Assembly: GCF_019636075.1 (NCBI RefSeq)
Contig: NZ_JAHBYG010000001.1
Span: forward strand, 62,001-126,000
Origin: Ferrovibrio sp.
GTDB taxonomy: Bacteria; Pseudomonadota; Alphaproteobacteria; Ferrovibrionales; Ferrovibrionaceae
Length of the DNA stretch: 64,000 bases
Direction: 5' to 3'
Position numbers and translations under genes: made by a program. Of this stretch, positions 1 through 64,000 are shown piece after piece (the stretch's first letter is position 1; every line of letters starts with the position of its first letter). The notes below the pieces were generated by a model. That model was given only the letters and a program-made list of their open reading frames with translations. It was not told the origin of the DNA and did not search any database.

Positions 1-458
1 AGGCCGCGCGGCTAACCGCTCTACCGCACCTTAAACCCAGAGATCATCTGGTTGTTGCTTATGATGGCATCGTAGCATTGCAAGCAAAGGATCTGTTGAT
101 CGATGGCAGGCCCGCCGATCGTTTCCGGGGCGAGGCGTCAGAGCCATGGACCAAGGCGCGCGGTGCCATCCCGAATAGCTGCAGCCTGCCGGCAAGCGCG
201 TTGATGTTGCCTGGAGGGTTGCTCAAATCCGACGAAGAAATCCTAAAAGCATTCGAGGCGGCAACGGGGCTGGAGCGCGCTGCATTGAGAGAGCGCCGCC
301 TGATTGCCACCTGCGGCTCGGGAATCGCGGCAGCCATTCTGGCTTTTGCCGCCCAGAAGGCAGGTCTTGGCGAAATGGCGGTGTATGACGGCTCCTTTGC
401 AGAATGGGGCCGCCGCCAGGAAGCCGCTGCGATTGCACCACAGACAGTAGCAACTTAG
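1..458 (+). CDS. Sulfurtransferase (3-mercaptopyruvate sulfurtransferase/rhodanese), C-terminal part
   Basis: The frame is open from base 3 to the stop at 456-458, so this is the 3' end of a gene that begins before the window. The readable part matches the second, catalytic rhodanese domain of SseA-type two-domain sulfurtransferases. It has an LIDGRPADRFRGE segment, a GAIPNS turn, the active-site loop TCGSGIAAA with the persulfide-forming Cys, and the closing VYDGSFAEWG motif. The family moves sulfane sulfur from mercaptopyruvate or thiosulfate to thiols or cyanide. A TTG at 78 would allow a short separate protein, but the upstream frame still reads as rhodanese sequence, so truncation by the window edge is more likely. 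It is 18 bases ahead of the GST gene and probably in the same operon. Confidence 0.85.
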   Translation, partial: AARLTALPHLKPRDHLVVAYDGIVALQAKDLLIDGRPADRFRGEASEPWTKARGAIPNSCSLPASALMLPGGLLKSDEEILKAFEAATGLERAALRERRLIATCGSGIAAAILAFAAQKAGLGEMAVYDGSFAEWGRRQEAAAIAPQTVAT

Positions 459-476
459 CAACGATGAAGACGAGCC

Positions 477-1079
477 ATGCAGTTATATTACAGTGAATTC
501 TCCCCATATTCGCGCAAGGTGCGGATGGTGCTGGTCGAACTCGGCATGCAGGATGCTGTGAGCTTGCAGCCTATCGCCGTGCGCCAGGCCGATCCGGGTT
601 TTGCCGCCGTAAATCCGCTGTTTCGTATTCCGGCGCTTGTGGTGCGCGAAGGTTTCACGCTGTTCGACAGTCCGGTCATCGCGGAATATTTGATTGCGAG
701 CAAGCCGGGGCAGAATATCCTGCCGGCTTCCGGCGAGCCGCGTTTCATCGCATTGCGCCTGCAGGCGGTCGCGGATGGCATCATCGATGCGTTGATCCCG
801 CGCCGCAACGAATCCCTGCGTCCCGTTGAAAGGCAAAGCCCGGAAGACATGGTTTTGTGGAAGCGTTCTTCCGATGCCGGACTTGATTGGCTGGAAGGCC
901 AGGTTGCCAGCTTGGATGGCGTACATATCGGGGCAATCGCTGTGGCGGCAACGCTGGGATATCTGGATATCAGATTCCCGCACGAAGATTGGCGTGCTGC
1001 GCATCCGAAATTGGCCGCCTGGTTCGCTGTTTTTTCGCAGCGGCCCTCTTTCAAATCCACCGCGCCGGCAAGCAATTGA
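477..1079 (+). CDS. Glutathione S-transferase family protein
   Basis: A 200-residue protein with an N-terminal thioredoxin-like GST domain. It opens LYYSEFSPYSRKVR, where Ser9 is the likely thiol-activating position. The FRIPALVV segment near residue 50 carries the cis-Pro, and FDSPVIAEYL follows as the glutathione-binding SNAIL-type motif. The rest is the all-alpha C-terminal domain. Such enzymes conjugate or remove glutathione from electrophiles, or act as thiol-dependent isomerases and reductases in aromatic catabolism. It is cytoplasmic. It sits between the sulfurtransferase and the acyl-CoA-dehydrogenase-like gene with almost no spacing, which suggests a pathway role rather than general stress defence. 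The substrate is unknown. Confidence 0.85.
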   Translation: MQLYYSEFSPYSRKVRMVLVELGMQDAVSLQPIAVRQADPGFAAVNPLFRIPALVVREGFTLFDSPVIAEYLIASKPGQNILPASGEPRFIALRLQAVADGIIDALIPRRNESLRPVERQSPEDMVLWKRSSDAGLDWLEGQVASLDGVHIGAIAVAATLGYLDIRFPHEDWRAAHPKLAAWFAVFSQRPSFKSTAPASN

Positions 1080-1091
1080 TTGGGTGATGTG

Positions 1092-2342
1092 ATGGTTGCG
1101 CATGAAGATATGGTACCGGCGCCGAAAGCATCGAACGGCAAGGCTGCGATGAGCCTGGATGCATTGATTGCCCTGGCAGAAAGGGTGGGGCGCGATTCTC
1201 TGGCCCCCAATGCGGCGCGTTGGGACCGAGAGGGCACGTTTCCCACCGCCAGTTACGATGCTTTGCGGCAAGCGGGCCTGTTGGGCCTTGTGGTGCCGGC
1301 TGCTCATGGCGGCTTGGGAGCGGATTTCGCCACGTATATGCAGACCGTGCCGCATCTTTCGAAATATTGCGCCACCACGGCGCTTACCTTCAACATGCAT
1401 TGCGGCTGCATGATGCTGACGGGCTTTGTGTTCGACAGCTTTGATTTGCCGCTTGAAATCAAGATGCAGCATCAGCGCCGCCAGAAGATGCATTTCGAGC
1501 GCGCCGCCCGCCAGGGCAAAGTCTACGCCCTGCCATTCTCGGAAATAGGCCTCGATCCCTCCCAGGCCTTATTTTCCACCACGGCAAAGCGCGTGGAAGG
1601 CGGCTGGATCGTGAATGGTAAAAAGGTTTTCGCCTCTCTTGCCGGCCATGCCGATTATTACGGCGTAAGCTGCACCGAGATTGCCGATGGCAAGCAGCCT
1701 GATTTCGGCGATATCGTCATGCTCAGCATCGCTTCCAACAGCCCTGGCGTTTCGGTGGCTGGCGAATGGGATACGCTGGGCATGCGGGGCACGAATTCGC
1801 GCACGCTGCTGTTCAAGGATGTTTTCGTCCCGGAGAATGAAATTCTCATGCCGCATGGATCGGCATTCCAGAGCCGGAAGGTTTGGCCGCATCTCTATAT
1901 GCAACTGACCTGCACTTACATGGGCTTGGCCGAGGCGATATTCGATTTTGTTGTGAGCTACTTGCGCGGTGAAGTGCCGGGCATGCCGCCGATCAAGCGC
2001 CGCAATATCGCGCAAAAGCAGATCGATACGGCGCATCTGCGCATCAAGCTGGAATCCGCGCGTGCAAATTGGCTGCGCGCCATCAAGGAAGCCGGGCCGA
2101 ACCCGAGCAATGAAGCGCTGCAGCGCATGTATGTTGCGCAATACACCGTAATGGAAGGGGCGGCGCAAATCGGCTTTGAGGCCATTCGCATATGCGGCGG
2201 AAGCGCTTTGCAGAAATCATTGCCGCTGGAGCGCATGTTCCGTGATGCGCGCTGCGGCAGTTTGATGCTGCCTTACACTGCGGATATCAGTGTCGCCAAT
2301 CTCGGCCGGGCCTGCCTGTATGCAGAGGGTGAAACGGACTAA
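1092..2342 (+). CDS. Acyl-CoA dehydrogenase-like flavoprotein, atypical active site
   Basis: About 416 residues with the acyl-CoA dehydrogenase fold: a helical N-terminal domain (LRQAGLLGLVVPAAHGGLG), a middle beta domain (GGWIVNGKKVFASLAGHADYY, then WDTLGMRGTNSRTLLFKDVFVP) and a C-terminal four-helix domain ending ICGGSALQKSLPLERMFRDARCG. The family binds FAD. Where typical members carry the IYEGT motif with the catalytic Glu, this protein reads SLMLPYT, so classic alpha,beta-dehydrogenation is doubtful. A flavin monooxygenase role, as in DszC or SfnB-type relatives, is an alternative. A TTG at 1080 is a possible earlier start; I prefer the ATG at 1092. The stop is 4 bases before the VOC gene. 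Confidence 0.85.
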   Translation: MVAHEDMVPAPKASNGKAAMSLDALIALAERVGRDSLAPNAARWDREGTFPTASYDALRQAGLLGLVVPAAHGGLGADFATYMQTVPHLSKYCATTALTFNMHCGCMMLTGFVFDSFDLPLEIKMQHQRRQKMHFERAARQGKVYALPFSEIGLDPSQALFSTTAKRVEGGWIVNGKKVFASLAGHADYYGVSCTEIADGKQPDFGDIVMLSIASNSPGVSVAGEWDTLGMRGTNSRTLLFKDVFVPENEILMPHGSAFQSRKVWPHLYMQLTCTYMGLAEAIFDFVVSYLRGEVPGMPPIKRRNIAQKQIDTAHLRIKLESARANWLRAIKEAGPNPSNEALQRMYVAQYTVMEGAAQIGFEAIRICGGSALQKSLPLERMFRDARCGSLMLPYTADISVANLGRACLYAEGETD

Positions 2343-2346
2343 TCCC

Positions 2347-2814
2347 ATGAAGCAATTGCTGCTCCGCCTCGATCACGTCAACCTGCGCACCAACAATCTG
2401 GAGCGAAGCATTCGGTTCTTCACCGAGGTGATCGATTTGCGCCAAGGGTTTCGTCCATATTTTCCGCCGCCTTTCGAGAAGGGCGCGTGGATGTATATGG
2501 GCGATATTCCCTGTGTGCATCTGGTGGAGGTTCCCGCTGATTACTGCGACGACGGCGAGAGGCTGCAGATCGAGCATTTCGCTTTTCTGGGCCAGGACAT
2601 GCCCGCGATGCTCGCCAAACTGCGCCGCATCGGCGTGCCGTATTCGGTCATCGTGGTAAAGGATATCGGGATCAAGCAGATCAATCTCTACGATCCGGAT
2701 GGAAACCATATCGAACTGCAGTATCCGCCGGAAGAAGACGGCGACCTATCCCCCTTCACGCCCGATACCTTGCCGGATTGGTGGAATGCCATTCCGGCCA
2801 GCCCCAATCGTTGA
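2347..2814 (+). CDS. VOC-superfamily (glyoxalase/bleomycin resistance/dioxygenase fold) protein
   Basis: A 155-residue single-domain VOC protein starting MKQLLLRLDHVNLRTNNLERS, with the beta-alpha-beta-beta-beta module repeated twice. Candidate metal ligands are the His in LDHVNL near residue 10, the His in EHFAF and the Glu in NHIELQYPP. Members of this fold include glyoxalase I, extradiol dioxygenases, isomerases and resistance proteins, so the reaction cannot be named. A longer frame from 2290 exists but would overlap the preceding gene by 53 bases; the ATG at 2347 fits the operon spacing. It lies between the flavoprotein and the Rieske oxygenase, suggesting it acts on an intermediate of the same pathway. 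Confidence 0.82.
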   Translation: MKQLLLRLDHVNLRTNNLERSIRFFTEVIDLRQGFRPYFPPPFEKGAWMYMGDIPCVHLVEVPADYCDDGERLQIEHFAFLGQDMPAMLAKLRRIGVPYSVIVVKDIGIKQINLYDPDGNHIELQYPPEEDGDLSPFTPDTLPDWWNAIPASPNR

Positions 2815-2823
2815 GAGGTTCGC

Positions 2824-4041
2824 ATGCTGACAAAGCCAGAGATGAATCACGCATCTGCCGCAGAAGCGCCGGCAAAGCCGGAAACCAATGTTTCCTTCGC
2901 CGATCTTGGTCGCGTGGGAGAGCATAGCCTCGTCGGCCGCTATATGCGGCGCTTTTGGCAGCCGGTTGCGCATAGCCATGATGTGGCCGTTGGCCGCTCG
3001 AAATCGGTGCGTTATTTCAATCGCGAATATGTGATTTATCGCGGCCAGAGCGGTGCGGCTTATGTGGTTGATCCCCATTGTCCGCACCGCGCCACACCGA
3101 TGGTGGCGGCATGGATCGAGGGCGACGACCTGCGCTGCGTGTATCATGGCTGGAAATTCGCATCCTCAGGCCAGTGCATCGAACAGCCGGCCGAACGCAA
3201 AAGCTTTTGCGACAAGGTGAAGCTGCGCAGCTATCCCACGCGCGAGTATCTCGGTTTGATCTTCGCCTATCTGGGCGAGGATCAAGCGCCGGCGCCGGAT
3301 TTTCCCACCTATTCGCGTTTCGATGGGGAGAACATCAACCTGCAGTTCGAAAGCTATACGCGGCCATCGAATTTCTTCAACAATCTGGAGAATCTCGGTG
3401 ATCTAAGCCATCTTGCCTATCTGCATGCCGATATCACTGGCCGTTGGGATGAGTATCGCGATGGTCCGGTGATAACGGCGAAAGAAAACGAGTGGGGCGT
3501 CGAATTCCGCGGCGAACGCCCGGTCAGCGGCAACAAGATCGTTCAGTATGTCGGCATGCCGAATGTGGCTTATGTGAAGGGGCCGCCGAATGACCAGGCC
3601 GTGGCGTTCCGCGAATTCATCGCCTGGTGGATGCCGATAGACGATGATCATCATATCCAGTTCACCGTCGTAATCGTGCGACTGGGGGCGGAGGAATTCG
3701 CCGGCTACATGGCGCGCGAAGATGAACGCAAACGAAAACTCACCATGAATGACGACGCGACGCGCGAAATGCTGGCGGACAAGATGCTCTCCGGCGAGCT
3801 GCGTTTCGATGAGATGGATGCCGAGAAGGTGAAAACCCTCTGGCTGACCGACGACTTTGCCCAGAAAGGCATTGGAAACCCGGCAAACCGGCCGCCGGAA
3901 ATCATGGGCACCGCTGATATCGGTGTCGCGCTTTGCCGGAAAGTATGGTTGCGAGAATTAAAGAAACTCGCAAAGGGGGAACCTCTGAAGGAGTGGAAGT
4001 TCCAGGAATCCTACGAGGCGCGCGGCGACTACCTGTCGTAA
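2824..4041 (+). CDS. Rieske non-haem iron oxygenase, alpha subunit (phthalate dioxygenase-like)
   Basis: A 405-residue oxygenase. The Rieske [2Fe-2S] ligands are visible as Cys86-x-His88 in DPHCPHRATPM and Cys105-x2-His108 in RCVYHGWKF. The mononuclear iron site follows as ENLGDLSHLAYLH, giving Asp193 as electron bridge and His196 and His201 as ligands. The opening MRRFWQPVAHS is typical of the phthalate 4,5-dioxygenase / O-demethylase group. The reaction would be oxygenation or oxidative dealkylation of an aromatic ring. No ferredoxin or reductase gene follows in the visible operon, so electrons must come from elsewhere. A GAGAGG ribosome site overlaps the stop of the VOC gene. Confidence 0.92.
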   Translation: MLTKPEMNHASAAEAPAKPETNVSFADLGRVGEHSLVGRYMRRFWQPVAHSHDVAVGRSKSVRYFNREYVIYRGQSGAAYVVDPHCPHRATPMVAAWIEGDDLRCVYHGWKFASSGQCIEQPAERKSFCDKVKLRSYPTREYLGLIFAYLGEDQAPAPDFPTYSRFDGENINLQFESYTRPSNFFNNLENLGDLSHLAYLHADITGRWDEYRDGPVITAKENEWGVEFRGERPVSGNKIVQYVGMPNVAYVKGPPNDQAVAFREFIAWWMPIDDDHHIQFTVVIVRLGAEEFAGYMAREDERKRKLTMNDDATREMLADKMLSGELRFDEMDAEKVKTLWLTDDFAQKGIGNPANRPPEIMGTADIGVALCRKVWLRELKKLAKGEPLKEWKFQESYEARGDYLS

Positions 4042-4079
4042 ACGCGAACCTCGGCATCTAGAAAAGGAGATTCGACCAA

Positions 4080-5672
4080 ATGGCACGCTTCTTTCGTAAT
4101 CTCGCGTTTCTGGCCGCTACCGCGGTCGCTTTAACCACCAATGCCTTTGCCGCCAATCCGACGCCGCAGCGCGGCGGCACGGCATCCTTCGTGGTGGTGC
4201 CTGAGCCGCCCACCTTGCTGGCGCAGCTCAACACCGCAAGCCAGGTACAGCTTGTTGCCACCAAGATATTCGATGGTCTGTTCAATCTGGATAAGGATTT
4301 GAACCTGACGCCGGGCTTGGCGCTTTCCTACAAGCTGAGCGAAGACGGCAAGACCCTGAGTCTGCAGCTTCGCCCGAATGTGAAGTGGCATGACGGCAAG
4401 CCATTCACGTCCGAGGATGTGAAATACACCCTTGAGGAAGTGATCAAGAAATACCACCCGCGCGGCCGTTCTATCCTGGCCAATCTTGCTTCGGTGGATA
4501 CCCCGTCTCCGCTGACGGCGGTTCTGAATTTTTCGGCGCCTTCGCTTTATGCGTTGAAGTCCTTTACCGGCCCGGAAATGCCGATCCTGCCCAAGCATAT
4601 CTTCGATGGCAGCGATCCGCGCAGCAATCCGGCGGGCAATGCACCGATCGGCACCGGCCCGTTCAAGTTCGTCGAGTGGAAAAAGGGTCAGGAAATCCTG
4701 CTGGAGCGCAATCCCGATTATTGGGCTTCAGGCATGCCCTATCTGGATCGCCTGATCGTGCGCTTCATTCCGGATCCGTCGGCGCGTGCGGCGGCCTTCG
4801 AGAGCGGCGAGATCGATATCGCCGGCATGAACCCGATTCCGCTTACGGATCTGAAGCGCTATCGCGGCTTGAAGGATCTTGAGGTGCGCACGGATGGCTA
4901 TGATGCCTTGGCGGGCATCATGTATTTCGAGTTCAACACGCGGTCGCCGAAATTCCAGGATGTGCGTGTCCGCAAGGCGATTGCCCATGCGATCAACCGC
5001 AAATTCATCGGCGACAACATCTGGTTCGGTCTTGGCAATCCGGTGAATTCCATCGTGCCGCAGGCATCCAAGGAATTCTACGACAGCAAATTAGCTGGCT
5101 ATGCCTACGACAAGAAGAAAGCCGAGCAACTGCTCGATGAGGCCGGCCTGAAGAAGGGCGCCAATGGTTTCCGCATGGAAATCACCCATGATGTGATGCC
5201 CTTCGATGAGAATTACCAGCGCCTTGCACGCTATCTCAAGCAGGCATTGGCCGAGGTCGGCATCAACGTACAACTGCGCAATCAGGATTTTCCGAGCTGG
5301 TTGAAGCGGGTATACACCGAAAACGACTACGAAACTTCTGCCTACATTATTTTCGGCATGACGGATCCGGCCGTGGGCGTGCAGCGCATGTTCTGGGGGA
5401 AGAACATCATAAAGGGTGTGCCATTCTCCAATGCATCGGGCTATGCTAACCCCAAGGTGGATGAGTTGCTGGTTGCTGCGGGTGTTGCGCCGACCAATCA
5501 GCAGCGCATCGATCTTTGGAAGCAGGTTCAGTCCATTGCCATGGAAGAGCTTCCGATCATTCCCTTAGCCAATATTAATTACGCCACGGTTTTGCATAAG
5601 CGTTTGCAGGGCTATGGCAGCGATGGCTATGGTGTGTTCGGTTCCTTTGCCGATCTGTGGATATCCAAGTAA
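4080..5672 (+). CDS. ABC transporter substrate-binding protein, family 5 (peptide/nickel type)
   Basis: A 530-residue periplasmic solute-binding protein. It has a signal peptide of about 24 residues (charged ARFFRN start, then a hydrophobic alanine-rich core ending NAFAAN). The SBP family 5 body is recognisable from the FDGLFNLDKDLNLTPGLA, KWHDGKPFTSEDVKYTLE and RNPDYW segments. A strong AAGGAG ribosome site lies 10 bases before the ATG. The family binds di- and oligopeptides, nickel chelates, opines, sugars and other compounds. Placement directly behind an oxygenase, with the permeases and ATPases following, makes it the likely receptor for the compound degraded by the upstream enzymes. Confidence 0.92.
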   Translation: MARFFRNLAFLAATAVALTTNAFAANPTPQRGGTASFVVVPEPPTLLAQLNTASQVQLVATKIFDGLFNLDKDLNLTPGLALSYKLSEDGKTLSLQLRPNVKWHDGKPFTSEDVKYTLEEVIKKYHPRGRSILANLASVDTPSPLTAVLNFSAPSLYALKSFTGPEMPILPKHIFDGSDPRSNPAGNAPIGTGPFKFVEWKKGQEILLERNPDYWASGMPYLDRLIVRFIPDPSARAAAFESGEIDIAGMNPIPLTDLKRYRGLKDLEVRTDGYDALAGIMYFEFNTRSPKFQDVRVRKAIAHAINRKFIGDNIWFGLGNPVNSIVPQASKEFYDSKLAGYAYDKKKAEQLLDEAGLKKGANGFRMEITHDVMPFDENYQRLARYLKQALAEVGINVQLRNQDFPSWLKRVYTENDYETSAYIIFGMTDPAVGVQRMFWGKNIIKGVPFSNASGYANPKVDELLVAAGVAPTNQQRIDLWKQVQSIAMEELPIIPLANINYATVLHKRLQGYGSDGYGVFGSFADLWISK

Positions 5673-5706
5673 CCACAGCGATTCCGCTAGTTGAGGTGTA
5701 GCCGCT

Positions 5707-6687
5707 TTGCAATCCATGCTTCGCCCCGTCATCACCAAGGTTTTCCGTCTGGCAATAACCATTGGGATGATCGCCATTATCAATTTTCTGGTGATTCATT
5801 CCACGCCAGGCGATGCCGTCGATGTGTTGGCGGGCGAAGCCGGGGTTGCAGATGCCGGCTACACCGCGGAACTGCGTCAGAAGTTCGGCTTGGATCAGCC
5901 GCTGCCGGTGCAACTGTTTCATTATATGTCGCGCTTGCTGCAATTCGATCTAGGCTATTCCTTCCGGCATAACATGCCGGTGATAGATCTGATCGCGGGC
6001 CGTATCGGGCCGACCATGCTGCTGGTCGGTACGGCCTTGTTCGGTGCGTTGCTGCTAGGGGTTGTTGCCGGCACAGTGGCCGCCTCCAGGCAAAACAGCC
6101 TGTTGGACTACACGATTTCCGTTCTTGCATTGGTGGGCTATGCAACGCCGATGTTCTGGCTGGGGCTGATGCTGGTGGTTCTTCTGGCGGTGGGCGGAGG
6201 CATTCTGCCGGCCAGCGGGATGACGACATCGGGATCCACGGCTACGGGATTGGCTTATCTGATCGATGTGTTGCGGCATCTCGTGTTGCCCGCGGTAACG
6301 CTCGGTTTATTCTATTTCGCCACCTATGCGCGGCTTGCCCGCGCTTCCGTGCTCGACGCTTTGAGCCAGGATTATATCCGCACGGCCCGTTCAAAGGGTT
6401 TGGCCGGCCATACGGTTCTGTTCCGCCACGCCTTGCGCAATGCCTTGTTGCCTGTGGCAACGATGTTTTCCCTGCAATTCGGTGCGGCATTGGGGGGCGC
6501 GGTTGTGGTGGAAGCCGTTTTCGCCTGGCCGGGCCTGGGGCGTCTTGCGTTCGAGGCCATCAGCCAACGCGACTATAATTTGCTGCAAGGCATCCTTTTC
6601 ATGTCGAGCTTGCTGGTCATTGCCATCAATTTATTGACGGACTTCCTTTATACAGTGATCGATCCCCGAATCAGGAAGCGCGCATGA
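5707..6687 (+). CDS. ABC transporter permease, DppB type
   Basis: A 326-residue inner-membrane permease with an N-terminal transmembrane helix, a long periplasmic segment and five further helices. The binding-protein-dependent transport signature is ARLARASVLDALSQDYIRTARSKG, the loop that contacts the ATPase. The likely start is the TTG at 5707, which has GAGGTG about 8 bases upstream; an ATG at 5716 would lose only three residues. The stop overlaps the start of the next permease by 4 bases (ATGA), so translation is coupled. It pairs with that permease to form the membrane channel of a peptide/nickel-family importer. Confidence 0.9.
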   Translation: MQSMLRPVITKVFRLAITIGMIAIINFLVIHSTPGDAVDVLAGEAGVADAGYTAELRQKFGLDQPLPVQLFHYMSRLLQFDLGYSFRHNMPVIDLIAGRIGPTMLLVGTALFGALLLGVVAGTVAASRQNSLLDYTISVLALVGYATPMFWLGLMLVVLLAVGGGILPASGMTTSGSTATGLAYLIDVLRHLVLPAVTLGLFYFATYARLARASVLDALSQDYIRTARSKGLAGHTVLFRHALRNALLPVATMFSLQFGAALGGAVVVEAVFAWPGLGRLAFEAISQRDYNLLQGILFMSSLLVIAINLLTDFLYTVIDPRIRKRA

Positions 6688-7523
6688 TCGGGCAGACGCA
6701 TTGGCTGCATCGTTTCCGGCGCCGCGGACCGGCCGTATTGGCGGCTGTTATCCTCGCCCTTCTCGCCATCATAGCAATATTCGGACCGGCGGTTTACGGT
6801 ACCGATCCATGGTCGATGGTCGCCGCGCCATTCCTGGAACCGTTGGAGGAAAGCGAATATCTGCTGGGCACCGATGCATTGGGGCGAGATGTGGCGGCGG
6901 GGCTGATATACGGTGCGCGGCTTTCTTTGCTGATCGGCTTGGCGGCCAGCTGCGCGGCGATGATGATCGGCGTATTGCTGGGCGCGGTGGCGGGTTACTA
7001 TCGCGGCGCGGCCGATGATTTCCTGATGCGCTGCACGGAAACCTTCCAGACCATACCTTCCTTCATTTTCCTGTTGGTTCTGGTCGCCATTGCCGGCCCG
7101 AGTACGGTTACCATCGTTATCGCCATTGCCTTGGTTTCCTGGCCCCCGATTGCCCGCCTCACGCGCGCGGAATTCCTCTCGCTGCGAGAGCGCGAATATG
7201 TGCAGGCCTGCATACTTTCCGGGATGGGCGATATGCGCATCATTTTCTTGCAAATCCTGCCCAATGCGATCACGCCGGTGGTGGTGATGGCTTCGATCCT
7301 GGTGGCGAATGCCATTCTGAGCGAGGCGGCCTTATCTTTCCTTGGCCTGGGCGACCCGAATCAGATCACCTGGGGGACGATGATAGGCGTGGGTCGCGAA
7401 TCCCTGCGCACGGCGCCTTATCTTTGCGTATTGCCCGGTATCGCCATCTTCATCACCGTGTTGGCCATCAATTTGCTGGGCGATGGCATCAATGATGTGC
7501 TGAATCCACGCAGCAGTTCCTGA
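6684..7523 (+). CDS. ABC transporter permease, DppC type
   Basis: A 279-residue second permease with six predicted helices. The segment LGTDALGRDVAAGLIYGARLSL is the hallmark of DppC/OppC proteins, and the ATPase-contact loop SWPPIARLTRAEFLSLREREYVQA follows. It ends with the family LGDGINDVLNPR tail. Its ATG overlaps the TGA of the DppB-type gene and its own stop is 2 bases before the first ATPase gene, consistent with one polycistronic message and stoichiometric assembly. Confidence 0.9.
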   Translation: MIGQTHWLHRFRRRGPAVLAAVILALLAIIAIFGPAVYGTDPWSMVAAPFLEPLEESEYLLGTDALGRDVAAGLIYGARLSLLIGLAASCAAMMIGVLLGAVAGYYRGAADDFLMRCTETFQTIPSFIFLLVLVAIAGPSTVTIVIAIALVSWPPIARLTRAEFLSLREREYVQACILSGMGDMRIIFLQILPNAITPVVVMASILVANAILSEAALSFLGLGDPNQITWGTMIGVGRESLRTAPYLCVLPGIAIFITVLAINLLGDGINDVLNPRSSS

Positions 7524-7525
7524 CC

Positions 7526-8527
7526 ATGGCGCAAACGGAAGATATGCAGGCACTACTGGACATACGGAACCTGACCGTGAACCTGCTGCGCAGCGGCGCT
7601 CCGGTCGATGTTTTGCAGGATGTCTCCTTCAGCATCCAGGCCGGGCGCGTGGTTGCCGTGGTTGGTGAGTCAGGTTGCGGCAAATCCATCACGGCGTCTT
7701 CGATTGTCGGCTTGCTGCCGCCGAGCATGCAGATCGCTTCTGGCCAGATTTCGTTCGATGGCGAGGATCTTGTGGGGGCATCCGAACGCCGCCTCCGGCA
7801 ATTGCGCGCGAAAAGCATGGCGATGGTTTTCCAAGACCCCATGACATCGCTCAACCCTTTGATGACGATCGGGCGGCAATTGCAGGAGGCCGCAATCATG
7901 GCTTTCGGCTGCAGCACAGAGAAAGCCGACGAAATCGCGCTCTCCATGTTGCAGAAGGTAGGCATCCCAGATGCGGTAAGCCGATTGCAGGAATATCCGC
8001 ACAGCCTGTCCGGCGGAATGCGGCAACGCGTTATGATTGCCATGGCGCTTTGCCGCAAGCCGAAATTGTTGATTGCCGATGAGCCGACTACGGCGTTGGA
8101 TGTGACCATCCAGCTGCAGATTCTGCGTTTGCTTGCGGATTTGCAGGCAGAGCTGAGCCTTACCATTCTTATCATCACGCATAACTTGGGTGTTGTGGCG
8201 GAATTGGCTGACGATGTTGTGGTGATGTATGCCGGCAAAGTGGTGGAATCGGGTGGGGTGGATGAAATCCTGAAAACCCCGAAACATCCCTATACGCGGG
8301 CTCTGCTGGCGGCCACGCCGCGTTTCGCTATCGGACAGCCGCCCGAGCGTATCGCTTTCAAGGAAATCAAAGGCACGGTACCGGAACTCGGGAAGCGTGG
8401 CCCGGGCTGCCGCTTCGAGGCGCGCTGTCCGGCGTCGGAACCAGGCTGTGCCGCTTCGGCGCCTGAAACAGTTCGTATAACCGCCAGCCATATCGTGGCC
8501 TGCCGCTCCCGGGAGATGCTGCAATGA
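7526..8527 (+). CDS. ABC transporter ATP-binding protein, DppD/OppD type
   Basis: A 333-residue cytoplasmic ATPase. Visible motifs are Walker A GESGCGKS, the Q-loop VFQDPMTSLNP, the ABC signature LSGGMRQR, Walker B LLIADEPTTALD and the H-loop His in IIITHN. The C-terminal extension GCRFEARCPASEPGC contains the clustered cysteines found in oligopeptide/dipeptide ATPases, where they can hold an iron-sulfur centre. It forms the OppD-like half of the ATPase heterodimer. The ATGA overlap with the next gene supports co-translation. Confidence 0.92.
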   Translation: MAQTEDMQALLDIRNLTVNLLRSGAPVDVLQDVSFSIQAGRVVAVVGESGCGKSITASSIVGLLPPSMQIASGQISFDGEDLVGASERRLRQLRAKSMAMVFQDPMTSLNPLMTIGRQLQEAAIMAFGCSTEKADEIALSMLQKVGIPDAVSRLQEYPHSLSGGMRQRVMIAMALCRKPKLLIADEPTTALDVTIQLQILRLLADLQAELSLTILIITHNLGVVAELADDVVVMYAGKVVESGGVDEILKTPKHPYTRALLAATPRFAIGQPPERIAFKEIKGTVPELGKRGPGCRFEARCPASEPGCAASAPETVRITASHIVACRSREMLQ

Positions 8528-9522
8528 ACGCCGCATCATTTGACCCGCTTGCAAAGCAGGATATTGGTGCACCCCAGGTTCCTGCGTTGGACGTTCGCGG
8601 ATTAAGCGTGGATATAGCCACGTCGCGTGGCGTGCTGAATGCAGTGCGGGGCATCGATCTGAAGATACGGTCGGGGGAAACCCTTGCTTTGGTGGGGGAA
8701 TCGGGTTGCGGTAAATCGACCGTTGCAAAAGCCATTACCGGCCTGCATGCGGTTACCAATGGCAGTGCGCATATTTGCGGCCATGAAGTAACGGCGTTGT
8801 CGCGCCGTCAATGGCGGCCGCTGCGCGCCCTCGTGCAGATGATTTTTCAAGATCCTTTCGCCTCGCTGAATCCGCGCAAGCGGATCGGTTCCATCCTGTC
8901 CGAAACGATGCGGGTGAATGGCGTGCCCAAACAGCAGGCCATGCAGCGCAGCGCGGAATTGCTGGAGCGGGTGGGGCTGCCGAAAACGGCGCTGCGCAGT
9001 TTTCCGCACGAATTCTCCGGCGGCCAGCGGCAGAGGATAGGCATAGCGCGTGCGCTGGCCTTGCAGCCGAGGCTGATCGTGTGCGATGAGCCGGTTTCCG
9101 CTTTGGATGTGTCGGTTCAGGGCCAGATCGTCAATCTGCTGATGGACCTGCAGAAGACCGAGAATGTGGCGTATCTTTTTATCTCGCATGACCTGTCGGT
9201 GGTACAGCAGATATCCGATCAGATCGCGGTCATGTATCTTGGCCGGATCGTGGAGGCTGGATCCCGTGAGGAGATATGGTCGGCGCCCAAGCATCCATAC
9301 ACCCGGGCCTTGATCGATTCGGTTCCCTCGCTGGATCGTCGCCGCAAGGATCTGTCATTGCGGCCGTACTTGGCCGGCGATTTGCCGAGCCCGTATAATC
9401 CGCCGAGCGGTTGCGCTTTCCGCACCCGTTGCGCAAAGGCGCAGGCGATCTGTTCCGATATCCGTCCGGAATTGCAATCGGCCGGCAGCAAGCATTTAGT
9501 GGCCTGTCATTTCAGTGATTGA
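8524..9522 (+). CDS. ABC transporter ATP-binding protein, DppF/OppF type
   Basis: A 332-residue partner ATPase with Walker A GESGCGKST, Q-loop IFQDPFASLNPRKRIG, signature FSGGQRQR, Walker B LIVCDEPVSALDVSVQ and H-loop ISHDLSVV. The cysteine-rich C-terminal oligopeptide-transport tail GCAFRTRCAKAQAIC is present. It completes a five-component importer with the binding protein and two permeases upstream. About 165 bases separate it from the regulator that follows, so the operon probably ends here. Confidence 0.92.
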   Translation: MNAASFDPLAKQDIGAPQVPALDVRGLSVDIATSRGVLNAVRGIDLKIRSGETLALVGESGCGKSTVAKAITGLHAVTNGSAHICGHEVTALSRRQWRPLRALVQMIFQDPFASLNPRKRIGSILSETMRVNGVPKQQAMQRSAELLERVGLPKTALRSFPHEFSGGQRQRIGIARALALQPRLIVCDEPVSALDVSVQGQIVNLLMDLQKTENVAYLFISHDLSVVQQISDQIAVMYLGRIVEAGSREEIWSAPKHPYTRALIDSVPSLDRRRKDLSLRPYLAGDLPSPYNPPSGCAFRTRCAKAQAICSDIRPELQSAGSKHLVACHFSD

Positions 9523-9687
9523 TTGCAGCTGGTCTTTGTAGAGATACAGATCAGCCGAGGGACATGGATTACATTCACGGAAGCATGTTGACCAGCATGC
9601 CTGGGCGCGGTATCGATTTCACATCCGATAGCTGCAAAGTTCTGGGCCCTGGATAACAACGGAACAAAATACCCGAATGCTCGCCAG

Positions 9688-10572
9688 ATGAAGCGGTCAG
9701 TTGCAAAATCCAAAGTCAGCCCGCAGAAGCGTGGACGGCCTAAACGCGCCGATGCAGAGGCTGTGGGCCCAACACCTGTGCGGCGCGAACCATCTACCGG
9801 CATGGCGAGTGCCAGCAAGATGCTCTCCCTGCTCGATGCCTTTACGGTGGAACGCCCGACGCGCGACGTGGATGAATTGGCTAAATTCTACGGGCTGACG
9901 ATTTCCACGATCTATCGTTATCTCAAGCTGTTGTGCGAATACGGTTTGCTGAGCTCGCTCGGCAATGGGGAATATAGCTTGGGTCCGCGCGCTATCGAGC
10001 TTGATCGACAAATACGGCTCTCCGACCCATTGCTGCAACTGGCGCCGCCCCATGCCCGTTATCTGCTGGGTCTGGTCGAGCATGGCGTGGTGGCAATATA
10101 CAGCCTTTATGGCGATCGGCTGATTTCTTCCTACCAGCTTCGCAAGCCTGAAGCGTTGGATATCAGCTACGAGCGCGGCCGGCCGATGGGATTATTCCGC
10201 GGCTCGGCTGCCAAAGTGGTGCTCGCCAATTTGTCGAGAACGCGGTTGACCAGGATTTACGGCGAGCAGCATCAGGAGATCAAGGCTGCGGATATGGGTG
10301 AAAGCCTTAGCGTATTCCTGACCAAGCTCGGCGAGATCCGCCGGCAGCCGATTTTTGAAACGGCGGGAGAGTTGGATAAGCGCAGCCATGGTTTCGCAGC
10401 GCCGCTCTTCGATGCGGAGAAGCGCATCCTTGGCAGCTTCAACCTGATCATCCCGATCGAAGAAGCCGACAAGGTGGATCACGATAGCTTGCGCCATGCC
10501 GTGGCCAGGGAAGCCGCCGCGATGAACGCGGCAATCCAGAAGAAGCGCAAGGCCAAAGCCGCGATAGGGTGA
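9688..10572 (+). CDS. IclR-family transcriptional regulator
   Basis: A 294-residue regulator. It has a basic, Lys/Arg-rich N-terminal tail, a winged helix-turn-helix from about residue 35 (SASKMLSLLDAFTVERP through STIYRYLKLLCEYGLLS, then the wing LGNGEYSLGPRAIEL), and a C-terminal IclR effector domain containing YERGRPMGLFRGSAAKVVLA. IclR proteins usually bind an aromatic acid or small metabolite and control adjacent catabolic genes. It is on the same strand and directly behind the transport genes, so it is the most likely regulator of the upstream cluster. The ATG at 9688 gives the full family domain. Confidence 0.92.
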   Translation: MKRSVAKSKVSPQKRGRPKRADAEAVGPTPVRREPSTGMASASKMLSLLDAFTVERPTRDVDELAKFYGLTISTIYRYLKLLCEYGLLSSLGNGEYSLGPRAIELDRQIRLSDPLLQLAPPHARYLLGLVEHGVVAIYSLYGDRLISSYQLRKPEALDISYERGRPMGLFRGSAAKVVLANLSRTRLTRIYGEQHQEIKAADMGESLSVFLTKLGEIRRQPIFETAGELDKRSHGFAAPLFDAEKRILGSFNLIIPIEEADKVDHDSLRHAVAREAAAMNAAIQKKRKAKAAIG

Positions 10573-10602
10573 TGATGCCCGGCTGGGTACGGGCGGCGGC
10601 TT

Positions 10603-10676
10603 TGGAGCGGGTGAGGGGAATCGAACCCCCGTCGTAAGCTTGGGAAGCTTCTGCTCTACCATTGAGCTACACCCGC
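10603..10676 (-). tRNA. tRNA-Gly (anticodon CCC)
   Basis: A 74-base cloverleaf on the minus strand: acceptor GCGGGTG pairs with CACCCGC, the D arm reads GCTC-AATGGTA-GAGC, the anticodon loop is TTCCCAA giving CCC, the T arm is GGGGG-TTCGATT-CCCCT, and CCA is encoded. The outermost anticodon-stem pair is G-A, and the rest pairs normally. Its 3' end faces the IclR gene 30 bases away, i.e. it points at the accessory cluster, the usual side for site-specific integration. Confidence 0.96.
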
Positions 10677-10713
10677 GTTCCGGGGCAGACAATAGCTGTC
10701 GGGCGAGCCGGTT

Positions 10714-11457
10714 TCAACGGCTGCCGGCGGCGATGTCGCCGGCCTCTATTCCGAACAGGGATTTCAGGCTCTTGGCGCCGGCATCGGTCAGGCGGACCGC
10801 TCGGCTGCCCTCTTGGCGCGTGATCCAGCCATGGTCGAAACAGTGGCTGGCAATCACCGCGCCCAGGCCGCCGGCCAGGTGCGGTACGCGCTCGCTCCAA
10901 TCCAGGCAGGGCCGGGCAAAGCCGCGCCGCTGCCGGGCCACCGCATCCACATCAATATCAATCCTGGCCAGCAGCAGGCGGCCGGAATCGCTCACCAGAT
11001 AGTCGTGGCCAGTGCTGTTGCCGTCGCTTCTGTCATGGCCGGGCAGCAGATGGCCGTTCAGCAACAGATGATCATGTATCTGCACACCCAGCCGGCCGGC
11101 CAGATGGTCGTAGCAGGTGCGGGCGCAGCGCAGCGCGCCGGTGAGGGCGGCATTATGCCGATGGCGCGGCAGCGGGCGCTCGCCGGCCAGCGCCATCAGG
11201 CTTTCGATGGCACAGGCCACCAGGCTGTTGGCCAGCCGGTAATAGCGGTGCCGGCCTTGCGCCAGCACGGTCAGCAGTTCGGCCGCCATCAACTTGCCGA
11301 GATGCCCGCTGGCGGTGGGTGCGGTCACGCCGGCGATGGCTGCAAGCTCCTTGGCCGTGCGGGCGCGGCCATCCATCAGCGCGCGCAGGATATTGGCGCG
11401 GGCAGGGTCGCCCAGCAGGGCGGCGATGGCGGCGAATTGCGGTTCGGCAGTGGTCAT
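10714..11457 (-). CDS. ArsR-type winged-helix transcriptional regulator
   Basis: About 247 residues. The N-terminal 90 residues are an ArsR-like winged helix (AAIAALLGDPARANILRALM, AKELAAIAGVTAPTASGHLGKL, then the wing LTVLAQGRHRYYRLA). The C-terminal part contains CARTCYDHLAGRLGV, a segment typical of a subgroup of longer ArsR proteins, and then a second winged-helix-like region. I see no CxC metal site, so the signal is unlikely to be arsenic. A TTG 12 bases upstream is a possible start; GGGAAG sits well placed before the ATG at 11457. It is divergent from the DUF1127 gene. Confidence 0.85.
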   Translation of the reverse strand: MTTAEPQFAAIAALLGDPARANILRALMDGRARTAKELAAIAGVTAPTASGHLGKLMAAELLTVLAQGRHRYYRLANSLVACAIESLMALAGERPLPRHRHNAALTGALRCARTCYDHLAGRLGVQIHDHLLLNGHLLPGHDRSDGNSTGHDYLVSDSGRLLLARIDIDVDAVARQRRGFARPCLDWSERVPHLAGGLGAVIASHCFDHGWITRQEGSRAVRLTDAGAKSLKSLFGIEAGDIAAGSR

Positions 11458-11568
11458 GGCGCTTCCCAATGAGTGGAAAGTCTAGTGCGGCGCCTGCAGG
11501 CGGTGCAATCGCCGATGCTTCGGTGCAGAGCGAAGCATCGGCCGCGGCGGCGGCGCTATACCGGCGCC

Positions 11569-11820
11569 ATGAAGATATCAGACAGAACAGCCGCCCCTAT
11601 GCATGCCCATGCCCTGAAATTGCAGCGCCCTGCCAGGCCGGTTTTTCGACATCATTTGCTGGCCCCGCTGTATGCGGCGATTTTCTGGTTGCTGGAGAAG
11701 CAACGGGGCTATGAGCGGCGCATCCAGTTGGTCGCGCTGGATGATGCCACGCTGCGGGATGTCGGCCTCAGCCGCAGCGATCTGCGGGCTGCGTTGAACA
11801 AATCGCTCTGGCGCTTTTAG
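11569..11820 (+). CDS. DUF1127-type small protein
   Basis: An 83-residue protein whose last 45 residues carry the DUF1127 pattern: a Tyr/Arg-rich helix (EKQRGYERRIQLVALDD) followed by ATLRDVGLSRSDLRAAL. DUF1127 proteins are small, basic and common in Alphaproteobacteria; some studied members affect RNA turnover and phosphate or carbon metabolism. An earlier in-frame start at 11473 adds a low-complexity arginine-rich stretch and is less likely. It ends 3 bases before the convergent thioesterase gene with no terminator hairpin between. Confidence 0.8.
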   Translation: MKISDRTAAPMHAHALKLQRPARPVFRHHLLAPLYAAIFWLLEKQRGYERRIQLVALDDATLRDVGLSRSDLRAALNKSLWRF

Positions 11821-11822
11821 GG

Positions 11823-12347
11823 TCAGATCGGAAAGATCAGGCAGGTGGTGGTGCCATGGGCATAGAGTTTGCCGTTGGCATCATAGATATGGCCTTCCGC
11901 CGTGCCGATCTGGCGTCCCACACTCACGGTTTTGCCGACGCAGAAAACCGGGCCGATGCTGTCTGAAATTCCGCGCACCAGATGCACGCGGTATTCCAGC
12001 GTGGTGTAGCCGAAGCCTTTTTTCAGGGTGGATTGCACGGCGCAGCTCATGGCGCTGTCCAGCATCGTGCCGGCAAAGCCGCCATGCACGCTGCCGATCG
12101 GATTGTAATGCTGGCGTTGCGGGCGGGCGGCGAATACCACCCGGCCTATTTCCGCCTCGTAAATCCACATATTCATCACTTCGGCAATCGGCGCGCCAGG
12201 CAGGCTGCCATCCATGATGCCGCGAAACAGCGCGATGCCGTCCATCGCGCGCAGGGTTTCCACCGGCAGGGTCTCGAAACGGAAACCGGTGGGCGCTTGC
12301 GCGTCAGCGGGGAAGGTGGGCGCGGCTTTGGCTTCGGCGGCGGGCAT
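11823..12347 (-). CDS. PaaI-type hot-dog thioesterase
   Basis: A 174-residue acyl-CoA thioesterase of the hot-dog fold. The active-site region reads NPIGSVHGGFAGTMLDSAMSCAV, with the HGG turn and downstream Asp typical of PaaI-like enzymes. LEYRVHLVR and GRQIGTAEGHIYDANGKLYAHGTTTCLIF complete the fold. It hydrolyses CoA thioesters, probably small or aromatic ones. It is transcribed away from a MarR-family gene, with a short palindrome between the two starts. The ATG at 12347 starts a family-length protein; the longer upstream frame is unsupported. Confidence 0.9.
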   Translation of the reverse strand: MPAAEAKAAPTFPADAQAPTGFRFETLPVETLRAMDGIALFRGIMDGSLPGAPIAEVMNMWIYEAEIGRVVFAARPQRQHYNPIGSVHGGFAGTMLDSAMSCAVQSTLKKGFGYTTLEYRVHLVRGISDSIGPVFCVGKTVSVGRQIGTAEGHIYDANGKLYAHGTTTCLIFPI

Positions 12348-12390
12348 CGTCAGGTTTCCTCTCGCTGCATTCTTGGCCGGATCGGCAATT

Positions 12391-12410
12391 AAGTGTATAT
12401 ACACATAATT
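12391..12410. promoter_or_regulatory. Palindromic operator candidate between thioesterase and MarR genes
   Basis: The core is the perfect palindrome GTGTATATACAC at 12393-12404, in an AT-rich setting with a looser TTAA/TAATT symmetry outside. It ends 6 bases before the MarR ATG and lies 46 bases before the thioesterase ATG. Position and symmetry suggest the MarR dimer binds here to control both genes. Confidence 0.6.
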
Positions 12411-12932
12411 ATGCAAGCTCGCAGACAAGGCAAGGCCCGTTCCGATGCGGTGGCGGGGCCCTCGGCGAACCAATCCGCGCCGCGGCATTTCCCGCCGCCC
12501 AAGCCGGATGGGCGGGAAATCTGTGCCTGTTTCATGGCGCGCCGTCTGGGCCGGCGGGTCACCTTGCTTTACGAGCGCCATATGGCACCTTTCGGGCTTA
12601 GCATCGGGCAGTTCAGTTTGCTGGGCATGGCGCTGGCGCTGCCCGATAGCCGCCTTTCCACCCTGGCCGAGGCGCTGGATATCGACCGCACCACGATCAG
12701 CCGCAATCTCGCCGGCCTGCTGCAGGCGGGGCTGGCCGAGTTGCGGCAAGGCGATGATCGCCGCCAGCGTCTGGTGCGCGCCACGCCTGCCGGCCGCGTG
12801 CTGTGGCGCCAGGCCTTGGCGGGTTGGCGCATTGCCCAGGATGAGGCACGCCGGCAGATGCAGGATTTCGACAGGCTGCTGATTGCTCTGGAAAAAGCCG
12901 GCGATGCGTTGCCAGGGCCCGCATCTGGCTGA
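12411..12932 (+). CDS. MarR-family transcriptional regulator
   Basis: About 173 residues. The first 40 are a Pro/Arg-rich tail. The MarR winged helix follows: LSIGQFSLLGMALALP, then STLAEALDIDRTTISRNLAGLLQAGLAE as the DNA-reading helices, and the wing RQGDDRRQRLVRATPAG. A dimerisation helix ends the protein. A GTG at 12393 is an alternative start but would place the operator inside the coding region; the ATG at 12411 is preferred. It is divergent from the thioesterase, so it probably represses it and itself, with an acyl-CoA or phenolic ligand as inducer (inference). Confidence 0.88.
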   Translation: MQARRQGKARSDAVAGPSANQSAPRHFPPPKPDGREICACFMARRLGRRVTLLYERHMAPFGLSIGQFSLLGMALALPDSRLSTLAEALDIDRTTISRNLAGLLQAGLAELRQGDDRRQRLVRATPAGRVLWRQALAGWRIAQDEARRQMQDFDRLLIALEKAGDALPGPASG

Positions 12933-13031
12933 ATCCGTTAGGCTTTAGTCGAAATTGCGGGCGTTTGGCTTGGCCTCTGGCCGGTTTTGTGAATAATCCG
13001 GCCCTAACCATAGTCTAGGAGGAGAAGCGCC

Positions 13032-14975
<1,944 letters not shown>

Positions 14976-14986
14976 TTTTTGGAGGC

Positions 14987-15016
14987 GGCGCGGCCAGCCT
15001 AATGCCTGGCCGCGCC
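14987..15016. terminator. GC-rich hairpin between convergent acs and PilZ genes
   Basis: Arms of 11 perfect pairs (14987-14997 with 15006-15016) enclose an 8-base loop that contains the PilZ gene stop codon. No T-tract follows in either direction, so it is not a standard intrinsic terminator, but its place between convergent ends suggests a role in 3' end formation or read-through blocking. Confidence 0.4.
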
Positions 15017-16585
15017 GACCGGATCGAAATACGTGGCGATGGTTTTGGCGATCTGGCGATCCAATGCGCGGTATTTCACCGCGATCATGCCATCCTCGCC
15101 GGCGCGCACCACTTCGGCTTCGGCATCGAAGCCCAGCATGATCTTGGGATTCTTGATGCGCACGGTCAGCCGCAGTTGCTGGCCGGCCTGCACCTGAGCC
15201 GAGCAGGGGCCGAATAGCAGGCCGATGGCGCTCCAGTTGCGCAAGTTGGCCTTCATGCCTTCCAGCACAACATGGTCTTCCGGGCCGCACATGGTGCGCG
15301 GCGCACGGCGCTGTTCGCTGGCCTTCAGCCGGCCGATCAACGCATCGATCAATTCCAGCATGCGTTCGCGGCGATGCTCCGATACCAGGCCATGTTTTGC
15401 GGCCTGTTCGCGCAGGGCATTGGCCATTTCCAGCTTTTCCGCCTGGCTGCTGGTGGGGTCGGTGAAGTCCTTGTCGAGATCGCGATGCTCCAGCAGATAG
15501 AAGGCGTATTTCTGCAAGATGTCGCGCGGGCTGGGCCCCACGGCCTGTTCCAGCAGCAGCAAGGCCTGCATCAGCTTGGGTGCCGAGAAAGCGCCGGCAA
15601 TCAGGCGGGCCAGATTCTCCCGCGTCACCAACCGGCGCATGCGCTGTTCGATCAGCATGTCGGCCTGCAATGCCATGGGCAGCGTGGCGTCTTGATGCAG
15701 CAGATCGTAGATTTCCCGAGTGGCACGGAATTCGGCGCCGGGCTCGTCGCTCACCAGCGGCACGCCGGTATCCAGCAGGCGACGGATCAACTGCAACACG
15801 GCGAAGCGCAGCGCCGGCATCGGCGTGTTCAGCATCAACGCGCCAAGCTTCTGTGCCGGCTCGGTCACCGGTTCGCCCTCTGACAGCGCATAGCGTTTGT
15901 CCAGCAGGCTCAGCAATTGCCGCAGGCGGTGCGCCGGGCTTTGCGCTTTGCCCAGCAATTCCGGCACGGCGGTGCGGATCAGCAGAATTTCCGCCAGCGC
16001 CAGATCCAATGCCATCAGCGCCTGGGCCGGTGCGCTCGGCCGGTCGGGCGGGCCGATCAGGTTGAAGCAGCGTTCGGCCTTGTCGGTCCAGGACGCGGTG
16101 AGGGTCAGATGCCTGGCCAGGGCCGCATAGGCCGGCCGGCGGTCGCTGGCGGCGGCCAGTTGATCCAGGGTGGCGGCATCCAGCGGGGCGGGGGGCAATG
16201 CCTTCTCGATGGCGATCAACTGCTCCAGGCCGCTGGCGCAAAGTTTCATCAGAAACAGGCTGCGTTCGCGCAACAGGCTGCCCGGGGCAACCTTGCCTGC
16301 CACGCCCCCGGTCTGGCGTACTGCTTGCGACTGGCCCACCGCCACTTTCTGGATCAGCCCGGCAAACTGCATCTCGCCGGCTTCCATGATCAGCCGGGCC
16401 TGCCCGCTATTGCTAAGCAATTCCAATGGGATAAGTTTATTTTCCTCGAGATGGTCGCGGCAGATCTGGGCGATCAGGGCCCGGCCGCGCTCGTTATAGA
16501 GGTCGGCCACGCTCTCGCAGACATACATACTGTCAGCGCTGCCGGAGGCGCTTGCCTGGGGTGAAATCGCCGGATTGTTCATCAT
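14999..16585 (-). CDS. Large protein with C-terminal PilZ domain
   Basis: A 528-residue cytoplasmic protein. The last 100 residues fit a PilZ domain: the RRAPR start carries the RxxxR cyclic-di-GMP motif, and NLRNWSAIGLLF carries a D/NxSxxG-like motif, followed by beta strands ending VKYRALDRQIAKTIATYF. The first 420 residues are helical and Leu/Ala-rich (AEKLEMANALREQAAKHG and similar), with no domain I recognise. It may be a scaffold controlled by c-di-GMP. No motility, pilus or cellulose genes are nearby, so the output is unknown. Confidence 0.75.
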   Translation of the reverse strand: MMNNPAISPQASASGSADSMYVCESVADLYNERGRALIAQICRDHLEENKLIPLELLSNSGQARLIMEAGEMQFAGLIQKVAVGQSQAVRQTGGVAGKVAPGSLLRERSLFLMKLCASGLEQLIAIEKALPPAPLDAATLDQLAAASDRRPAYAALARHLTLTASWTDKAERCFNLIGPPDRPSAPAQALMALDLALAEILLIRTAVPELLGKAQSPAHRLRQLLSLLDKRYALSEGEPVTEPAQKLGALMLNTPMPALRFAVLQLIRRLLDTGVPLVSDEPGAEFRATREIYDLLHQDATLPMALQADMLIEQRMRRLVTRENLARLIAGAFSAPKLMQALLLLEQAVGPSPRDILQKYAFYLLEHRDLDKDFTDPTSSQAEKLEMANALREQAAKHGLVSEHRRERMLELIDALIGRLKASEQRRAPRTMCGPEDHVVLEGMKANLRNWSAIGLLFGPCSAQVQAGQQLRLTVRIKNPKIMLGFDAEAEVVRAGEDGMIAVKYRALDRQIAKTIATYFDPVGAARH

Positions 16586-16682
16586 CTGGCAGAAAATCAG
16601 AATCGCTTCGCTGCTGCCAGTCCGAATTGATCCGATGTTGATTCAACCACAGGATTTATTCGTTCCGAAGCGGCTATGCGCC

Positions 16683-16716
16683 GGCCAGCTCTGCATTGGC
16701 CAGCTCTGCATTGGCC
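16683..16716. repeat. Tandem duplication of a 15-base unit
   Basis: GGCCAGCTCTGCATT occurs twice head to tail (16683-16697, 16698-16712), followed by the first four bases of a third copy. It lies in the spacer between the PilZ gene start and the YbjQ-family gene end. Confidence 0.9.
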
Positions 16717-16731
16717 GGTTCACACCTTCCA

Positions 16732-17058
16732 TCAATCCAGTTTCACCGCCGTGCCATTGGCGGTCACCATCAGCAAGGTGCGATCTCCGCCGCCGCCGAT
16801 GGCTTCATAGTCCAAATCGATACCAACGATGGCATTGGCGCCCAGCTTGGCGGCATGTTTGGCCATGTCTTGCAGCGCTTCCTGCTTGGCGTCGTTCAGC
16901 ACGCCTTCATAGCTCTTGGTGCGGCCGCCCACGATATCGCGCACGCCGGCGAAGAAATCCTTGAAAATATTGGTGCCCATCACGGTTTCGCCGGAAACCA
17001 CACCCAGATAGCCGACAATGCGGCGGCCTTCGACGGAATCGGTGGTGGTCATGATCAT
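16732..17058 (-). CDS. YbjQ/UPF0145-family protein
   Basis: A 108-residue protein of the UPF0145 (YbjQ) family. The diagnostic stretches are VEGRRIVGYLGVVSGETVMG, FKDFFAGVRDIVGGRTKSYEG and AKLGANAIVGIDLDYE, which form the family's dodecin-like barrel. Family members are often annotated as heavy-metal-binding, but the function is not established. It is intact and of normal length. It starts 103 bases from the divergent lolA gene. Confidence 0.9.
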   Translation of the reverse strand: MIMTTTDSVEGRRIVGYLGVVSGETVMGTNIFKDFFAGVRDIVGGRTKSYEGVLNDAKQEALQDMAKHAAKLGANAIVGIDLDYEAIGGGGDRTLLMVTANGTAVKLD

Positions 17059-17161
17059 CGGTCTGAATCCCCGGTTATGGTTATGGCGGCCCAGTATAGC
17101 CCAAGCCGCCAGCCCAGGCAGCCGCCTTGATTTCGCCCAACTGCGCGGTTATCCCAGGATT

Positions 17162-17842
17162 ATGAGCAAGAGCATGTCACGTATCATGGATCGCCGCCGT
17201 ATCCTGCTGGCCGCTGCCGCCTCCGTTGCCGGGGTTGCCTTGCTGGCTCGCCCGGGGCTGGCCAATACCGGCGACGACAAGGCGGATTTGCAACGCATCG
17301 CCGATTATTTCAACGGTGTGCGCAGCCTGCAGGGCCGTTTTCTGCAGGTCGCCCCCGATGGCGGCGCCTCGGAAGGCCAGCTGCATATGCGCCGGCCCGG
17401 TCGCTTCCGCTTCGAATACGATCCCCCGGCGCCTCAGCAGCCCTCGCCTCTGCTGATCGTGTCGGATGGCAGTTTCATCACCATGGAAGACCGCCAGCTG
17501 AAGTCGGTGGATAAGCTGCCGCTCACCTCCACCCCGCTGGATATCCTGGTGCGCGACCGGGTTTCGTTCGACGATCCCAAGCTGAAGGTGTCGCGCCTGG
17601 AGCGTGGCGCCGGCATCCTGCGGGTTACCCTGGCCGATGCCGCCAAGCCCCAGGATGGCCGCATCGTGCTGGCTTTTACCGACCGGCCGCTGCAATTCAC
17701 CGGCTGGACCGTGGTGGATGGCCAGGGCCAGCCCACCACGATTTCGCTCTCGAAACTGGATTTCAATCCCGAGCTGCCCGACAGCCTGTTCGAGTATGGC
17801 CCCCGCCCGGCCCAGATGCGCGAGTTGCAGCGCCGCCGTTAG
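17162..17842 (+). CDS. lolA: Outer-membrane lipoprotein carrier protein LolA
   Basis: About 226 residues. An N-terminal signal (basic SRIMDRRR, then hydrophobic LLAAAASVAGVALLA) precedes a LolA fold seen in FNGVRSLQGRFLQVAPDG, GQLHMRRPGRFRFEYDPP and LPLTSTPLDILV. LolA shuttles lipoproteins through the periplasm to the outer membrane. The twin-Arg-like RRR next to the hydrophobic core is notable but the motif is incomplete. Start chosen at 17162 with AGGA 5 bases upstream; an internal ATG at 17186 is also possible. It is followed after 212 bases by the suc operon. Confidence 0.85.
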   Translation: MSKSMSRIMDRRRILLAAAASVAGVALLARPGLANTGDDKADLQRIADYFNGVRSLQGRFLQVAPDGGASEGQLHMRRPGRFRFEYDPPAPQQPSPLLIVSDGSFITMEDRQLKSVDKLPLTSTPLDILVRDRVSFDDPKLKVSRLERGAGILRVTLADAAKPQDGRIVLAFTDRPLQFTGWTVVDGQGQPTTISLSKLDFNPELPDSLFEYGPRPAQMRELQRRR

Positions 17843-17945
17843 GCTTGTTAACAAATTGTAATGCCTTGTGAATATCGGGCCGCCGGAAGCCTGCCCGGCG
17901 ACCGGAACTTTTGTCGAAAACCCGGTGACTTCGGAACTGCAAAGG

Positions 17946-17973
17946 TTGCGGCCTTGGTGAAGGCTGCTATAAC
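17946..17973 (+). promoter_or_regulatory. Candidate sigma70-type promoter for the suc operon
   Basis: TTGCGG (17946-17951) and TATAAC (17968-17973) are separated by 16 bases, about 80 bases ahead of the sucC ATG in the 212-base lolA-sucC spacer. Both boxes match the consensus at four or five positions. It is a pattern match only. Confidence 0.4.
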
Positions 17974-18054
17974 CTCGCTCGCACTTCGATCCAAGAACAA
18001 CCGAGGCATTCGCCACCGGTCTTTTTCCCGCCGGTCCAATTCCCGAAGGTCCGC

Positions 18055-19224
18055 ATGAATATTCATGAATACCAGGCCAAGAGCCTGCTTGCTAAATATG
18101 GCGTCGCGGTCCCCCGCGGCGGCGTGGCATTCACCCCCGATGAGGCGGTTTCGGTCGCCCGCGAGCTGGGCGGCCCGGTCTGGGTCGTGAAGGCCCAGAT
18201 CCATGCCGGCGGTCGCGGCAAGGGCGGCGGCGTGAAGGTGGTGAAATCCATCGATGCGGTTCAGGAAACCGCGAAAAACATGCTGGGCATGACGCTGGTC
18301 ACTCATCAGACCGGCCCCGAAGGCAAGCTGGTGAAGCGCCTCTATGTCGAGGAAGGCTGCGACATCAAGCGGGAGCTGTATCTCGGCCTGCTGATCGACC
18401 GCGCCACTTCGCGCGTCACCGTGATGGCCTCCACCGAGGGTGGGATGGACATCGAGGAAGTGGCCGCCAAGCATCCCAAGAAGATTTTCAAGCTGGCCAT
18501 CGACCCGGTTACCGGCCTGCAGCCCTTCCATGCCCGCAAGATCGCCTTCGCGCTGAAGCTGAAGGACAAGCAGGTGGGTGCGGCGGTGAAGTTCCTCACC
18601 GCGATGTATCAGGCTTTCGTGGCGCTGGATGCCTCGATCGTCGAGATCAACCCGCTGGTGGTGACCGGCGCCGGCGACCTGATCGCGCTGGATGCCAAGA
18701 TGAACTTCGACGACAACGCGCTGTTCCGCCACAAGGATGTGGCCGAGATGCGCGACCCTGACGAAGAAGATCCGTCCGAACTGGAAGCCGCCAAGTACGA
18801 ACTCAACTACGTGAAGCTGGACGGCAAGATCGGCTGCATGGTGAATGGCGCCGGCCTGGCGATGGCCACCATGGACATCATCAAGCTGTATGGTTCCGAG
18901 CCCGCCAACTTCCTCGATGTGGGCGGCGGCGCCACCAAGGAACGCGTTACCGCAGCCTTCAAGATCATTCTCAAGGATCCCAATGTGAAGGGCATCCTGG
19001 TGAACATCTTCGGCGGCATCATGCGCTGCGACGTGATCGCCGAGGGCGTGATCGCTGCGGCCCGCGAAGTAAAGCTCGCCGTGCCGCTTGTTGTTCGCCT
19101 CGAGGGCACTAATGTTGATTTGGGCAAGAAGATCATGGCCGAGAGCGGCCTGCCGATCATCTCTGCCGACAATTTGGCTGATGCCGCCCAAAAGGTGGTG
19201 AAGGCCGTGAAGGAGGCCGCGTAA
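18055..19224 (+). CDS. sucC: Succinyl-CoA synthetase (ADP-forming) beta subunit
   Basis: A 389-residue SucC with N-terminal ATP-grasp domain ([38 protein letters not shown]) and C-terminal CoA-ligase domain ([38 protein letters not shown]). With SucD it makes ATP and succinate from succinyl-CoA in the TCA cycle. Its TAA shares one base with the sucD ATG, so the two chains are translated together. It heads the operon sucC-sucD-sucA-sucB-lpd. Confidence 0.98.
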
Positions 19225-20102
19225 TGGCTGTTCTCGTCAACAAGGACACCAAGGTCATCTGCCAGGGCATTACCGGCTCGCAGGGCACCTTCCATACCGA
19301 ACAAGCCATTGCCTACGGCACCAAGATGGTTGGCGGCGTCACGCCCGGCAAGGGCGGCAGCCAGCATCTGGGCCTGCCGGTCTTCGATACCGTGGCCGAT
19401 GCCGTGAAGAAGACCAAGGCCAGCGCCAGCGTCATTTATGTGCCGCCGCCGTTCGCCGCCGATTCGATCCTGGAAGCGATCGACGCCCAGCTCAAGCTGG
19501 TGGTCTGCATCACCGAAGGCATCCCGGTGCTGGACATGGTGCGCGTGAAGCGCGCTCTGGCCGGCAGCAAGACCCGCCTGATCGGCCCCAATTGCCCCGG
19601 CATCATCACGCCCGGCGAATGCAAGATCGGCATCATGCCCGGCCATATCCATCGTCGCGGCAAGGTGGGCATCGTGTCGCGTTCCGGCACGCTGACCTAT
19701 GAAGCCGTGGCGCAGACCACGGCGGCCGGCCTGGGCCAGACCACCTGCATCGGCATCGGTGGCGATCCGGTGAACGGCACCAATTTCATCGACTGCCTGG
19801 ACATGTTCCTCAAGGATCCCGAGACCGAGGCGATCATCATGATCGGCGAGATCGGCGGTTCGGCCGAGGAAGATGCCGCGGCCTTCCTGAAGAAGAGCAA
19901 GGTGAAGAAGCCCACGGTGGGTTTCATCGCTGGCCGCACGGCGCCTCCGGGCCGCCGCATGGGCCATGCCGGCGCGATCATTTCCGGCGGCAAGGGCGAT
20001 GCTGGCACCAAGCTCGAGGCCATGCGCTCCGCCGGTATCCGGGTTTCCGAAAGCCCGGCCGCGCTTGGTACCACTCTGGTTGATCTGTTGAACGGAAAGT
20101 AA
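19224..20102 (+). CDS. sucD: Succinyl-CoA synthetase alpha subunit
   Basis: A 292-residue SucD. The CoA-binding Rossmann fold begins [22 protein letters not shown]; the phosphorylated active-site His lies in [39 protein letters not shown] is also characteristic. It is the catalytic partner of SucC. A 55-base spacer with a strong hairpin separates it from sucA. Confidence 0.98.
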
Positions 20103-20120
20103 CGGCAAAACTCCAAGAGG

Positions 20121-20147
20121 GCGGCGCCGGCCAACAAGCGGCGCCGC
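20121..20147 (+). other. Hairpin in the sucD-sucA spacer
   Basis: GCGGCGCC (20121-20128) pairs perfectly with GGCGCCGC (20140-20147) across an 11-base loop, directly ahead of the sucA ribosome site. No T-tract follows, so it is more likely an RNA processing or stability element separating the sucCD and sucAB parts of the message. Confidence 0.5.
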
Positions 20148-20157
20148 GAAAAGCCCC

Positions 20158-23040
20158 ATGACGGCGCAGCTCGAACGCACCCAGTTCCTCTACGGCGGCA
20201 ATTCCAGCTTCGTGGAGGAGCTCTACGCCAAGTTCGTCGCCGATCCCAACAGCGTGGATGCCTCCTGGCGCGAATTCTTCGGCGCGCTGGGCGACAGTTT
20301 CGCCAGCCCGGCCCAGGCCAAGAGCCAGCCGAGCTGGCAGCCCAATCCGCCGCTGGTGCAGCTTGAGGACGAAGGCCTGCTGGGCAGCCAGGGCAAGGCC
20401 GCCAAGGCTGCCGAAAAGGCCTTGAAGGGCGGTGCCTCCGCTGCCGATGCCCGTGCCGCCGCGCTGGATACCATCCGCGCTGCCATGCTGATCCGCAATT
20501 ACCGCATCCGTGGCCATCTGATGGCCAACCTGGACCCGCTGGGCATCCAGGCGCCGGGCGCGCATCCCGAGCTGGAACCGCAATCCTATGGCTTCACCGA
20601 AGCCGACATGGACCGGCCGATCTTCATCGATTTCATGCTGGGCTTGGAAACCGCCTCGTTGCGCGAAATCCTGGAAATCCTGCGCCGCACCTATTGCTCC
20701 ACCATCGGCGTGGAGTTCATGCATATCTATCACCAGGAACAGAAGGCCTGGATCCAGCAGCGCATCGAGGGCCGCGACAAGGAAGTGCACTTCACCGACG
20801 AGGGCAAGCGCGCGATCCTGAACAAGCTGGTGGAAGCCGAGATTTTCGAGCGCTTCTGCCACATGAAGTTCACCGGCACCAAGCGTTTCGGCCTGGAAGG
20901 CGGCGAAGCGCTGATCCCGGCGCTGGAAGCCATCATCAAGCGCGGCGGCCAGCTCGGCCTGAAGGATATCGAGCTGGGCATGCCGCATCGCGGCCGCCTC
21001 AACCTGCTCGGCAATGTGATGGCCAAGCCCTATCGCGCCATCTTCTCCGAATTCAAGGGCATGGCCTATCACCCGGATGATTTCCAGGGTTCGGGCGATG
21101 TGAAGTATCACTTGGGCGTGTCGTCGGATCGTGAATTCGATGGCAACAAGGTGCATCTATCGCTGGCCGCCAATCCCTCGCATCTGGAAATCATCAATCC
21201 GGTCTGCCTGGGCAAGTCGCGCGCCAAGCAGACCCAGTTGGGCGATATCGAGCGCGAGCAGGTGCTCACCGTGCTGCTGCATGGCGATGCGGCTTTTGCC
21301 GGCCAGGGCGTGGTGGCGGAATGCTTCGCGCTTTCCGAGCTGCGCGGCTATCGCACCGGCGGCACCATCCATATCATCGTGAACAACCAGATCGGTTTCA
21401 CCACCAATCCCAGCTATTCGCGTTCCTCGCCCTATCCGTCGGATGGCGCCAAGGTGGTGCAGGCGCCGATCTTCCATGTGAATGGCGACGATCCGGAAGC
21501 GGTGACCCATGTGGCGAAGATCGCCATCGAGTTCCGCCAGATGTTCAAGAAGGATGTGGTGATCGACCTGTTCTGTTATCGCCGCCACGGCCATAACGAG
21601 ACCGACGATCCGTCCTTCACCCAGCCGATCATGTATCGCACCATCGCCAGCCATCCCACCACGCGGCAGCTTTATGCCAAGCGCCTGGTGGAAGAGGGCA
21701 CCATCAGCGAGGCCGGTGCCGAAGGCATGGTGACCGATTTCCAGAATCGGCTGGAAGAAGAACTGGAAGCCTCCAAGTCGTTCAAGCCCAACAAGGCGGA
21801 TTGGCTGGAAGGCAAATGGACCGGCCTGGAAATCGCCTCGGGCGACGAACGTCGCGGCACCACGGCGGTGGAGCTGGATGCGCTGCGCAAGGTGGGCGAA
21901 GCCATCACCACCGTGCCGGACGGTTTCAATATCCACAAGACGCTGACTCGCCAGCTGGCCGCCAAGAAGGCTGCCATCGATGCCGGCGAAGGCATCGACT
22001 GGGCCACGGCGGAAGCGCTGGCTTTCGGCTCGCTGATGCTGGAAGGCTATGGCGTGCGCCTGTCGGGCCAGGATTGCGGTCGCGGCACCTTCTCGCAGCG
22101 CCACAGCGTCTGGCATGACCAGCAGACCGAAGAGCGCTATGTGCCGCTCAATCATATCAAGGAAGGCCAGGCCAATTACGAGGTGATCGACAGCCTGCTG
22201 TCGGAAGCCGCCGTGCTCGGCTACGAATACGGCTACAGCCTGGCCGAGCCGAATACCCTGGTGATGTGGGAAGGCCAGTTCGGCGATTTCGCCAATGGCG
22301 CCCAGGTGGTGTTCGACCAGTTCATCTCGTCGGGCGAAGCCAAGTGGATGCGCATGTCGGGCCTGGCCGTGCTGTTGCCGCATGGCTATGAGGGCCAGGG
22401 GCCTGAGCATAGTTCGGCCCGCCTGGAGCGGTATCTCCAGCTCTGCGCCGAAGACAACATGCAGGTGGCCAATTGCAGCACGCCGGCCAATTACTTCCAC
22501 ATCCTGCGCCGGCAGCTGCACCGCAAGTTCCGCAAGCCGCTGATCCTGATGACGCCGAAATCGCTGCTGCGTCACAAGCTGGCGGTGTCCAAGCTGGCCG
22601 ATATGGGCCCGGGCACCACCTTCCACCGCGTGCTGTGGGACGACAAGCAGCCCAGCACGGACGACAAGATCAAGCGCATCGTGGTCTGCACCGGCAAGGT
22701 CTATTACGACCTGTTCGAGGAGCGCGAGAAGCGTGAATTGAAGGATACCGTGATCCTGCGCGTCGAGCAGCTCTATCCGTTCCCGCACAAGGCGCTGGTG
22801 GCCGAGATGGGCCGCTACAAGAATGCCAAGACCGTGGTGTGGGCCCAGGAAGAGCCGAAGAACATGGGTGCCTGGACTTTCGTCGAGCCGCATCTGGAGA
22901 AGGTCCAGATCGAACTCGGCCTCAAGGCCAAGCGTCCGATCTATGCCGGTCGGGTGGAAGCCGCTTCGCCCGCCACCGGCCTGATGAGCAAGCATAATCA
23001 GCAACAGGCTAAGCTGGTGGACGATGCCCTGACCGCCTGA
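20158..23040 (+). CDS. sucA: 2-Oxoglutarate dehydrogenase E1 component
   Basis: A 960-residue thiamine-diphosphate enzyme. The N-terminal FLYGGNSSFVEELYAKFVADP segment is the piece that docks to E2. Active-site stretches include GMPHRGRLNLLGNVM, the ThDP site HGDAAFAGQGVVAE to NNQIGFTT, CYRRHGHNETDDPSFTQP and GRGTFSQRH. It decarboxylates 2-oxoglutarate and passes the succinyl group to SucB lipoate. It lies inside the TCA operon, downstream of sucD and 51 bases before sucB. Confidence 0.98.
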   Translation: MTAQLERTQFLYGGNSSFVEELYAKFVADPNSVDASWREFFGALGDSFASPAQAKSQPSWQPNPPLVQLEDEGLLGSQGKAAKAAEKALKGGASAADARAAALDTIRAAMLIRNYRIRGHLMANLDPLGIQAPGAHPELEPQSYGFTEADMDRPIFIDFMLGLETASLREILEILRRTYCSTIGVEFMHIYHQEQKAWIQQRIEGRDKEVHFTDEGKRAILNKLVEAEIFERFCHMKFTGTKRFGLEGGEALIPALEAIIKRGGQLGLKDIELGMPHRGRLNLLGNVMAKPYRAIFSEFKGMAYHPDDFQGSGDVKYHLGVSSDREFDGNKVHLSLAANPSHLEIINPVCLGKSRAKQTQLGDIEREQVLTVLLHGDAAFAGQGVVAECFALSELRGYRTGGTIHIIVNNQIGFTTNPSYSRSSPYPSDGAKVVQAPIFHVNGDDPEAVTHVAKIAIEFRQMFKKDVVIDLFCYRRHGHNETDDPSFTQPIMYRTIASHPTTRQLYAKRLVEEGTISEAGAEGMVTDFQNRLEEELEASKSFKPNKADWLEGKWTGLEIASGDERRGTTAVELDALRKVGEAITTVPDGFNIHKTLTRQLAAKKAAIDAGEGIDWATAEALAFGSLMLEGYGVRLSGQDCGRGTFSQRHSVWHDQQTEERYVPLNHIKEGQANYEVIDSLLSEAAVLGYEYGYSLAEPNTLVMWEGQFGDFANGAQVVFDQFISSGEAKWMRMSGLAVLLPHGYEGQGPEHSSARLERYLQLCAEDNMQVANCSTPANYFHILRRQLHRKFRKPLILMTPKSLLRHKLAVSKLADMGPGTTFHRVLWDDKQPSTDDKIKRIVVCTGKVYYDLFEEREKRELKDTVILRVEQLYPFPHKALVAEMGRYKNAKTVVWAQEEPKNMGAWTFVEPHLEKVQIELGLKAKRPIYAGRVEAASPATGLMSKHNQQQAKLVDDALTA

Positions 23041-23091
23041 GCGGTCTTGGCATCACGCCGGCGCATCACGAATTAGACAGAGGAATGCATC

Positions 23092-24318
23092 ATGGCTGTT
23101 GAAATCCGCGTGCCGCAATTGGCCGAATCGATCTCCGAAGCCACGGTTGGCAAATGGTCGGTGAAGGCCGGCGACAGCGTCGCTCGCGACCAGTTGCTGG
23201 TGGAACTGGAGACCGACAAGGTCACGGTCGAGGTGAATGCGCCGGAAGCCGGCAGCGTTGGCGAAATCCTGGCCGCCGAGGGCGCCACCGTCACGGTGGG
23301 CGCCCTGCTGGCCACGATCACTGCCGGCGCTGGCGGTGCCAAGGCCGCTGCCGCGCCTGCCAAGCCGGCGCCCGCTGCTGCCCCGGCTCCTGCACCGGCG
23401 CCTGCTGCCGCCCCGGCTGCTGCAGCCGGCAAGGCCGCTGGCCAGCCGCTGCCGGCTGCCGCCAAACTGGCTGCCGAGAATAACGTGAATGTTTCCGGCG
23501 TGTCCGGCTCCGGCAAGGATGGCCGGGTCACCAAGGGCGATGTGGCTGCCCTGCTGGCTTCTGGCCCCGCGCCGGCTGCCGCCAAGCCGGCGGCGCCTTC
23601 GGGCCCGCGTGCCAATGCCGAGCGCGAAGAGCGCCAGCGCATGTCCAAGCTGCGCCAGGTGATCGCCCGCCGCCTGAAGGAGGCGCAGAACACCGCCGCC
23701 ATGCTCACCACCTTCAACGAGGTGGACATGAGCGCGCTGATGGCTGCCCGCAAGCAATATGTCGATGGCTTCGAGAAGAAGCACGGCGTGCGTCTCGGCT
23801 TCATGTCGTTCTTCGTGAAGGCCTGCGTGCAGGCGCTGAAGGAATTCCCGGCGGTGAATGCCGAGATCGACGGCGAAGACATCGTTTTCAAGAATTACTT
23901 CAACATCGGTTGCGCGGTTTCCACGCCCACCGGCCTGGTGGTTCCGGTGATCCGCGATGCCGATCAGCAGTCTTTCGCCGGCATTGAAAAGACCATCTCC
24001 GATCTCGGCAAGCGCGCCCGCGATGGCAAGCTCGGCATCGACGAGTTGCAGGGCGGCAGCTTCAGCATCACTAATGGCGGCGTGTTCGGCTCGCTGATGA
24101 GCACCCCGATCATCAACCCGCCGCAATCGGCCATCCTGGGCATGCACAAGATCCAGGATCGTCCGATGGCCGTTGGCGGCCAGGTGGTGATCCGCCCGAT
24201 GATGTATCTGGCGCTGAGCTACGATCACCGCATCATCGATGGCCGCGAGGCGGTCAGCTTCCTGGTGCGCGTGAAGGAAAGCATCGAAGATCCGCAGCGC
24301 CTGCTGTTCGAGGTGTGA
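23092..24318 (+). CDS. sucB: Dihydrolipoyllysine-residue succinyltransferase (E2 of 2-oxoglutarate dehydrogenase)
   Basis: A 408-residue E2. Residues 1-77 form one lipoyl domain with the modified Lys in [11 protein letters not shown]. An Ala/Pro-rich linker follows, then an E3-binding domain ([28 protein letters not shown]) and the catalytic acyltransferase domain ending [18 protein letters not shown] with the catalytic His. It moves the succinyl group from lipoate to CoA. AGAGGA before the ATG is a clear ribosome site. lpd begins 4 bases after its stop. Confidence 0.98.
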
Positions 24319-24322
24319 TCCG

Positions 24323-25717
24323 ATGAGCGAACAAGCTTTCGATATCGTTGTTGTCGGCGCCGGCCCTGGCGGTTACACCGCTGCCATCCGGGCGGCGCAG
24401 TTGGGCTTCTCTGTTGCCTGCATCGAGAAGGATCCGGGTCTCGGCGGCACCTGCACCAATGTGGGCTGCATTCCGTCCAAGGCTTTGCTGCATTCCTCCG
24501 AGCTGTATCACGAAGCCGCTCATGGCTTCGCGCAGCATGGCATCACCGTTGGCAAGCTCGGTCTCGATCTGCCGGCCATGATGGCGCAGAAACAGAGCGT
24601 GGTTACGTCGTCCAACAAGGGCATCGAATTCCTGTTCAAGAAGAACAAGATCACGTGGTTCAAGGGCGAGGGCAGCCTGCTGGGCGGCGGAAAGGTGCAG
24701 GTCGGCGAAGATACGCTGAGCGCCAAGCATATCATTCTGGCGCCGGGCTCCGAAGTGACCCCGCTGCCGGGCATCGATATCGATGAAGACAAGGTGGTGT
24801 CGTCCACCGGCGCGCTCAAGCTGGCTGCCGTGCCGAAGACCATGGTGGTGATCGGCGGCGGCGTGATCGGCCTCGAATTGGGTTCGGTCTGGAGCCGCCT
24901 GGGCGCCGAAGTGACAGTGGTGGAATTCCTCGACCGCATCCTGCCCACCAATGATGGTGAAGTGTCCAAGCAGATGCAGCGCGTGCTGGCCAAGCAGGGC
25001 ATGAAGTTCAAGCTCGGCACCAAGGTCACGGCTGCCAAGGCCTCCAAGAAGGGCGTCACGCTTACCGTGGCGCCGGCAGCGGGCGGCGATGCCGAAGAGA
25101 TCGCGGCCGATGTGGTGCTGGTCTCGATCGGTCGCCGGCCCTACACCAAGGGTCTCGGCCTGGGCAAGGCCGGCGTGGAGCTGGATGAACGCGGTCGCAT
25201 CAAGGTGGACGATCATTTCGCCACCACGGCGCCGGGCGTCTATGCCATCGGCGACTGCATCCGTGGCGCCATGCTGGCGCACAAGGCGGAGGAAGAGGGC
25301 GTGGTGCTGGCCGAAATGCTGGCCGGCCAGAAGCCGCATATCAACTACGATGCCATTCCCGGCGTGGTCTATACCTGGCCTGAAGTGGCCAGCGTGGGCA
25401 AAACCGAGGAAGAGCTCAAGGCTGCCGGCGTGCAATACAAGGCGGGCAAATTCCCCTTCACGGCGAATGCCCGCGCCCGCGCCATGACCATGACCGACGG
25501 TTTCGTGAAGATCCTCGAGGATGCGGCCACCCAGAAAATCGTGGGTTGCCATATCATCGGCGCCGATGCCGGCCATATCCTGCAGGAAGTGGTGCTGGCC
25601 ATCGAATTCGGCGCGTCGGCGGAGGATATCTACCGCACCGTGCATTCCCATCCGGCTCTGAGCGAGGCGGTGAAGGAAGCGGCTCTCGCGGTGGATGGTC
25701 GCGCCATCAACATCTGA
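24323..25717 (+). CDS. lpdA: Dihydrolipoyl dehydrogenase (E3)
   Basis: A 464-residue flavoprotein. The FAD-binding GAGPGGYTAAIRAAQLG, the redox disulfide GGTCTNVGCIPSKALL, the NAD-binding GGGVIGLELGSVWSRLG and the C-terminal His-Glu pair in HSHPALSEAVKEA are all present. It reoxidises dihydrolipoamide on SucB with NAD+. Position right behind sucB suggests it is the E3 of this complex, though it may also serve other dehydrogenases. Confidence 0.97.
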   Translation: MSEQAFDIVVVGAGPGGYTAAIRAAQLGFSVACIEKDPGLGGTCTNVGCIPSKALLHSSELYHEAAHGFAQHGITVGKLGLDLPAMMAQKQSVVTSSNKGIEFLFKKNKITWFKGEGSLLGGGKVQVGEDTLSAKHIILAPGSEVTPLPGIDIDEDKVVSSTGALKLAAVPKTMVVIGGGVIGLELGSVWSRLGAEVTVVEFLDRILPTNDGEVSKQMQRVLAKQGMKFKLGTKVTAAKASKKGVTLTVAPAAGGDAEEIAADVVLVSIGRRPYTKGLGLGKAGVELDERGRIKVDDHFATTAPGVYAIGDCIRGAMLAHKAEEEGVVLAEMLAGQKPHINYDAIPGVVYTWPEVASVGKTEEELKAAGVQYKAGKFPFTANARARAMTMTDGFVKILEDAATQKIVGCHIIGADAGHILQEVVLAIEFGASAEDIYRTVHSHPALSEAVKEAALAVDGRAINI

Positions 25718-25736
25718 GTTGAAGCCTTGTTGAATT

Positions 25737-25780
25737 AAGGGCGCCGCCGGTGTCAGTATGGCACCGGTGAAGGGGCCCTT
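25737..25780 (+). promoter_or_regulatory. Bulged hairpin containing the ribosome site of the PAS gene
   Basis: Outer arms AAGGGC (25737-25742) and GCCCTT (25775-25780) and inner arms CCGGTG (25747-25752) and CACCGG (25762-25767) pair perfectly. The purine-rich GAAGGGG ribosome site lies on the 3' side internal loop and outer arm, and the ATG follows at once. The fold could hide the ribosome site or end the lpd message. Confidence 0.55.
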
Positions 25781-26311
25781 ATGACGCAATTCATGCAGAA
25801 TGCATTCGGCCGGACCGGCGAGCGGCTCGAAACCAGCGAATTGTTCCGCGAGATTCCGGCGCCGGTCGATCCGCGTTGCCAGGCGATGGCGGCGTTATGG
25901 GTTGAGTTATGCCCGGCCGACAGTCTGCCCGCGCGATCGGATTTCACCTTCGAGCGCCTGCAGGCCATCGGCGTGCTCGGCAATACTTTCGTGATCGAAC
26001 CGATCGGTGCGCATGCCGTGTATGGCATCGATTGGCGCTATCGCCTGATGGGCACCAATATCGCTTGGATGTTCGGCTCCGATCCCACCGGGCTGCCCTT
26101 CTCCGAACATTTCCTGCCCGATGAAGCCCGCGTCTGCATCGATTTTTCCAACCAGGTGGCGGCGTCGCGCAAACCGGTCTTCCTGATGGGCAAACTGCGT
26201 TCCGGCGATTACAGCGGCACGCTGGAAACCATGTCGCTGCCCGTGCTGGCGCCCGATGGCGAAGCCGTCTGGCTGCTCGGCGTCAGCTTCGCCGCCATCG
26301 ACAAGGGGTGA
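25781..26311 (+). CDS. PAS-domain protein (PAS_5 type)
   Basis: A 176-residue soluble protein. The core from about residue 50 (RLQAIGVLGNTFVIEPI, DWRYRLMGTNIAWMFGSDPTG, then ETMSLPVLAPDGEAVWLLGVSF) resembles the single-domain PAS_5 proteins abundant in Rhodospirillales. There is no kinase, cyclase or DNA-binding part, so it would act as a stand-alone sensor or partner protein. The ligand is unknown. It has the same architecture as the PAS gene at 60800-61387. It ends 4 bases from the convergent dehydrogenase gene. Confidence 0.75.
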   Translation: MTQFMQNAFGRTGERLETSELFREIPAPVDPRCQAMAALWVELCPADSLPARSDFTFERLQAIGVLGNTFVIEPIGAHAVYGIDWRYRLMGTNIAWMFGSDPTGLPFSEHFLPDEARVCIDFSNQVAASRKPVFLMGKLRSGDYSGTLETMSLPVLAPDGEAVWLLGVSFAAIDKG

Positions 26312-26314
26312 GCC

Positions 26315-27313
26315 TCAGAGCAACCCGGCGATCACGCGGTCCGGCGGGGCATGGCCGTCGGCGAAGGTCTTGATGTTGATGATCACCTTCTCGCCCATGT
26401 CGACGCGGCCTTCCAGGGTTGCCGAGCCCATATGCGGCAGCAGCACCACGTTTTTCAATTCCAGCAGCTTCGGATTCACCGAAGGCTCATGCTCGAATAC
26501 GTCCAGGCCGGCGCCGGCAATCTCGCTCTTGCGCAGTTTGCGGATCAGGGCGTTCTCGTCGATCACCTCGCCGCGCGCGGTGTTGACCAGATAGGCATGC
26601 GGCTGCAGCAGGTCGAGCCGGCGCGCCGAGAGCAGATGGAAGGTGGCCGGCGTGTGCGGGCAGTTCACCGAGATGATGTCCATGCGCGCCAACATCTGGT
26701 CCAGGCTCTCCCAATAGGTGGCCTCCAGTTCCTGCTCCACGCTTTCATGCACGCGCTTGCGGTTATGGTAATGGATCGACAGGCCGAAAGCCTTGGCGCG
26801 GCGGGCCAGTGCCTGGCCGATGCGGCCCATGCCGATGATGCCGAGCCGTTTGCCCCAGATGCGCTGGCCGAGCATCCAGGTGGGCGACCAGCCAGACCAT
26901 TCGCCGCCGCTGTTGCGCAGCGCGTTGGCGCCTTCGATCAGCCGGCGCGGCACGGCCAGGATCAAGGCCATGGTCATGTCGGCGGTATCTTCGGTCAGCA
27001 CGCCGGGGGTGTTGGTCACGGTCACGCCGCGTTGGCGGGCGGCGGCCAGATCGATATGGTCCACGCCGGTGCCGAAATTGGCGATCAGGCGGAAATTCGG
27101 GCCGGCATGGGCCAGCACGGCGCCGTCGATGCGGTCGGTAAGGGTGGGCACGAGCACGTCGGCGGTTTTCACCGCCTCGATCAGTTCGGCCTGGCTGAGC
27201 GGCTTGTCGGCCAGGTTCAGCTTGGCATCGAACAGCTCCATCATCCGGGTTTCGATCGGATCCGGCAGCTTGCGGGTGACAACCACCAGCGGGCGTTTTT
27301 TCTGAGTCGGCAT
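26315..27313 (-). CDS. D-2-hydroxyacid dehydrogenase (glyoxylate/hydroxypyruvate reductase-like)
   Basis: About 332 residues of the D-isomer 2-hydroxyacid dehydrogenase family. The substrate-binding loop is ANFGTGVDHIDLAAARQRG, the NAD(P) site is LGIIGMGRIGQALARRAKAFG, and the catalytic Arg, Glu and His appear in VNTARGE, FEHEP and LLPHMGSAT. It likely reduces glyoxylate or a related 2-oxoacid, using NADPH if the NRKR after the second beta strand binds phosphate. A start three codons upstream (27322) is equally possible. It is transcribed alone on the minus strand. Confidence 0.9.
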   Translation of the reverse strand: MPTQKKRPLVVVTRKLPDPIETRMMELFDAKLNLADKPLSQAELIEAVKTADVLVPTLTDRIDGAVLAHAGPNFRLIANFGTGVDHIDLAAARQRGVTVTNTPGVLTEDTADMTMALILAVPRRLIEGANALRNSGGEWSGWSPTWMLGQRIWGKRLGIIGMGRIGQALARRAKAFGLSIHYHNRKRVHESVEQELEATYWESLDQMLARMDIISVNCPHTPATFHLLSARRLDLLQPHAYLVNTARGEVIDENALIRKLRKSEIAGAGLDVFEHEPSVNPKLLELKNVVLLPHMGSATLEGRVDMGEKVIINIKTFADGHAPPDRVIAGLL

Positions 27314-27365
27314 GCGGTTCAATCCGGCGCGATTAGGGCTGTACCCCAGGCCTGCCCCCCCGGAC

Positions 27366-27405
27366 GTATCCTTCTGGGCCTATCCTTGTGGGCGTATCCT
27401 TCGCG
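27366..27405. repeat. Three 14-base direct repeats
   Basis: TATCCTT recurs at 27367, 27381 and 27395 within the unit GTATCCTTCTGGGC, giving a regular 14-base period in the spacer upstream of the hydroxyacid dehydrogenase. A second duplicated word, CTTACTGAACGT, occurs at 27501-27512 and 27523-27534, the latter overlapping the end of the lipoprotein gene. Confidence 0.85.
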
Positions 27406-27523
27406 TCTTGCTTAGCAGATTGGCGGGCCGGAAACAAACGGCCAGACCGCATCGTTTAAGCGGATTCGGGGCATTCCTGCCCCGAATCCCGCCAGTTCCC
27501 CTTACTGAACGTCCAGGCTTGGC

Positions 27524-28192
27524 TTACTGAACGTAAAGGGGCATATACGAGCGGATGGATTTTTCCAGCTCCGCGTCCAGATCATTCATGGCCAAGCGGA
27601 TCAGGTCGTGGATCAGCCGGTCGCGATCATTCAGCGTGGCCTTTTCGCTCAGCGTGTTGGCGCGCTTGGCCGAGGCAGCCGCCTCGCCCACCTTGAAGCC
27701 GCGGGCATCGCGCAACTCCACCGCCATTTCCACGCTCACCTCGAAGCGGGCAACCTGGTCGGTAGTGAAATTGCCGCGCAGGCCGGGCGTCTTGGCAATG
27801 TCCTGCTCGATCACGCTGGCATCTTTGATCACGACACGCAGGCTGTTGGGCTGGCTGTTATCCAGGCGCACCCGGTCGCGCACCCAGCGTTCGGCCACCC
27901 GGGCCGGCGGCTGCGGCAACAGATGCTCGATATGAGGATCCTGGAAGCTGGGCTTGAATTCGGTGATCGTATCCACGCTGCCGGCAGCGAAAGTCAGCAC
28001 CGGGCGATGCGCGAAGCTGATTTCCGGCAACACCAGGCGCTCCGGTTCCGGCGTCTGGCAGCCGGTCAGGGCCAGCGGCAAGCCCAGGGACAGGCCCAGC
28101 GCGGCGCGCATGAGGCTGCGCCGGTTGAACGCGGCTTTGGGCGAAGATTCGGGCGAAGAAATAGTCTGGAGCGGCAAAATCTCGGTCCGCAT
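27524..28192 (-). CDS. Putative lipoprotein of unknown function
   Basis: A 222-residue exported protein. The signal reads NRRSLMRAALGLSLGLPLALTGCQTPEP: two Arg, a hydrophobic stretch and a lipobox ending in Cys, so it should be a lipoprotein, perhaps exported by Tat. The mature part has no domain I can name; it contains SFAHRPVLTFAAGSVDTITEF and a charged helical C-terminal half. GGGAG lies 9 bases ahead of the ATG at 28192; a GTG/ATG start at 28207 is less likely. It is a single gene with hslO about 80 bases upstream on the same strand. Confidence 0.72.
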   Translation of the reverse strand: MRTEILPLQTISSPESSPKAAFNRRSLMRAALGLSLGLPLALTGCQTPEPERLVLPEISFAHRPVLTFAAGSVDTITEFKPSFQDPHIEHLLPQPPARVAERWVRDRVRLDNSQPNSLRVVIKDASVIEQDIAKTPGLRGNFTTDQVARFEVSVEMAVELRDARGFKVGEAAASAKRANTLSEKATLNDRDRLIHDLIRLAMNDLDAELEKSIRSYMPLYVQ

Positions 28193-28272
28193 GGCGGCTA
28201 CTCCCATTGGCGATTATGGACAATCAAGCTAGGCCCATAGCTAGGGGGCCGAATGGGGCGATTTCAAGGCTT

Positions 28273-29229
28273 TTAAGAGGAAATTTCCGCCAAATTCGCT
28301 GGATCGAACCGGTATTGCCGGTTGCAGAACTGGCAATTCGCGGCGATCACCCCGTCTTCCACGATGGCCGCGATTTCTTCCGTCGTGAAAGACCCCAGCA
28401 CGCCGGCCAGCCGCTCGGCGCTGCAGGTGCAGCGCGGCGCCAGCGGCTTGGCTTCGAAAACCCGCACGCCGTCTTCATGGAACAGGCGATAGAGCAGATC
28501 GTTGGGCGACAATTCCGGGCTGGTCAATTCGTCGGCCTTGGCGGTCTGGGTCAGGGCGGTCACGCGGTCCCAGGCATCGGCGCGGTCTTCCGGGGTGAGG
28601 GCGGCATCCATGCCGGTGGTTTGTCCCGGTGCCTGTTCTGGCAATTGCTGCACCAGTATGCCGCCGGCCCGCCAGCGCCAGCGCCCCAACCGGTCCGGTC
28701 GCCGCTTGGCCGCCAGTATGACGCGGGCATTCAACTGTTCGGATTGCGCGAAATAGGCATGGGCAGCATCGGCCAGGCTGGCGCCGCTCAAATCCACGAT
28801 GCCCTGATAGCGCTCCATATCCTCGCCATAGGGATCGATGGTGAAGGCCAGATAGCCCTTGCCCAGCAGCAGCGGCACCAGTTCGGCGCCCGGCCCGATG
28901 CTCAGGCCCAGCAGGCGGTCGGCATCGAAGCCGGCATAGCCGCGCAGGCCATGCGGTTGCACGCCATCCTCGCCGCTGCGGCAATCGGCCACCAGGGTGG
29001 AAACCGGCCCGTCGCCTTTGGCCTGCAGGCTGAACACACCCTCGAATTTCAGCGCCGTGGCCATGGTGGCGGCCAGCGTCATCGCCTCGGCCAGCAGACG
29101 CGCCACCGGCTCGGGATAGCCATGGCGCTCCAGCACGCCATCCACGGTCGGGCCCAGCCGCACCAGGCGGCCGCGCACGTCGCAATGCTCCACCTGAAAG
29201 GGGAGGGAAAGGTCGTCGGGCAAGCTCAC
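28273..29229 (-). CDS. hslO: Redox-regulated chaperone Hsp33
   Basis: About 318 residues. The family opening DDLSLPFQVEHCDVRGRLVRLG is present, as are the LLAEAMTLAATMATALKFEG helices and the C-terminal zinc switch CTCS ... CQFC (CxC then CxxC). Hsp33 is inactive until oxidation releases the zinc, and then holds unfolded proteins. I chose a GTG at 29229, 4 bases past the argF stop, because the 15 residues ahead of it are translated from the argF tail; a longer start is possible. It shares the argD-argF transcript. Confidence 0.92.
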   Translation of the reverse strand: MSLPDDLSLPFQVEHCDVRGRLVRLGPTVDGVLERHGYPEPVARLLAEAMTLAATMATALKFEGVFSLQAKGDGPVSTLVADCRSGEDGVQPHGLRGYAGFDADRLLGLSIGPGAELVPLLLGKGYLAFTIDPYGEDMERYQGIVDLSGASLADAAHAYFAQSEQLNARVILAAKRRPDRLGRWRWRAGGILVQQLPEQAPGQTTGMDAALTPEDRADAWDRVTALTQTAKADELTSPELSPNDLLYRLFHEDGVRVFEAKPLAPRCTCSAERLAGVLGSFTTEEIAAIVEDGVIAANCQFCNRQYRFDPANLAEISS

Positions 29230-29233
29230 GCCA

Positions 29234-30163
29234 TTAACCGTTGAAACACCAGGCCAGGATGGCTTTCTGGGCATGCAGGCGGTTTTCCGCCTCGTCGAAT
29301 ACCACCGATTGCGGGCCGTCGATCACGTCGGCGGTCACTTCCTCGCCGCGATGGGCCGGCAGGCAATGCATGAAGATGGCATTCTTCGCCGCCGCCGCCA
29401 TCAGCGCACTATCCACGCGATACGGCAGCAAGGCGGCATGGCGGCGTGTCGTCTCTTCATCCTGGCCCATGGAAACCCAGGTATCGGCCAGCACGCATTC
29501 GGCATCGCGCACCGCTTCATGCGGATCGCTCACCACGCGCACGGCGGCCTTTTCCTTGGCGGCCCAGGCCATCACATCGGCTGCCGGATGCAGGCCGGCC
29601 GGGCAGGCCAGATCGATGCTGAAACCGAAGCGGGCGGCGGCATGGATCCAGGAATGCGCCATGTTGTTGCCATCGCCGATCCAGGCCACCTTGCGGCCAC
29701 GGATCGGGCCCAGCTTTTCCTCGAAGGTCAGCACATCGGCCATCACCTGGCAGGGATGGCTGTCGTCGGTCAGGCCGTTGATCACCGGAATGCTGCCATT
29801 TCCGGCCAGTTCCAGCATGTTGGAAGCCAGCGAGGTACGCAGCATCACGGCATCCACCATGCCCGACAGGATGCGGGCGGTATCGGCAATGGTTTCGCCG
29901 CGGCCGAGCTGCAAATCGTCGGAGCGCAGCGAGATGGTTTCGCCGCCCAATTGCCGCATCGCCACATCGAAGCTCAGCCGTGTGCGGGTTGAGGGCTTCT
30001 CGAAGATCATCGCCAGCACGCGGCCGGCGGCCGGCGCATCGGGTTCGGGCTTTGCCTTCGGCCAGCCCTTGCGGCCCTGCTTCATGCGCGCGGCATGATC
30101 CAGGATGCCGCGCAGGGTTTCCGCCGACAGCAGATGCAGGTCGAGAAAATGCCGCACGCTCAT
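29234..30163 (-). CDS. argF: Ornithine carbamoyltransferase
   Basis: A 309-residue enzyme with the carbamoyl-phosphate motif FEKPSTRTRLSFD, the HPCQVMAD segment, the ornithine loop VSMGQDEE and the HCLPAHRGEEV active-site Cys loop. It forms citrulline from ornithine and carbamoyl phosphate in arginine synthesis. Its ATG overlaps the TGA of argD (ATGA), giving coupled translation. The ATG at 30163 gives normal family length; the long upstream frame is the argD antiframe. Confidence 0.97.
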   Translation of the reverse strand: MSVRHFLDLHLLSAETLRGILDHAARMKQGRKGWPKAKPEPDAPAAGRVLAMIFEKPSTRTRLSFDVAMRQLGGETISLRSDDLQLGRGETIADTARILSGMVDAVMLRTSLASNMLELAGNGSIPVINGLTDDSHPCQVMADVLTFEEKLGPIRGRKVAWIGDGNNMAHSWIHAAARFGFSIDLACPAGLHPAADVMAWAAKEKAAVRVVSDPHEAVRDAECVLADTWVSMGQDEETTRRHAALLPYRVDSALMAAAAKNAIFMHCLPAHRGEEVTADVIDGPQSVVFDEAENRLHAQKAILAWCFNG

Positions 30164-31350
30164 GCGGCATTTCCTGTGCTTTTGCTGGCCAGCGCTGTGC
30201 AGGCGGCATCGAGTTTGGCTGTGGCTTCCGAAAGCTCGGCTTCCGAGATCAGCAGCGAGGGCAGCAAGCGCACGGTGTTGTCGGCGGCGGATACCGAAAC
30301 CATCTGCTGCTGCTGCAATGCAGTCACCAGATCGCCGTTCGGCACCTTGGTTTTCAACGCCAGCAGGAAACCCTGACCGCGCACTTCTTCCAGTACGGTA
30401 GGGTATTTGTCGATCAGCATGGCCAATTGCTGCTTGAACATGGAGGCGCGGCGCTGCAGATCCTCGAAGAAGCCAGGCGCCAGCATCACATCCAGCACGG
30501 CATTGCCCGCCGCCATGGCCAGCATGTTGCCGCCGAACGTCGTGCCATGGGTGCCGGGCGCGATGCCCGAGGCGGCGTCTTTCGTTGCCAGGATGGCGCC
30601 CATCGGGAAACCGCCGCCCAGGCCCTTGGCCAGCGCCATGATATCGGGCGTGATGCCGCTCCATTCATGGGCAAACAGCTTGCCGGTGCGGCCCATGCCG
30701 GTTTGTACTTCATCCATGATCAGCAGCAGGCCGTGATCGTCGCACAGCTTGCGGATGGCGCGCAGGGTTTCGGTGGGGATGGCGCGGATGCCGCCTTCGC
30801 CCTGGATCGGCTCCAGCATGATGGCGCAGGTTTCCGGCCCGATTGCCGCTTTCAGAGCGGCCAGATCGTTCAGCGGCGCATGATCGAAACCATCGGCCTT
30901 GGTGCCGAAGCCATCGAGATATTTCTTGTTGTTGCCGGCTGCCAGCATGGCCAGCGTGCGGCCATGGAAGGCGCCATCAAAGGTGATGACGCGCCATTTT
31001 TCCGGCTGGCCTTTCGCGGCGAAATATTTGCGCGCGATTTTCACCGAACCCTCGCAGGCCTCGGCGCCGGAATTGCAGAAGAAGGCCACATCGGCAAAGG
31101 AGTTCGCCACCAGCCGTTCGGCCAGCTTGGCTTGGCCGGGAATCTCGAACAGGTTGGAGGTGTGCCACAGCTTGCCCACCTGCTCGGTCAGCTTGGCCAC
31201 CAGATGCGGATGATTGTGGCCCAGCGCGGTAACGGCGATGCCGGAGGCGAAATCCAGATAACGTCGACCATCGGCGGTCATGAGGTAGGAACCCTCGCCC
31301 CGCTCGAACGCAAGGGGGGCCCTTGCGTAGGTCGACATCAATGCGCTCAC
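30160..31350 (-). CDS. argD: Acetylornithine aminotransferase
   Basis: A 396-residue class III PLP aminotransferase. Key parts are the FASGIAVTALGHNHP opening, FCNSGAEACEGSVKIARKYF, the PLP-binding Asp in LLIMDEVQTGMGRTG and the Schiff-base Lys in LAKGLGGGFPMGA. It converts N-acetylglutamate semialdehyde to N-acetylornithine and may also serve lysine synthesis. It is the first gene of argD-argF-hslO; a 160-base spacer with a palindrome separates it from the upstream permease. Confidence 0.96.
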   Translation of the reverse strand: MSALMSTYARAPLAFERGEGSYLMTADGRRYLDFASGIAVTALGHNHPHLVAKLTEQVGKLWHTSNLFEIPGQAKLAERLVANSFADVAFFCNSGAEACEGSVKIARKYFAAKGQPEKWRVITFDGAFHGRTLAMLAAGNNKKYLDGFGTKADGFDHAPLNDLAALKAAIGPETCAIMLEPIQGEGGIRAIPTETLRAIRKLCDDHGLLLIMDEVQTGMGRTGKLFAHEWSGITPDIMALAKGLGGGFPMGAILATKDAASGIAPGTHGTTFGGNMLAMAAGNAVLDVMLAPGFFEDLQRRASMFKQQLAMLIDKYPTVLEEVRGQGFLLALKTKVPNGDLVTALQQQQMVSVSAADNTVRLLPSLLISEAELSEATAKLDAACTALASKSTGNAA

Positions 31351-31456
31351 GGCAGAATCCTTTCCAAAAAATGTTTGCTACGGCCCAAAAACACCTTCGC
31401 CAGCCCCGGCATTACGCTGCCGGGCTGGCGAGAGGGCGAATTATGGGCGAAAACGG

Positions 31457-31495
31457 CCTTATGTCAATTCGGTGAATTGTACCGTCACAATAAGG
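31457..31495. promoter_or_regulatory. Inverted repeat upstream of argD
   Basis: CAATTC-GGT-GAATTG (31465-31479) is a perfect 6-base palindrome, flanked by a second, wider pair CCTTAT (31457-31462) and ATAAGG (31490-31495). It lies about 110 bases ahead of the argD start in an AT-richer patch. It may be an operator for the arginine operon; the AATTC half-sites recall, but do not match, the ArgR box. Confidence 0.4.
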
Positions 31496-31510
31496 CTTTG
31501 GCGGCCTATA

Positions 31511-32350
31511 TCAGCTTTGCAGGCGCCAGCCGCGGCGCAGCAGTATCAGGCAGAAAATCCACAAAGCCAGGCCGGCAATGCCCAGGGCGATGGCGCCCAG
31601 CAGGATATCGCCATCGGCATGGCCGGTCATGCCATAGCGAAAGCCGTCGATCATGAAGAAGAACGGGTTGGCATGGGCCACCGCCAGCCAGACCGGCGGC
31701 AATTGCTGCACCGAATAGAATGTGCCCGACAGGAAGGCCAGCGGCGTGATCACGAAATTGGTGACGGCGGCCAGGTGGTCGAATTTCTGGCTCCACAGCC
31801 CGGCCAGAATGCCCAGCAGCGACAGCACCAGCGAGCCCATCAGCACGAAATACAGCGCCGCCCACCAATGCTGGATGCCGGTGCTGATGAAAGGGCCCAT
31901 GGCCAGGCCAACGGCAACCGCCACCATCACGCCGCGCGTGACACCGGCCATGGCATAGGCCACCAGGAATTCGCCGGGCGTGATCGGCGGCATCAGCATG
32001 TCTACGATATTGCCCTGAACCTTCGAGATCAGGATCGAGGATGAGGTATTGGCGAAGGCATTCTGCGTGGTTGCCATCATGATCAGGCCGGGCGCCAGAA
32101 AATCCACGAAATGCAGATCGCCCACCATGCGTACCGCGCCGCCCAGCGCCAGGGCGAAGACCGCGAAAAACAGCAAGGTGGTGATCACCGGCGCCACAAC
32201 GGCCTGGGTCGCCACGGCCAGGAAACGCCGCACTTCCTTCATATAGAGGGTCCACAGGCCCAGCCAGTTCACCACGCCATATTGGCGCGGCGGATGGAAA
32301 GCGGGCGGATGGAAGGCGGGCGGGGGATTGGAGGGGGATGCGGGGGTCAT
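31511..32350 (-). CDS. ABC-2 type transporter permease
   Basis: About 279 residues with six predicted membrane helices. The signature pieces are GLWTLYMKEVRRFLAVATQAVVAP, the conserved VDFLAPGLIMMATTQNAFANTSSSI loop and PLAFLSGTFYSVQQLPPVW, as in NodJ/DrrB exporters. It would be the membrane half of an exporter, but no ATPase gene is adjacent. The Pro-rich N-terminus carries a repeated HPPAF from a 15-base DNA duplication at 32290-32319. The start at 32350 is the only ATG near the domain. Confidence 0.85.
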   Translation of the reverse strand: MTPASPSNPPPAFHPPAFHPPRQYGVVNWLGLWTLYMKEVRRFLAVATQAVVAPVITTLLFFAVFALALGGAVRMVGDLHFVDFLAPGLIMMATTQNAFANTSSSILISKVQGNIVDMLMPPITPGEFLVAYAMAGVTRGVMVAVAVGLAMGPFISTGIQHWWAALYFVLMGSLVLSLLGILAGLWSQKFDHLAAVTNFVITPLAFLSGTFYSVQQLPPVWLAVAHANPFFFMIDGFRYGMTGHADGDILLGAIALGIAGLALWIFCLILLRRGWRLQS

Positions 32351-32419
32351 GCTGGGTAATCGCCGGGCTGCGGGCCTGAAAGCTTGTCGGGTGCCTCTCA
32401 TAGCGCGTAACTTGCGCCA

Positions 32420-33370
32420 ATGCAAAACACCGCCTCGCCGCCGGATTCAGAAGCGCCGCCCGCCTGGCTGGCCGGGCTGCTTGCCGGCGACCGCGCCGCA
32501 TTGGCCCGGGCGATCACGGCGGTGGAAAACGAAACGCCGGATGCCAGGGCCGTCTTGCGTATCATACGGGGCAGGCTGGGCCATGCCCTGGTGGTGGGTT
32601 TCACCGGTGCGCCCGGCGCCGGCAAATCCACCCTGGTTTCGGCTTATGTGGAGGAATTGCGCCGCCGCGATGCCAGCGTGGGCGTGGTGGCGGTGGATCC
32701 ATCCAGCCCGCTCACCGGCGGCGCCATCCTGGGCGACCGCATCCGCATGTCGCGGCATGCCACCGATCCCGGGGTTTTCGTACGCTCGCTGGCCAGCCGT
32801 GGCCATCTTGGCGGCCTGTCGCGCACGGCGGCTCGGGTGATCGACGTGTTCGATGCCGCGGGGCGCGATGTGGTGGTGGTGGAAACCGTGGGCACCGGGC
32901 AATCGGAGGTGGAGATCGCCGAAATCGCCGATGTGCGCGTGGTGGTGAACGCGCCGGGGCTGGGCGACGATGTGCAGGCCATCAAGGCCGGCATTCTCGA
33001 AATCGCCGATATCCTGGTGGTGAACAAATCCGACCTGCCATTCGCCGAGCGTTCGGCGCGCCAATTGGCGGCCATGGCGGCGCAGCGCGAAGGCCGCAGC
33101 GTGCCGGTTTTGCGCACGTCGGCCACCACGGGCCTGGGCGTGGCCGAACTGGCCGATGCAATCGCGGCGCTGGGCCGGCGCAAGCGCCCGGATCCGCGTG
33201 CCCGGCTGCGCCGGCTGCTGCTGGGGCTGGCGCAGGATTGGTTCCGCCGCCGGCTGGGCGCTTTGCCCGATGCGGCACTGGACAATCTGGCCCGCGACCT
33301 GCTGGATGGCGCCCGCGATACCGATAGCGCCATGCGCGATCTTCTCACTTTGTTGGACAAGGACCGATGA
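32420..33370 (+). CDS. meaB: Methylmalonyl-CoA mutase-associated GTPase MeaB (ArgK family)
   Basis: A 316-residue G3E-family P-loop GTPase. Walker A is GAPGAGKST, followed by VVAVDPSSPLTGGAILGDRIRM, the switch VVVETVGTGQSEVEIA and the guanine-specific NKSD. MeaB protects and reloads adenosylcobalamin mutases such as methylmalonyl-CoA mutase. No mutase gene is in the window, so its partner is encoded elsewhere. It overlaps the next gene by 4 bases (ATGA) and is divergent from the ABC-2 permease. Confidence 0.92.
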   Translation: MQNTASPPDSEAPPAWLAGLLAGDRAALARAITAVENETPDARAVLRIIRGRLGHALVVGFTGAPGAGKSTLVSAYVEELRRRDASVGVVAVDPSSPLTGGAILGDRIRMSRHATDPGVFVRSLASRGHLGGLSRTAARVIDVFDAAGRDVVVVETVGTGQSEVEIAEIADVRVVVNAPGLGDDVQAIKAGILEIADILVVNKSDLPFAERSARQLAAMAAQREGRSVPVLRTSATTGLGVAELADAIAALGRRKRPDPRARLRRLLLGLAQDWFRRRLGALPDAALDNLARDLLDGARDTDSAMRDLLTLLDKDR

Positions 33371-34539
33371 ACCCGCAATTTCCCTCCGCGCCGATCCGCT
33401 CGCATATCCAGGCCATCAATGGCTCGCGCATCCGCATCGTCAATCGTGCCGCCGCCGGCATGAGCGATGTGTTGCCGCTATGGTTCGGCGAGGGCGACGA
33501 TGCCACGCCGGCTTTCATCGCCGATGCCGCCGCCGAAGCGGTGAAGACCGGCAAGACCTTCTATGCCCCCAATCGCGGCATTCCCGAATTGCGCGCGGCG
33601 ATCCAGCGCTATCTCAAGCGCACATACGATCAGGATGTGGCCATCGAGCGCATCACCGTCACGGCTTCCGGCATGAATGCGCTGATGATTGTCACGCAAT
33701 GCCTGCTCGGGCCGGGCGATAACGGCATTGTCATCGGCCCGGTCTGGCCCAATGGCCAGCAGGCCATGCGCGTGATGGGCGCCGAACCGCGCCGGGTCGA
33801 TCTCACGCCCACTGCAGAAGGCGGCTGGCGCCTCGATCTCGACCGCCTGTTCGATGCCTGCGACGAGAATACCCGGGTGATCTCCATCAACAGCCCGGGC
33901 AACCCGACCGGCTGGGTGGCCAGCGAGGCGGAATTGCGCGCGATCCTGGATTTCTGCAAATCGCGCGGCATCTGGGTGCTGTCGGATGAAGTCTATTCCC
34001 GCATCGTCTACGACCGGCCCTATGCGCCCAGCTTTCTCACCATAGCGGATCCCGATGATCCGGTGGTGATCGTCAATTCCTTCTCCAAAAGCTGGTCGAT
34101 GACCGGCTGGCGGCTCGGCTGGATCATCGCGCCGCCGCGCCTGCAGACCGAGATCGAGAAGATGACCGAGTTCAACATCTCGCATCCCACCACCTTCGTG
34201 CAGCATGGCGGCATCGCCGCGATGGATCAGGGCGATGCCTATACCGCCAGCCTGGTGGCCCGCTATGGCCAGGCCCGCGATCTGGTATTCCAGCGCCTGG
34301 CCGGCCTGCCGCGCGTGCGCCTGGCGCGGCCGGAAGGCGCCTTCTATGCCTTCTTCGCCGTGGATGGCATGACCGACAGCCTGGCCTTCTGTCTCAAGTT
34401 GCTGGAAACCGCCAAAGTGGGGCTGGCGCCCGGCATTGCCTTCGGCGATAGCGGCGAGGGGCGCATCCGGCTGTGTTTCGCCGCCTCGCTGCCCAAGGTG
34501 TCGGAAGCCATGGACCGGCTGGAGCCGCAATTGCGTTAA
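33367..34539 (+). CDS. Class I/II pyridoxal-phosphate aminotransferase
   Basis: A 390-residue fold-type I aminotransferase. It contains [18 protein letters not shown], the PLP-contact [25 protein letters not shown], the [10 protein letters not shown] helix and the Schiff-base Lys in [16 protein letters not shown]. The C-terminal substrate Arg lies in RIRLCFAAS. The specificity (aspartate, aromatic or other) cannot be read. The coupling to meaB by ATGA suggests co-expression, though a functional link is not obvious. Confidence 0.9.
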
Positions 34540-34705
34540 GCCCGCGCCACAGGCTGTGGTATCAGCCCGCGCCGCAGGCTGGTCCCAACAAGGGCTGCCG
34601 CAGCGTCAAGCGCCGATTGTAACCCTGTCGGATGATTGCCAAGCCGGCAGGGGCGGGGGTAGCTTCTGCAACCAGATCAAAGAACACCATCGGAGGAAAA
34701 ACGCC

Positions 34706-35884
34706 ATGACCCAGGCTGTTATCGTATCCACTGCCCGCACCGGGCTTGCCAAGTCCTGGAAGGGCGGCTTCAACATGACCCATGGCGCCACCCTGGGCGG
34801 TGTTGCGCTGGCCGCTGCGGTTGAGCGCGCCAAGGTCGATCCGGCCGAGATCGAGGATGTGATCCTGGGCTGCGCCACTCCTGAAGGCGCCACCGGCAGC
34901 AACATCGCGCGCCAGGTCGCGCTGCGCGCCGGTCTGCCGATCACCGCCTCGGGCGTCACCGTCAACCGCTTCTGCTCCTCGGGCTTGCAATCCATCGCCA
35001 TGGCGGCGCAGCGCGTGATCGTGGATGGCGTGCCGGTGATGGCCGCCGGCGGCGTGGAATCGATCTCGCTGACCCAGAACCAGATGAATGTCTCCAACCT
35101 CAAGGATCCGTGGCTGGAGGAGAAGAAGCCGGAAATCTACTGGCCGATGTTGCAGACCGCCGAGACGGTGGCCAAGCGCTACAATATCAGCCGCGAAGAT
35201 CAGGATCGTTATGGCGCCCGCAGCCAGCAGCGTGCTGCCGCCGCCCGCGATGCCGGCAAGTTCAACGACGAAATCATCCCGGTGAAGACCTTGATGGCGG
35301 TGACCGACAAGGAAACCGGCCAGACCGTCACCCGCGAAGTCACCGTATCTTCCGATGAAGGCATCCGCGCCGACACCACCTACGAAGGCGTGTCGCAGAT
35401 CCGTACCGCCATCCCCGGCGGCGTGATCGCGGCCGGTAATGCCAGCCAGTTCTCCGATGGCGCTTCGGCCTGCATCGTGATGAATGCCAAGCTGGCCGAG
35501 AAGCGCGGCCTGCAGCCGCTGGGCATCTTCCGCGGTTTCGCCGTGGCCGGTTGCGAACCCGACGAAATGGGCATCGGCCCGGTTTATGCCGTGCCGCGCC
35601 TGCTGGAGCGGGCCGGCCTGAAGGTTTCCGATATCGACCTGTGGGAGCTGAACGAGGCCTTTGCCTGCCAGGTGATCTACAGCCGCGACAAGCTGGGCAT
35701 CCCGGACGACAAGCTCAACGTGAATGGCGGTGCCATCGCCGTGGGTCATCCCTATGGCACCTCGGGCGCCCGCCTCACCGGCCATGCGCTGATCGAAGGC
35801 AAGCGCCGTGGCGCCAAGCTGGTTGTGGTCACCATGTGCATCGGCGGCGGTATGGGCGCGGCCGGCTTGTTTGAAGTGGCGTGA
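34706..35884 (+). CDS. Acetyl-CoA acetyltransferase / 3-ketoacyl-CoA thiolase
   Basis: A 392-residue thiolase. The acyl-accepting Cys lies in [16 protein letters not shown], the catalytic His in [19 protein letters not shown] and the second Cys in [16 protein letters not shown]. It either condenses acetyl-CoA to acetoacetyl-CoA or cleaves 3-ketoacyl-CoA; sequence alone does not settle which. A strong CGGAGG site precedes the ATG, and a good terminator follows. A longer frame starting inside the aminotransferase gene is rejected. Confidence 0.93.
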
Positions 35885-35910
35885 TCGCCGCAGACATCCG
35901 GTAAATATCG

Positions 35911-35945
35911 AAGGCCGGCCGAAACGCCGGCCTTTTTCTTTTTTA
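35911..35945. terminator. Intrinsic terminator after the thiolase gene
   Basis: GGCCGGC (35913-35919) and GCCGGCC (35926-35932) form a 7-base stem, followed by TTTTTCTTTTTT. It ends the thiolase message on the plus strand and faces the convergent YdcH gene. Confidence 0.9.
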
Positions 35946-35955
35946 TATCAGATGG

Positions 35956-36171
35956 TTAGGCGATGATATCGGGCAGCAGCAGGCTTTCGATGCGGATGAT
36001 CTGGTCTTTCAGCAGCAGTTTTTTCTTTTTCATCCGCTGAATCTGGATCTGGTTGATATGGGCCTGCTCCGCCAGCGCATTGATGGCATCGTCCAGATCG
36101 CGGTGTTCGGCGCGCAGATCGGCCAATTGCTTATGCAATTCCTCGGTATCGATACTGCTCGTGAAACTCAT
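35956..36171 (-). CDS. YdcH-type (DUF465) small coiled-coil protein
   Basis: A 71-residue, highly charged helical protein. It has the DUF465 layout: a first helix (ELHKQLADLRAEHRDLDDAIN), a short turn, then a second helix rich in Lys (IQRMKKKKLLLKDQIIRIE). The function of the family is unknown. It is transcribed alone and is divergent from the TIGR02444-type gene; a related small gene lies at 37631-37831. Confidence 0.85.
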   Translation of the reverse strand: MSFTSSIDTEELHKQLADLRAEHRDLDDAINALAEQAHINQIQIQRMKKKKLLLKDQIIRIESLLLPDIIA

Positions 36172-36255
36172 TCTGCCCACCTTCGGAGGCTGCCGGACTG
36201 GTCGGGCCTTCCAGGCCGGTTTACCAGGCAACATCATATGGTAGCATAACACGGA

Positions 36256-36786
36256 ATGAGCATCACCGGCACCGGCTTCTGGTCGTTTTCCACCGCCATC
36301 TACACCCGTCCGGGCGTGGCAGAGGCGGTGCTCAGCCTGCAGGATCTGCACGGCGCCGATGTCAATCTTGTGTTGTTCTGCTTTTGGCGCGCCCGGCTCG
36401 GCCTGTCCAATTGGGCGCCGGGCGAGATGCAGCGGGCCATCGACGTGCTCAAGCCGGTGAATGCCGTGCTGCTGCCCTACCGCCAGGCCCGCCGCGCGCT
36501 GAAGAACATGGTGCTGGAGGATGACAGCCTGCAGCCGCTTTACGACGACACCATCGAGCTGGAATTGCGCATCGAAGCGCAGGCGCAATTGGCGCTGGAG
36601 CCGATGGCGCAATTGAGCCACGCCCTGAGCCATTTCGGCGGCAAGGCCGACGAGATGGCGGCAGCGGTGCGCCATCTGGCGGAATATACCGCCACGCTGC
36701 CCAATGCCGGCCGCGAAGCCGATGTTTTGGCGCTGCAATTGTTGCGCGCGGTTTACACCGCCGACCCGGCCTTGCCTGGGCAGTGA
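36256..36786 (+). CDS. TIGR02444-family conserved protein
   Basis: A 176-residue soluble helical protein. The N-terminal FWSFSTAIYTRPGVAEAVLSLQDLHGADVNLVLFCFWRARLG matches the TIGR02444 family, whose role is not known. The C-terminal half is Ala/Leu-rich helices. The ATG at 36256 is the only start that keeps the family N-terminus. It is convergent with ubiX; the 40-base gap holds a duplicated CGACAGGGATACGGG word (36789-36803, 36807-36821). Confidence 0.85.
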   Translation: MSITGTGFWSFSTAIYTRPGVAEAVLSLQDLHGADVNLVLFCFWRARLGLSNWAPGEMQRAIDVLKPVNAVLLPYRQARRALKNMVLEDDSLQPLYDDTIELELRIEAQAQLALEPMAQLSHALSHFGGKADEMAAAVRHLAEYTATLPNAGREADVLALQLLRAVYTADPALPGQ

Positions 36787-36825
36787 CCCGACAGGGATAC
36801 GGGAAGCGACAGGGATACGGGGCGC

Positions 36826-37482
36826 TTAATCCGCCGGGGGTTTGCCGCTCCAGCGATGCACCTTGCCGGTATCGAGATTGAACAGATCGAGCGCGCGGCC
36901 GATGCTGTGGTCGATCATGTCGTCCAGGCTTTTCGGCTTGGCATAGAAACCCGGCATGGGCGGCGCGATGATGGCGCCGATTTCGGTGGCGGCCGCCATG
37001 GCGCGGATATGGCCCAGATGCAGCGGCGTTTCGCGCGGCATCACTACCAGCTTGCGGCGTTCCTTCAGCACCACATCGGCGGCGCGCGTGAGCAGGTTGC
37101 CTGAAAGGCTGTAGGCGATCTCGCTCAGCGTTTTCATCGAACAGGGGGCGATGATCATGCCGAGCGTGCGGAACGAGCCCGATGCAATCGCCGCACCCAC
37201 ATCGCCCAGCGGGTATGTCTTGCTGGCCAATGCCCGCACGCTTTTTGCGGTATGGCTGGTTTCGTAGGCGATGGTCATTTCAGCGGCGCGGGTCAGCACA
37301 AGATGGGTTTCAATGCCCATGGCGCGCAATGCTTCCAGCAGGCGTATACCATAGATCGCACCGGACGCGCCGGTGATGCCGACAATGATCCGCTGCGCCG
37401 AATCACGCGCGCGCTGCGGCGAATCGTTGGATTTCGCCGATTCGGAAGCCGATCTTGTGGATGGTTTTGTGCGTCGCGTCAT
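36826..37482 (-). CDS. ubiX: Flavin prenyltransferase UbiX
   Basis: About 218 residues. After a basic, Ser-rich N-terminal tail of about 30 residues the UbiX flavodoxin-like fold begins IIVGITGASGAIYGIRLLEAL, with APCSMKTLSEIAYSLSGNLLTRAADV and the prenyl/FMN-binding MPRETPLHLGHI and IAPPMPGFYAKP. It attaches dimethylallyl to FMN to make the prenyl-FMN cofactor of UbiD decarboxylases in ubiquinone synthesis. A TTG at 37500 is another possible start. The N-terminal tail is longer than in E. coli UbiX. Confidence 0.93.
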   Translation of the reverse strand: MTRRTKPSTRSASESAKSNDSPQRARDSAQRIIVGITGASGAIYGIRLLEALRAMGIETHLVLTRAAEMTIAYETSHTAKSVRALASKTYPLGDVGAAIASGSFRTLGMIIAPCSMKTLSEIAYSLSGNLLTRAADVVLKERRKLVVMPRETPLHLGHIRAMAAATEIGAIIAPPMPGFYAKPKSLDDMIDHSIGRALDLFNLDTGKVHRWSGKPPAD

Positions 37483-37630
37483 GCTGTATCGATCCGTCAA
37501 AGATAATTTGCACGAATCCTACTGACAAAGCGAGGGGGGAGTGCTTACATGAGTCTGTGCGCGTCCCGGTGCGGCCGCGCCTAAGTGCCGCCCGGCGACG
37601 CGCTCCGAACCTGCCAAGGAGGAGACCGCG

Positions 37631-37831
37631 ATGGCTCAACAGATGCAAAATGCAAACATGCAGTATGCCGCGCCGCAAACTCACATTGATACGCTGGTCG
37701 AAAAACATGCCCATCTGCAGACGGTGATTGATGACGAGTCGCATCGCCCGTTGCCCGACAGCACGCGCATTGCTCAGCTCAAGCGCGAGAAACTGCGGTT
37801 GAAGGAAGAGATCAACCGCCTCACCATCTAG
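37631..37831 (+). CDS. YdcH-type (DUF465) small protein
   Basis: A 66-residue protein with a Gln/Asn/Met-rich start, then the DUF465 core HIDTLVEKHAHLQTVIDDE, SHRPLPDSTRIAQLKREKLRLKEEINRL. The AAGGAGGAGA ribosome site is one of the strongest in the window, which suggests high expression. It is the second member of this family within 2 kb. The role is unknown. Confidence 0.88.
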   Translation: MAQQMQNANMQYAAPQTHIDTLVEKHAHLQTVIDDESHRPLPDSTRIAQLKREKLRLKEEINRLTI

Positions 37832-37860
37832 CCCTATACGATAAACACCGCGATCATCCC

Positions 37861-37917
37861 ATCGCCCATCGCCTATCGCCTATCGCCTTGCATGGGGCGA
37901 TGGTGGCGTGGGGCGAT
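37861..37917. repeat. ATCGCCY heptamer array with inverted copies
   Basis: Four heptamers (ATCGCCC then ATCGCCT three times) run from 37861 to 37888. Two reverse copies, GGGCGAT, follow at 37895-37901 and 37911-37917. The arms can fold into alternative hairpins. The block lies between the convergent YdcH and acyl-CoA ligase genes and may stop transcription in both directions. Confidence 0.8.
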
Positions 37918-37949
37918 GGTGTGAAGCGGGTGGGTGGCCCGGGGCTCGT

Positions 37950-39584
37950 TCAGAGCTTCCGGGCTCTCTCGCGCAATTCGAATTTCTGAATCTTGCCGGT
38001 GGATGTTTTCGGCAATTCGCTGAACACAACCGTTTTCGGCACCTTGAATTTCGCCAGTCGTTCGCGCGCGAAGGCGATGAGGTCGTCAGGCGTGGCCTTG
38101 CTGCCCTGCTTCAGGGTAACGAAGGCGCAGGGGGTTTCGCCCCAATGCGGGTCGGGCCGCGCCACAACGGCGGCTTCCATCACATCGGGATGCATGTAGA
38201 GCACGCCTTCCACTTCCAGCGTGGAGATATTCTCGCCGCCGGAGATGATGATGTCTTTCGAACGATCCTTGATCTGCAGATAGCCGTTCGGATAGACCAC
38301 GCCGAGATCGCCGGAATGGAACCAGCCGCCGGCGAAGGCTTCTTGCGTCGCTTTGGGATTCTTCAGGTAGCCCTTCATCACCACGTTGCCGCGAAACATG
38401 ATCTCGCCCATGGTCTGGCCATCGGCGGGCACCGGCTGCATGGTTTCGGGATTCAGTACGGTAACCCCTTCCTCAACGTGATAGCGCACGCCTTGGCGGG
38501 CCTTCAGCCCGGCGCGCTCGGAAATCGACAGCCGGTTCCATTCCTCATGCCAGTCGCAAACCACGGCCGGGCCATATACTTCGGTGAGGCCGTAAACATG
38601 GGTGATGTCGAAGCCCATTTCCTCCATGGCGGCAATCACCGCGGCCGGCGGCGCCGCGCCGGCGGTCATGCATTTCACGCCGGGCTTCAGCTTGGCCCGC
38701 ACATCCTCGGGCGCGTTGATCAGCATGGTCAGCACGGTGGGGGCGCCGCAGAAATGCGTTACGCCCAGATTGGCGAAGGCGTTGAACACGGCTGCCGGTT
38801 CCACCTTGCGCAGGCAGACATGCACGCCGGCCAGCATGGTGATGGTCCAGGGGAAGCACCAGCCGTTGCAATGGAACATCGGCAGGGTCCACAGATAGAC
38901 CGGATGCTTGGGCAGGTTCCAGGTCACGGAATTGCCCATGGTATTCAGATAGGCGCCGCGATGATGCGTCACCACGCCCTTGGGATTGCCGGTGGTGCCC
39001 GATGTGTAGCCCAGCGCGATGGCATCCCATTCGTCCTTCGGCCCAGACCAGGCGTAGTTGGGGTCGCCCTGCTGCAGGAAGGCTTCGTATTCGATGGAGC
39101 CGATATGCTTCGCATCCGGCACGGCGGCATCGTCGATATCGACCACGATAGGCTTGGGCGTTTTCAGCAATTCGAGCGCCTGCCGCGCCACGCCGGCGAA
39201 TTCGGCATCCACCAGCAGCAGCCTGGTTTCGCTATGTTCCAGGATGAAGGCGATGGCGGCGGCATCCAGGCGGATATTGATGGCATTCAGCACGGCCCCC
39301 GTGGCCGGCACGCCGAAATGCGCTTCCAGATGCGCGGGCGTGTTGGGGGCGATGATGGCCACGGTATCGCCGGGCTTGATGCCTTGCTTTTCCAGCGCCG
39401 AGGCGAGCCGGCGGCTGCGCGTGTAAAGCGCGGCGTAATCATAACGCCAGGCATCGTGGATCACGGCCAAGCGGTGCGGAAACACTTCCGCCGTGCGGCG
39501 CAGAAAGCTCAAGGGCGACAGCGGCTCGTAATTCGCCGGGGTCTTGTCCAGATCGCGATCGTAAATCGAGGCCATTTCGGGCAC
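37950..39584 (-). CDS. Acyl-CoA ligase (AMP-dependent fatty-acid / DmdB-like)
   Basis: A 544-residue adenylate-forming ligase. The phosphate loop is GYTSGTTGNPKGVVTHHRG, the A5-type motif is HVYGLTEVYGPAV, the hinge is DRSKDIIISGGENISTLEVE and the catalytic Lys is in PKTSTGKIQKFELRE. It activates a carboxylic acid with ATP and loads it on CoA. The family includes medium-chain acyl-CoA synthetases and methylmercaptopropionyl-CoA ligase; the substrate is not visible. GGAGGTGC precedes the ATG. It is monocistronic. Confidence 0.9.
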   Translation of the reverse strand: MPEMASIYDRDLDKTPANYEPLSPLSFLRRTAEVFPHRLAVIHDAWRYDYAALYTRSRRLASALEKQGIKPGDTVAIIAPNTPAHLEAHFGVPATGAVLNAINIRLDAAAIAFILEHSETRLLLVDAEFAGVARQALELLKTPKPIVVDIDDAAVPDAKHIGSIEYEAFLQQGDPNYAWSGPKDEWDAIALGYTSGTTGNPKGVVTHHRGAYLNTMGNSVTWNLPKHPVYLWTLPMFHCNGWCFPWTITMLAGVHVCLRKVEPAAVFNAFANLGVTHFCGAPTVLTMLINAPEDVRAKLKPGVKCMTAGAAPPAAVIAAMEEMGFDITHVYGLTEVYGPAVVCDWHEEWNRLSISERAGLKARQGVRYHVEEGVTVLNPETMQPVPADGQTMGEIMFRGNVVMKGYLKNPKATQEAFAGGWFHSGDLGVVYPNGYLQIKDRSKDIIISGGENISTLEVEGVLYMHPDVMEAAVVARPDPHWGETPCAFVTLKQGSKATPDDLIAFARERLAKFKVPKTVVFSELPKTSTGKIQKFELRERARKL

Positions 39585-39676
39585 CTCCAGAAATTCAGCG
39601 GCAAACGCTAACTTTTTGGCCGCTTGCGGGCAACCGCCAGCGCCGCCAATGTTTTTTGCCTGAGTTGCAAACCGGG

Positions 39677-40441
39677 TTAAAACCCGAAGCCGTCAGCCAG
39701 CAGTTTCAGGCCGCATAGCAGGGTCAGGCCATAGGCGATGCGGTAGAAAAGCTTGTCGTCGATATATTTGTGCAGCCAGATGCCCAGATATACGCCGGTC
39801 ACCGCCACCGGCATCAGCACCAGCGCGGTGCCCAGATTCACGGCGCTAAGCTGGCCCAGCCAGGCATAGGGCACCAGCTTCACGTAATTCAGCACGGCGA
39901 AATAAACCAGGCTGGTGCCGACGAACATGGTCTTGTTGATCTGCTGGGGCAGCAGATAGACCGACAGCGGCGGCGAACCGGCATGGGCCACGAAACTGGT
40001 GAAGCCGGAAATGCAACTCCAGAACAGGCCGCGACCGAGATGGCGCGGCATCGGCTCGGTGCTGTTGCGGCCCAACCATTTGTGCAGAACGAACACCACC
40101 GCCACCACGCCGACGATGATCTGCACACCCTGGTTGCTCACCCAATCGGCAGTCAATGCGCCGATCACGATGCCAACCAATGCGCCTGGCAGAATGATTG
40201 CCATGTTGGCGCGGTCCCAATGCTTGCGATAGCTCCACAGGCCGGCCAGATCCATGGCGCACAGCAGCGGCAGGGTGATGGCGGCGGCTTGCAGCGGCGG
40301 AATTGTCAGGCTCAGCAGCGGCAGGGCCAGCAATCCGGTGCCGGGCCCGAAGCCGCCCTTGCTCATCCCCACCACCAATACTGCCGGAATTGCGAGGGTG
40401 TAGAACCAGGGGTCGTGCAGCATCGGCAGGGATTCAAACAT
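39677..40441 (-). CDS. TauE/SafE-family anion permease
   Basis: A 254-residue membrane protein with about eight helices. The duplicated family pattern appears as VVGMSKGGFGPGTGLLALPLLS and, in the second half, SGFTSFVAHAGSPPLSVYLLPQQ. Family members export sulfite, sulfoacetate or related organosulfonates. The start at 40441 avoids the repetitive sequence upstream. It is the last gene on its strand in this block and is divergent from the coiled-coil gene. Confidence 0.88.
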   Translation of the reverse strand: MFESLPMLHDPWFYTLAIPAVLVVGMSKGGFGPGTGLLALPLLSLTIPPLQAAAITLPLLCAMDLAGLWSYRKHWDRANMAIILPGALVGIVIGALTADWVSNQGVQIIVGVVAVVFVLHKWLGRNSTEPMPRHLGRGLFWSCISGFTSFVAHAGSPPLSVYLLPQQINKTMFVGTSLVYFAVLNYVKLVPYAWLGQLSAVNLGTALVLMPVAVTGVYLGIWLHKYIDDKLFYRIAYGLTLLCGLKLLADGFGF

Positions 40442-40464
40442 GTCTTGCCCGGTTCGCGGTGATC

Positions 40465-40540
40465 GGTGATCTGGTTCAGGGGGGGAGTTCAGGGGGTAGT
40501 TCAGAAGATGGTTCGGGGGCTGGTTCGGTTGACGGTGATG
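40465..40540. repeat. Imperfect GGTTC/AGTTC repeats between TauE and coiled-coil genes
   Basis: GGTTCAGGGGG, AGTTCAGGGGG, AGTTCAG and GGTTCGGGGG recur with irregular spacing of about 14 to 20 bases, followed by GGTTCGG. It is the divergent promoter area of the two flanking genes and may reflect local duplication rather than binding sites. Confidence 0.6.
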
Positions 40541-40560
40541 GCCGCCGGAGTTTATCCTGC

Positions 40561-41055
40561 ATGTTAACTTTGTCACTCAACCTCATAAAGCATCACGATC
40601 GCATGGAAACCGCAATGGCGGCGGCCGTTGCCGCGATGGAGCAGGCTTTGCGCCGGTTGGATGCCGCTCTGGCATCCCGCGCCGTTGCCTTCAGGGCGCT
40701 CGGCGAACAGCATGGCCAGCTCAGCCTGGAACTGCGCACCACCACCGAGGCCCTGCAGGCAGCGCGCTCAGAGGCTATCGGGCTGCGTGAGCGCGCCGAT
40801 CTGGTGGATGCACTGCGTGCCGAGCTTGCCGCCATGCAGGCCGAGCGCGAAAAGCAGCCGGAGCCGGTGGACGCTCCGCCTGTCGTATCCATGCCAGCCG
40901 CAGCGGCACCCGCGGTTTCCGATGCCGCGGCGGATGAAATCGCCGCATTGAAGGCGGAATTGGCCGAATGCCGGGCTTATGAGGCGGAGCTTTTGCAGCG
41001 GCTGGATGCCATCATGGCGCGGTTGCGGCAGGCCCTGGCCGAGCCGGCAGCCTAG
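40561..41055 (+). CDS. Coiled-coil protein upstream of zapA
   Basis: A 164-residue protein of heptad-like helices (AAMEQALRRLDAALASRAVAFRALG, LRTTTEALQAARSEAIGLRERADLVDALRAELAAMQAE), an Ala/Pro linker, then a second helical part. Its place directly before zapA is typical of alphaproteobacterial DUF4164/ZapB-like coiled coils, which are thought to help division-ring bundling; this is inference from position. A start at 40603 is equally possible. It is probably co-transcribed with zapA (24-base gap). Confidence 0.7.
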   Translation: MLTLSLNLIKHHDRMETAMAAAVAAMEQALRRLDAALASRAVAFRALGEQHGQLSLELRTTTEALQAARSEAIGLRERADLVDALRAELAAMQAEREKQPEPVDAPPVVSMPAAAAPAVSDAAADEIAALKAELAECRAYEAELLQRLDAIMARLRQALAEPAA

Positions 41056-41079
41056 CGCCGGTGGAATAGAGAGGGCGCG

Positions 41080-41427
41080 ATGGCAGAGGTGAACGTTACC
41101 GTGAACGGCCGCAGCTATCCGATTGGCTGCGATGATGGCGAGGAAGCCCAGGTGCAGCGGCTTTCCGGCCTGGTGGATGGCCGCGTGCGCGAATTGGCGG
41201 CCCTGGTGGGGCAGGTTGGCGAGGCGCGCCTGCTGCTGATGGCCGCGCTTACCATGGCCGACGACCTGGAAGGCGCGCAGCGTGAATTGGCCGCGCTGAA
41301 AGAGGCCAGCAAGGCCGACGCGCAATCCGGCAACCTGGCGCGTGTCGAGGCCGAAACCGGCAGCGAAGCTCTGCTCAGCGTCGCCCGGCGGCTGGAAGAC
41401 ATTGCCGCCAAGCTGGAAGCGCCCTAG
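41080..41427 (+). CDS. zapA: Cell division protein ZapA
   Basis: A 115-residue ZapA: the beta strand pair EVNVTVNGRSYPIGCDDGEE and the long helix QVQRLSGLVDGRVRELAALVGQVGEARLLLMAALTMADDLEGA match the family. It crosslinks FtsZ filaments at mid-cell. Its TAG stop is part of the -10 box of the 6S RNA promoter, so the two transcription units overlap by a few bases. Confidence 0.95.
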   Translation: MAEVNVTVNGRSYPIGCDDGEEAQVQRLSGLVDGRVRELAALVGQVGEARLLLMAALTMADDLEGAQRELAALKEASKADAQSGNLARVEAETGSEALLSVARRLEDIAAKLEAP

Positions 41428-41430
41428 ATT
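41402..41430 (+). promoter_or_regulatory. Sigma70-type promoter of 6S RNA
   Basis: TTGCCG (41402-41407) and TAGATT (41425-41430) are exactly 17 bases apart, and the predicted 6S RNA start at 41437 lies 7 bases downstream. The -10 box includes the zapA stop codon. Confidence 0.65.
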
Positions 41431-41436
41431 GTAGCC

Positions 41437-41605
41437 GGACGATGTTCCTGCCCGGTGCGTTTGGTTTTCGCAACCCTGGGGCCAATGTCGATCTCTTAGG
41501 GAGCTGTCCCTGCCCTTGGCCGAGGCCTTGGGTATATGGCACCCACCTGGTACGCCAGGCCTTAGGAGGTTGGATACATACCGACGGCCATGGCGGGCAT
41601 CGTCC
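41437..41605 (+). ncRNA. ssrS: 6S RNA
   Basis: About 169 bases between zapA and the 5-formyltetrahydrofolate cyclo-ligase gene, the standard place for 6S RNA in Proteobacteria. The ends pair as a closing stem, GGACGAT (41437-41443) with ATCGTCC (41599-41605), extended by GCCCG with CGGGC after a bulge, and the middle contains long GC-rich imperfect helices around a large open bubble. 6S RNA mimics an open promoter and holds the housekeeping RNA polymerase. No protein frame fits here. Confidence 0.85.
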
Positions 41606-41617
41606 ACCTTAACTTCT

Positions 41618-41648
41618 AATGTCGATATTTATCTCTAAAATCGACATT
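41618..41648. promoter_or_regulatory. AT-rich inverted repeat behind 6S RNA
   Basis: AATGTCGAT (41618-41626) pairs perfectly with ATCGACATT (41640-41648) across 13 bases. A third ATCGATAATT lies at about 41659. It is AT-rich against a GC-rich background. It could end the 6S transcript or serve as operator for the following folate gene. Confidence 0.4.
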
Positions 41649-41692
41649 TTGGATTAAAATCGATAATTCCCCCTCAAGCCGAAATTTCCATT

Positions 41693-42340
41693 GTGCAGGC
41701 AGCTATCCCCGATCCCGTCGCTGTTGAAGCCGTTCATGCCGAGAAGGCGCGGCTGAGGGCGCGGTTGCGGGCGCGGCGGGCCGAGGCAGCGGCGGCCAAT
41801 GGCGCCGCGATTGCACAGGTGGCCGCCGAACGCTTTCTCGCAGCGATACCGCTAAAGCCCGATCTGGTGAAACCCGATCTGGCCATCGCCGGTTATTGGC
41901 CGATGGCCGATGAGCTGGATCCCAGGCCGCTGCTGGCGCGGTTGCGGACAGAGCATGGCGCGCGCATCCTGCTGCCGGTGACGCCGGCTCAGAAGGGCGG
42001 AGCGCTGGATTTTCGTGAATGGACCGAAAGCGCAACTTTGCTGCCCGGACGTTACGGCATTCCCGCGCCCGGGCCCCAGGCGGCGGCGTTGCGGCCGGAT
42101 ATAATGCTGGTGCCCTTGGTGGGTTTCGATGTAAAGGGCGAAAGGCTGGGCATGGGGGCGGGCTATTACGATGCCACCCTGGCGGCCTTGCGCAGCGATG
42201 GCGGCAAGGCGCCATTGGCCGTCGGTTATGCTTTTGCCGTGCAGCAGGCGCCTGCAATACCGGCGCGGCCGGAAGACCAGCGGCTGGATTGGGTGGTAAC
42301 GGAACGCGGTGCGATCTGGTGCGCCGGAAATGTAGGGTGA
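41693..42340 (+). CDS. 5-Formyltetrahydrofolate cyclo-ligase
   Basis: A 215-residue ATP-dependent enzyme (YgfA family). Conserved pieces are KARLRARLRARRAE at the N-terminus, AGYWPMADELDPRPLL, and the nucleotide/folate site VPLVGFDVKGERLGMGAGYYDATLA. It converts 5-formyl-THF to methenyl-THF. In E. coli it is linked with 6S RNA and persister formation. The GTG start is followed in the standard order by the phosphoesterase gene 1 base after its stop. Confidence 0.92.
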   Translation: MQAAIPDPVAVEAVHAEKARLRARLRARRAEAAAANGAAIAQVAAERFLAAIPLKPDLVKPDLAIAGYWPMADELDPRPLLARLRTEHGARILLPVTPAQKGGALDFREWTESATLLPGRYGIPAPGPQAAALRPDIMLVPLVGFDVKGERLGMGAGYYDATLAALRSDGGKAPLAVGYAFAVQQAPAIPARPEDQRLDWVVTERGAIWCAGNVG

Positions 42341-42341
42341 C

Positions 42342-43157
42342 GTGCGGATTTTGTATTGCGGAGATATTGTCGGCCGGTCTGGGCGCGATGCGGTGATCAA
42401 GCGCATACCGGAATTGCGCCGCGACCTGGCACTGGATTTCGTGATCGTGAATGGCGAGAACGCGGCGGCCGGCTTCGGTATCACCAGCCGCATCTGCGCC
42501 GAATTCTACGAAGCCGGCGTGGATGCCATCGTGCTGGGCAACCATGCCTGGGATCAACGCGAAACCCAGGCCTATATCCAGTCCGATCCGAAATTGCTGC
42601 GGCCGCTGAATTATCCCAAGGGCACGCCGGGGCGCGGTGCTGCGGTATTCACCACGCCGCGCGGGCGCAAGATTCTGGTAGCCCAGGTGATGGGCCGCGT
42701 GTTCATGGATCCGCTGGACGATCCCTTCGCCGGCATCGAGGCCGAACTGGCCAAGCATCGCCTCGGCCCCGGTGCCGGGCTGGATGCCATCGTGGTGGAT
42801 ATCCATGGCGAGGCCACCTCCGAGAAGATGGCGATGGGGCATTTCCTGGATGGCCGGGTTTCGCTGGTTTGCGGCACCCACAGCCATGTGCCCACGGCGG
42901 ATGCGCAGATCCTGCCCGGCGGCACGGCCTACCAAACCGATGCCGGCATGTGCGGCGACTACAATTCGGTGATCGGCATGGACAAGGCCGAGCCGATCCA
43001 TCGCTTTCTGCGCAAGGTGGCCAATGGCCGCTTCGAGCCCGCCAATGGCGAGGCCACGCTTTGCGCGGTGTTTGTCGAAACCGATGAAAAGACCGGCTTG
43101 GCCAGCCGCATCGTGCCGATCCGGCTGGGCGGCCGGCTTGCCCAGGCGACGCTCTGA
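42342..43157 (+). CDS. YmdB/TIGR00282-family metallophosphoesterase
   Basis: A 271-residue dinuclear-metal phosphoesterase. The ligands appear in order: CGDIVGRSGRD, VNGENAA, LGNHAWD, DIHGEATSEK and GTHSHVPTADAQ. Members hydrolyse cyclic nucleotides, and YmdB of Bacillus affects biofilm and RNA decay genes. It starts with GTG, 1 base past the folate enzyme stop, and its last 20 bases overlap the next gene. Confidence 0.92.
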   Translation: MRILYCGDIVGRSGRDAVIKRIPELRRDLALDFVIVNGENAAAGFGITSRICAEFYEAGVDAIVLGNHAWDQRETQAYIQSDPKLLRPLNYPKGTPGRGAAVFTTPRGRKILVAQVMGRVFMDPLDDPFAGIEAELAKHRLGPGAGLDAIVVDIHGEATSEKMAMGHFLDGRVSLVCGTHSHVPTADAQILPGGTAYQTDAGMCGDYNSVIGMDKAEPIHRFLRKVANGRFEPANGEATLCAVFVETDEKTGLASRIVPIRLGGRLAQATL

Positions 43158-43734
43158 TATTTTCGCTTCCCTGCTGGCCGAGGTTGCGGCCTGCCGGCAT
43201 TGCGAAGCAAATTTACCGCTGGGCCCGCGCCCGGTGGTGCGCGTGGCGCCCACCGCCCGGCTGCTGATCATCGGCCAGGCGCCGGGCACCCGCGTGCATG
43301 AAACCGGCATTCCCTGGAACGACCGCTCCGGCGACCGGCTGCGGCAATGGCTGGGGATCGAGCGCGAAGCCTTCTACGACAGCGGCCGCATCGCCATCAT
43401 GCCCATGGGCTTCTGCTATCCCGGCGTGGATGCCCGCGGCGGAGACAAGCCGCCCCGGCCGGAATGCGCGCCGCTCTGGCATCGGCGCCTGCTGGCCCAA
43501 CTGCCCGATATCCGCCTCACCCTGCTGGTCGGCGCTTATGCCCAGGCCCGGTATCTGGGCAAACGGCGCGGCGCCAGCCTGACCGAAACCGTGCAGCGTT
43601 TCGCCGAATATGGCCCGGATTTCCTGCCCCTGCCGCATCCCTCCTGGCGCACCACGGCCTGGGAGAAGCGCAATCCCTGGTTTGGGGAAGGGCTTTTGCC
43701 GGCACTCAGGCAGCGGATCGCCGCAGTTTTCTAG
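43138..43734 (+). CDS. Uracil-DNA glycosylase-family protein
   Basis: About 198 residues with the UDG-like fold: a CRHCEANLPLGPRPV N-terminus (CxxC), the active-site LLIIGQAPGTRVHETGIPWNDRSGDRLRQWLGI, and the DNA-leucine-loop LPLPHPSWRTTAWEKRNPWF. It resembles family 4/5-type enzymes or their DUF relatives that may not remove uracil. The likely start is a TTG at 43138 overlapping the previous gene; longer starts would be out of frame with family similarity. Confidence 0.8.
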   Translation: MPRRRSDIFASLLAEVAACRHCEANLPLGPRPVVRVAPTARLLIIGQAPGTRVHETGIPWNDRSGDRLRQWLGIEREAFYDSGRIAIMPMGFCYPGVDARGGDKPPRPECAPLWHRRLLAQLPDIRLTLLVGAYAQARYLGKRRGASLTETVQRFAEYGPDFLPLPHPSWRTTAWEKRNPWFGEGLLPALRQRIAAVF

Positions 43735-43805
43735 GACGTGGCTTGCATTTCGGGGCCGGGGGATTTATTCCCGCTTGTCCCACACTTTCGTTGCGCAGGT
43801 AGCCC

Positions 43806-44555
43806 ATGGCCGGTCATTCACAATTCAAGAACATCATGCACCGCAAAGGTGCCCAGGATGCCAAGAAGGCCAAGGTATTCACCAAGCTGATCCGCGAATT
43901 GACCACGGCGGCCAAGATGGGCCAGCCCGATCCGGCGGCCAATCCCCGTTTGCGTGCCGCCATCCAGGCCGCCCGCGTGGCCAATATGCCCAAGGATACG
44001 GTGGATCGCGCCATCAAGCGCGGCGCCGGCGGCGATGGCCAGGATAATTACGAAGAAGTGCGTTACGAGGGCTATGGCCCCGGCGGTGTTGCGGTGATCG
44101 TGGAGGCGCTGACCGACAATCGCAACCGCACCGCCGGCGAAGTGCGCGCCGCTTTCTCCAAGAATGGCGGTGCGCTGGGCGAAACCAATTCAGTGGCCTT
44201 CATGTTTGATCGTATCGGCCAGATCGTGTTTGCCGCCGGCATCGCCTCGGCCGACAAGATGATGGATGCCGCCATCGAGGCTGGCGCCGATGATTGCCAA
44301 AGCTCCGACGAGGAGCATGAGGTGGTGTGCAGCCAGGATGATTTCGCCGCTGTGCGCGATGCGCTGGAAAAAGCCGTGGGCGAACCGAAATCCGCCCGCC
44401 TGATCTGGCGCCCCAAGAACAGCGTGCCGATTGCCGGCGACAAGGCGGAAACGCTGATCAAGATGCTCGACGTGTTGGAAGATTCCGACGACGTGCAGCA
44501 GGTCTACGCCAATTTCGAAATCTCCGAAGACGAACTGAGCAAGCTCGCCTCCTGA
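43806..44555 (+). CDS. yebC: YebC/PmpR-family transcriptional/translation factor
   Basis: A 249-residue YebC protein with all three domains. It starts [25 protein letters not shown], then [26 protein letters not shown] and the acidic [27 protein letters not shown]. YebC members act as DNA-binding regulators or help ribosomes through proline-rich stretches. In many Proteobacteria it is next to ruvC; here AsmA is inserted between them on the other strand. Confidence 0.95.
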
Positions 44556-44560
44556 TTTCG

Positions 44561-46510
44561 TCAGCGCTTCTGCTGTTGCAGCAGCGTGGCGCAGTCGCTG
44601 TCGCCCTGCAGGCCGGGTTCGATGAAGGCCAACAGCGAGGCCAGGGGTGTGAAAATCACACCCAGCAATACCGCGCCGGCGGCCCGCGCGGCCAGCGGCG
44701 CGCCCTCAACGCCGATGGATGGTTTGCTGAAATGGCCGCCGATGGTGATCGGCGCGCGCAGGCTCAGCAGGCTGGTATCCTTGGGATGCGCCAGCATCCG
44801 CAGGCCCAGGCTTTCGGATGCCAGGTCGATATTGCCTTCCATGGTGAGCGTGCTGTCGTCGGTATCCAGCAAAAACAGCTTCGGCGTGGCCACGCCCTTG
44901 GCCACGGCGATATCGCCCACCATGCAATTGATCGGCGTGGTCTTGTCGCCCGCTATCGCAAAACCCAAGGCCTGCGCCACATCCAGGCCGACCAGTTCCA
45001 TCGCCAAATTCGACAATTTGCCCCGGTGCATCGTCAGCTTGATTTCGCCATCGGCGCTGGCCAGGGATTTGCGCAGGCTGTCGCCCCAGCCGACCAGCTT
45101 GATACGGCCGTGTAATTTGCCCTCGCCGCGCCCGGCCATGCCGGCGGCATCGAGAAACCGTTCCAACTGAAAGCCGATCAGCGCGATATCGTAATCCGAG
45201 CGCACGCGATCCTTTCGGGCATCTATCGTGATGCGCGCCACGGTCCGCCCGCCGGCGATGTCCAAGGCCAGCGGCGCCAGGCTGAGCACGCCGTCTTGCA
45301 AATCCAGGGTCAGCTTCACGCCATCTAGCGGTGCATTCGGCGCCACCACTTGGTCGGCCTGGAATTTCACCTTGGCATCCACCTGGCGGATTTCCTCTAC
45401 CATCAGCGGCGCATCGGGCAGCACGCGTATCGGCGCGGTTCGTTGTGTGAGCTGAGATTGCTGGCCGGCGGCTGGCGCAGGGTTTTGGGCGATCGCGGGA
45501 GGCGCCACGGGCGCCTGAGGCCCCACGCCGATCAGCGCGCCCATATCGCGGTAATCCAGCCGCTTCGAACGCAGGTCGGCTTCGATGAATAGGCGCGGCC
45601 GGCCGATATCGATCTGCAGATTGCCGGCGATATCGCTGCGGCCCATGGTGCCGCTCAGGTTTCGCAGTGTCCAGATGGCGCCCTTGCGGCCCACTTGCGC
45701 TTTCAGATCATAGGCCGGGGTGAGCGGCAGCGGGATGCCGGTCAATTCGCTCAACAGCGCCAGGTTGGGGCCCTGCATCTGCAATTCCAGATCCAGCCCT
45801 TCGAAACGCAGCGGGTCGCCCACATGGCCCCGGATGCGTGCCTTGCTGTCACCGGCAGAAAAATCCACGGCAAGCGGATAGGGGGCCGTGGCCTCCCGCA
45901 GGCTGAGCAGCGAACCGCCGGTCAGTTGGATGGCAAAGGGCTGTTTTTGCCAATCGCCACGCCCCTGAAAGCGCAGATCGTCGATGGATGAGCCCGACAG
46001 GCCGGAAGCGATCTTGCCCTGGACGTTCAGTCCCAGCACGGTATCGCGGAAGCGGACTTCACCATCACGGATGCGCAGCCGGCCGATCTGCACGCTATCG
46101 CCGCCAGTTTCCGTGCTGTCGGTACTATCGTCCAGCAGCCAGTTCGCTTTGTCTGCCGCCTCGCGCAGCAGGCCCAGCTTGGGCTTCTGCACGGTCAATT
46201 CCGGCAGGATCAGCTTGCCGCGCAGCAGGGCCGGCAGGTCGATCACCACCTCGATGCGTTCGGCAACCAGCACGTCGCCCTTGCCGGCCCAGGCTGGATT
46301 GCCGACATGCACGGCATCGAAACTGAAGCGCGGTTTCAACGCCCATTCGCCGGCAATGCCGCCGATGGCGATTTCGCGGCCGGTCTTCTGATGGGCCAGG
46401 CTGGTCAACGGACCGCGCAGCCAATTCCAGTCGAAAAAGGCCAGCCCAAGGCCGATGCCAAAGGCAAGGCCGCCGGTTATGCCCAATATCCATTTGTATC
46501 GTGATCGCAT
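44561..46510 (-). CDS. AsmA-family protein
   Basis: A 649-residue envelope protein with one N-terminal membrane anchor (YKWILGITGGLAFGIGLGLAFF). The AsmA features are FDAVHVGNPAWAGKGDVLVAERIEVVIDLPALLRGKLILPELTVQKPKL and, near the C terminus, KLSNLAMELVGLDVAQALGF. AsmA/YhdP-type proteins move phospholipids toward the outer membrane. A Pro/Ala/Gln-rich loop lies in the middle. The ATG at 46510 gives the anchor; the longer frame is low-complexity and unlikely. It ends 6 bases from yebC. Confidence 0.85.
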   Translation of the reverse strand: MRSRYKWILGITGGLAFGIGLGLAFFDWNWLRGPLTSLAHQKTGREIAIGGIAGEWALKPRFSFDAVHVGNPAWAGKGDVLVAERIEVVIDLPALLRGKLILPELTVQKPKLGLLREAADKANWLLDDSTDSTETGGDSVQIGRLRIRDGEVRFRDTVLGLNVQGKIASGLSGSSIDDLRFQGRGDWQKQPFAIQLTGGSLLSLREATAPYPLAVDFSAGDSKARIRGHVGDPLRFEGLDLELQMQGPNLALLSELTGIPLPLTPAYDLKAQVGRKGAIWTLRNLSGTMGRSDIAGNLQIDIGRPRLFIEADLRSKRLDYRDMGALIGVGPQAPVAPPAIAQNPAPAAGQQSQLTQRTAPIRVLPDAPLMVEEIRQVDAKVKFQADQVVAPNAPLDGVKLTLDLQDGVLSLAPLALDIAGGRTVARITIDARKDRVRSDYDIALIGFQLERFLDAAGMAGRGEGKLHGRIKLVGWGDSLRKSLASADGEIKLTMHRGKLSNLAMELVGLDVAQALGFAIAGDKTTPINCMVGDIAVAKGVATPKLFLLDTDDSTLTMEGNIDLASESLGLRMLAHPKDTSLLSLRAPITIGGHFSKPSIGVEGAPLAARAAGAVLLGVIFTPLASLLAFIEPGLQGDSDCATLLQQQKR

Positions 46511-46836
46511 TACAAGCCGTATTCGCAAAGTTTTTAAAAATCCTATGCTTTGCATATGGGTGGCGGGGCAGGGGGCTGCAAGTTGAAGGCCGGTTTGCGA
46601 TTTCCGGGCTTTTCCTGCCGCATTTGCATTTCCCCGGCGCGACCGACGCGGGAAAATATGGTAAACATCCCCGATTCGCTGTGTCTGTGCCGGCCCTGCC
46701 AGGGCCTGCGGCACGGTGCCAGGCTTTTATCGGTGGAGCGGGCAGTCGCCCGGGGAATCATGGCCGGTTGCATCGGTTTTTTTGAGCAAGGCTGCCGTCT
46801 CGCCGTCATGGCGAGCCTGCCCGGTTGCTGAAGGCC
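46511..46836. other. Divergent promoter region between asmA and ruvC
   Basis: About 326 bases with no convincing gene. It has an AT-rich patch near 46533-46560, a GC-rich hairpin word GGCCCTGCCAGGGCC near 46692-46706, and a run of seven T near 46776. A GTTC-N7-GTTC LexA box, expected for alphaproteobacterial SOS genes, was not seen. Small frames here have no recognisable composition. Confidence 0.5.
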
Positions 46837-47379
46837 ATGCGCATCATCGGTCTTGATCCCGGTTTGCGCGCCACCGGCTGGGGCGTGATCGAGGCGGCGG
46901 GCAACCGGCTGAGCCATGTGGCTCATGGCACCATCCGCATCAACCCGGATGAGGAATTGGCCTATCGCTTGCGCTTCCTGCACGACGCCTTGACCGAAAT
47001 GCTGGCCGAATGGCGCCCCGAGGCGGCGGCGGTGGAAGAGACTTTCGTGAACCAGAATCCGGCCTCCACGCTGAAGCTCGGTCAGGCCCGCGGTATCGTG
47101 CTGCTGGTGCCGGCCCAGGCCGGCCTGCCGGTGGCGGAATATGCGCCCAACCTGATCAAGAAGGCGGTTGTTGGCGTGGGCCATGCCGAAAAAACCCAGG
47201 TACATGCCATGGTGAAGCGCTTGCTGCCCGGCGTGGCGGTGACCGGCGCCGATGCCGCCGATGCGCTGGCGGTGGCGATTGCGCATGCCCATCTGGCCGG
47301 CACGGCGGCGCGGGTGCGCATGGCTGATGCCGCCGCCCATCTCAAGCAGCAGGCCAGGCAATCGCAGGTAGGCCGATGA
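46837..47379 (+). CDS. ruvC: Holliday junction resolvase RuvC
   Basis: About 180 residues. The first catalytic Asp is in [15 protein letters not shown], the Glu in [15 protein letters not shown], and the last acidic pair in [18 protein letters not shown]. RuvC cuts Holliday junctions moved by RuvAB. The ATG at 46837 matches family length; a TTG 12 bases upstream is possible. ruvA starts inside its stop (ATGA). Confidence 0.96.
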
Positions 47380-47990
47380 TCGCCAGGCTGCGCGGCTTGC
47401 TGGATTCCGCTTCCGAAACCGCCTGTATCGTGGATGTGGGCGGCGTGGGCTATCAGTTGTTCTGTTCGGCGCGCACGCTGCGCGCCTTGCCGCGTGTGGG
47501 CGAGGCCGTGAAGCTGTTCGTGGAAACCCATGTGCGCGAGGATCATATCCATCTCTATGGCTTTGCCTCGGAGAGCGAACGCGCCTGGTTCAATCTGCTG
47601 CAGACCGTGCAGGGCGTGGGCGCCAAGGTGGCCTTAGGCATTCTCGGCAGCCTGGCCACGGATGAACTCACCCGCGCGCTGGCGGCCGGCGACAAGGCGA
47701 TGCTCACCCGGTGCGACGGCGTGGGGCCGAAGCTTGCCGTGCGGCTGATCACCGAATTGAAGGACAAGCTCGGCGGCCTCGAACTCGGCGCGGCCAGCAT
47801 CGGCCTGCCGGAAGCCGGTGCCGTGGCCGAGGCGCCCGGCGCGGTTGCCGATGCGCTCTCCGCCCTGGTCAATCTGGGCTACAAGCGCGCCGATGCGTTT
47901 GCCGCTGTCACCGTCGCGGCCCGCAGCATGGGCGATAAGGCCGATGTTTCCGCGCTGATCCGCCTCGGGCTCAAGGAATTGGCGAAATGA
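47376..47990 (+). CDS. ruvA: Holliday junction branch migration protein RuvA
   Basis: A 204-residue RuvA. It starts [35 protein letters not shown], and the helix-hairpin-helix units are [18 protein letters not shown] and [19 protein letters not shown]. The C-terminal RuvB-contact domain is [19 protein letters not shown]. It holds the four-way junction as a tetramer. It overlaps ruvC upstream and ruvB downstream by 4 bases each. Confidence 0.97.
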
Positions 47991-49039
47991 GCGAAGCCAG
48001 CCGGATTGTTTCAGGCAAATCCGCCGAGGGCGACGAACTCGATCGTCATCTGCGGCCGCAGGTGTTGTCGGATTTCGTCGGCCAGGCGCGGGCGCGCGAG
48101 AATCTCCAGATATTCATCTCTGCCGCCAAGGCGCGTGGCGATGCGCTGGATCATGTGTTGCTGCATGGCCCGCCGGGCCTGGGCAAAACCACCATGGCGC
48201 AGATCGTGGCGCGCGAACTGGGCGTGAATTTCAAGGCCACGTCGGGCCCGGTGATCGCCAAGGCCGGCGACCTGGCCGCCCTGCTCACCAATCTGGAAGC
48301 CCGCGACGTGCTGTTCATCGACGAAATCCACCGCCTCAATCCGGCAGTGGAAGAGATTCTCTATCCCGCCATGGAGGATTTCCAGCTCGATCTGATCATC
48401 GGCGAGGGGCCGTCGGCGCGCAGCGTGCGCATCGACCTGCCGCCCTTCACCCTGGTGGGCGCTACCACGCGCTCGGGCCTGCTCACCACGCCGCTGCGCG
48501 AACGCTTCGGCATTCCGCTGCGGCTGAATTTCTATGAAGTGTCCGAACTCGAATTCATCGTGTCGCGCGGCGCCCGCATTCTCGGCTTCGAGTTGGATGC
48601 CAGCGGCGCCCATGAAATCGCCAAGCGGGCCCGTGGCACGCCGCGCGTGGCCGGCCGCCTGCTGCGCCGGGTGCGCGATTTCGCCGCCGTGGCCAAGGCG
48701 AAAGTGGTCTCCGCCGTGCAGGCCGATGCCGCGCTCACCCGGCTGGAGGTGGATGCGCGCGGGCTGGATGCCATGGATCGCCGCTATCTCAGCACCATCG
48801 CGCGGGATTTCGGTGGCGGCCCGGTGGGGGTGGAAACCATCGCCGCCGCGTTGTCCGAGCCGCGCGACGCGCTGGAAGACATCATCGAGCCGTATCTGAT
48901 CCAGCAGGGCTTCTTGCAGCGTACCCCGCGCGGCCGGCTGCTCACCGCCCAGGCCTTTGCGCATCTGGGTTTGCCGGCGCCCGCCCGCCCGGCCGACAGC
49001 CAGCTCGGTTTCCTTGCCGACGAGGAAGCCGATGGTTGA
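47987..49039 (+). CDS. ruvB: Holliday junction helicase RuvB
   Basis: A 350-residue AAA+ ATPase. Walker A is [13 protein letters not shown], Walker [12 protein letters not shown], sensor 1 VGATTRSG, followed by the winged-helix domain with the [17 protein letters not shown] region. It drives branch migration. The 3' end overlaps the ybgC start by 8 bases. Confidence 0.97.
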
Positions 49040-49547
49040 AACCCGCGCCAAAGCCACGCCCAGCACTGCACTCGGCACTGCACCCGGTACTGCACCCGGC
49101 ACTGCGCCCCATCGCTATCCGCTGCGGGTGCAATGGGAAGATACCGATGCTGCCGGAATCGTGTATTACGCGAATTATCTTCGCTTCATCGAGCGGGGGC
49201 GGTCGGATGTGCTGCTGCGGGCCGGTATCGATCAACAGGAATTGATGCGCGAGCAGGGATTGGCCTTTGCCGTGCGATCCTGCGCCATCGATTACCTCAA
49301 GCCGGCCCGTCTCCACGAAGAATTAACCATTCTGACCGAGTTTTCCGGGGCATCCGGTGCCACGCTCACGCTGGCCCAGGCGGTCTGGCGGGGTTTGGAC
49401 GAGTTGGCGCGCGCCAAGGTGGTTCTGGCCTGCATCGACGGCAATGGGCGGCCAAAACGGGTTCCCAGGCAAGTTGTGGACCTGTTTGCCACACTTTCAA
49501 CAAATTTTTCGCAAATCTCTGGCACGCTGGATAGCAAGGACGGTTAG
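49032..49547 (+). CDS. ybgC: Acyl-CoA thioesterase YbgC (tol-pal associated)
   Basis: A 171-residue hot-dog thioesterase. The active site is [25 protein letters not shown], in which the Asp is catalytic; the fold continues to [14 protein letters not shown] and ending [10 protein letters not shown]. It is the first gene of the tol-pal cluster and may act on phospholipid-linked acyl groups. The N-terminal 25 residues include a repeated GTAP unit from a tandem 12-base DNA repeat, not seen in usual YbgC proteins. The ATG at 49032 overlaps ruvB. Confidence 0.93.
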
Positions 49548-49550
49548 AAC

Positions 49551-50285
49551 ATGGACAGGACAGTAAACGCGGCGCAACTAGGGGCTGATGCACCCGTCGC
49601 GGATCTTTCGATGTGGGCGTTGTTTCTGCAGGCCGACTGGGTGGTCAAGGCGGTCATGCTGATGCTTGTGCTGGCATCCTTCTGGTCCTGGGCGATCATC
49701 TTTGAAAAGCTGATCAAGATCCGCAAGACCCTGGCTGCCACCGACCAGTTCGAACATGATTTCTGGTCCGGCGGTTCGCTCGACATGCTGTTCGACCGCA
49801 TCTCGCAGCATGGCCCGCAGCATCCCATGGCGGTGCTGTTCGTGGCCGCCATGCGCGAATGGCGCCGCTCCACCGAGCGCGGCCTGGTGCGCGGCAAGCA
49901 GGGGCTTGGCTCGTTGCAGGTGCGTATCGGCCAGGTGATGCGGGTTTCCATCGACCGCGAGATGGAGCGGCTGGAACGCTATCTCGGCTTTCTCGCCTCT
50001 GTCGGTTCGGTGGCGCCGTTCGTGGGCCTGTTCGGCACCGTCTGGGGCATCATGAATTCCTTCCACAGCATCGCAGCCAGCAAGAACACCTCGCTGGCGG
50101 TGGTGGCGCCGGGTATCGCCGAAGCCTTGTTCGCCACGGCTTTGGGCCTGCTGGCCGCCATTCCGGCAGTGATGGCCTACAACAAATTCTCCAACGATCT
50201 CGGCCGGCTGAATATCCGGCTGGAAGGCTTTGCCGGCGAATTCCAGGCGTTGATGAGCCGCCAGCTCGACGAAGAGGCAAACTGA
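49551..50285 (+). CDS. tolQ: Tol-Pal proton channel subunit TolQ
   Basis: A 244-residue inner-membrane protein with three helices: one at residues 20-45 (FLQADWVVKAVMLMLVLASFWSWAIIF) and two later (FLASVGSVAPFVGLFGTVWGIMNSF, APGIAEALFATALGLLAAIPAVMAY). The Thr/Ser-containing pore helices are typical of the MotA/TolQ/ExbB family. With TolR it uses proton motive force to drive TolA. TolR starts 1 base after its stop. Confidence 0.96.
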   Translation: MDRTVNAAQLGADAPVADLSMWALFLQADWVVKAVMLMLVLASFWSWAIIFEKLIKIRKTLAATDQFEHDFWSGGSLDMLFDRISQHGPQHPMAVLFVAAMREWRRSTERGLVRGKQGLGSLQVRIGQVMRVSIDREMERLERYLGFLASVGSVAPFVGLFGTVWGIMNSFHSIAASKNTSLAVVAPGIAEALFATALGLLAAIPAVMAYNKFSNDLGRLNIRLEGFAGEFQALMSRQLDEEAN

Positions 50286-50286
50286 G

Positions 50287-50757
50287 ATGGCCGTTCAGCT
50301 TCAGGGCGGAGGACGCGGCAGCCGCATGCGGCGCCGGCCGATGTCGGATATCAACGTCACGCCGCTGGTCGACGTGATGCTGGTGCTGCTGATCGTGTTC
50401 ATGGTCACCGCACCGCTGCTCACCGTGGGCGTGCAGGTTGATCTGCCCAAGACCCAGGCTGCCGCCATCCAGGGCCAGGACGAGCCATTGTCGATCACCA
50501 TCGACAGCAAGGGCCTGGTCTATCTGCAGGAAACCCCGGTGGAGCTGGATCAACTGGTGCCGCGCCTGCAGGCGATTGCCAAGGGTGCGCTGGATCGCCG
50601 CATTTTCGTGCGCGGCGACCAGGCGGTGAATTACGGCAAGGTGCTGGAAGTGATGGGTGTGGTGAATGCCGCCGGTTACACCAAGGTGGCCTTGATCGGC
50701 AATCCGTCCCAGGGTGGTTCCGGGAGCGGGTCTGGCCAGGCGCAGCGTCGTCGCTGA
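50287..50757 (+). CDS. tolR: Tol-Pal subunit TolR
   Basis: A 156-residue protein: a short cytoplasmic tail, one helix with the essential proton-carrying Asp in INVTPLVDVMLVLLIVFMV, and a periplasmic ExbD/TolR domain (GKVLEVMGVVNAAGYTKVALI). The C-terminal tail is Gly/Ser-rich. It works with TolQ as the proton-driven stator. Confidence 0.96.
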   Translation: MAVQLQGGGRGSRMRRRPMSDINVTPLVDVMLVLLIVFMVTAPLLTVGVQVDLPKTQAAAIQGQDEPLSITIDSKGLVYLQETPVELDQLVPRLQAIAKGALDRRIFVRGDQAVNYGKVLEVMGVVNAAGYTKVALIGNPSQGGSGSGSGQAQRRR

Positions 50758-50777
50758 GGCAACAGGAGACAGGTTCG

Positions 50778-51728
50778 GTGCAGCGTAACTCGTATGTATT
50801 TTCGGCAGGTCTGCATGCGGGCATCGTGCTGTTCGCAGTTTTCGGCCTGCCTTTTTACGAGCCGGAGCGCCCTGCCGAGCCGCCGGTGATCCTGGCCGAA
50901 TTGGCGCCGATCGCCGAGCAGAGCAATGTGCCGAAGGTGCAGCCGCGCCCGGTGGAAGCCAAGGCCGAACCCAAGCCGGATCCGGAGCCGCCGAAGCCGG
51001 AAGTGAAGCCCGAGCCGCCCAAGCCGGCACCGGCCGCCGCCGCGCCGCCGCCCCCTCCGCCGCCGCCCGCGCCTGAGCCGCCCAAACCCGTGGAGGCCGC
51101 CAAGCCCGCGCCGGCGCCGGAACCGCTGCCTGCGCCCAAGCCGTTGCCCAAGGTGGAAAAGACCGAGGCGCCGCCCGCGCCGCCCAAGCCGGTTGAAAAA
51201 CCCGCGCCGCCCAAGCCGCAGCCCCAGGTGCAGACCCAGGCTCCGCAACAGCCCAAGACGACCAATTTCACCGATGTGGCCGCGTTGGTGAACCGCCTGC
51301 AGAAAACCCCGCCAGCACCCACACCCAGCCAGCCGGCGCCGCAGGTGGCTTCGCGCGCGCCGCCCGCGCCGGCGCCGCGTGCCGAGGGCCCGAGCAATCC
51401 GAATCTGCCGCTGTCGATCAGCGAGAAGGATTTCATCGCCAGCCAGATTTACGATAAGTGGAACCTGGATTGCGGCCGCCGCGATGCCCGCGAGCATGTG
51501 GTGCGCATCCAGTTCATGCTCAATCCCGACGGCACGCTGAAAACCCAGCCGGAAGTGCTCGATGCCGTGAAGCTCTACACCCAGGAAAATTACCGCGCTT
51601 CCGCCGAAGCGGCGCGCCGCGCGGTGCACAAGGCCGTGCCGTTCAAGTTTCCGCCCAACACCGATGTTGGTAAATTCACGCAAGAAATCGTATTGAACTT
51701 CGACCCGAGGCAACAATGCAATTCATGA
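50778..51728 (+). CDS. tolA: TolA
   Basis: A 316-residue protein. An N-terminal membrane anchor ([22 protein letters not shown]) is followed by about 170 residues rich in Pro, Ala, Lys and Glu that span the periplasm, and a C-terminal TonB/TolA-like domain with [20 protein letters not shown]. It links the inner-membrane TolQR motor with Pal. The GTG start has AGGAG about 9 bases upstream. Its last 13 bases overlap tolB. Confidence 0.93.
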
Positions 51729-53113
51729 CATTCACGGGCCGTTTCTCCGCTCGCTCGCTGGCTGCTCGCTCGCTGGTTTCCCGTTCCCTGGCTTTTGGCG
51801 CCGCGCTGATCTTCGCGGCGCTGCTTGGCTCGGCTGCCCAGGCGCGGGTGGAGATCGACATCACCAAGGGCAATATCAAGCCGGTGCCGATCGCGATTTC
51901 GGATTTCGATGCCGATAACCCGCAGGCGCTGAAACTGGGCCAGGATGTGGCCCGCGTGATCCGCGCCAATCTGGAGCGTTCGGGCCTGTTCGCGCCCGCC
52001 GATCCCAAGGCGCATATCCAGCAGCCCGCCGCCATGCGGGTGCAGCCGCGCTTTCAGGATTGGCGCGTGATCAATGTGGATGCGCTGGTGACCGGCCGCA
52101 TGGAAGTGCAGGCCGATGGCCGCCTGCGCGGGGAATTCCGGCTATGGGATGTGGCGGCTGAAAATCAGATGACCGGCCTGGCGCTGTTCACCACGCCGGA
52201 TAACTGGCGCCGCCTGGCGCATCTGATTTCCGATGCGATCTACAAGCGCGTGACCGGCGAAGACGGCTATTTCGATACCCGCGTGGTTTATGTGGCCGAA
52301 AGCGGCCCGCCGAATCAGCGTGTGAAGCGCCTGGCGATCATGGATCAGGATGGCGAGAATCACCGCTTCCTCACCGATGGCAAATTCCTGGTGCTGACCC
52401 CGCGTTTCAGCCCGAGCCAGCAGGAAATCACCTATCTGTCGTATTTCAACGACCGCCCGCGGGTGTATCTGTTCAACATCGATACCGGGCAACAGGAACT
52501 GGTGGGCGATTTCCCCGGCATGACCTTCGCGCCGCGATTCTCGCCTGATGGCAACCGCGTCATCATGTCGCTGGCCGTGGATGGCAATTCCGACATCTAC
52601 ATGATGGACCTGCGCACCCGGGCGCGCAGCCGGCTTACCTCCGATCCCGGCATCGATACCTCGCCGTCTTTCTCGCCCGACGGGCGCCAGGTCACCTTCA
52701 ATTCCGACCGTGGCGGCACCAAGCAGGTCTATGTGATGAATGCCGATGGGTCGGACCAGAAGCGGATCTCCTTCGGGCAGGGCCGCTATTCCACCCCGGT
52801 CTGGTCGCCGCGCGGCGATTTGATCGCATTTACCAAGGAATTCCAGGGGAATTTCGCCATTGGCGTGATGCGTCCGGATGGCTCCGGCGAGCGTATCCTG
52901 AGCACGTCGCCGTCGGTGCAGGAAGCCCCCACCTGGGCGCCGAATGGCCGTGTGCTGATGTTCTATCGTGAGCGGGCCTGGGATGGTCGCGGTCGCGGCC
53001 AGCGGGTGCGGCTGTTCTCCATCGATCTCACCGGCTACAATGAGCGCGAGTTGCCGACTCCGATCGATGCATCCGATCCGGCCTGGTCGCCGCTTTCGCC
53101 GCTGATCCGCTAA
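51716..53113 (+). CDS. tolB: Tol-Pal system beta-propeller protein TolB
   Basis: A 465-residue periplasmic protein. The signal is unusual: [32 protein letters not shown] carries repeated RSLA units before the hydrophobic core. The N-terminal D1 domain is followed by the six-bladed propeller, with the repeat pattern [43 protein letters not shown] and [13 protein letters not shown]. It binds Pal. It overlaps tolA by 13 bases. Confidence 0.96.
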
Positions 53114-53595
53114 TCGTCCCCGACACATTATTCGAAAGGCGGAGACTGCCGGTAATTGGCCAAAACTGTTGCAGAAATGCCGCAGTAAAAGGCAATCACA
53201 GTGCAGTTATACGAACGGCCCCTTGATAGTGAATTATCGCGTGGATATGATTGTAAACGACGCAGTGGCTTGAACCAAAGGGTTCCGGCATGCTTGTTCG
53301 CTGGCAAATCGGGTGCCTGGTTTTTCGGCACATAGCCCGAGGCGCGCTGAACGGGATGTCGGGTATACGCGGCGAGAGCCCAACGCGGCGGTGTGTAGCG
53401 GAAACAGCAACAAAGCTTAAGCAGATTTGAGTAAGTTCGGTTGCGCGGCTCGCTACAGGCCGCAAGTGGATTGGGTAGTCACAATGGTCCGCCATCACGG
53501 GTGATGTGATGGGCAGCCGGAGTGGCGAGCCGTCAATTAGTGAAATGCACAGGTAACTGATCACCAAACCAAACCCTATGGAGGGGTAAAACATT
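53114..53595 (+). promoter_or_regulatory. Long spacer / leader region before pal
   Basis: About 480 bases with no supported gene between tolB and pal. It is less GC-rich than the flanks. A perfect 7-base inverted repeat, CCATCAC (53492-53498) and GTGATGG (53506-53512), and a GCGGC/GCCGC hairpin near 53442 lie close to pal. GAGGGGT is the pal ribosome site. The length suggests a separate pal promoter with a long leader or a small RNA. Confidence 0.5.
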
Positions 53596-54129
53596 ATGCG
53601 CCTCAACACCTTCGGCACCAAGTTCGTGGCCGTTGCTGCGGTTGGCCTGTTCCTCGCGGCTTGCGAAAAGGCTCCGGAACCCACTGCGGCCACCGGTACC
53701 GGTGGCGCCACCACCGCTCGCCCGGCCGCTCCGCAGACTGCCACTGGCCCGACCACCTCTGCCATTCAGCCCGGCTCGGTGCAGGACTTCCAGGTCAATG
53801 TCGGCGATCGCGTTTTCTTCGACTATGACAAGTTCGAAGTGAAGCCGGCCGGCAAGGCCACGCTGGACAAGCAGGCCGCCTGGCTGAAGCGCTATGGCCA
53901 GTACAAGGTCGTGATCGAGGGCCATGCCGACGAACGCGGCACCCGCGAGTACAACCTTGCGCTCGGTGAGCGCCGCGCCAATGCCGTGAAGAGCTACCTG
54001 GTCAACCAGGGCATCCCGGCTGCTCGCGTCACCACCATCTCCTACGGCAAGGAGCGTCCGGTTGCTCTCGGTTCGAACGAGGCTGCCTGGGCTCAGAACC
54101 GCCGTGGCGTGACCGTCCTGTCGAACTAA
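53596..54129 (+). CDS. pal: Peptidoglycan-associated lipoprotein Pal
   Basis: A 177-residue outer-membrane lipoprotein. The lipobox LAAC puts the acylated Cys at residue 23, followed by an Ala/Thr/Pro linker and an OmpA-like domain: RVFFDYDKFEVKP and IEGHADERGTREYNLALGERRANAV, which bind peptidoglycan. It anchors the Tol machine. Two terminator hairpins follow. Confidence 0.97.
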   Translation: MRLNTFGTKFVAVAAVGLFLAACEKAPEPTAATGTGGATTARPAAPQTATGPTTSAIQPGSVQDFQVNVGDRVFFDYDKFEVKPAGKATLDKQAAWLKRYGQYKVVIEGHADERGTREYNLALGERRANAVKSYLVNQGIPAARVTTISYGKERPVALGSNEAAWAQNRRGVTVLSN

Positions 54130-54137
54130 GTTCGGCT

Positions 54138-54173
54138 GCCGGAAGGTTTTCAACCAACCTTCCGGCTCTCTTT
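54138..54173 (+). terminator. Hairpin terminator after pal (first)
   Basis: GCCGGAAGGTT (54138-54148) pairs with AACCTTCCGGC (54156-54166), an 11-base perfect stem, followed by TCTCTTT. It ends pal transcripts. Confidence 0.85.
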
Positions 54174-54175
54174 CA

Positions 54176-54228
54176 AACACCCGCTCGCCCCGCCGATTGG
54201 CTGGTGGCGGCGGGTGTTTTCTTTTTTC
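54176..54228 (+). terminator. Hairpin terminator after pal (second)
   Basis: AACACCCGC (54176-54184) pairs with GCGGGTGTT (54210-54218), with further pairing in the loop, followed by TTCTTTTTT. A second full terminator only 10 bases behind the first suggests a strong transcription stop between pal and cpoB. Confidence 0.85.
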
Positions 54229-54500
54229 CTGCTCTGCTTTTCTTTTTTGGGCTTTCTTTTTGCGGCCGGTTCAGCCTTCTGGGCTGGGCGGATCGGCAGC
54301 CCACGGGAAGTATGCGCCCAGGCCATGCTTTTGCCGCAAAAACCGGGTATTCATTGCAGCAGATACCCCATTGCGAATCGGCCCGCATCATCGGGCCCGT
54401 CGCGAAGTGGAAGGGTGGCGTCGCTGACAGGCCGTTATGGCTTGGGCAGGTCCGGCGCCGGCCTTCCTGCGATGCTCCGCCAGCGTTTCGAGGTCCGCCC
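54229..54500 (+). other. Spacer between pal terminators and cpoB
   Basis: About 270 bases with no supported gene. It starts T-rich (CTTTTCTTTTTTGG) and becomes GC-rich. It must contain the cpoB promoter, given the two terminators before it, but I see no clear -35/-10 pair. Confidence 0.4.
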
Positions 54501-55670
54501 ATGACCATAGTGATGCCGATGCTTTTGTCCCGCTCGACCCAGGCCAGTCTGGCGCTTTGCGCCGGCCTGCTGGCAATGCTTGCCATGGCTCCGCTGGGTC
54601 CCGCCCAGGCCCAGGTTCTGGCCCAGGCCCAGGTTCTAGCCCAGGCCGACACGCAGTATCTTGTCGAGCGCATCAACCGCCTGGAAAACGATCTCCGCTT
54701 TCTACAGCGTCAGGTTTCTCGCGGCGGCAGCGTGCCACAGCAAAACGCGCCCGGTGTGAACCAGGGCGGCGGCAGCCTCACCCAGGGCGGCGATGAGGCC
54801 GACACCAGCATCGCCAACCGCTTGTCCAGCCGCATCGACCAGTTGGAAGGCCAGATCCGCGAATTGGTTGGCCGTTTCGAGGAAGTTGAATTCCGCAACG
54901 GCCAGACCCAGCGCCGCATGGACAAGCTGGTGGAGGATGTCGATTTCCGCCTGAACGAATTGGAAAAGGCGCGGCCTGTGCCAGGCCAAGCTGCTGGCCA
55001 AGCTGCGGCCACGGCTGCCGGCACTGCGACAGGCCAGGCGACAGGCCCGGCAGCAGGGACGACCCAGGCCGCGGCAGGCGGCGAACCGCAGCAACTGGTG
55101 CGCGGTTCCACCTCGTCGCAGCCCGGCACTGCCCCCACCCGCGAAGGCGTGCTGGGCACCTTGCCCACCGATTCGACTGGCCGCCCGCTGGCGGGTCAGG
55201 CCGGGGGCGCCGCGCCGGCAGGCGGCAATGTGGCGCGTGCCACGCCGCCCGCTGCGGCAGCGCCGGCCACCCGTTTGCCCGCCGGCACACCGAAGGAACG
55301 GTATGATTTTGCCTTCCGGCTGCTGGCCCAGGCCGATTATCCCGCCGCCGAAACCGCGTTCAAGGAATTTCTGGCCGCCCATGGCAGCGATCCGCTGGCC
55401 GGCAATGCGCAATACTGGCTGGGCGAAACCTATTATGTGCGCCAGCAATTCGAACCGGCTGCCGCTGCCTTCCTGCAAGGCTATCAGGGTTATCCGAAAG
55501 GCCCCAAGGCATCAGACAGCCTGTTGAAACTGGGCATGACCCTCACGGCGATGAAAAAGACCGCCGAGGCCTGCGCCGCCTATGGCCAGTTGGCGAAGGA
55601 ATTCCCCAGCGCGCCGGCCAATGTGAAGGAAGCCCTGGTGCGCGAACGTGCCAAGGCCAATTGCCGTTAA
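54501..55670 (+). CDS. cpoB: Cell division coordinator CpoB (YbgF)
   Basis: A 389-residue periplasmic protein. A signal peptide (STQASLALCAGLLAMLAMAPLGPAQA) precedes a trimeric coiled coil (YLVERINRLENDLRFLQRQV; RIDQLEGQIRELVGRFEEVEFRNG), a low-complexity Ala/Gly/Thr/Gln linker of about 110 residues and C-terminal TPR repeats (ERYDFAFRLLAQADYPAAETAFKEFLAAH onward). CpoB couples Tol-Pal to peptidoglycan synthesis. AQAQVL is duplicated just after the signal cleavage region by an 18-base DNA repeat. The start at 54501 has GAGG upstream. Confidence 0.93.
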   Translation: MTIVMPMLLSRSTQASLALCAGLLAMLAMAPLGPAQAQVLAQAQVLAQADTQYLVERINRLENDLRFLQRQVSRGGSVPQQNAPGVNQGGGSLTQGGDEADTSIANRLSSRIDQLEGQIRELVGRFEEVEFRNGQTQRRMDKLVEDVDFRLNELEKARPVPGQAAGQAAATAAGTATGQATGPAAGTTQAAAGGEPQQLVRGSTSSQPGTAPTREGVLGTLPTDSTGRPLAGQAGGAAPAGGNVARATPPAAAAPATRLPAGTPKERYDFAFRLLAQADYPAAETAFKEFLAAHGSDPLAGNAQYWLGETYYVRQQFEPAAAAFLQGYQGYPKGPKASDSLLKLGMTLTAMKKTAEACAAYGQLAKEFPSAPANVKEALVRERAKANCR

Positions 55671-57054
55671 GCAGAGCCCAACCCTGAGTCCAGGCCAGAG
55701 CGCGCCCCTGCCTGCGCCCCTGCCTGCGCCCCGGCATGCGCCCTTGGGCGCAGCCGAGTTGGGCCGTGCGCTGGCGCCCTTGCTGGGCAAGCCGGTGCCG
55801 AAACACATCGCCGTGGCTTGTTCGGGTGGCGCGGATTCGCTGGCCCTGACGCTGCTGGCCGATCAATGGGCCAGGCCGCGCGGCATCAAGCTGTCTGCGT
55901 TGATCGTGGATCACCGCCTGCGCCAGCAATCGGCGGCCGAGGCGCGCCAGGTGGCGGATTGGCTGAAGGCCGCCGGCATCGCCGCGCATATCCTCACCCG
56001 GCGCGGCGCCAGACCGAAAGCCGATATCCAGGCGGCTGCCCGCGCCGCGCGCTATGGCCTGCTGGCAGAATGGTGCGCCGGCCATGGCGTGCGCCATCTG
56101 CTGCTGGCTCATCACCGCGAGGATCAGGCCGAAACCCTGCTGCTGCGCGCCCTGCGCGGTTCGGGCATCGACGGCCTGGCCGCCATGGCGCCCAGCCGGC
56201 CGCTGACCGCCGATCTGCAATTGCTGCGGCCGCTGCTGGATCAGCCCAAGGCGCGGCTGGTTGCCGCTTTGCAGGCGCGCGGCCAGGCATGGATCGAGGA
56301 TCCCAGCAACCGCAACACCGCCTTTGCCCGCGTGCAGGTGCGCGCAGCACTCGGTCAGTTGGATCAGGATGGCAGCCTGACCCGCCATCTGGCCACCACG
56401 GCGGCCAATATGGCCCGCGCCAGGCAGGCGCTGGAGCAACTGGCAAGCGAGGCCCTGCACCGCAGCGTCGCCTGGCATGAAGCCGGTTTCGCCTGGCTGG
56501 ATGCCGCTGCCTTGCGCGCCGCGCCGGAAGAGATCGGGCTGCGCGCATTGGCACGCCTGCTGCGGCTGGTGGGCGGATTGCCCGAACCGCCCAGACTGGA
56601 AAGCCTGCAGCGGCTGCTGAACCATTTGGACGAGCCGGCCACATTGCATCGCTGTCGCTTATTGCCGGTGGCACAGGGGCGGCTGTTGCCGGTGGGGCAG
56701 GGGCGCTTGCTGGTGCATCGCGAGGCGCGCTTTCCGCCAGAGCCATTGCCGCTGGGGTCTTTGCAGCCAGGGCGCGGCCTGCCGAATCCGGCATGGCCGA
56801 GCTTAGTATGGCCGCGCTTAGTATGGGATGGCCGGTTCGACCTGGCCTTATCCAGGCCGATGCCGGGCTATCGCCTGGCGATGCTGGGCAAGGCCCTGCC
56901 GCCTGCATTGCTGGCGCGGGAGGCGGAGATTCCCCGCGCGGTCTGGCCCAGCCTGCCGGCTTTGTGGCGCGGCAAAACCCTGGTCGGCCTGCCGGTTTTA
57001 GGCCCTGTTGGTAAGGCCGACGCTGTGATTATGCGTTTTCGAAACAGTTTGTGA
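55648..57054 (+). CDS. tilS: tRNA(Ile)-lysidine synthetase TilS
   Basis: Up to 468 residues. The PP-loop ATP motif is VACSGGADSLALTLLADQ, followed by IVDHRLRQQSAAEA and LLLAHHREDQAETLLLRALRGSG. It modifies the CAU anticodon of tRNA-Ile to read AUA. The start is uncertain: GTG at 55648 overlaps cpoB by 23 bases and adds a Pro/Ala repeat; a TTG near 55744 would remove it. The C-terminal half carries duplicated stretches (RLLPVAQG/RLLPVGQG; WPSLVWPRLVW) in place of well-conserved sequence. Confidence 0.9.
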   Translation: MPRPIAVKQSPTLSPGQSAPLPAPLPAPRHAPLGAAELGRALAPLLGKPVPKHIAVACSGGADSLALTLLADQWARPRGIKLSALIVDHRLRQQSAAEARQVADWLKAAGIAAHILTRRGARPKADIQAAARAARYGLLAEWCAGHGVRHLLLAHHREDQAETLLLRALRGSGIDGLAAMAPSRPLTADLQLLRPLLDQPKARLVAALQARGQAWIEDPSNRNTAFARVQVRAALGQLDQDGSLTRHLATTAANMARARQALEQLASEALHRSVAWHEAGFAWLDAAALRAAPEEIGLRALARLLRLVGGLPEPPRLESLQRLLNHLDEPATLHRCRLLPVAQGRLLPVGQGRLLVHREARFPPEPLPLGSLQPGRGLPNPAWPSLVWPRLVWDGRFDLALSRPMPGYRLAMLGKALPPALLAREAEIPRAVWPSLPALWRGKTLVGLPVLGPVGKADAVIMRFRNSL

Positions 57055-57096
57055 CGGTTTCCCGCCCCCGGGCGGCCAGAATCTTCTGGCGCTTGC

Positions 57097-57122
57097 CTTG
57101 TTTCGCGCCCGCCCGCCCATAT
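57097..57122 (+). promoter_or_regulatory. Candidate heat-shock (sigma32) promoter of ftsH
   Basis: CTTGTTT (57097-57103) and CCCATAT (57116-57122) with 12 bases between match the sigma32 layout (CTTGAAA, 11-16 bases, CCCATNT). It is about 100 bases before the ftsH start. FtsH is a known heat-shock gene in other bacteria. Confidence 0.5.
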
Positions 57123-57220
57123 TTATAATCGACAAGTGATTATGGCCGTCCGCCAGGGATCGGCTAAACTGCTGCTGTGGCCGGTCGGTTCCCGGCTTTG
57201 TTTGGAAAGGTGTGGGCTCC

Positions 57221-59149
<1,929 letters not shown>

Positions 59150-59200
59150 GGCGCGAGGCAAACACGATCGCGACCTTCGGATTCAATCCGAGGGCCCAGC

Positions 59201-59231
59201 AAAAAGCCCGGTGGAAACACCGGGTTTTTTT
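59201..59231. terminator. Intrinsic terminator after ftsH
   Basis: CCCGGTG (59207-59213) pairs with CACCGGG (59218-59224) around a GAAA loop, with TTTTTTT after and AAAAA before. The A-run makes it work in both directions, serving ftsH and the opposing AT-rich gene. Confidence 0.93.
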
Positions 59232-59288
59232 AATCTTTTGATACTAATCGCTTCGGTTCTCGAGCTTTAAAAACTGAGCCTTATTTTT

Positions 59289-60149
59289 TTAGTTTGGGTC
59301 GCCATACAATTGCGCCATGTCTGAAGTGGTGAAATGCCATTTCTCATGGATGGCTTTTGCAATTGGATTCTTTTCAATTTCATTTGCTGCTTCTATAAAC
59401 ACTTTTGGAAAAGTCGCGATGAAGTGGGCCATGATTACGCAGCCAATCCCGATGATCGATTTTGTAAGTAATACTTGATCTTCAAATGACGAGGATTGCG
59501 CAATCTGTAGTGCGCTACCGTACCCAGAGTGGGAGTATTCGGATAGATATCTGTAGATATGTTTGAAATATTTCTTATGAACTCCTGCGTCTTCAGCTAA
59601 GTCAGCCCATGTTTTTCCAGTTCGCCAACTTCCCTGTAAAATCTTTTTTTGAATATCCGGTTTGAGGCTAACGAAATTCGTATCCTTGGATATATCATTT
59701 CGAAGTTTTTGAACAATTTCTTTCTCTTGTTCTACTATTTTTATATGTGTGGGGTTGGTGGCCGGGAATTTTTGGCGATCAATTAATCCCCCTAATTCCC
59801 ATGTCTTATGGCGAAAGCGAGAGACTGAGGGATGTGAGTTTCCGTATATGTAGCTAAAAATCAAATATGTTTCAAAGGCGGCTCGTGCCAATACTTTGAT
59901 TGATGAATGATCGATAAAAAGAATGGAAAATTTCTTAAAAGAATAAGTCTGGCCATTCGCTAGAGCGGCTATGGCGTAAAGATGCTGAAAAAGCTTTATC
60001 GATAACGCTTGAGCATCGTTTAGCCATTCTGATCCAGTAGGTATTGTTTGCCCTGCCGGCACCTCAATCAAATTAGAGACTAGTTCAAGAAGGGTTGAGT
60101 AATCTCTATCAAACGGCTCTTCAAGCTTAATGGGGGGTGACCATTTCAT
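59289..60149 (-). CDS. AT-rich protein of unknown function, probably acquired
   Basis: A 286-residue protein coded by visibly AT-rich DNA (about 40% GC by eye) between high-GC neighbours, with rare A/T-ending codons. It is helical and soluble, with VLARAAFETYLIFSYIYGN, KHIYRYLSEYSHSGYGSALQI and a hydrophobic helix SIIGIGCVIMAHFIATF near the C terminus. The Arg-x3-Glu helix and SEYSH pattern resemble the DUF5677 group, but I am not certain. Its ATG overlaps the TGA of the LysE gene (ATGA), so it is read from that transcript. No mobility gene is adjacent. The function is unknown. Confidence 0.8.
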   Translation of the reverse strand: MKWSPPIKLEEPFDRDYSTLLELVSNLIEVPAGQTIPTGSEWLNDAQALSIKLFQHLYAIAALANGQTYSFKKFSILFIDHSSIKVLARAAFETYLIFSYIYGNSHPSVSRFRHKTWELGGLIDRQKFPATNPTHIKIVEQEKEIVQKLRNDISKDTNFVSLKPDIQKKILQGSWRTGKTWADLAEDAGVHKKYFKHIYRYLSEYSHSGYGSALQIAQSSSFEDQVLLTKSIIGIGCVIMAHFIATFPKVFIEAANEIEKNPIAKAIHEKWHFTTSDMAQLYGDPN

Positions 60150-60778
60150 CTCTCCGCCACCGCCAGCTTAACGCCCATCGCCACGAAGGCGGCGGCGAAG
60201 CTGCGGCGCAGCCAGAGCAGGATGGCGGGGCGGCTGAGCACATGGCTGCGCAGCCTTGCCGCGAATAAACCATACAGCACGAAAATGCCGAAAGTGAGCG
60301 CCATGAATGTCGCGCTGAGCAGCAGCATCTGCGCGAGCGCGCTGCCATGCATATCCGGCCTGTCGTGCCGTATGAATTGCGGCAGGAAGGCGAAGAAGAA
60401 GATCGTCAGTTTGGGATTGAGCAGGTTGATCAGAACGGCCTCGATGATGATGCGCAGCGCGGGCGCGGCATCGGCCTGCTGGTTTATCGCGTCCAGCGAA
60501 AGTCTGCTGCGGTCCCGCCACATCGCCCAGGCCATCCAGAGCAGATAGGCCGCGCCGGCATATTTCACCATCTCGAAGGCCAGGGCGCTGGCATGCAGCA
60601 GGGCGGCCAGGCCGGTGATGGCGGCCAGCACATGCGGCACGATCCCCAGCGTGCAGCCGAAAGCGGCCACGATGCCGGCCTTGCCGCCGCGCGAAAGGCC
60701 GGCGGCCAGCGTGAAGATCACGCCGGGGCCGGGCGTGACGGTGAGGATGATGGCGAGAAGGAGGAAGTCGAGGCTCAT
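60146..60778 (-). CDS. LysE/RhtB-family amino-acid exporter
   Basis: A 210-residue inner-membrane protein with about six helices. The family opening LLLAIILTVTPGPGVIFTLAAGLSRGGKAG and the VLINLLNPKLTIFFFAFLPQF segment are both clear. Members export amino acids or homoserine lactones. It ends with the start codon of the AT-rich gene inside its stop. It follows a PAS gene on the same strand, 22 bases downstream. Confidence 0.92.
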   Translation of the reverse strand: MSLDFLLLAIILTVTPGPGVIFTLAAGLSRGGKAGIVAAFGCTLGIVPHVLAAITGLAALLHASALAFEMVKYAGAAYLLWMAWAMWRDRSRLSLDAINQQADAAPALRIIIEAVLINLLNPKLTIFFFAFLPQFIRHDRPDMHGSALAQMLLLSATFMALTFGIFVLYGLFAARLRSHVLSRPAILLWLRRSFAAAFVAMGVKLAVAER

Positions 60779-60799
60779 GCGGTGCAGCCTTCGCGCCCC

Positions 60800-61387
60800 T
60801 TACTGCACCAGGCGCGCATCCTGGCGCACGCTGGGCACCATGGGCGGGACGCCGGCGCCGATATCGATGAAGCGCATGCCTTCGCCTTCTTCATACGAAT
60901 CCGGGTTCACGGCTTTGCCCTGGCCTTCATGCAGGCCGGTGAGGCCAGACGCGCAGCACAGGATCAGGCTGGCATTGCTGGCGCCATCCTCGCGCATCGG
61001 GCCGGAGACGAATTCCACCGGCATCACGCCGCCCTGGGCGAGTTGCAGCATGTAGTAGATCACCACGCTGCAAGGCTGGGCCATCTGCGCCATGGTGAGA
61101 TGGGCGCGCCAGGCGCGGTTCTCCGGCGAGGTGAGGTCGAGATAATTCATGCCGGTGAGATCGTAGCCGAGCAGGGCGGTGATGGTGTCGCCCACCCAGT
61201 CGGCGCGGATATCGTCATGCCCGCGCACATTCAGCAGCAGGCTGGTGCCGGCCAGATCGCCAAGCTGGCCTAAGTCGATATCTCGCCGCTCCGGCAGCAT
61301 GCGGCCGTGCCGCCAGCCATGCCAGATGCTCAAAAAGTTTTTGCTGCGCGAAGTGAGGGGCGCAGGAAGCGACGTGGTGAAATCCAT
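60800..61387 (-). CDS. PAS-domain protein (PAS_5 type)
   Basis: A 195-residue protein. The core FLSIWHGWRHGRMLPERRDIDLGQLGDL and LLLNVRGHDDIRADWVGDTITALLGYDLTG match single-domain PAS_5 proteins. No output domain is visible. It may form a unit with the LysE-type exporter. It is the second such gene in the window. Upstream (61388-61538) are two strong inverted repeats. Confidence 0.72.
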   Translation of the reverse strand: MDFTTSLPAPLTSRSKNFLSIWHGWRHGRMLPERRDIDLGQLGDLAGTSLLLNVRGHDDIRADWVGDTITALLGYDLTGMNYLDLTSPENRAWRAHLTMAQMAQPCSVVIYYMLQLAQGGVMPVEFVSGPMREDGASNASLILCCASGLTGLHEGQGKAVNPDSYEEGEGMRFIDIGAGVPPMVPSVRQDARLVQ

Positions 61388-61399
61388 GGCCCGACTATA

Positions 61400-61418
61400 A
61401 CGCCGGTTTTGCCGGCGT
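61400..61418. promoter_or_regulatory. Hairpin just upstream of the PAS gene
   Basis: ACGCCGG (61400-61406) and CCGGCGT (61412-61418) pair around TTTTG, 13 bases before the ATG of the minus-strand PAS gene, so it would sit in its leader. Confidence 0.5.
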
Positions 61419-61502
61419 GTAGCGGATTCTGACCAATCCAGCGCGATAATTTCTATGGTCCAGAGGATTCTATGGCCCAGGGGAATTGTCACACTGTGCA
61501 CA

Positions 61503-61525
61503 ATCAGCGATGGATCATCGCTGAT
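61503..61525. promoter_or_regulatory. Perfect 10-base palindrome between Lrp and PAS genes
   Basis: ATCAGCGATG (61503-61512) and CATCGCTGAT (61516-61525) are perfectly inverted around GAT. It lies downstream of the lrp stop and about 116 bases upstream of the PAS start. No T-tract follows, so an operator is more likely than a terminator. Confidence 0.5.
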
Positions 61526-61538
61526 GCATCCGCTGCGG

Positions 61539-62024
61539 TTAATGCTTCCGTCGGGCGGGTTCGTAAACCGAGGGCGGCAGCGGCCGGTCGATCACCTGGC
61601 GCAAGGCAAAGCTGGATTGCAGCCGGGCCACCTTGGGCAGGCGCGATAGCTGGGTTTTGTGGATATGCTCGAAATCCTCGATGTCGCGCGCGATCACCGT
61701 TACCAGGTAATCGTCGCTGCCCGACATCAGCAGGCAGCGCACCACCGAGGGACAGGCCGTCACGGCGGTTTCAAAGGCCTGCAAGGCCTCCTCGCTCTGG
61801 CTTTCCAGGGTGATGCGCACCAGCACCAGGGTGGACAGGCCCAGCAGCTTCAGACCCAGTTCGGCCCGGTAGCCGGCAATGATCCCGGCTTCCTCCAGCG
61901 CCTTCATGCGCCGGGCGCAGGCGGTGGTGGACAGGCCGATTGCGTTGGATAGCTCCACATGGCTCAACCGGGCATTGCGCGCCAGGGCGGCGAGAAGGGC
62001 GTAATCTATGCGATCGAGTTCCAT
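61539..62024 (-). CDS. Lrp/AsnC-family transcriptional regulator
   Basis: A 161-residue regulator. The helix-turn-helix is LDRIDYALLAALARNARLSHVELSNAIGLSTTACARRMKALEEAG, followed by the RAM ligand-binding domain (SGSDDYLVTVIARDIEDFEHI). Lrp-type proteins sense amino acids. It is divergent from the alanine dehydrogenase gene, with an inverted repeat in the spacer, so it most likely activates that gene in response to alanine, as AldR-type regulators do. Confidence 0.93.
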   Translation of the reverse strand: MELDRIDYALLAALARNARLSHVELSNAIGLSTTACARRMKALEEAGIIAGYRAELGLKLLGLSTLVLVRITLESQSEEALQAFETAVTACPSVVRCLLMSGSDDYLVTVIARDIEDFEHIHKTQLSRLPKVARLQSSFALRQVIDRPLPPSVYEPARRKH

Positions 62025-62034
62025 GGCATTGTAA

Positions 62035-62064
62035 TCCTGCGTTTAATCGGCCTTATACGCAGGA
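62035..62064. promoter_or_regulatory. Inverted-repeat operator candidate for the Lrp-type regulator
   Basis: TCCTGCGT (62035-62042) and ACGCAGGA (62057-62064) are perfectly inverted with 14 bases between, i.e. centres two DNA turns apart. It is 11 bases from the lrp start and about 115 from ald. This is the layout expected for a dimeric regulator site serving both genes. Confidence 0.6.
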
Positions 62065-62179
62065 AATCACATAAATGAAACAAAAAAACTTTGCCTTCGC
62101 CCGGAACGCAACATCCGGCCTGCTTATGCTTGGTCTGCCTGATTCCGGGCGTTTCACCTTCAAAAAACAGGAGCGGACC

Positions 62180-63307
62180 ATGCTTGTTGGCGTGCCGAAA
62201 GAAATCAAACCCCAGGAATACCGTGTCGGGCTTACGCCCGGTGCGGTGCGCGAATATGTCCATCATGGCCATACCGTGCTGATCCAAAGCGGTGCCGGCG
62301 CGGGCATTGGCGCCGCCGACGAGGCCTACCGCACAGCCGGGGCCCAAATCGCTGCCACGGCGGAAGAGATTTTCGCCAAGGCAGACATGGTTGTTAAGGT
62401 GAAGGAACCGCAGCCCAGCGAATGGCCGCAATTGCGCCCCGGGCAGATCCTGTTCACCTATCTGCATCTGGCTCCCGATCCGGAGCAAACCCAGGGATTG
62501 TTGAAAAGCGGCTGCACGGCGGTGGCGTATGAAACCGTTACCGATCCGCGCGGCGGCCTGCCGCTGCTGGCGCCGATGAGCGAAGTGGCCGGCCGCTTGG
62601 CGCTGGAAGCCGCCGGTGCCGCGCTGCGCAAGCCTGCTGGTGGCCCCGGCCTGCTGCTGGGCGGCGTGCCCGGTGTGCCGCCGGCCAAGGTGGCGGTGCT
62701 GGGCGGCGGCGTGGTGGGCATTCATGCCGCGCGCATGGCCGTGGGCCTGGGTGCCGAGGTGAGCATCCTCGATCGCTCGTTGCCGCGCCTGCGCCAGTTG
62801 GACGATCTGTTCGGCGGCCGCGTGCGCACCGCGTATTCCAGCCTCGAAGGACTGGAGCGCGAGGTGTTTTCCGCCGATGTGGTGGTGGGCGCCGTGCTGG
62901 TGCCGGGTGCCAATGCGCCCAAGCTGATCACCCGGCCGATGCTGAAGCGGATGAAGCCCGGCGCCGTGCTGGTGGATGTGGCCATCGATCAAGGCGGCTG
63001 TGCCGAAACCTCGCATGCCACCACCCATGCCGAACCCACCTATGTGGTGGATGGCGTGATTCATTATTGCGTGGCCAACATGCCCGGCGCGGTGCCGCTC
63101 ACTTCCAGCCATGCGCTCAACAACGCCACGTTGCCTTTCGGTCTGGCCTTGGCCGATCGCGGCGTGGAAGCCATCCTCGCCGACAGGCATCTGGCCGATG
63201 GCCTGAATGTGCATGCCGGCCAGATCACCCATCCGGCCCTGGCCGAAAGCACCGGTCTGGCTTATGTGGCGCCGCACAAAGCGCTGGAGCGTAAGTTGGC
63301 GGCATAA
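62180..63307 (+). CDS. ald: Alanine dehydrogenase
   Basis: A 375-residue NAD-dependent enzyme. The pyruvate-binding residues Arg15, Lys75 and His96 are in VGVPKEIKPQEYRVG, VVKVKEP and FTYLHLAPD; the NAD site is VAVLGGGVVGIHAARMAVGLG. It reversibly converts L-alanine to pyruvate and ammonia. AGGAGCGG precedes the ATG at 62180; an upstream ATG in frame at 62075 would add a non-family tail. It is divergent from its likely regulator. Confidence 0.96.
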   Translation: MLVGVPKEIKPQEYRVGLTPGAVREYVHHGHTVLIQSGAGAGIGAADEAYRTAGAQIAATAEEIFAKADMVVKVKEPQPSEWPQLRPGQILFTYLHLAPDPEQTQGLLKSGCTAVAYETVTDPRGGLPLLAPMSEVAGRLALEAAGAALRKPAGGPGLLLGGVPGVPPAKVAVLGGGVVGIHAARMAVGLGAEVSILDRSLPRLRQLDDLFGGRVRTAYSSLEGLEREVFSADVVVGAVLVPGANAPKLITRPMLKRMKPGAVLVDVAIDQGGCAETSHATTHAEPTYVVDGVIHYCVANMPGAVPLTSSHALNNATLPFGLALADRGVEAILADRHLADGLNVHAGQITHPALAESTGLAYVAPHKALERKLAA

Positions 63308-63319
63308 AAACCGCCCGCT

Positions 63320-63393
63320 GCATCGACACCCGCAGCCAAGTCGCGTAGGGTCCGTAGCGAAGGATTCTACGCGACACTGCGGTTGATCGATGC
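63320..63393 (+). promoter_or_regulatory. Long interrupted inverted repeat over the MFS gene start
   Basis: Three nested pairs are perfect: GCATCGA (63320-63326) with TCGATGC (63387-63393), CCGCAG (63330-63335) with CTGCGG (63377-63382), and GTCGCGTAG (63340-63348) with CTACGCGAC (63367-63375). In RNA the inner stem extends by GGUCC with GGAUU. The ATG of the MFS gene is within the outer arm. It has no T-tract. Confidence 0.85.
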
Positions 63394-64000
63394 ATAGTGC
63401 CAACAAATTCGCACCGGTTTCCGCCCTTTCGCTGGCAGCGCTGGTGTGCGGCGGTATTCTGTTGCAATTGGCCGGCAGCGCGCTGAACGTGCTGGTGCCG
63501 CTGCAGATGGCCTTGCAGGGCCAGGCGCCCGCGATGATCGGCGCGGTTGCCTCTTCCTATGCGGCGGGTTTTCTCACCGGCTGTTTCGTCGGCGGCACGC
63601 TCACCCGCCGCGTGGGCCATATCCGCGCCTTTGCCATCCTCGCTGCCACGCAATCCTGCACCGTGCTGGCGCTGGCGCTGTTCACCGATGCCACCGCCTG
63701 GCTGATGCTGCGTTTTGCCGGCGGCTTTGCCGGCGCGGGCCTGTCCATCGTGATCGAAAGCTGGATCAATGGCCGCACCCCGCGCAGTTATCGCGGTCGC
63801 GTGCTGGCGGTTTATAATATCGTCAACCGCCTGGCGATGATCACCGGCCAGCTCTGGCCGGCCTTCACTGCCGCTAGCAGCACCGTGGCCTTCATCGTGA
63901 TGGGCGGGCTGTATTCGGCGGCGCTGATCCCGGTGGGTTTCACGCGCACGCGGCCGCCCAAACGCCCCGATGCAGTGAAGGTGCGGCTTGCCGAAATCTG
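63390..64000 (+). CDS. MFS transporter, N-terminal part
   Basis: The reading frame opens at ATG 63390 and runs past the end of the window, giving about 203 residues. It shows MFS N-terminal helices (LAALVCGGILLQLAGSALNVLVPLQ; AVASSYAAGFLTGCFVGG), the conserved RRVGHIRAFAI loop and ESWINGRTPRSYRGRVLAVYNI as the second loop, resembling YcaD-type carriers. The substrate is unknown. The start codon is inside the long inverted repeat. It follows ald after 82 bases. Confidence 0.88.
   Translation, partial: MHSANKFAPVSALSLAALVCGGILLQLAGSALNVLVPLQMALQGQAPAMIGAVASSYAAGFLTGCFVGGTLTRRVGHIRAFAILAATQSCTVLALALFTDATAWLMLRFAGGFAGAGLSIVIESWINGRTPRSYRGRVLAVYNIVNRLAMITGQLWPAFTAASSTVAFIVMGGLYSAALIPVGFTRTRPPKRPDAVKVRLAEI

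Follow-up and report, generated by a model that had tools for sequence, protein, structure and literature searches.

The AT-rich gene at positions 59289-60149 of the window (the whole 64,000-nucleotide stretch of Ferrovibrio sp. DNA that was analysed) is probably a horizontally acquired, single-gene DUF5677 cargo that lies in a turnover hotspot, behind a LysE stop codon, and most likely encodes an anti-phage effector. We infer the defence role from association with defence genes; an RNA or nucleotide chemistry and a phage trigger are guesses. In the proposed mechanism, the gene would have inserted directly behind the stop codon of LysE, in the ftsH-LysE hotspot, and would be produced at a low level from the exporter's transcript through start-stop coupling. 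The product would be an enzyme made up wholly of helices, in which R89, E93, Y199 and H207 form the active site; in the presence of a phage signal it would act, probably, on an RNA or nucleotide substrate, and phage growth would be stopped. Features are listed in table 1.

Table 1. Features of the window locus and of related loci (congeners are other genomes of the genus; L-numbered coordinates refer to extracted loci).
Feature	Position	Strand	Remarks
ftsH	57212..59149	+	second conserved border of the interval
Terminator-like hairpin, bidirectional, 3' of ftsH	59201..59230	.	13 pairs, T-runs on both strands
AT-rich tail, terminator to stop codon of the gene	59232..59288	.	AT-rich
DUF5677 protein gene; candidate single-gene defence effector	59289..60149	-	286 aa, AT-rich (GC 0.40)
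Y199-x7-H207 motif, codons 199-207	59529..59555	-	H 37/37, Y 35/37
R89-x3-E93 motif, codons 89-93	59871..59885	-	37/37 aligned DUF5677 proteins, D for E in two
Start-stop overlap ATGA, DUF5677 gene with LysE gene	60146..60149	-	shared four bases
LysE-type exporter (PF01810)	60146..60778	-	kept in 10/10 genus genomes searched; borders the variable interval on one side
TIR-TPR protein (TIR-NLR-like), congener G006	L038:1476-4031	-	851 aa, GC 0.44; PADLOC TIR-NLR, E 5e-38
Mrr-like nuclease gene, congener G013	L045:1014-2081	+	GC 0.41; Mrr_cat E 4e-4, exactly at cutoff; PDC-M36A E 4e-8
AT-rich protein, P-loop-like GYKGSGKS, congener G005	L037:1626-3071	+	481 aa; no Pfam/PADLOC match
AT-rich protein, CxxC motifs, HNH-nuclease-looking, congener G009	L041:1691-2407	+	238 aa; no Pfam/PADLOC match
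AT-rich cassette: DUF5677 relative and DUF6602/NucC-like nuclease	L015:7989-9788		prophage; between tail-completion and baseplate genes

A probably acquired gene at the LysE stop codon

The open reading frame (ORF) begins with ATG on the minus strand. GC and GC3 content, computed from the ORF, were 0.404 and 0.383, compared with means of 0.630 (s.d. 0.034, minimum 0.557) and 0.709 for the 47 other ORFs of the window, which corresponds to z = -6.7 and -4.5, respectively. The reference ORFs (150 aa or longer) were chosen by a greedy mechanical procedure and include some false frames, the genome being of high GC; the composition gap is far larger than the error from such frames. When the 64 kb were scanned in 500-bp windows, GC fell below 0.52 in the region of this gene only.

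The product of the upstream gene was assigned to the LysE family at E = 1e-36. A terminator pattern scan by itself returned 3 hits against 2.9 in shuffled sequences (no excess), so support for the strong terminator-like hairpin comes from its long stem and its recurrence, GC-rich hairpins of this kind also being present 3' of ftsH in several congeners. For the same reason the hairpin is read as part of ftsH and not of the insert, and the foreign stretch is therefore taken to extend from about 59232 to 60146, the AT-rich tail probably belonging to the acquired segment. A promoter scan gave nothing above shuffle expectation for the DUF5677 gene; since no promoter of its own stands out, expression through coupling to LysE is our guess.

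The gene thus carries the marks of acquisition. The initial annotation had described a probably acquired gene of a composition unlike both neighbours, with its ATG set in the stop codon of the LysE gene and located between that gene and a bidirectional terminator. The composition and the placement of the gene are borne out, and acquisition is further supported by the absence of the gene from the congeners and by relatives in other classes, on plasmids and in prophages.

Relatives and genomic surroundings

The window protein was assigned to DUF5677, as had been guessed in the initial annotation, by a match to Pfam PF18928 (E = 2e-10; 41.4 bits against a curated cutoff of 27.1). NCBIfam, PHROGs and PADLOC gave nothing significant; the best hit among the PADLOC 2.0.0 models was Cas10 at chance level (E = 0.016). 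Relatives of 29-47% identity were obtained from a Nitrosomonas MAG, an Arenicellales MAG, Pseudomonas cerasi, Burkholderia arboris, Pantoea and Comamonas plasmids and eight IMG/VR contigs, the nearest of them belonging to beta- and gammaproteobacteria or carried by plasmids and prophages. The eight viral contigs came from profile scans; a viral scan by single sequence returned nothing, and a search of isolated phage genomes gave no match. Chromosomes, plasmids and viral contigs are interleaved in the tree, P. cerasi grouping with the Pantoea plasmid and Burkholderia with a viral contig. The DUF5677 family is present in 25 of 398 sampled genomes of the phylum (about 6%) and the subfamily of the window protein in two of them, one copy being frame-split. 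None of the nine available congeners has the window gene, nor does any of the other 384 genomes in the sample of the class. Since 13 of the 14 relatives are also more AT-rich than their own flanks, foreign composition is a recurrent trait of the gene rather than something special to the window. At G609:C6:147947-148764 (L146 and L147) a close relative is encoded in two frames, apparently as a broken copy.

Both ftsH and LysE were found in 10/10 genomes searched and are neighbours in all nine congeners. The interval between them measures 1.0 kb in the window and 1.8-5.0 kb in the congeners, with differing contents, and in most pairs compared sequence homology breaks off precisely where LysE stops. 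An AT-rich ORF (GC 0.46 or less) is present in the interval of six of the nine. The TIR-TPR gene of G006 starts approximately 30 bp past LysE and the Mrr-like nuclease gene of G013 is also placed approximately 30 bp past it, both on the same strand as LysE. The 481-aa gene of G005, possibly another undescribed defence gene, and the gene for a small cysteine-rich protein in G009 both face LysE. Other AT-rich ORFs are located in the intervals of G010 and G011, that of G011 being trypsin-like with a weak LmuA match. In addition to the TIR-NLR and PDC-M36A models, weaker PADLOC matches were obtained for the cargo of two more congeners. The intervals of G008 and G012 hold ordinary GC-rich genes, and non-defence genes (GST, serine hydrolase, glutamine amidotransferase) are found in some congeners. 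The GST gene that comes after ftsH in some congeners may have been either replaced or relocated, as a 49% identical GST is encoded on another contig of the window's own genome. Neither an integrase nor an attachment repeat was found at the ftsH-LysE site. Comparison of the sequences marks the interval as a chromosomal turnover hotspot whose content changes between species. The isolated, protected spot of the initial annotation is thus not upheld, and the empty site that it proposed to look for between LysE and ftsH was seen in none of the nine congeners, which carry other cargo.

Relatives of the window gene were also found among defence genes. On the plasmid locus L003 the relative is placed between LmuA/LmuB of Lamassu (E = 2e-43 and 1e-87) and PtuA of Septu (E = 4e-112), and at L006 it comes after HerA (E = 3e-168). 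In the L008 prophage the DUF5677 gene abuts a baseplate gene, a context that L010, L012 and L013 resemble by sequence. A two-gene system was rejected, because the neighbours differ in every relative save for one downstream gene common to L012 and L013. This 343-aa AT-rich gene (phrog_17460; L012:3627-4658 and L013:868-1899) directly follows the DUF5677 gene in these related prophages, and may be a partner or a second cargo.

For the neighbour test, the five nearest ORFs at 20 DUF5677 loci from across the phylum were compared with 100 ORFs taken at arbitrary positions in those genomes, using a threshold of E ≤ 1e-20. In all, 82 PADLOC models were hit by the neighbours and 1 by the controls; these are models not assigned to single proteins, members of one system are not independent, and by model names the 82 correspond to at least ten proteins versus one control protein. 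Among them were GajA and GajB of Gabija (twice each), PD-Lambda-4 A and B, PD-Lambda-3B, a type IV restriction enzyme, ThsA, bSEFIR and methyltransferases. Only genomes with long contigs among these supplied controls, which were random chromosomal rather than accessory genes, a lenient choice, so part of the enrichment is attributable to general island clustering. The earlier hunch of a defence function has in this way gained independent evidence of association: the interval cargo, the neighbours of relatives, the count of 82 versus 1 and the link to DitA described next.

Aditi consists of two genes, DitA and DitB. The DitA model (PADLOC PDLC03826) was matched by one of 39 DUF5677 proteins (E = 8e-19), a G409 protein (L056/L143) distant from the window protein; the alignment covers positions 307-476 of the model's 486, in its C-terminal part. 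Aditi is an anti-phage system (PMC10121019, PMC12926258). No match to DitA was obtained for the window protein or elsewhere in its genome, and the DitB arrangement is absent at the window locus, the flanking genes being LysE and ftsH. At L112:6586-7678 (+) a DUF5677 protein matching the C-terminal part of DitA adjoins transposase genes; a separate short ORF 5' of it, with a stop inside, gave a weak match to the N-terminal part, and the two are possibly a split or decayed DitA.

Conserved residues, predicted fold and alternative readings

The alignment takes in widely different subfamilies. R89 and H207 do not vary in it, position 93 is occupied by E or D throughout and Y199 is replaced in two of the 37 proteins; the window copy holds all four signature residues. 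As few polar residues are invariant across 37 such diverse proteins, these four suggest an active site. That the protein is an enzyme is a guess drawn from this conservation, and an RNase-type activity is likewise a guess. The AlphaFold model (pLDDT 88.2, pTM 0.87) is nearly all helical, apparently of one domain, and contains a helix-turn-helix-like pair. Cropping to the Pfam region lowered the pLDDT from 88 to 74, for which reason the helices at the N-terminus are probably part of the fold. Searches of solved and viral structures (PDB, BFVD) with the full-length model and the cropped core gave no significant fold match, only generic helical ones, the rhodopsin-like matches (Z of about 7) being at the level that helical bundles reach by chance. 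Sequence searches among solved structures yielded no match either.

As a single isolated gene with no constant partner, it could instead be a moron, generic mobile cargo that is beneficial in another way (regulatory, toxin-antitoxin-like or stress-related), co-travelling with defence genes without fighting phages; many non-defence genes are borne by prophages and islands. The helix-turn-helix-like pair of the model and a weak AraC-HTH-like match at residues 175-200 (E = 0.01) would suit a regulator, but the stretch overlaps the family-wide Y-x7-H motif, and an HTH regulator was rejected on these grounds. The strong enrichment of defence models around DUF5677 genes and the DitA link also argue against such cargo, which we consider a doubtful, if serious, alternative.

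A special case of the anti-phage effector, and not exclusive of it, would be a non-canonical HEPN-type RNase, acting as an abortive infection toxin and extending the HEPN superfamily. The all-helical predicted fold and the invariant H in a loop after a helix are consistent with this, and HEPN effectors are known in prophage defence, with Tha as an example (PMC11087260). The window copy also happens to read R-x6-H (R200...H207): H207 is invariant, but R200 is N, G, S or H in close relatives. As the HEPN motif R-x4-6-H is thus not conserved, membership is not claimed. There was also no HEPN structure among the Foldseek or VIA matches shown, an absent match that does not exclude one, and DUF4145, a possible bridge to HEPN, was dropped after hhalign gave no similarity. 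A HEPN-type identity is rated as unlikely, and the window protein may possibly work like a HEPN RNase.

Members of the family do decay, G609 with its relative in two frames being the sampled case, and a non-functional remnant might be suspected here too; the window copy is full-length and open, retains all family-invariant residues and yields a confident model, which makes decay very improbable. That the gene is an ordinary operon partner of LysE, inherited vertically and unusual in composition, as the start-stop overlap on one strand would allow, is scarcely credible and for the genus already refuted, given the absence from every congener and from the rest of the class sample and the nearest relatives in other classes, on mobile elements.

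Comparison with known systems

In the literature searched, DUF5677 is without a described function and receives passing mention in a single paper. Extending the anti-phage reading from the window gene to the family, we propose tentatively that DUF5677 is an undescribed catalytic immunity effector domain, with an R-x3-E/Y-x7-H site and a helical fold unlike solved structures, used stand-alone (carried by prophages, plasmids or hotspots of the chromosome) and serving Aditi as its effector half. Should the members be defence effectors, a family present in about 6% of the sampled genomes of the phylum gains a testable role, with four residues to mutate, and a link is made from DUF5677 to Aditi, for which PMC12926258 lists the mechanism as unknown. 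In addition, new defence genes may be sought in a small hotspot of the chromosome that two housekeeping genes flank.

Compared with PF18928, the window protein scores above the cutoff and keeps the R-x3-E and Y-x7-H signature, but it aligns to profile positions 27-158 only and comes from a divergent, rare subfamily with an N-terminal helical extension. It resembles Tha and other prophage-carried HEPN defences (PMC11087260) in being helical, prophage-borne among its relatives and a proposed phage-triggered effector. It differs from them in that no sequence link is shown and in that the conserved R and conserved H of DUF5677 are on different helices, the canonical R-x4-6-H being missing. With Aditi, a listed defence system, it shares the DUF5677 domain by way of the L056/L143 protein and the C-terminal part of DitA, whereas the window protein itself has no DitA match, lacks the N-terminal part of DitA and is not flanked by a second gene of the system. 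In P2/P4 elements, small turnover hotspots are loci of approximately 1-5 kb with a conserved gene on either side (Rousset et al. 2022, PMC9122126). In the window, by contrast, ftsH and LysE, which form the borders, are chromosomal, and neither an integrase nor phage genes were seen; the ftsH-LysE locus is like those hotspots in its 1-5 kb size, two conserved borders, high turnover and defence cargo, and several close relatives of the window gene adjoin structural genes in prophages.
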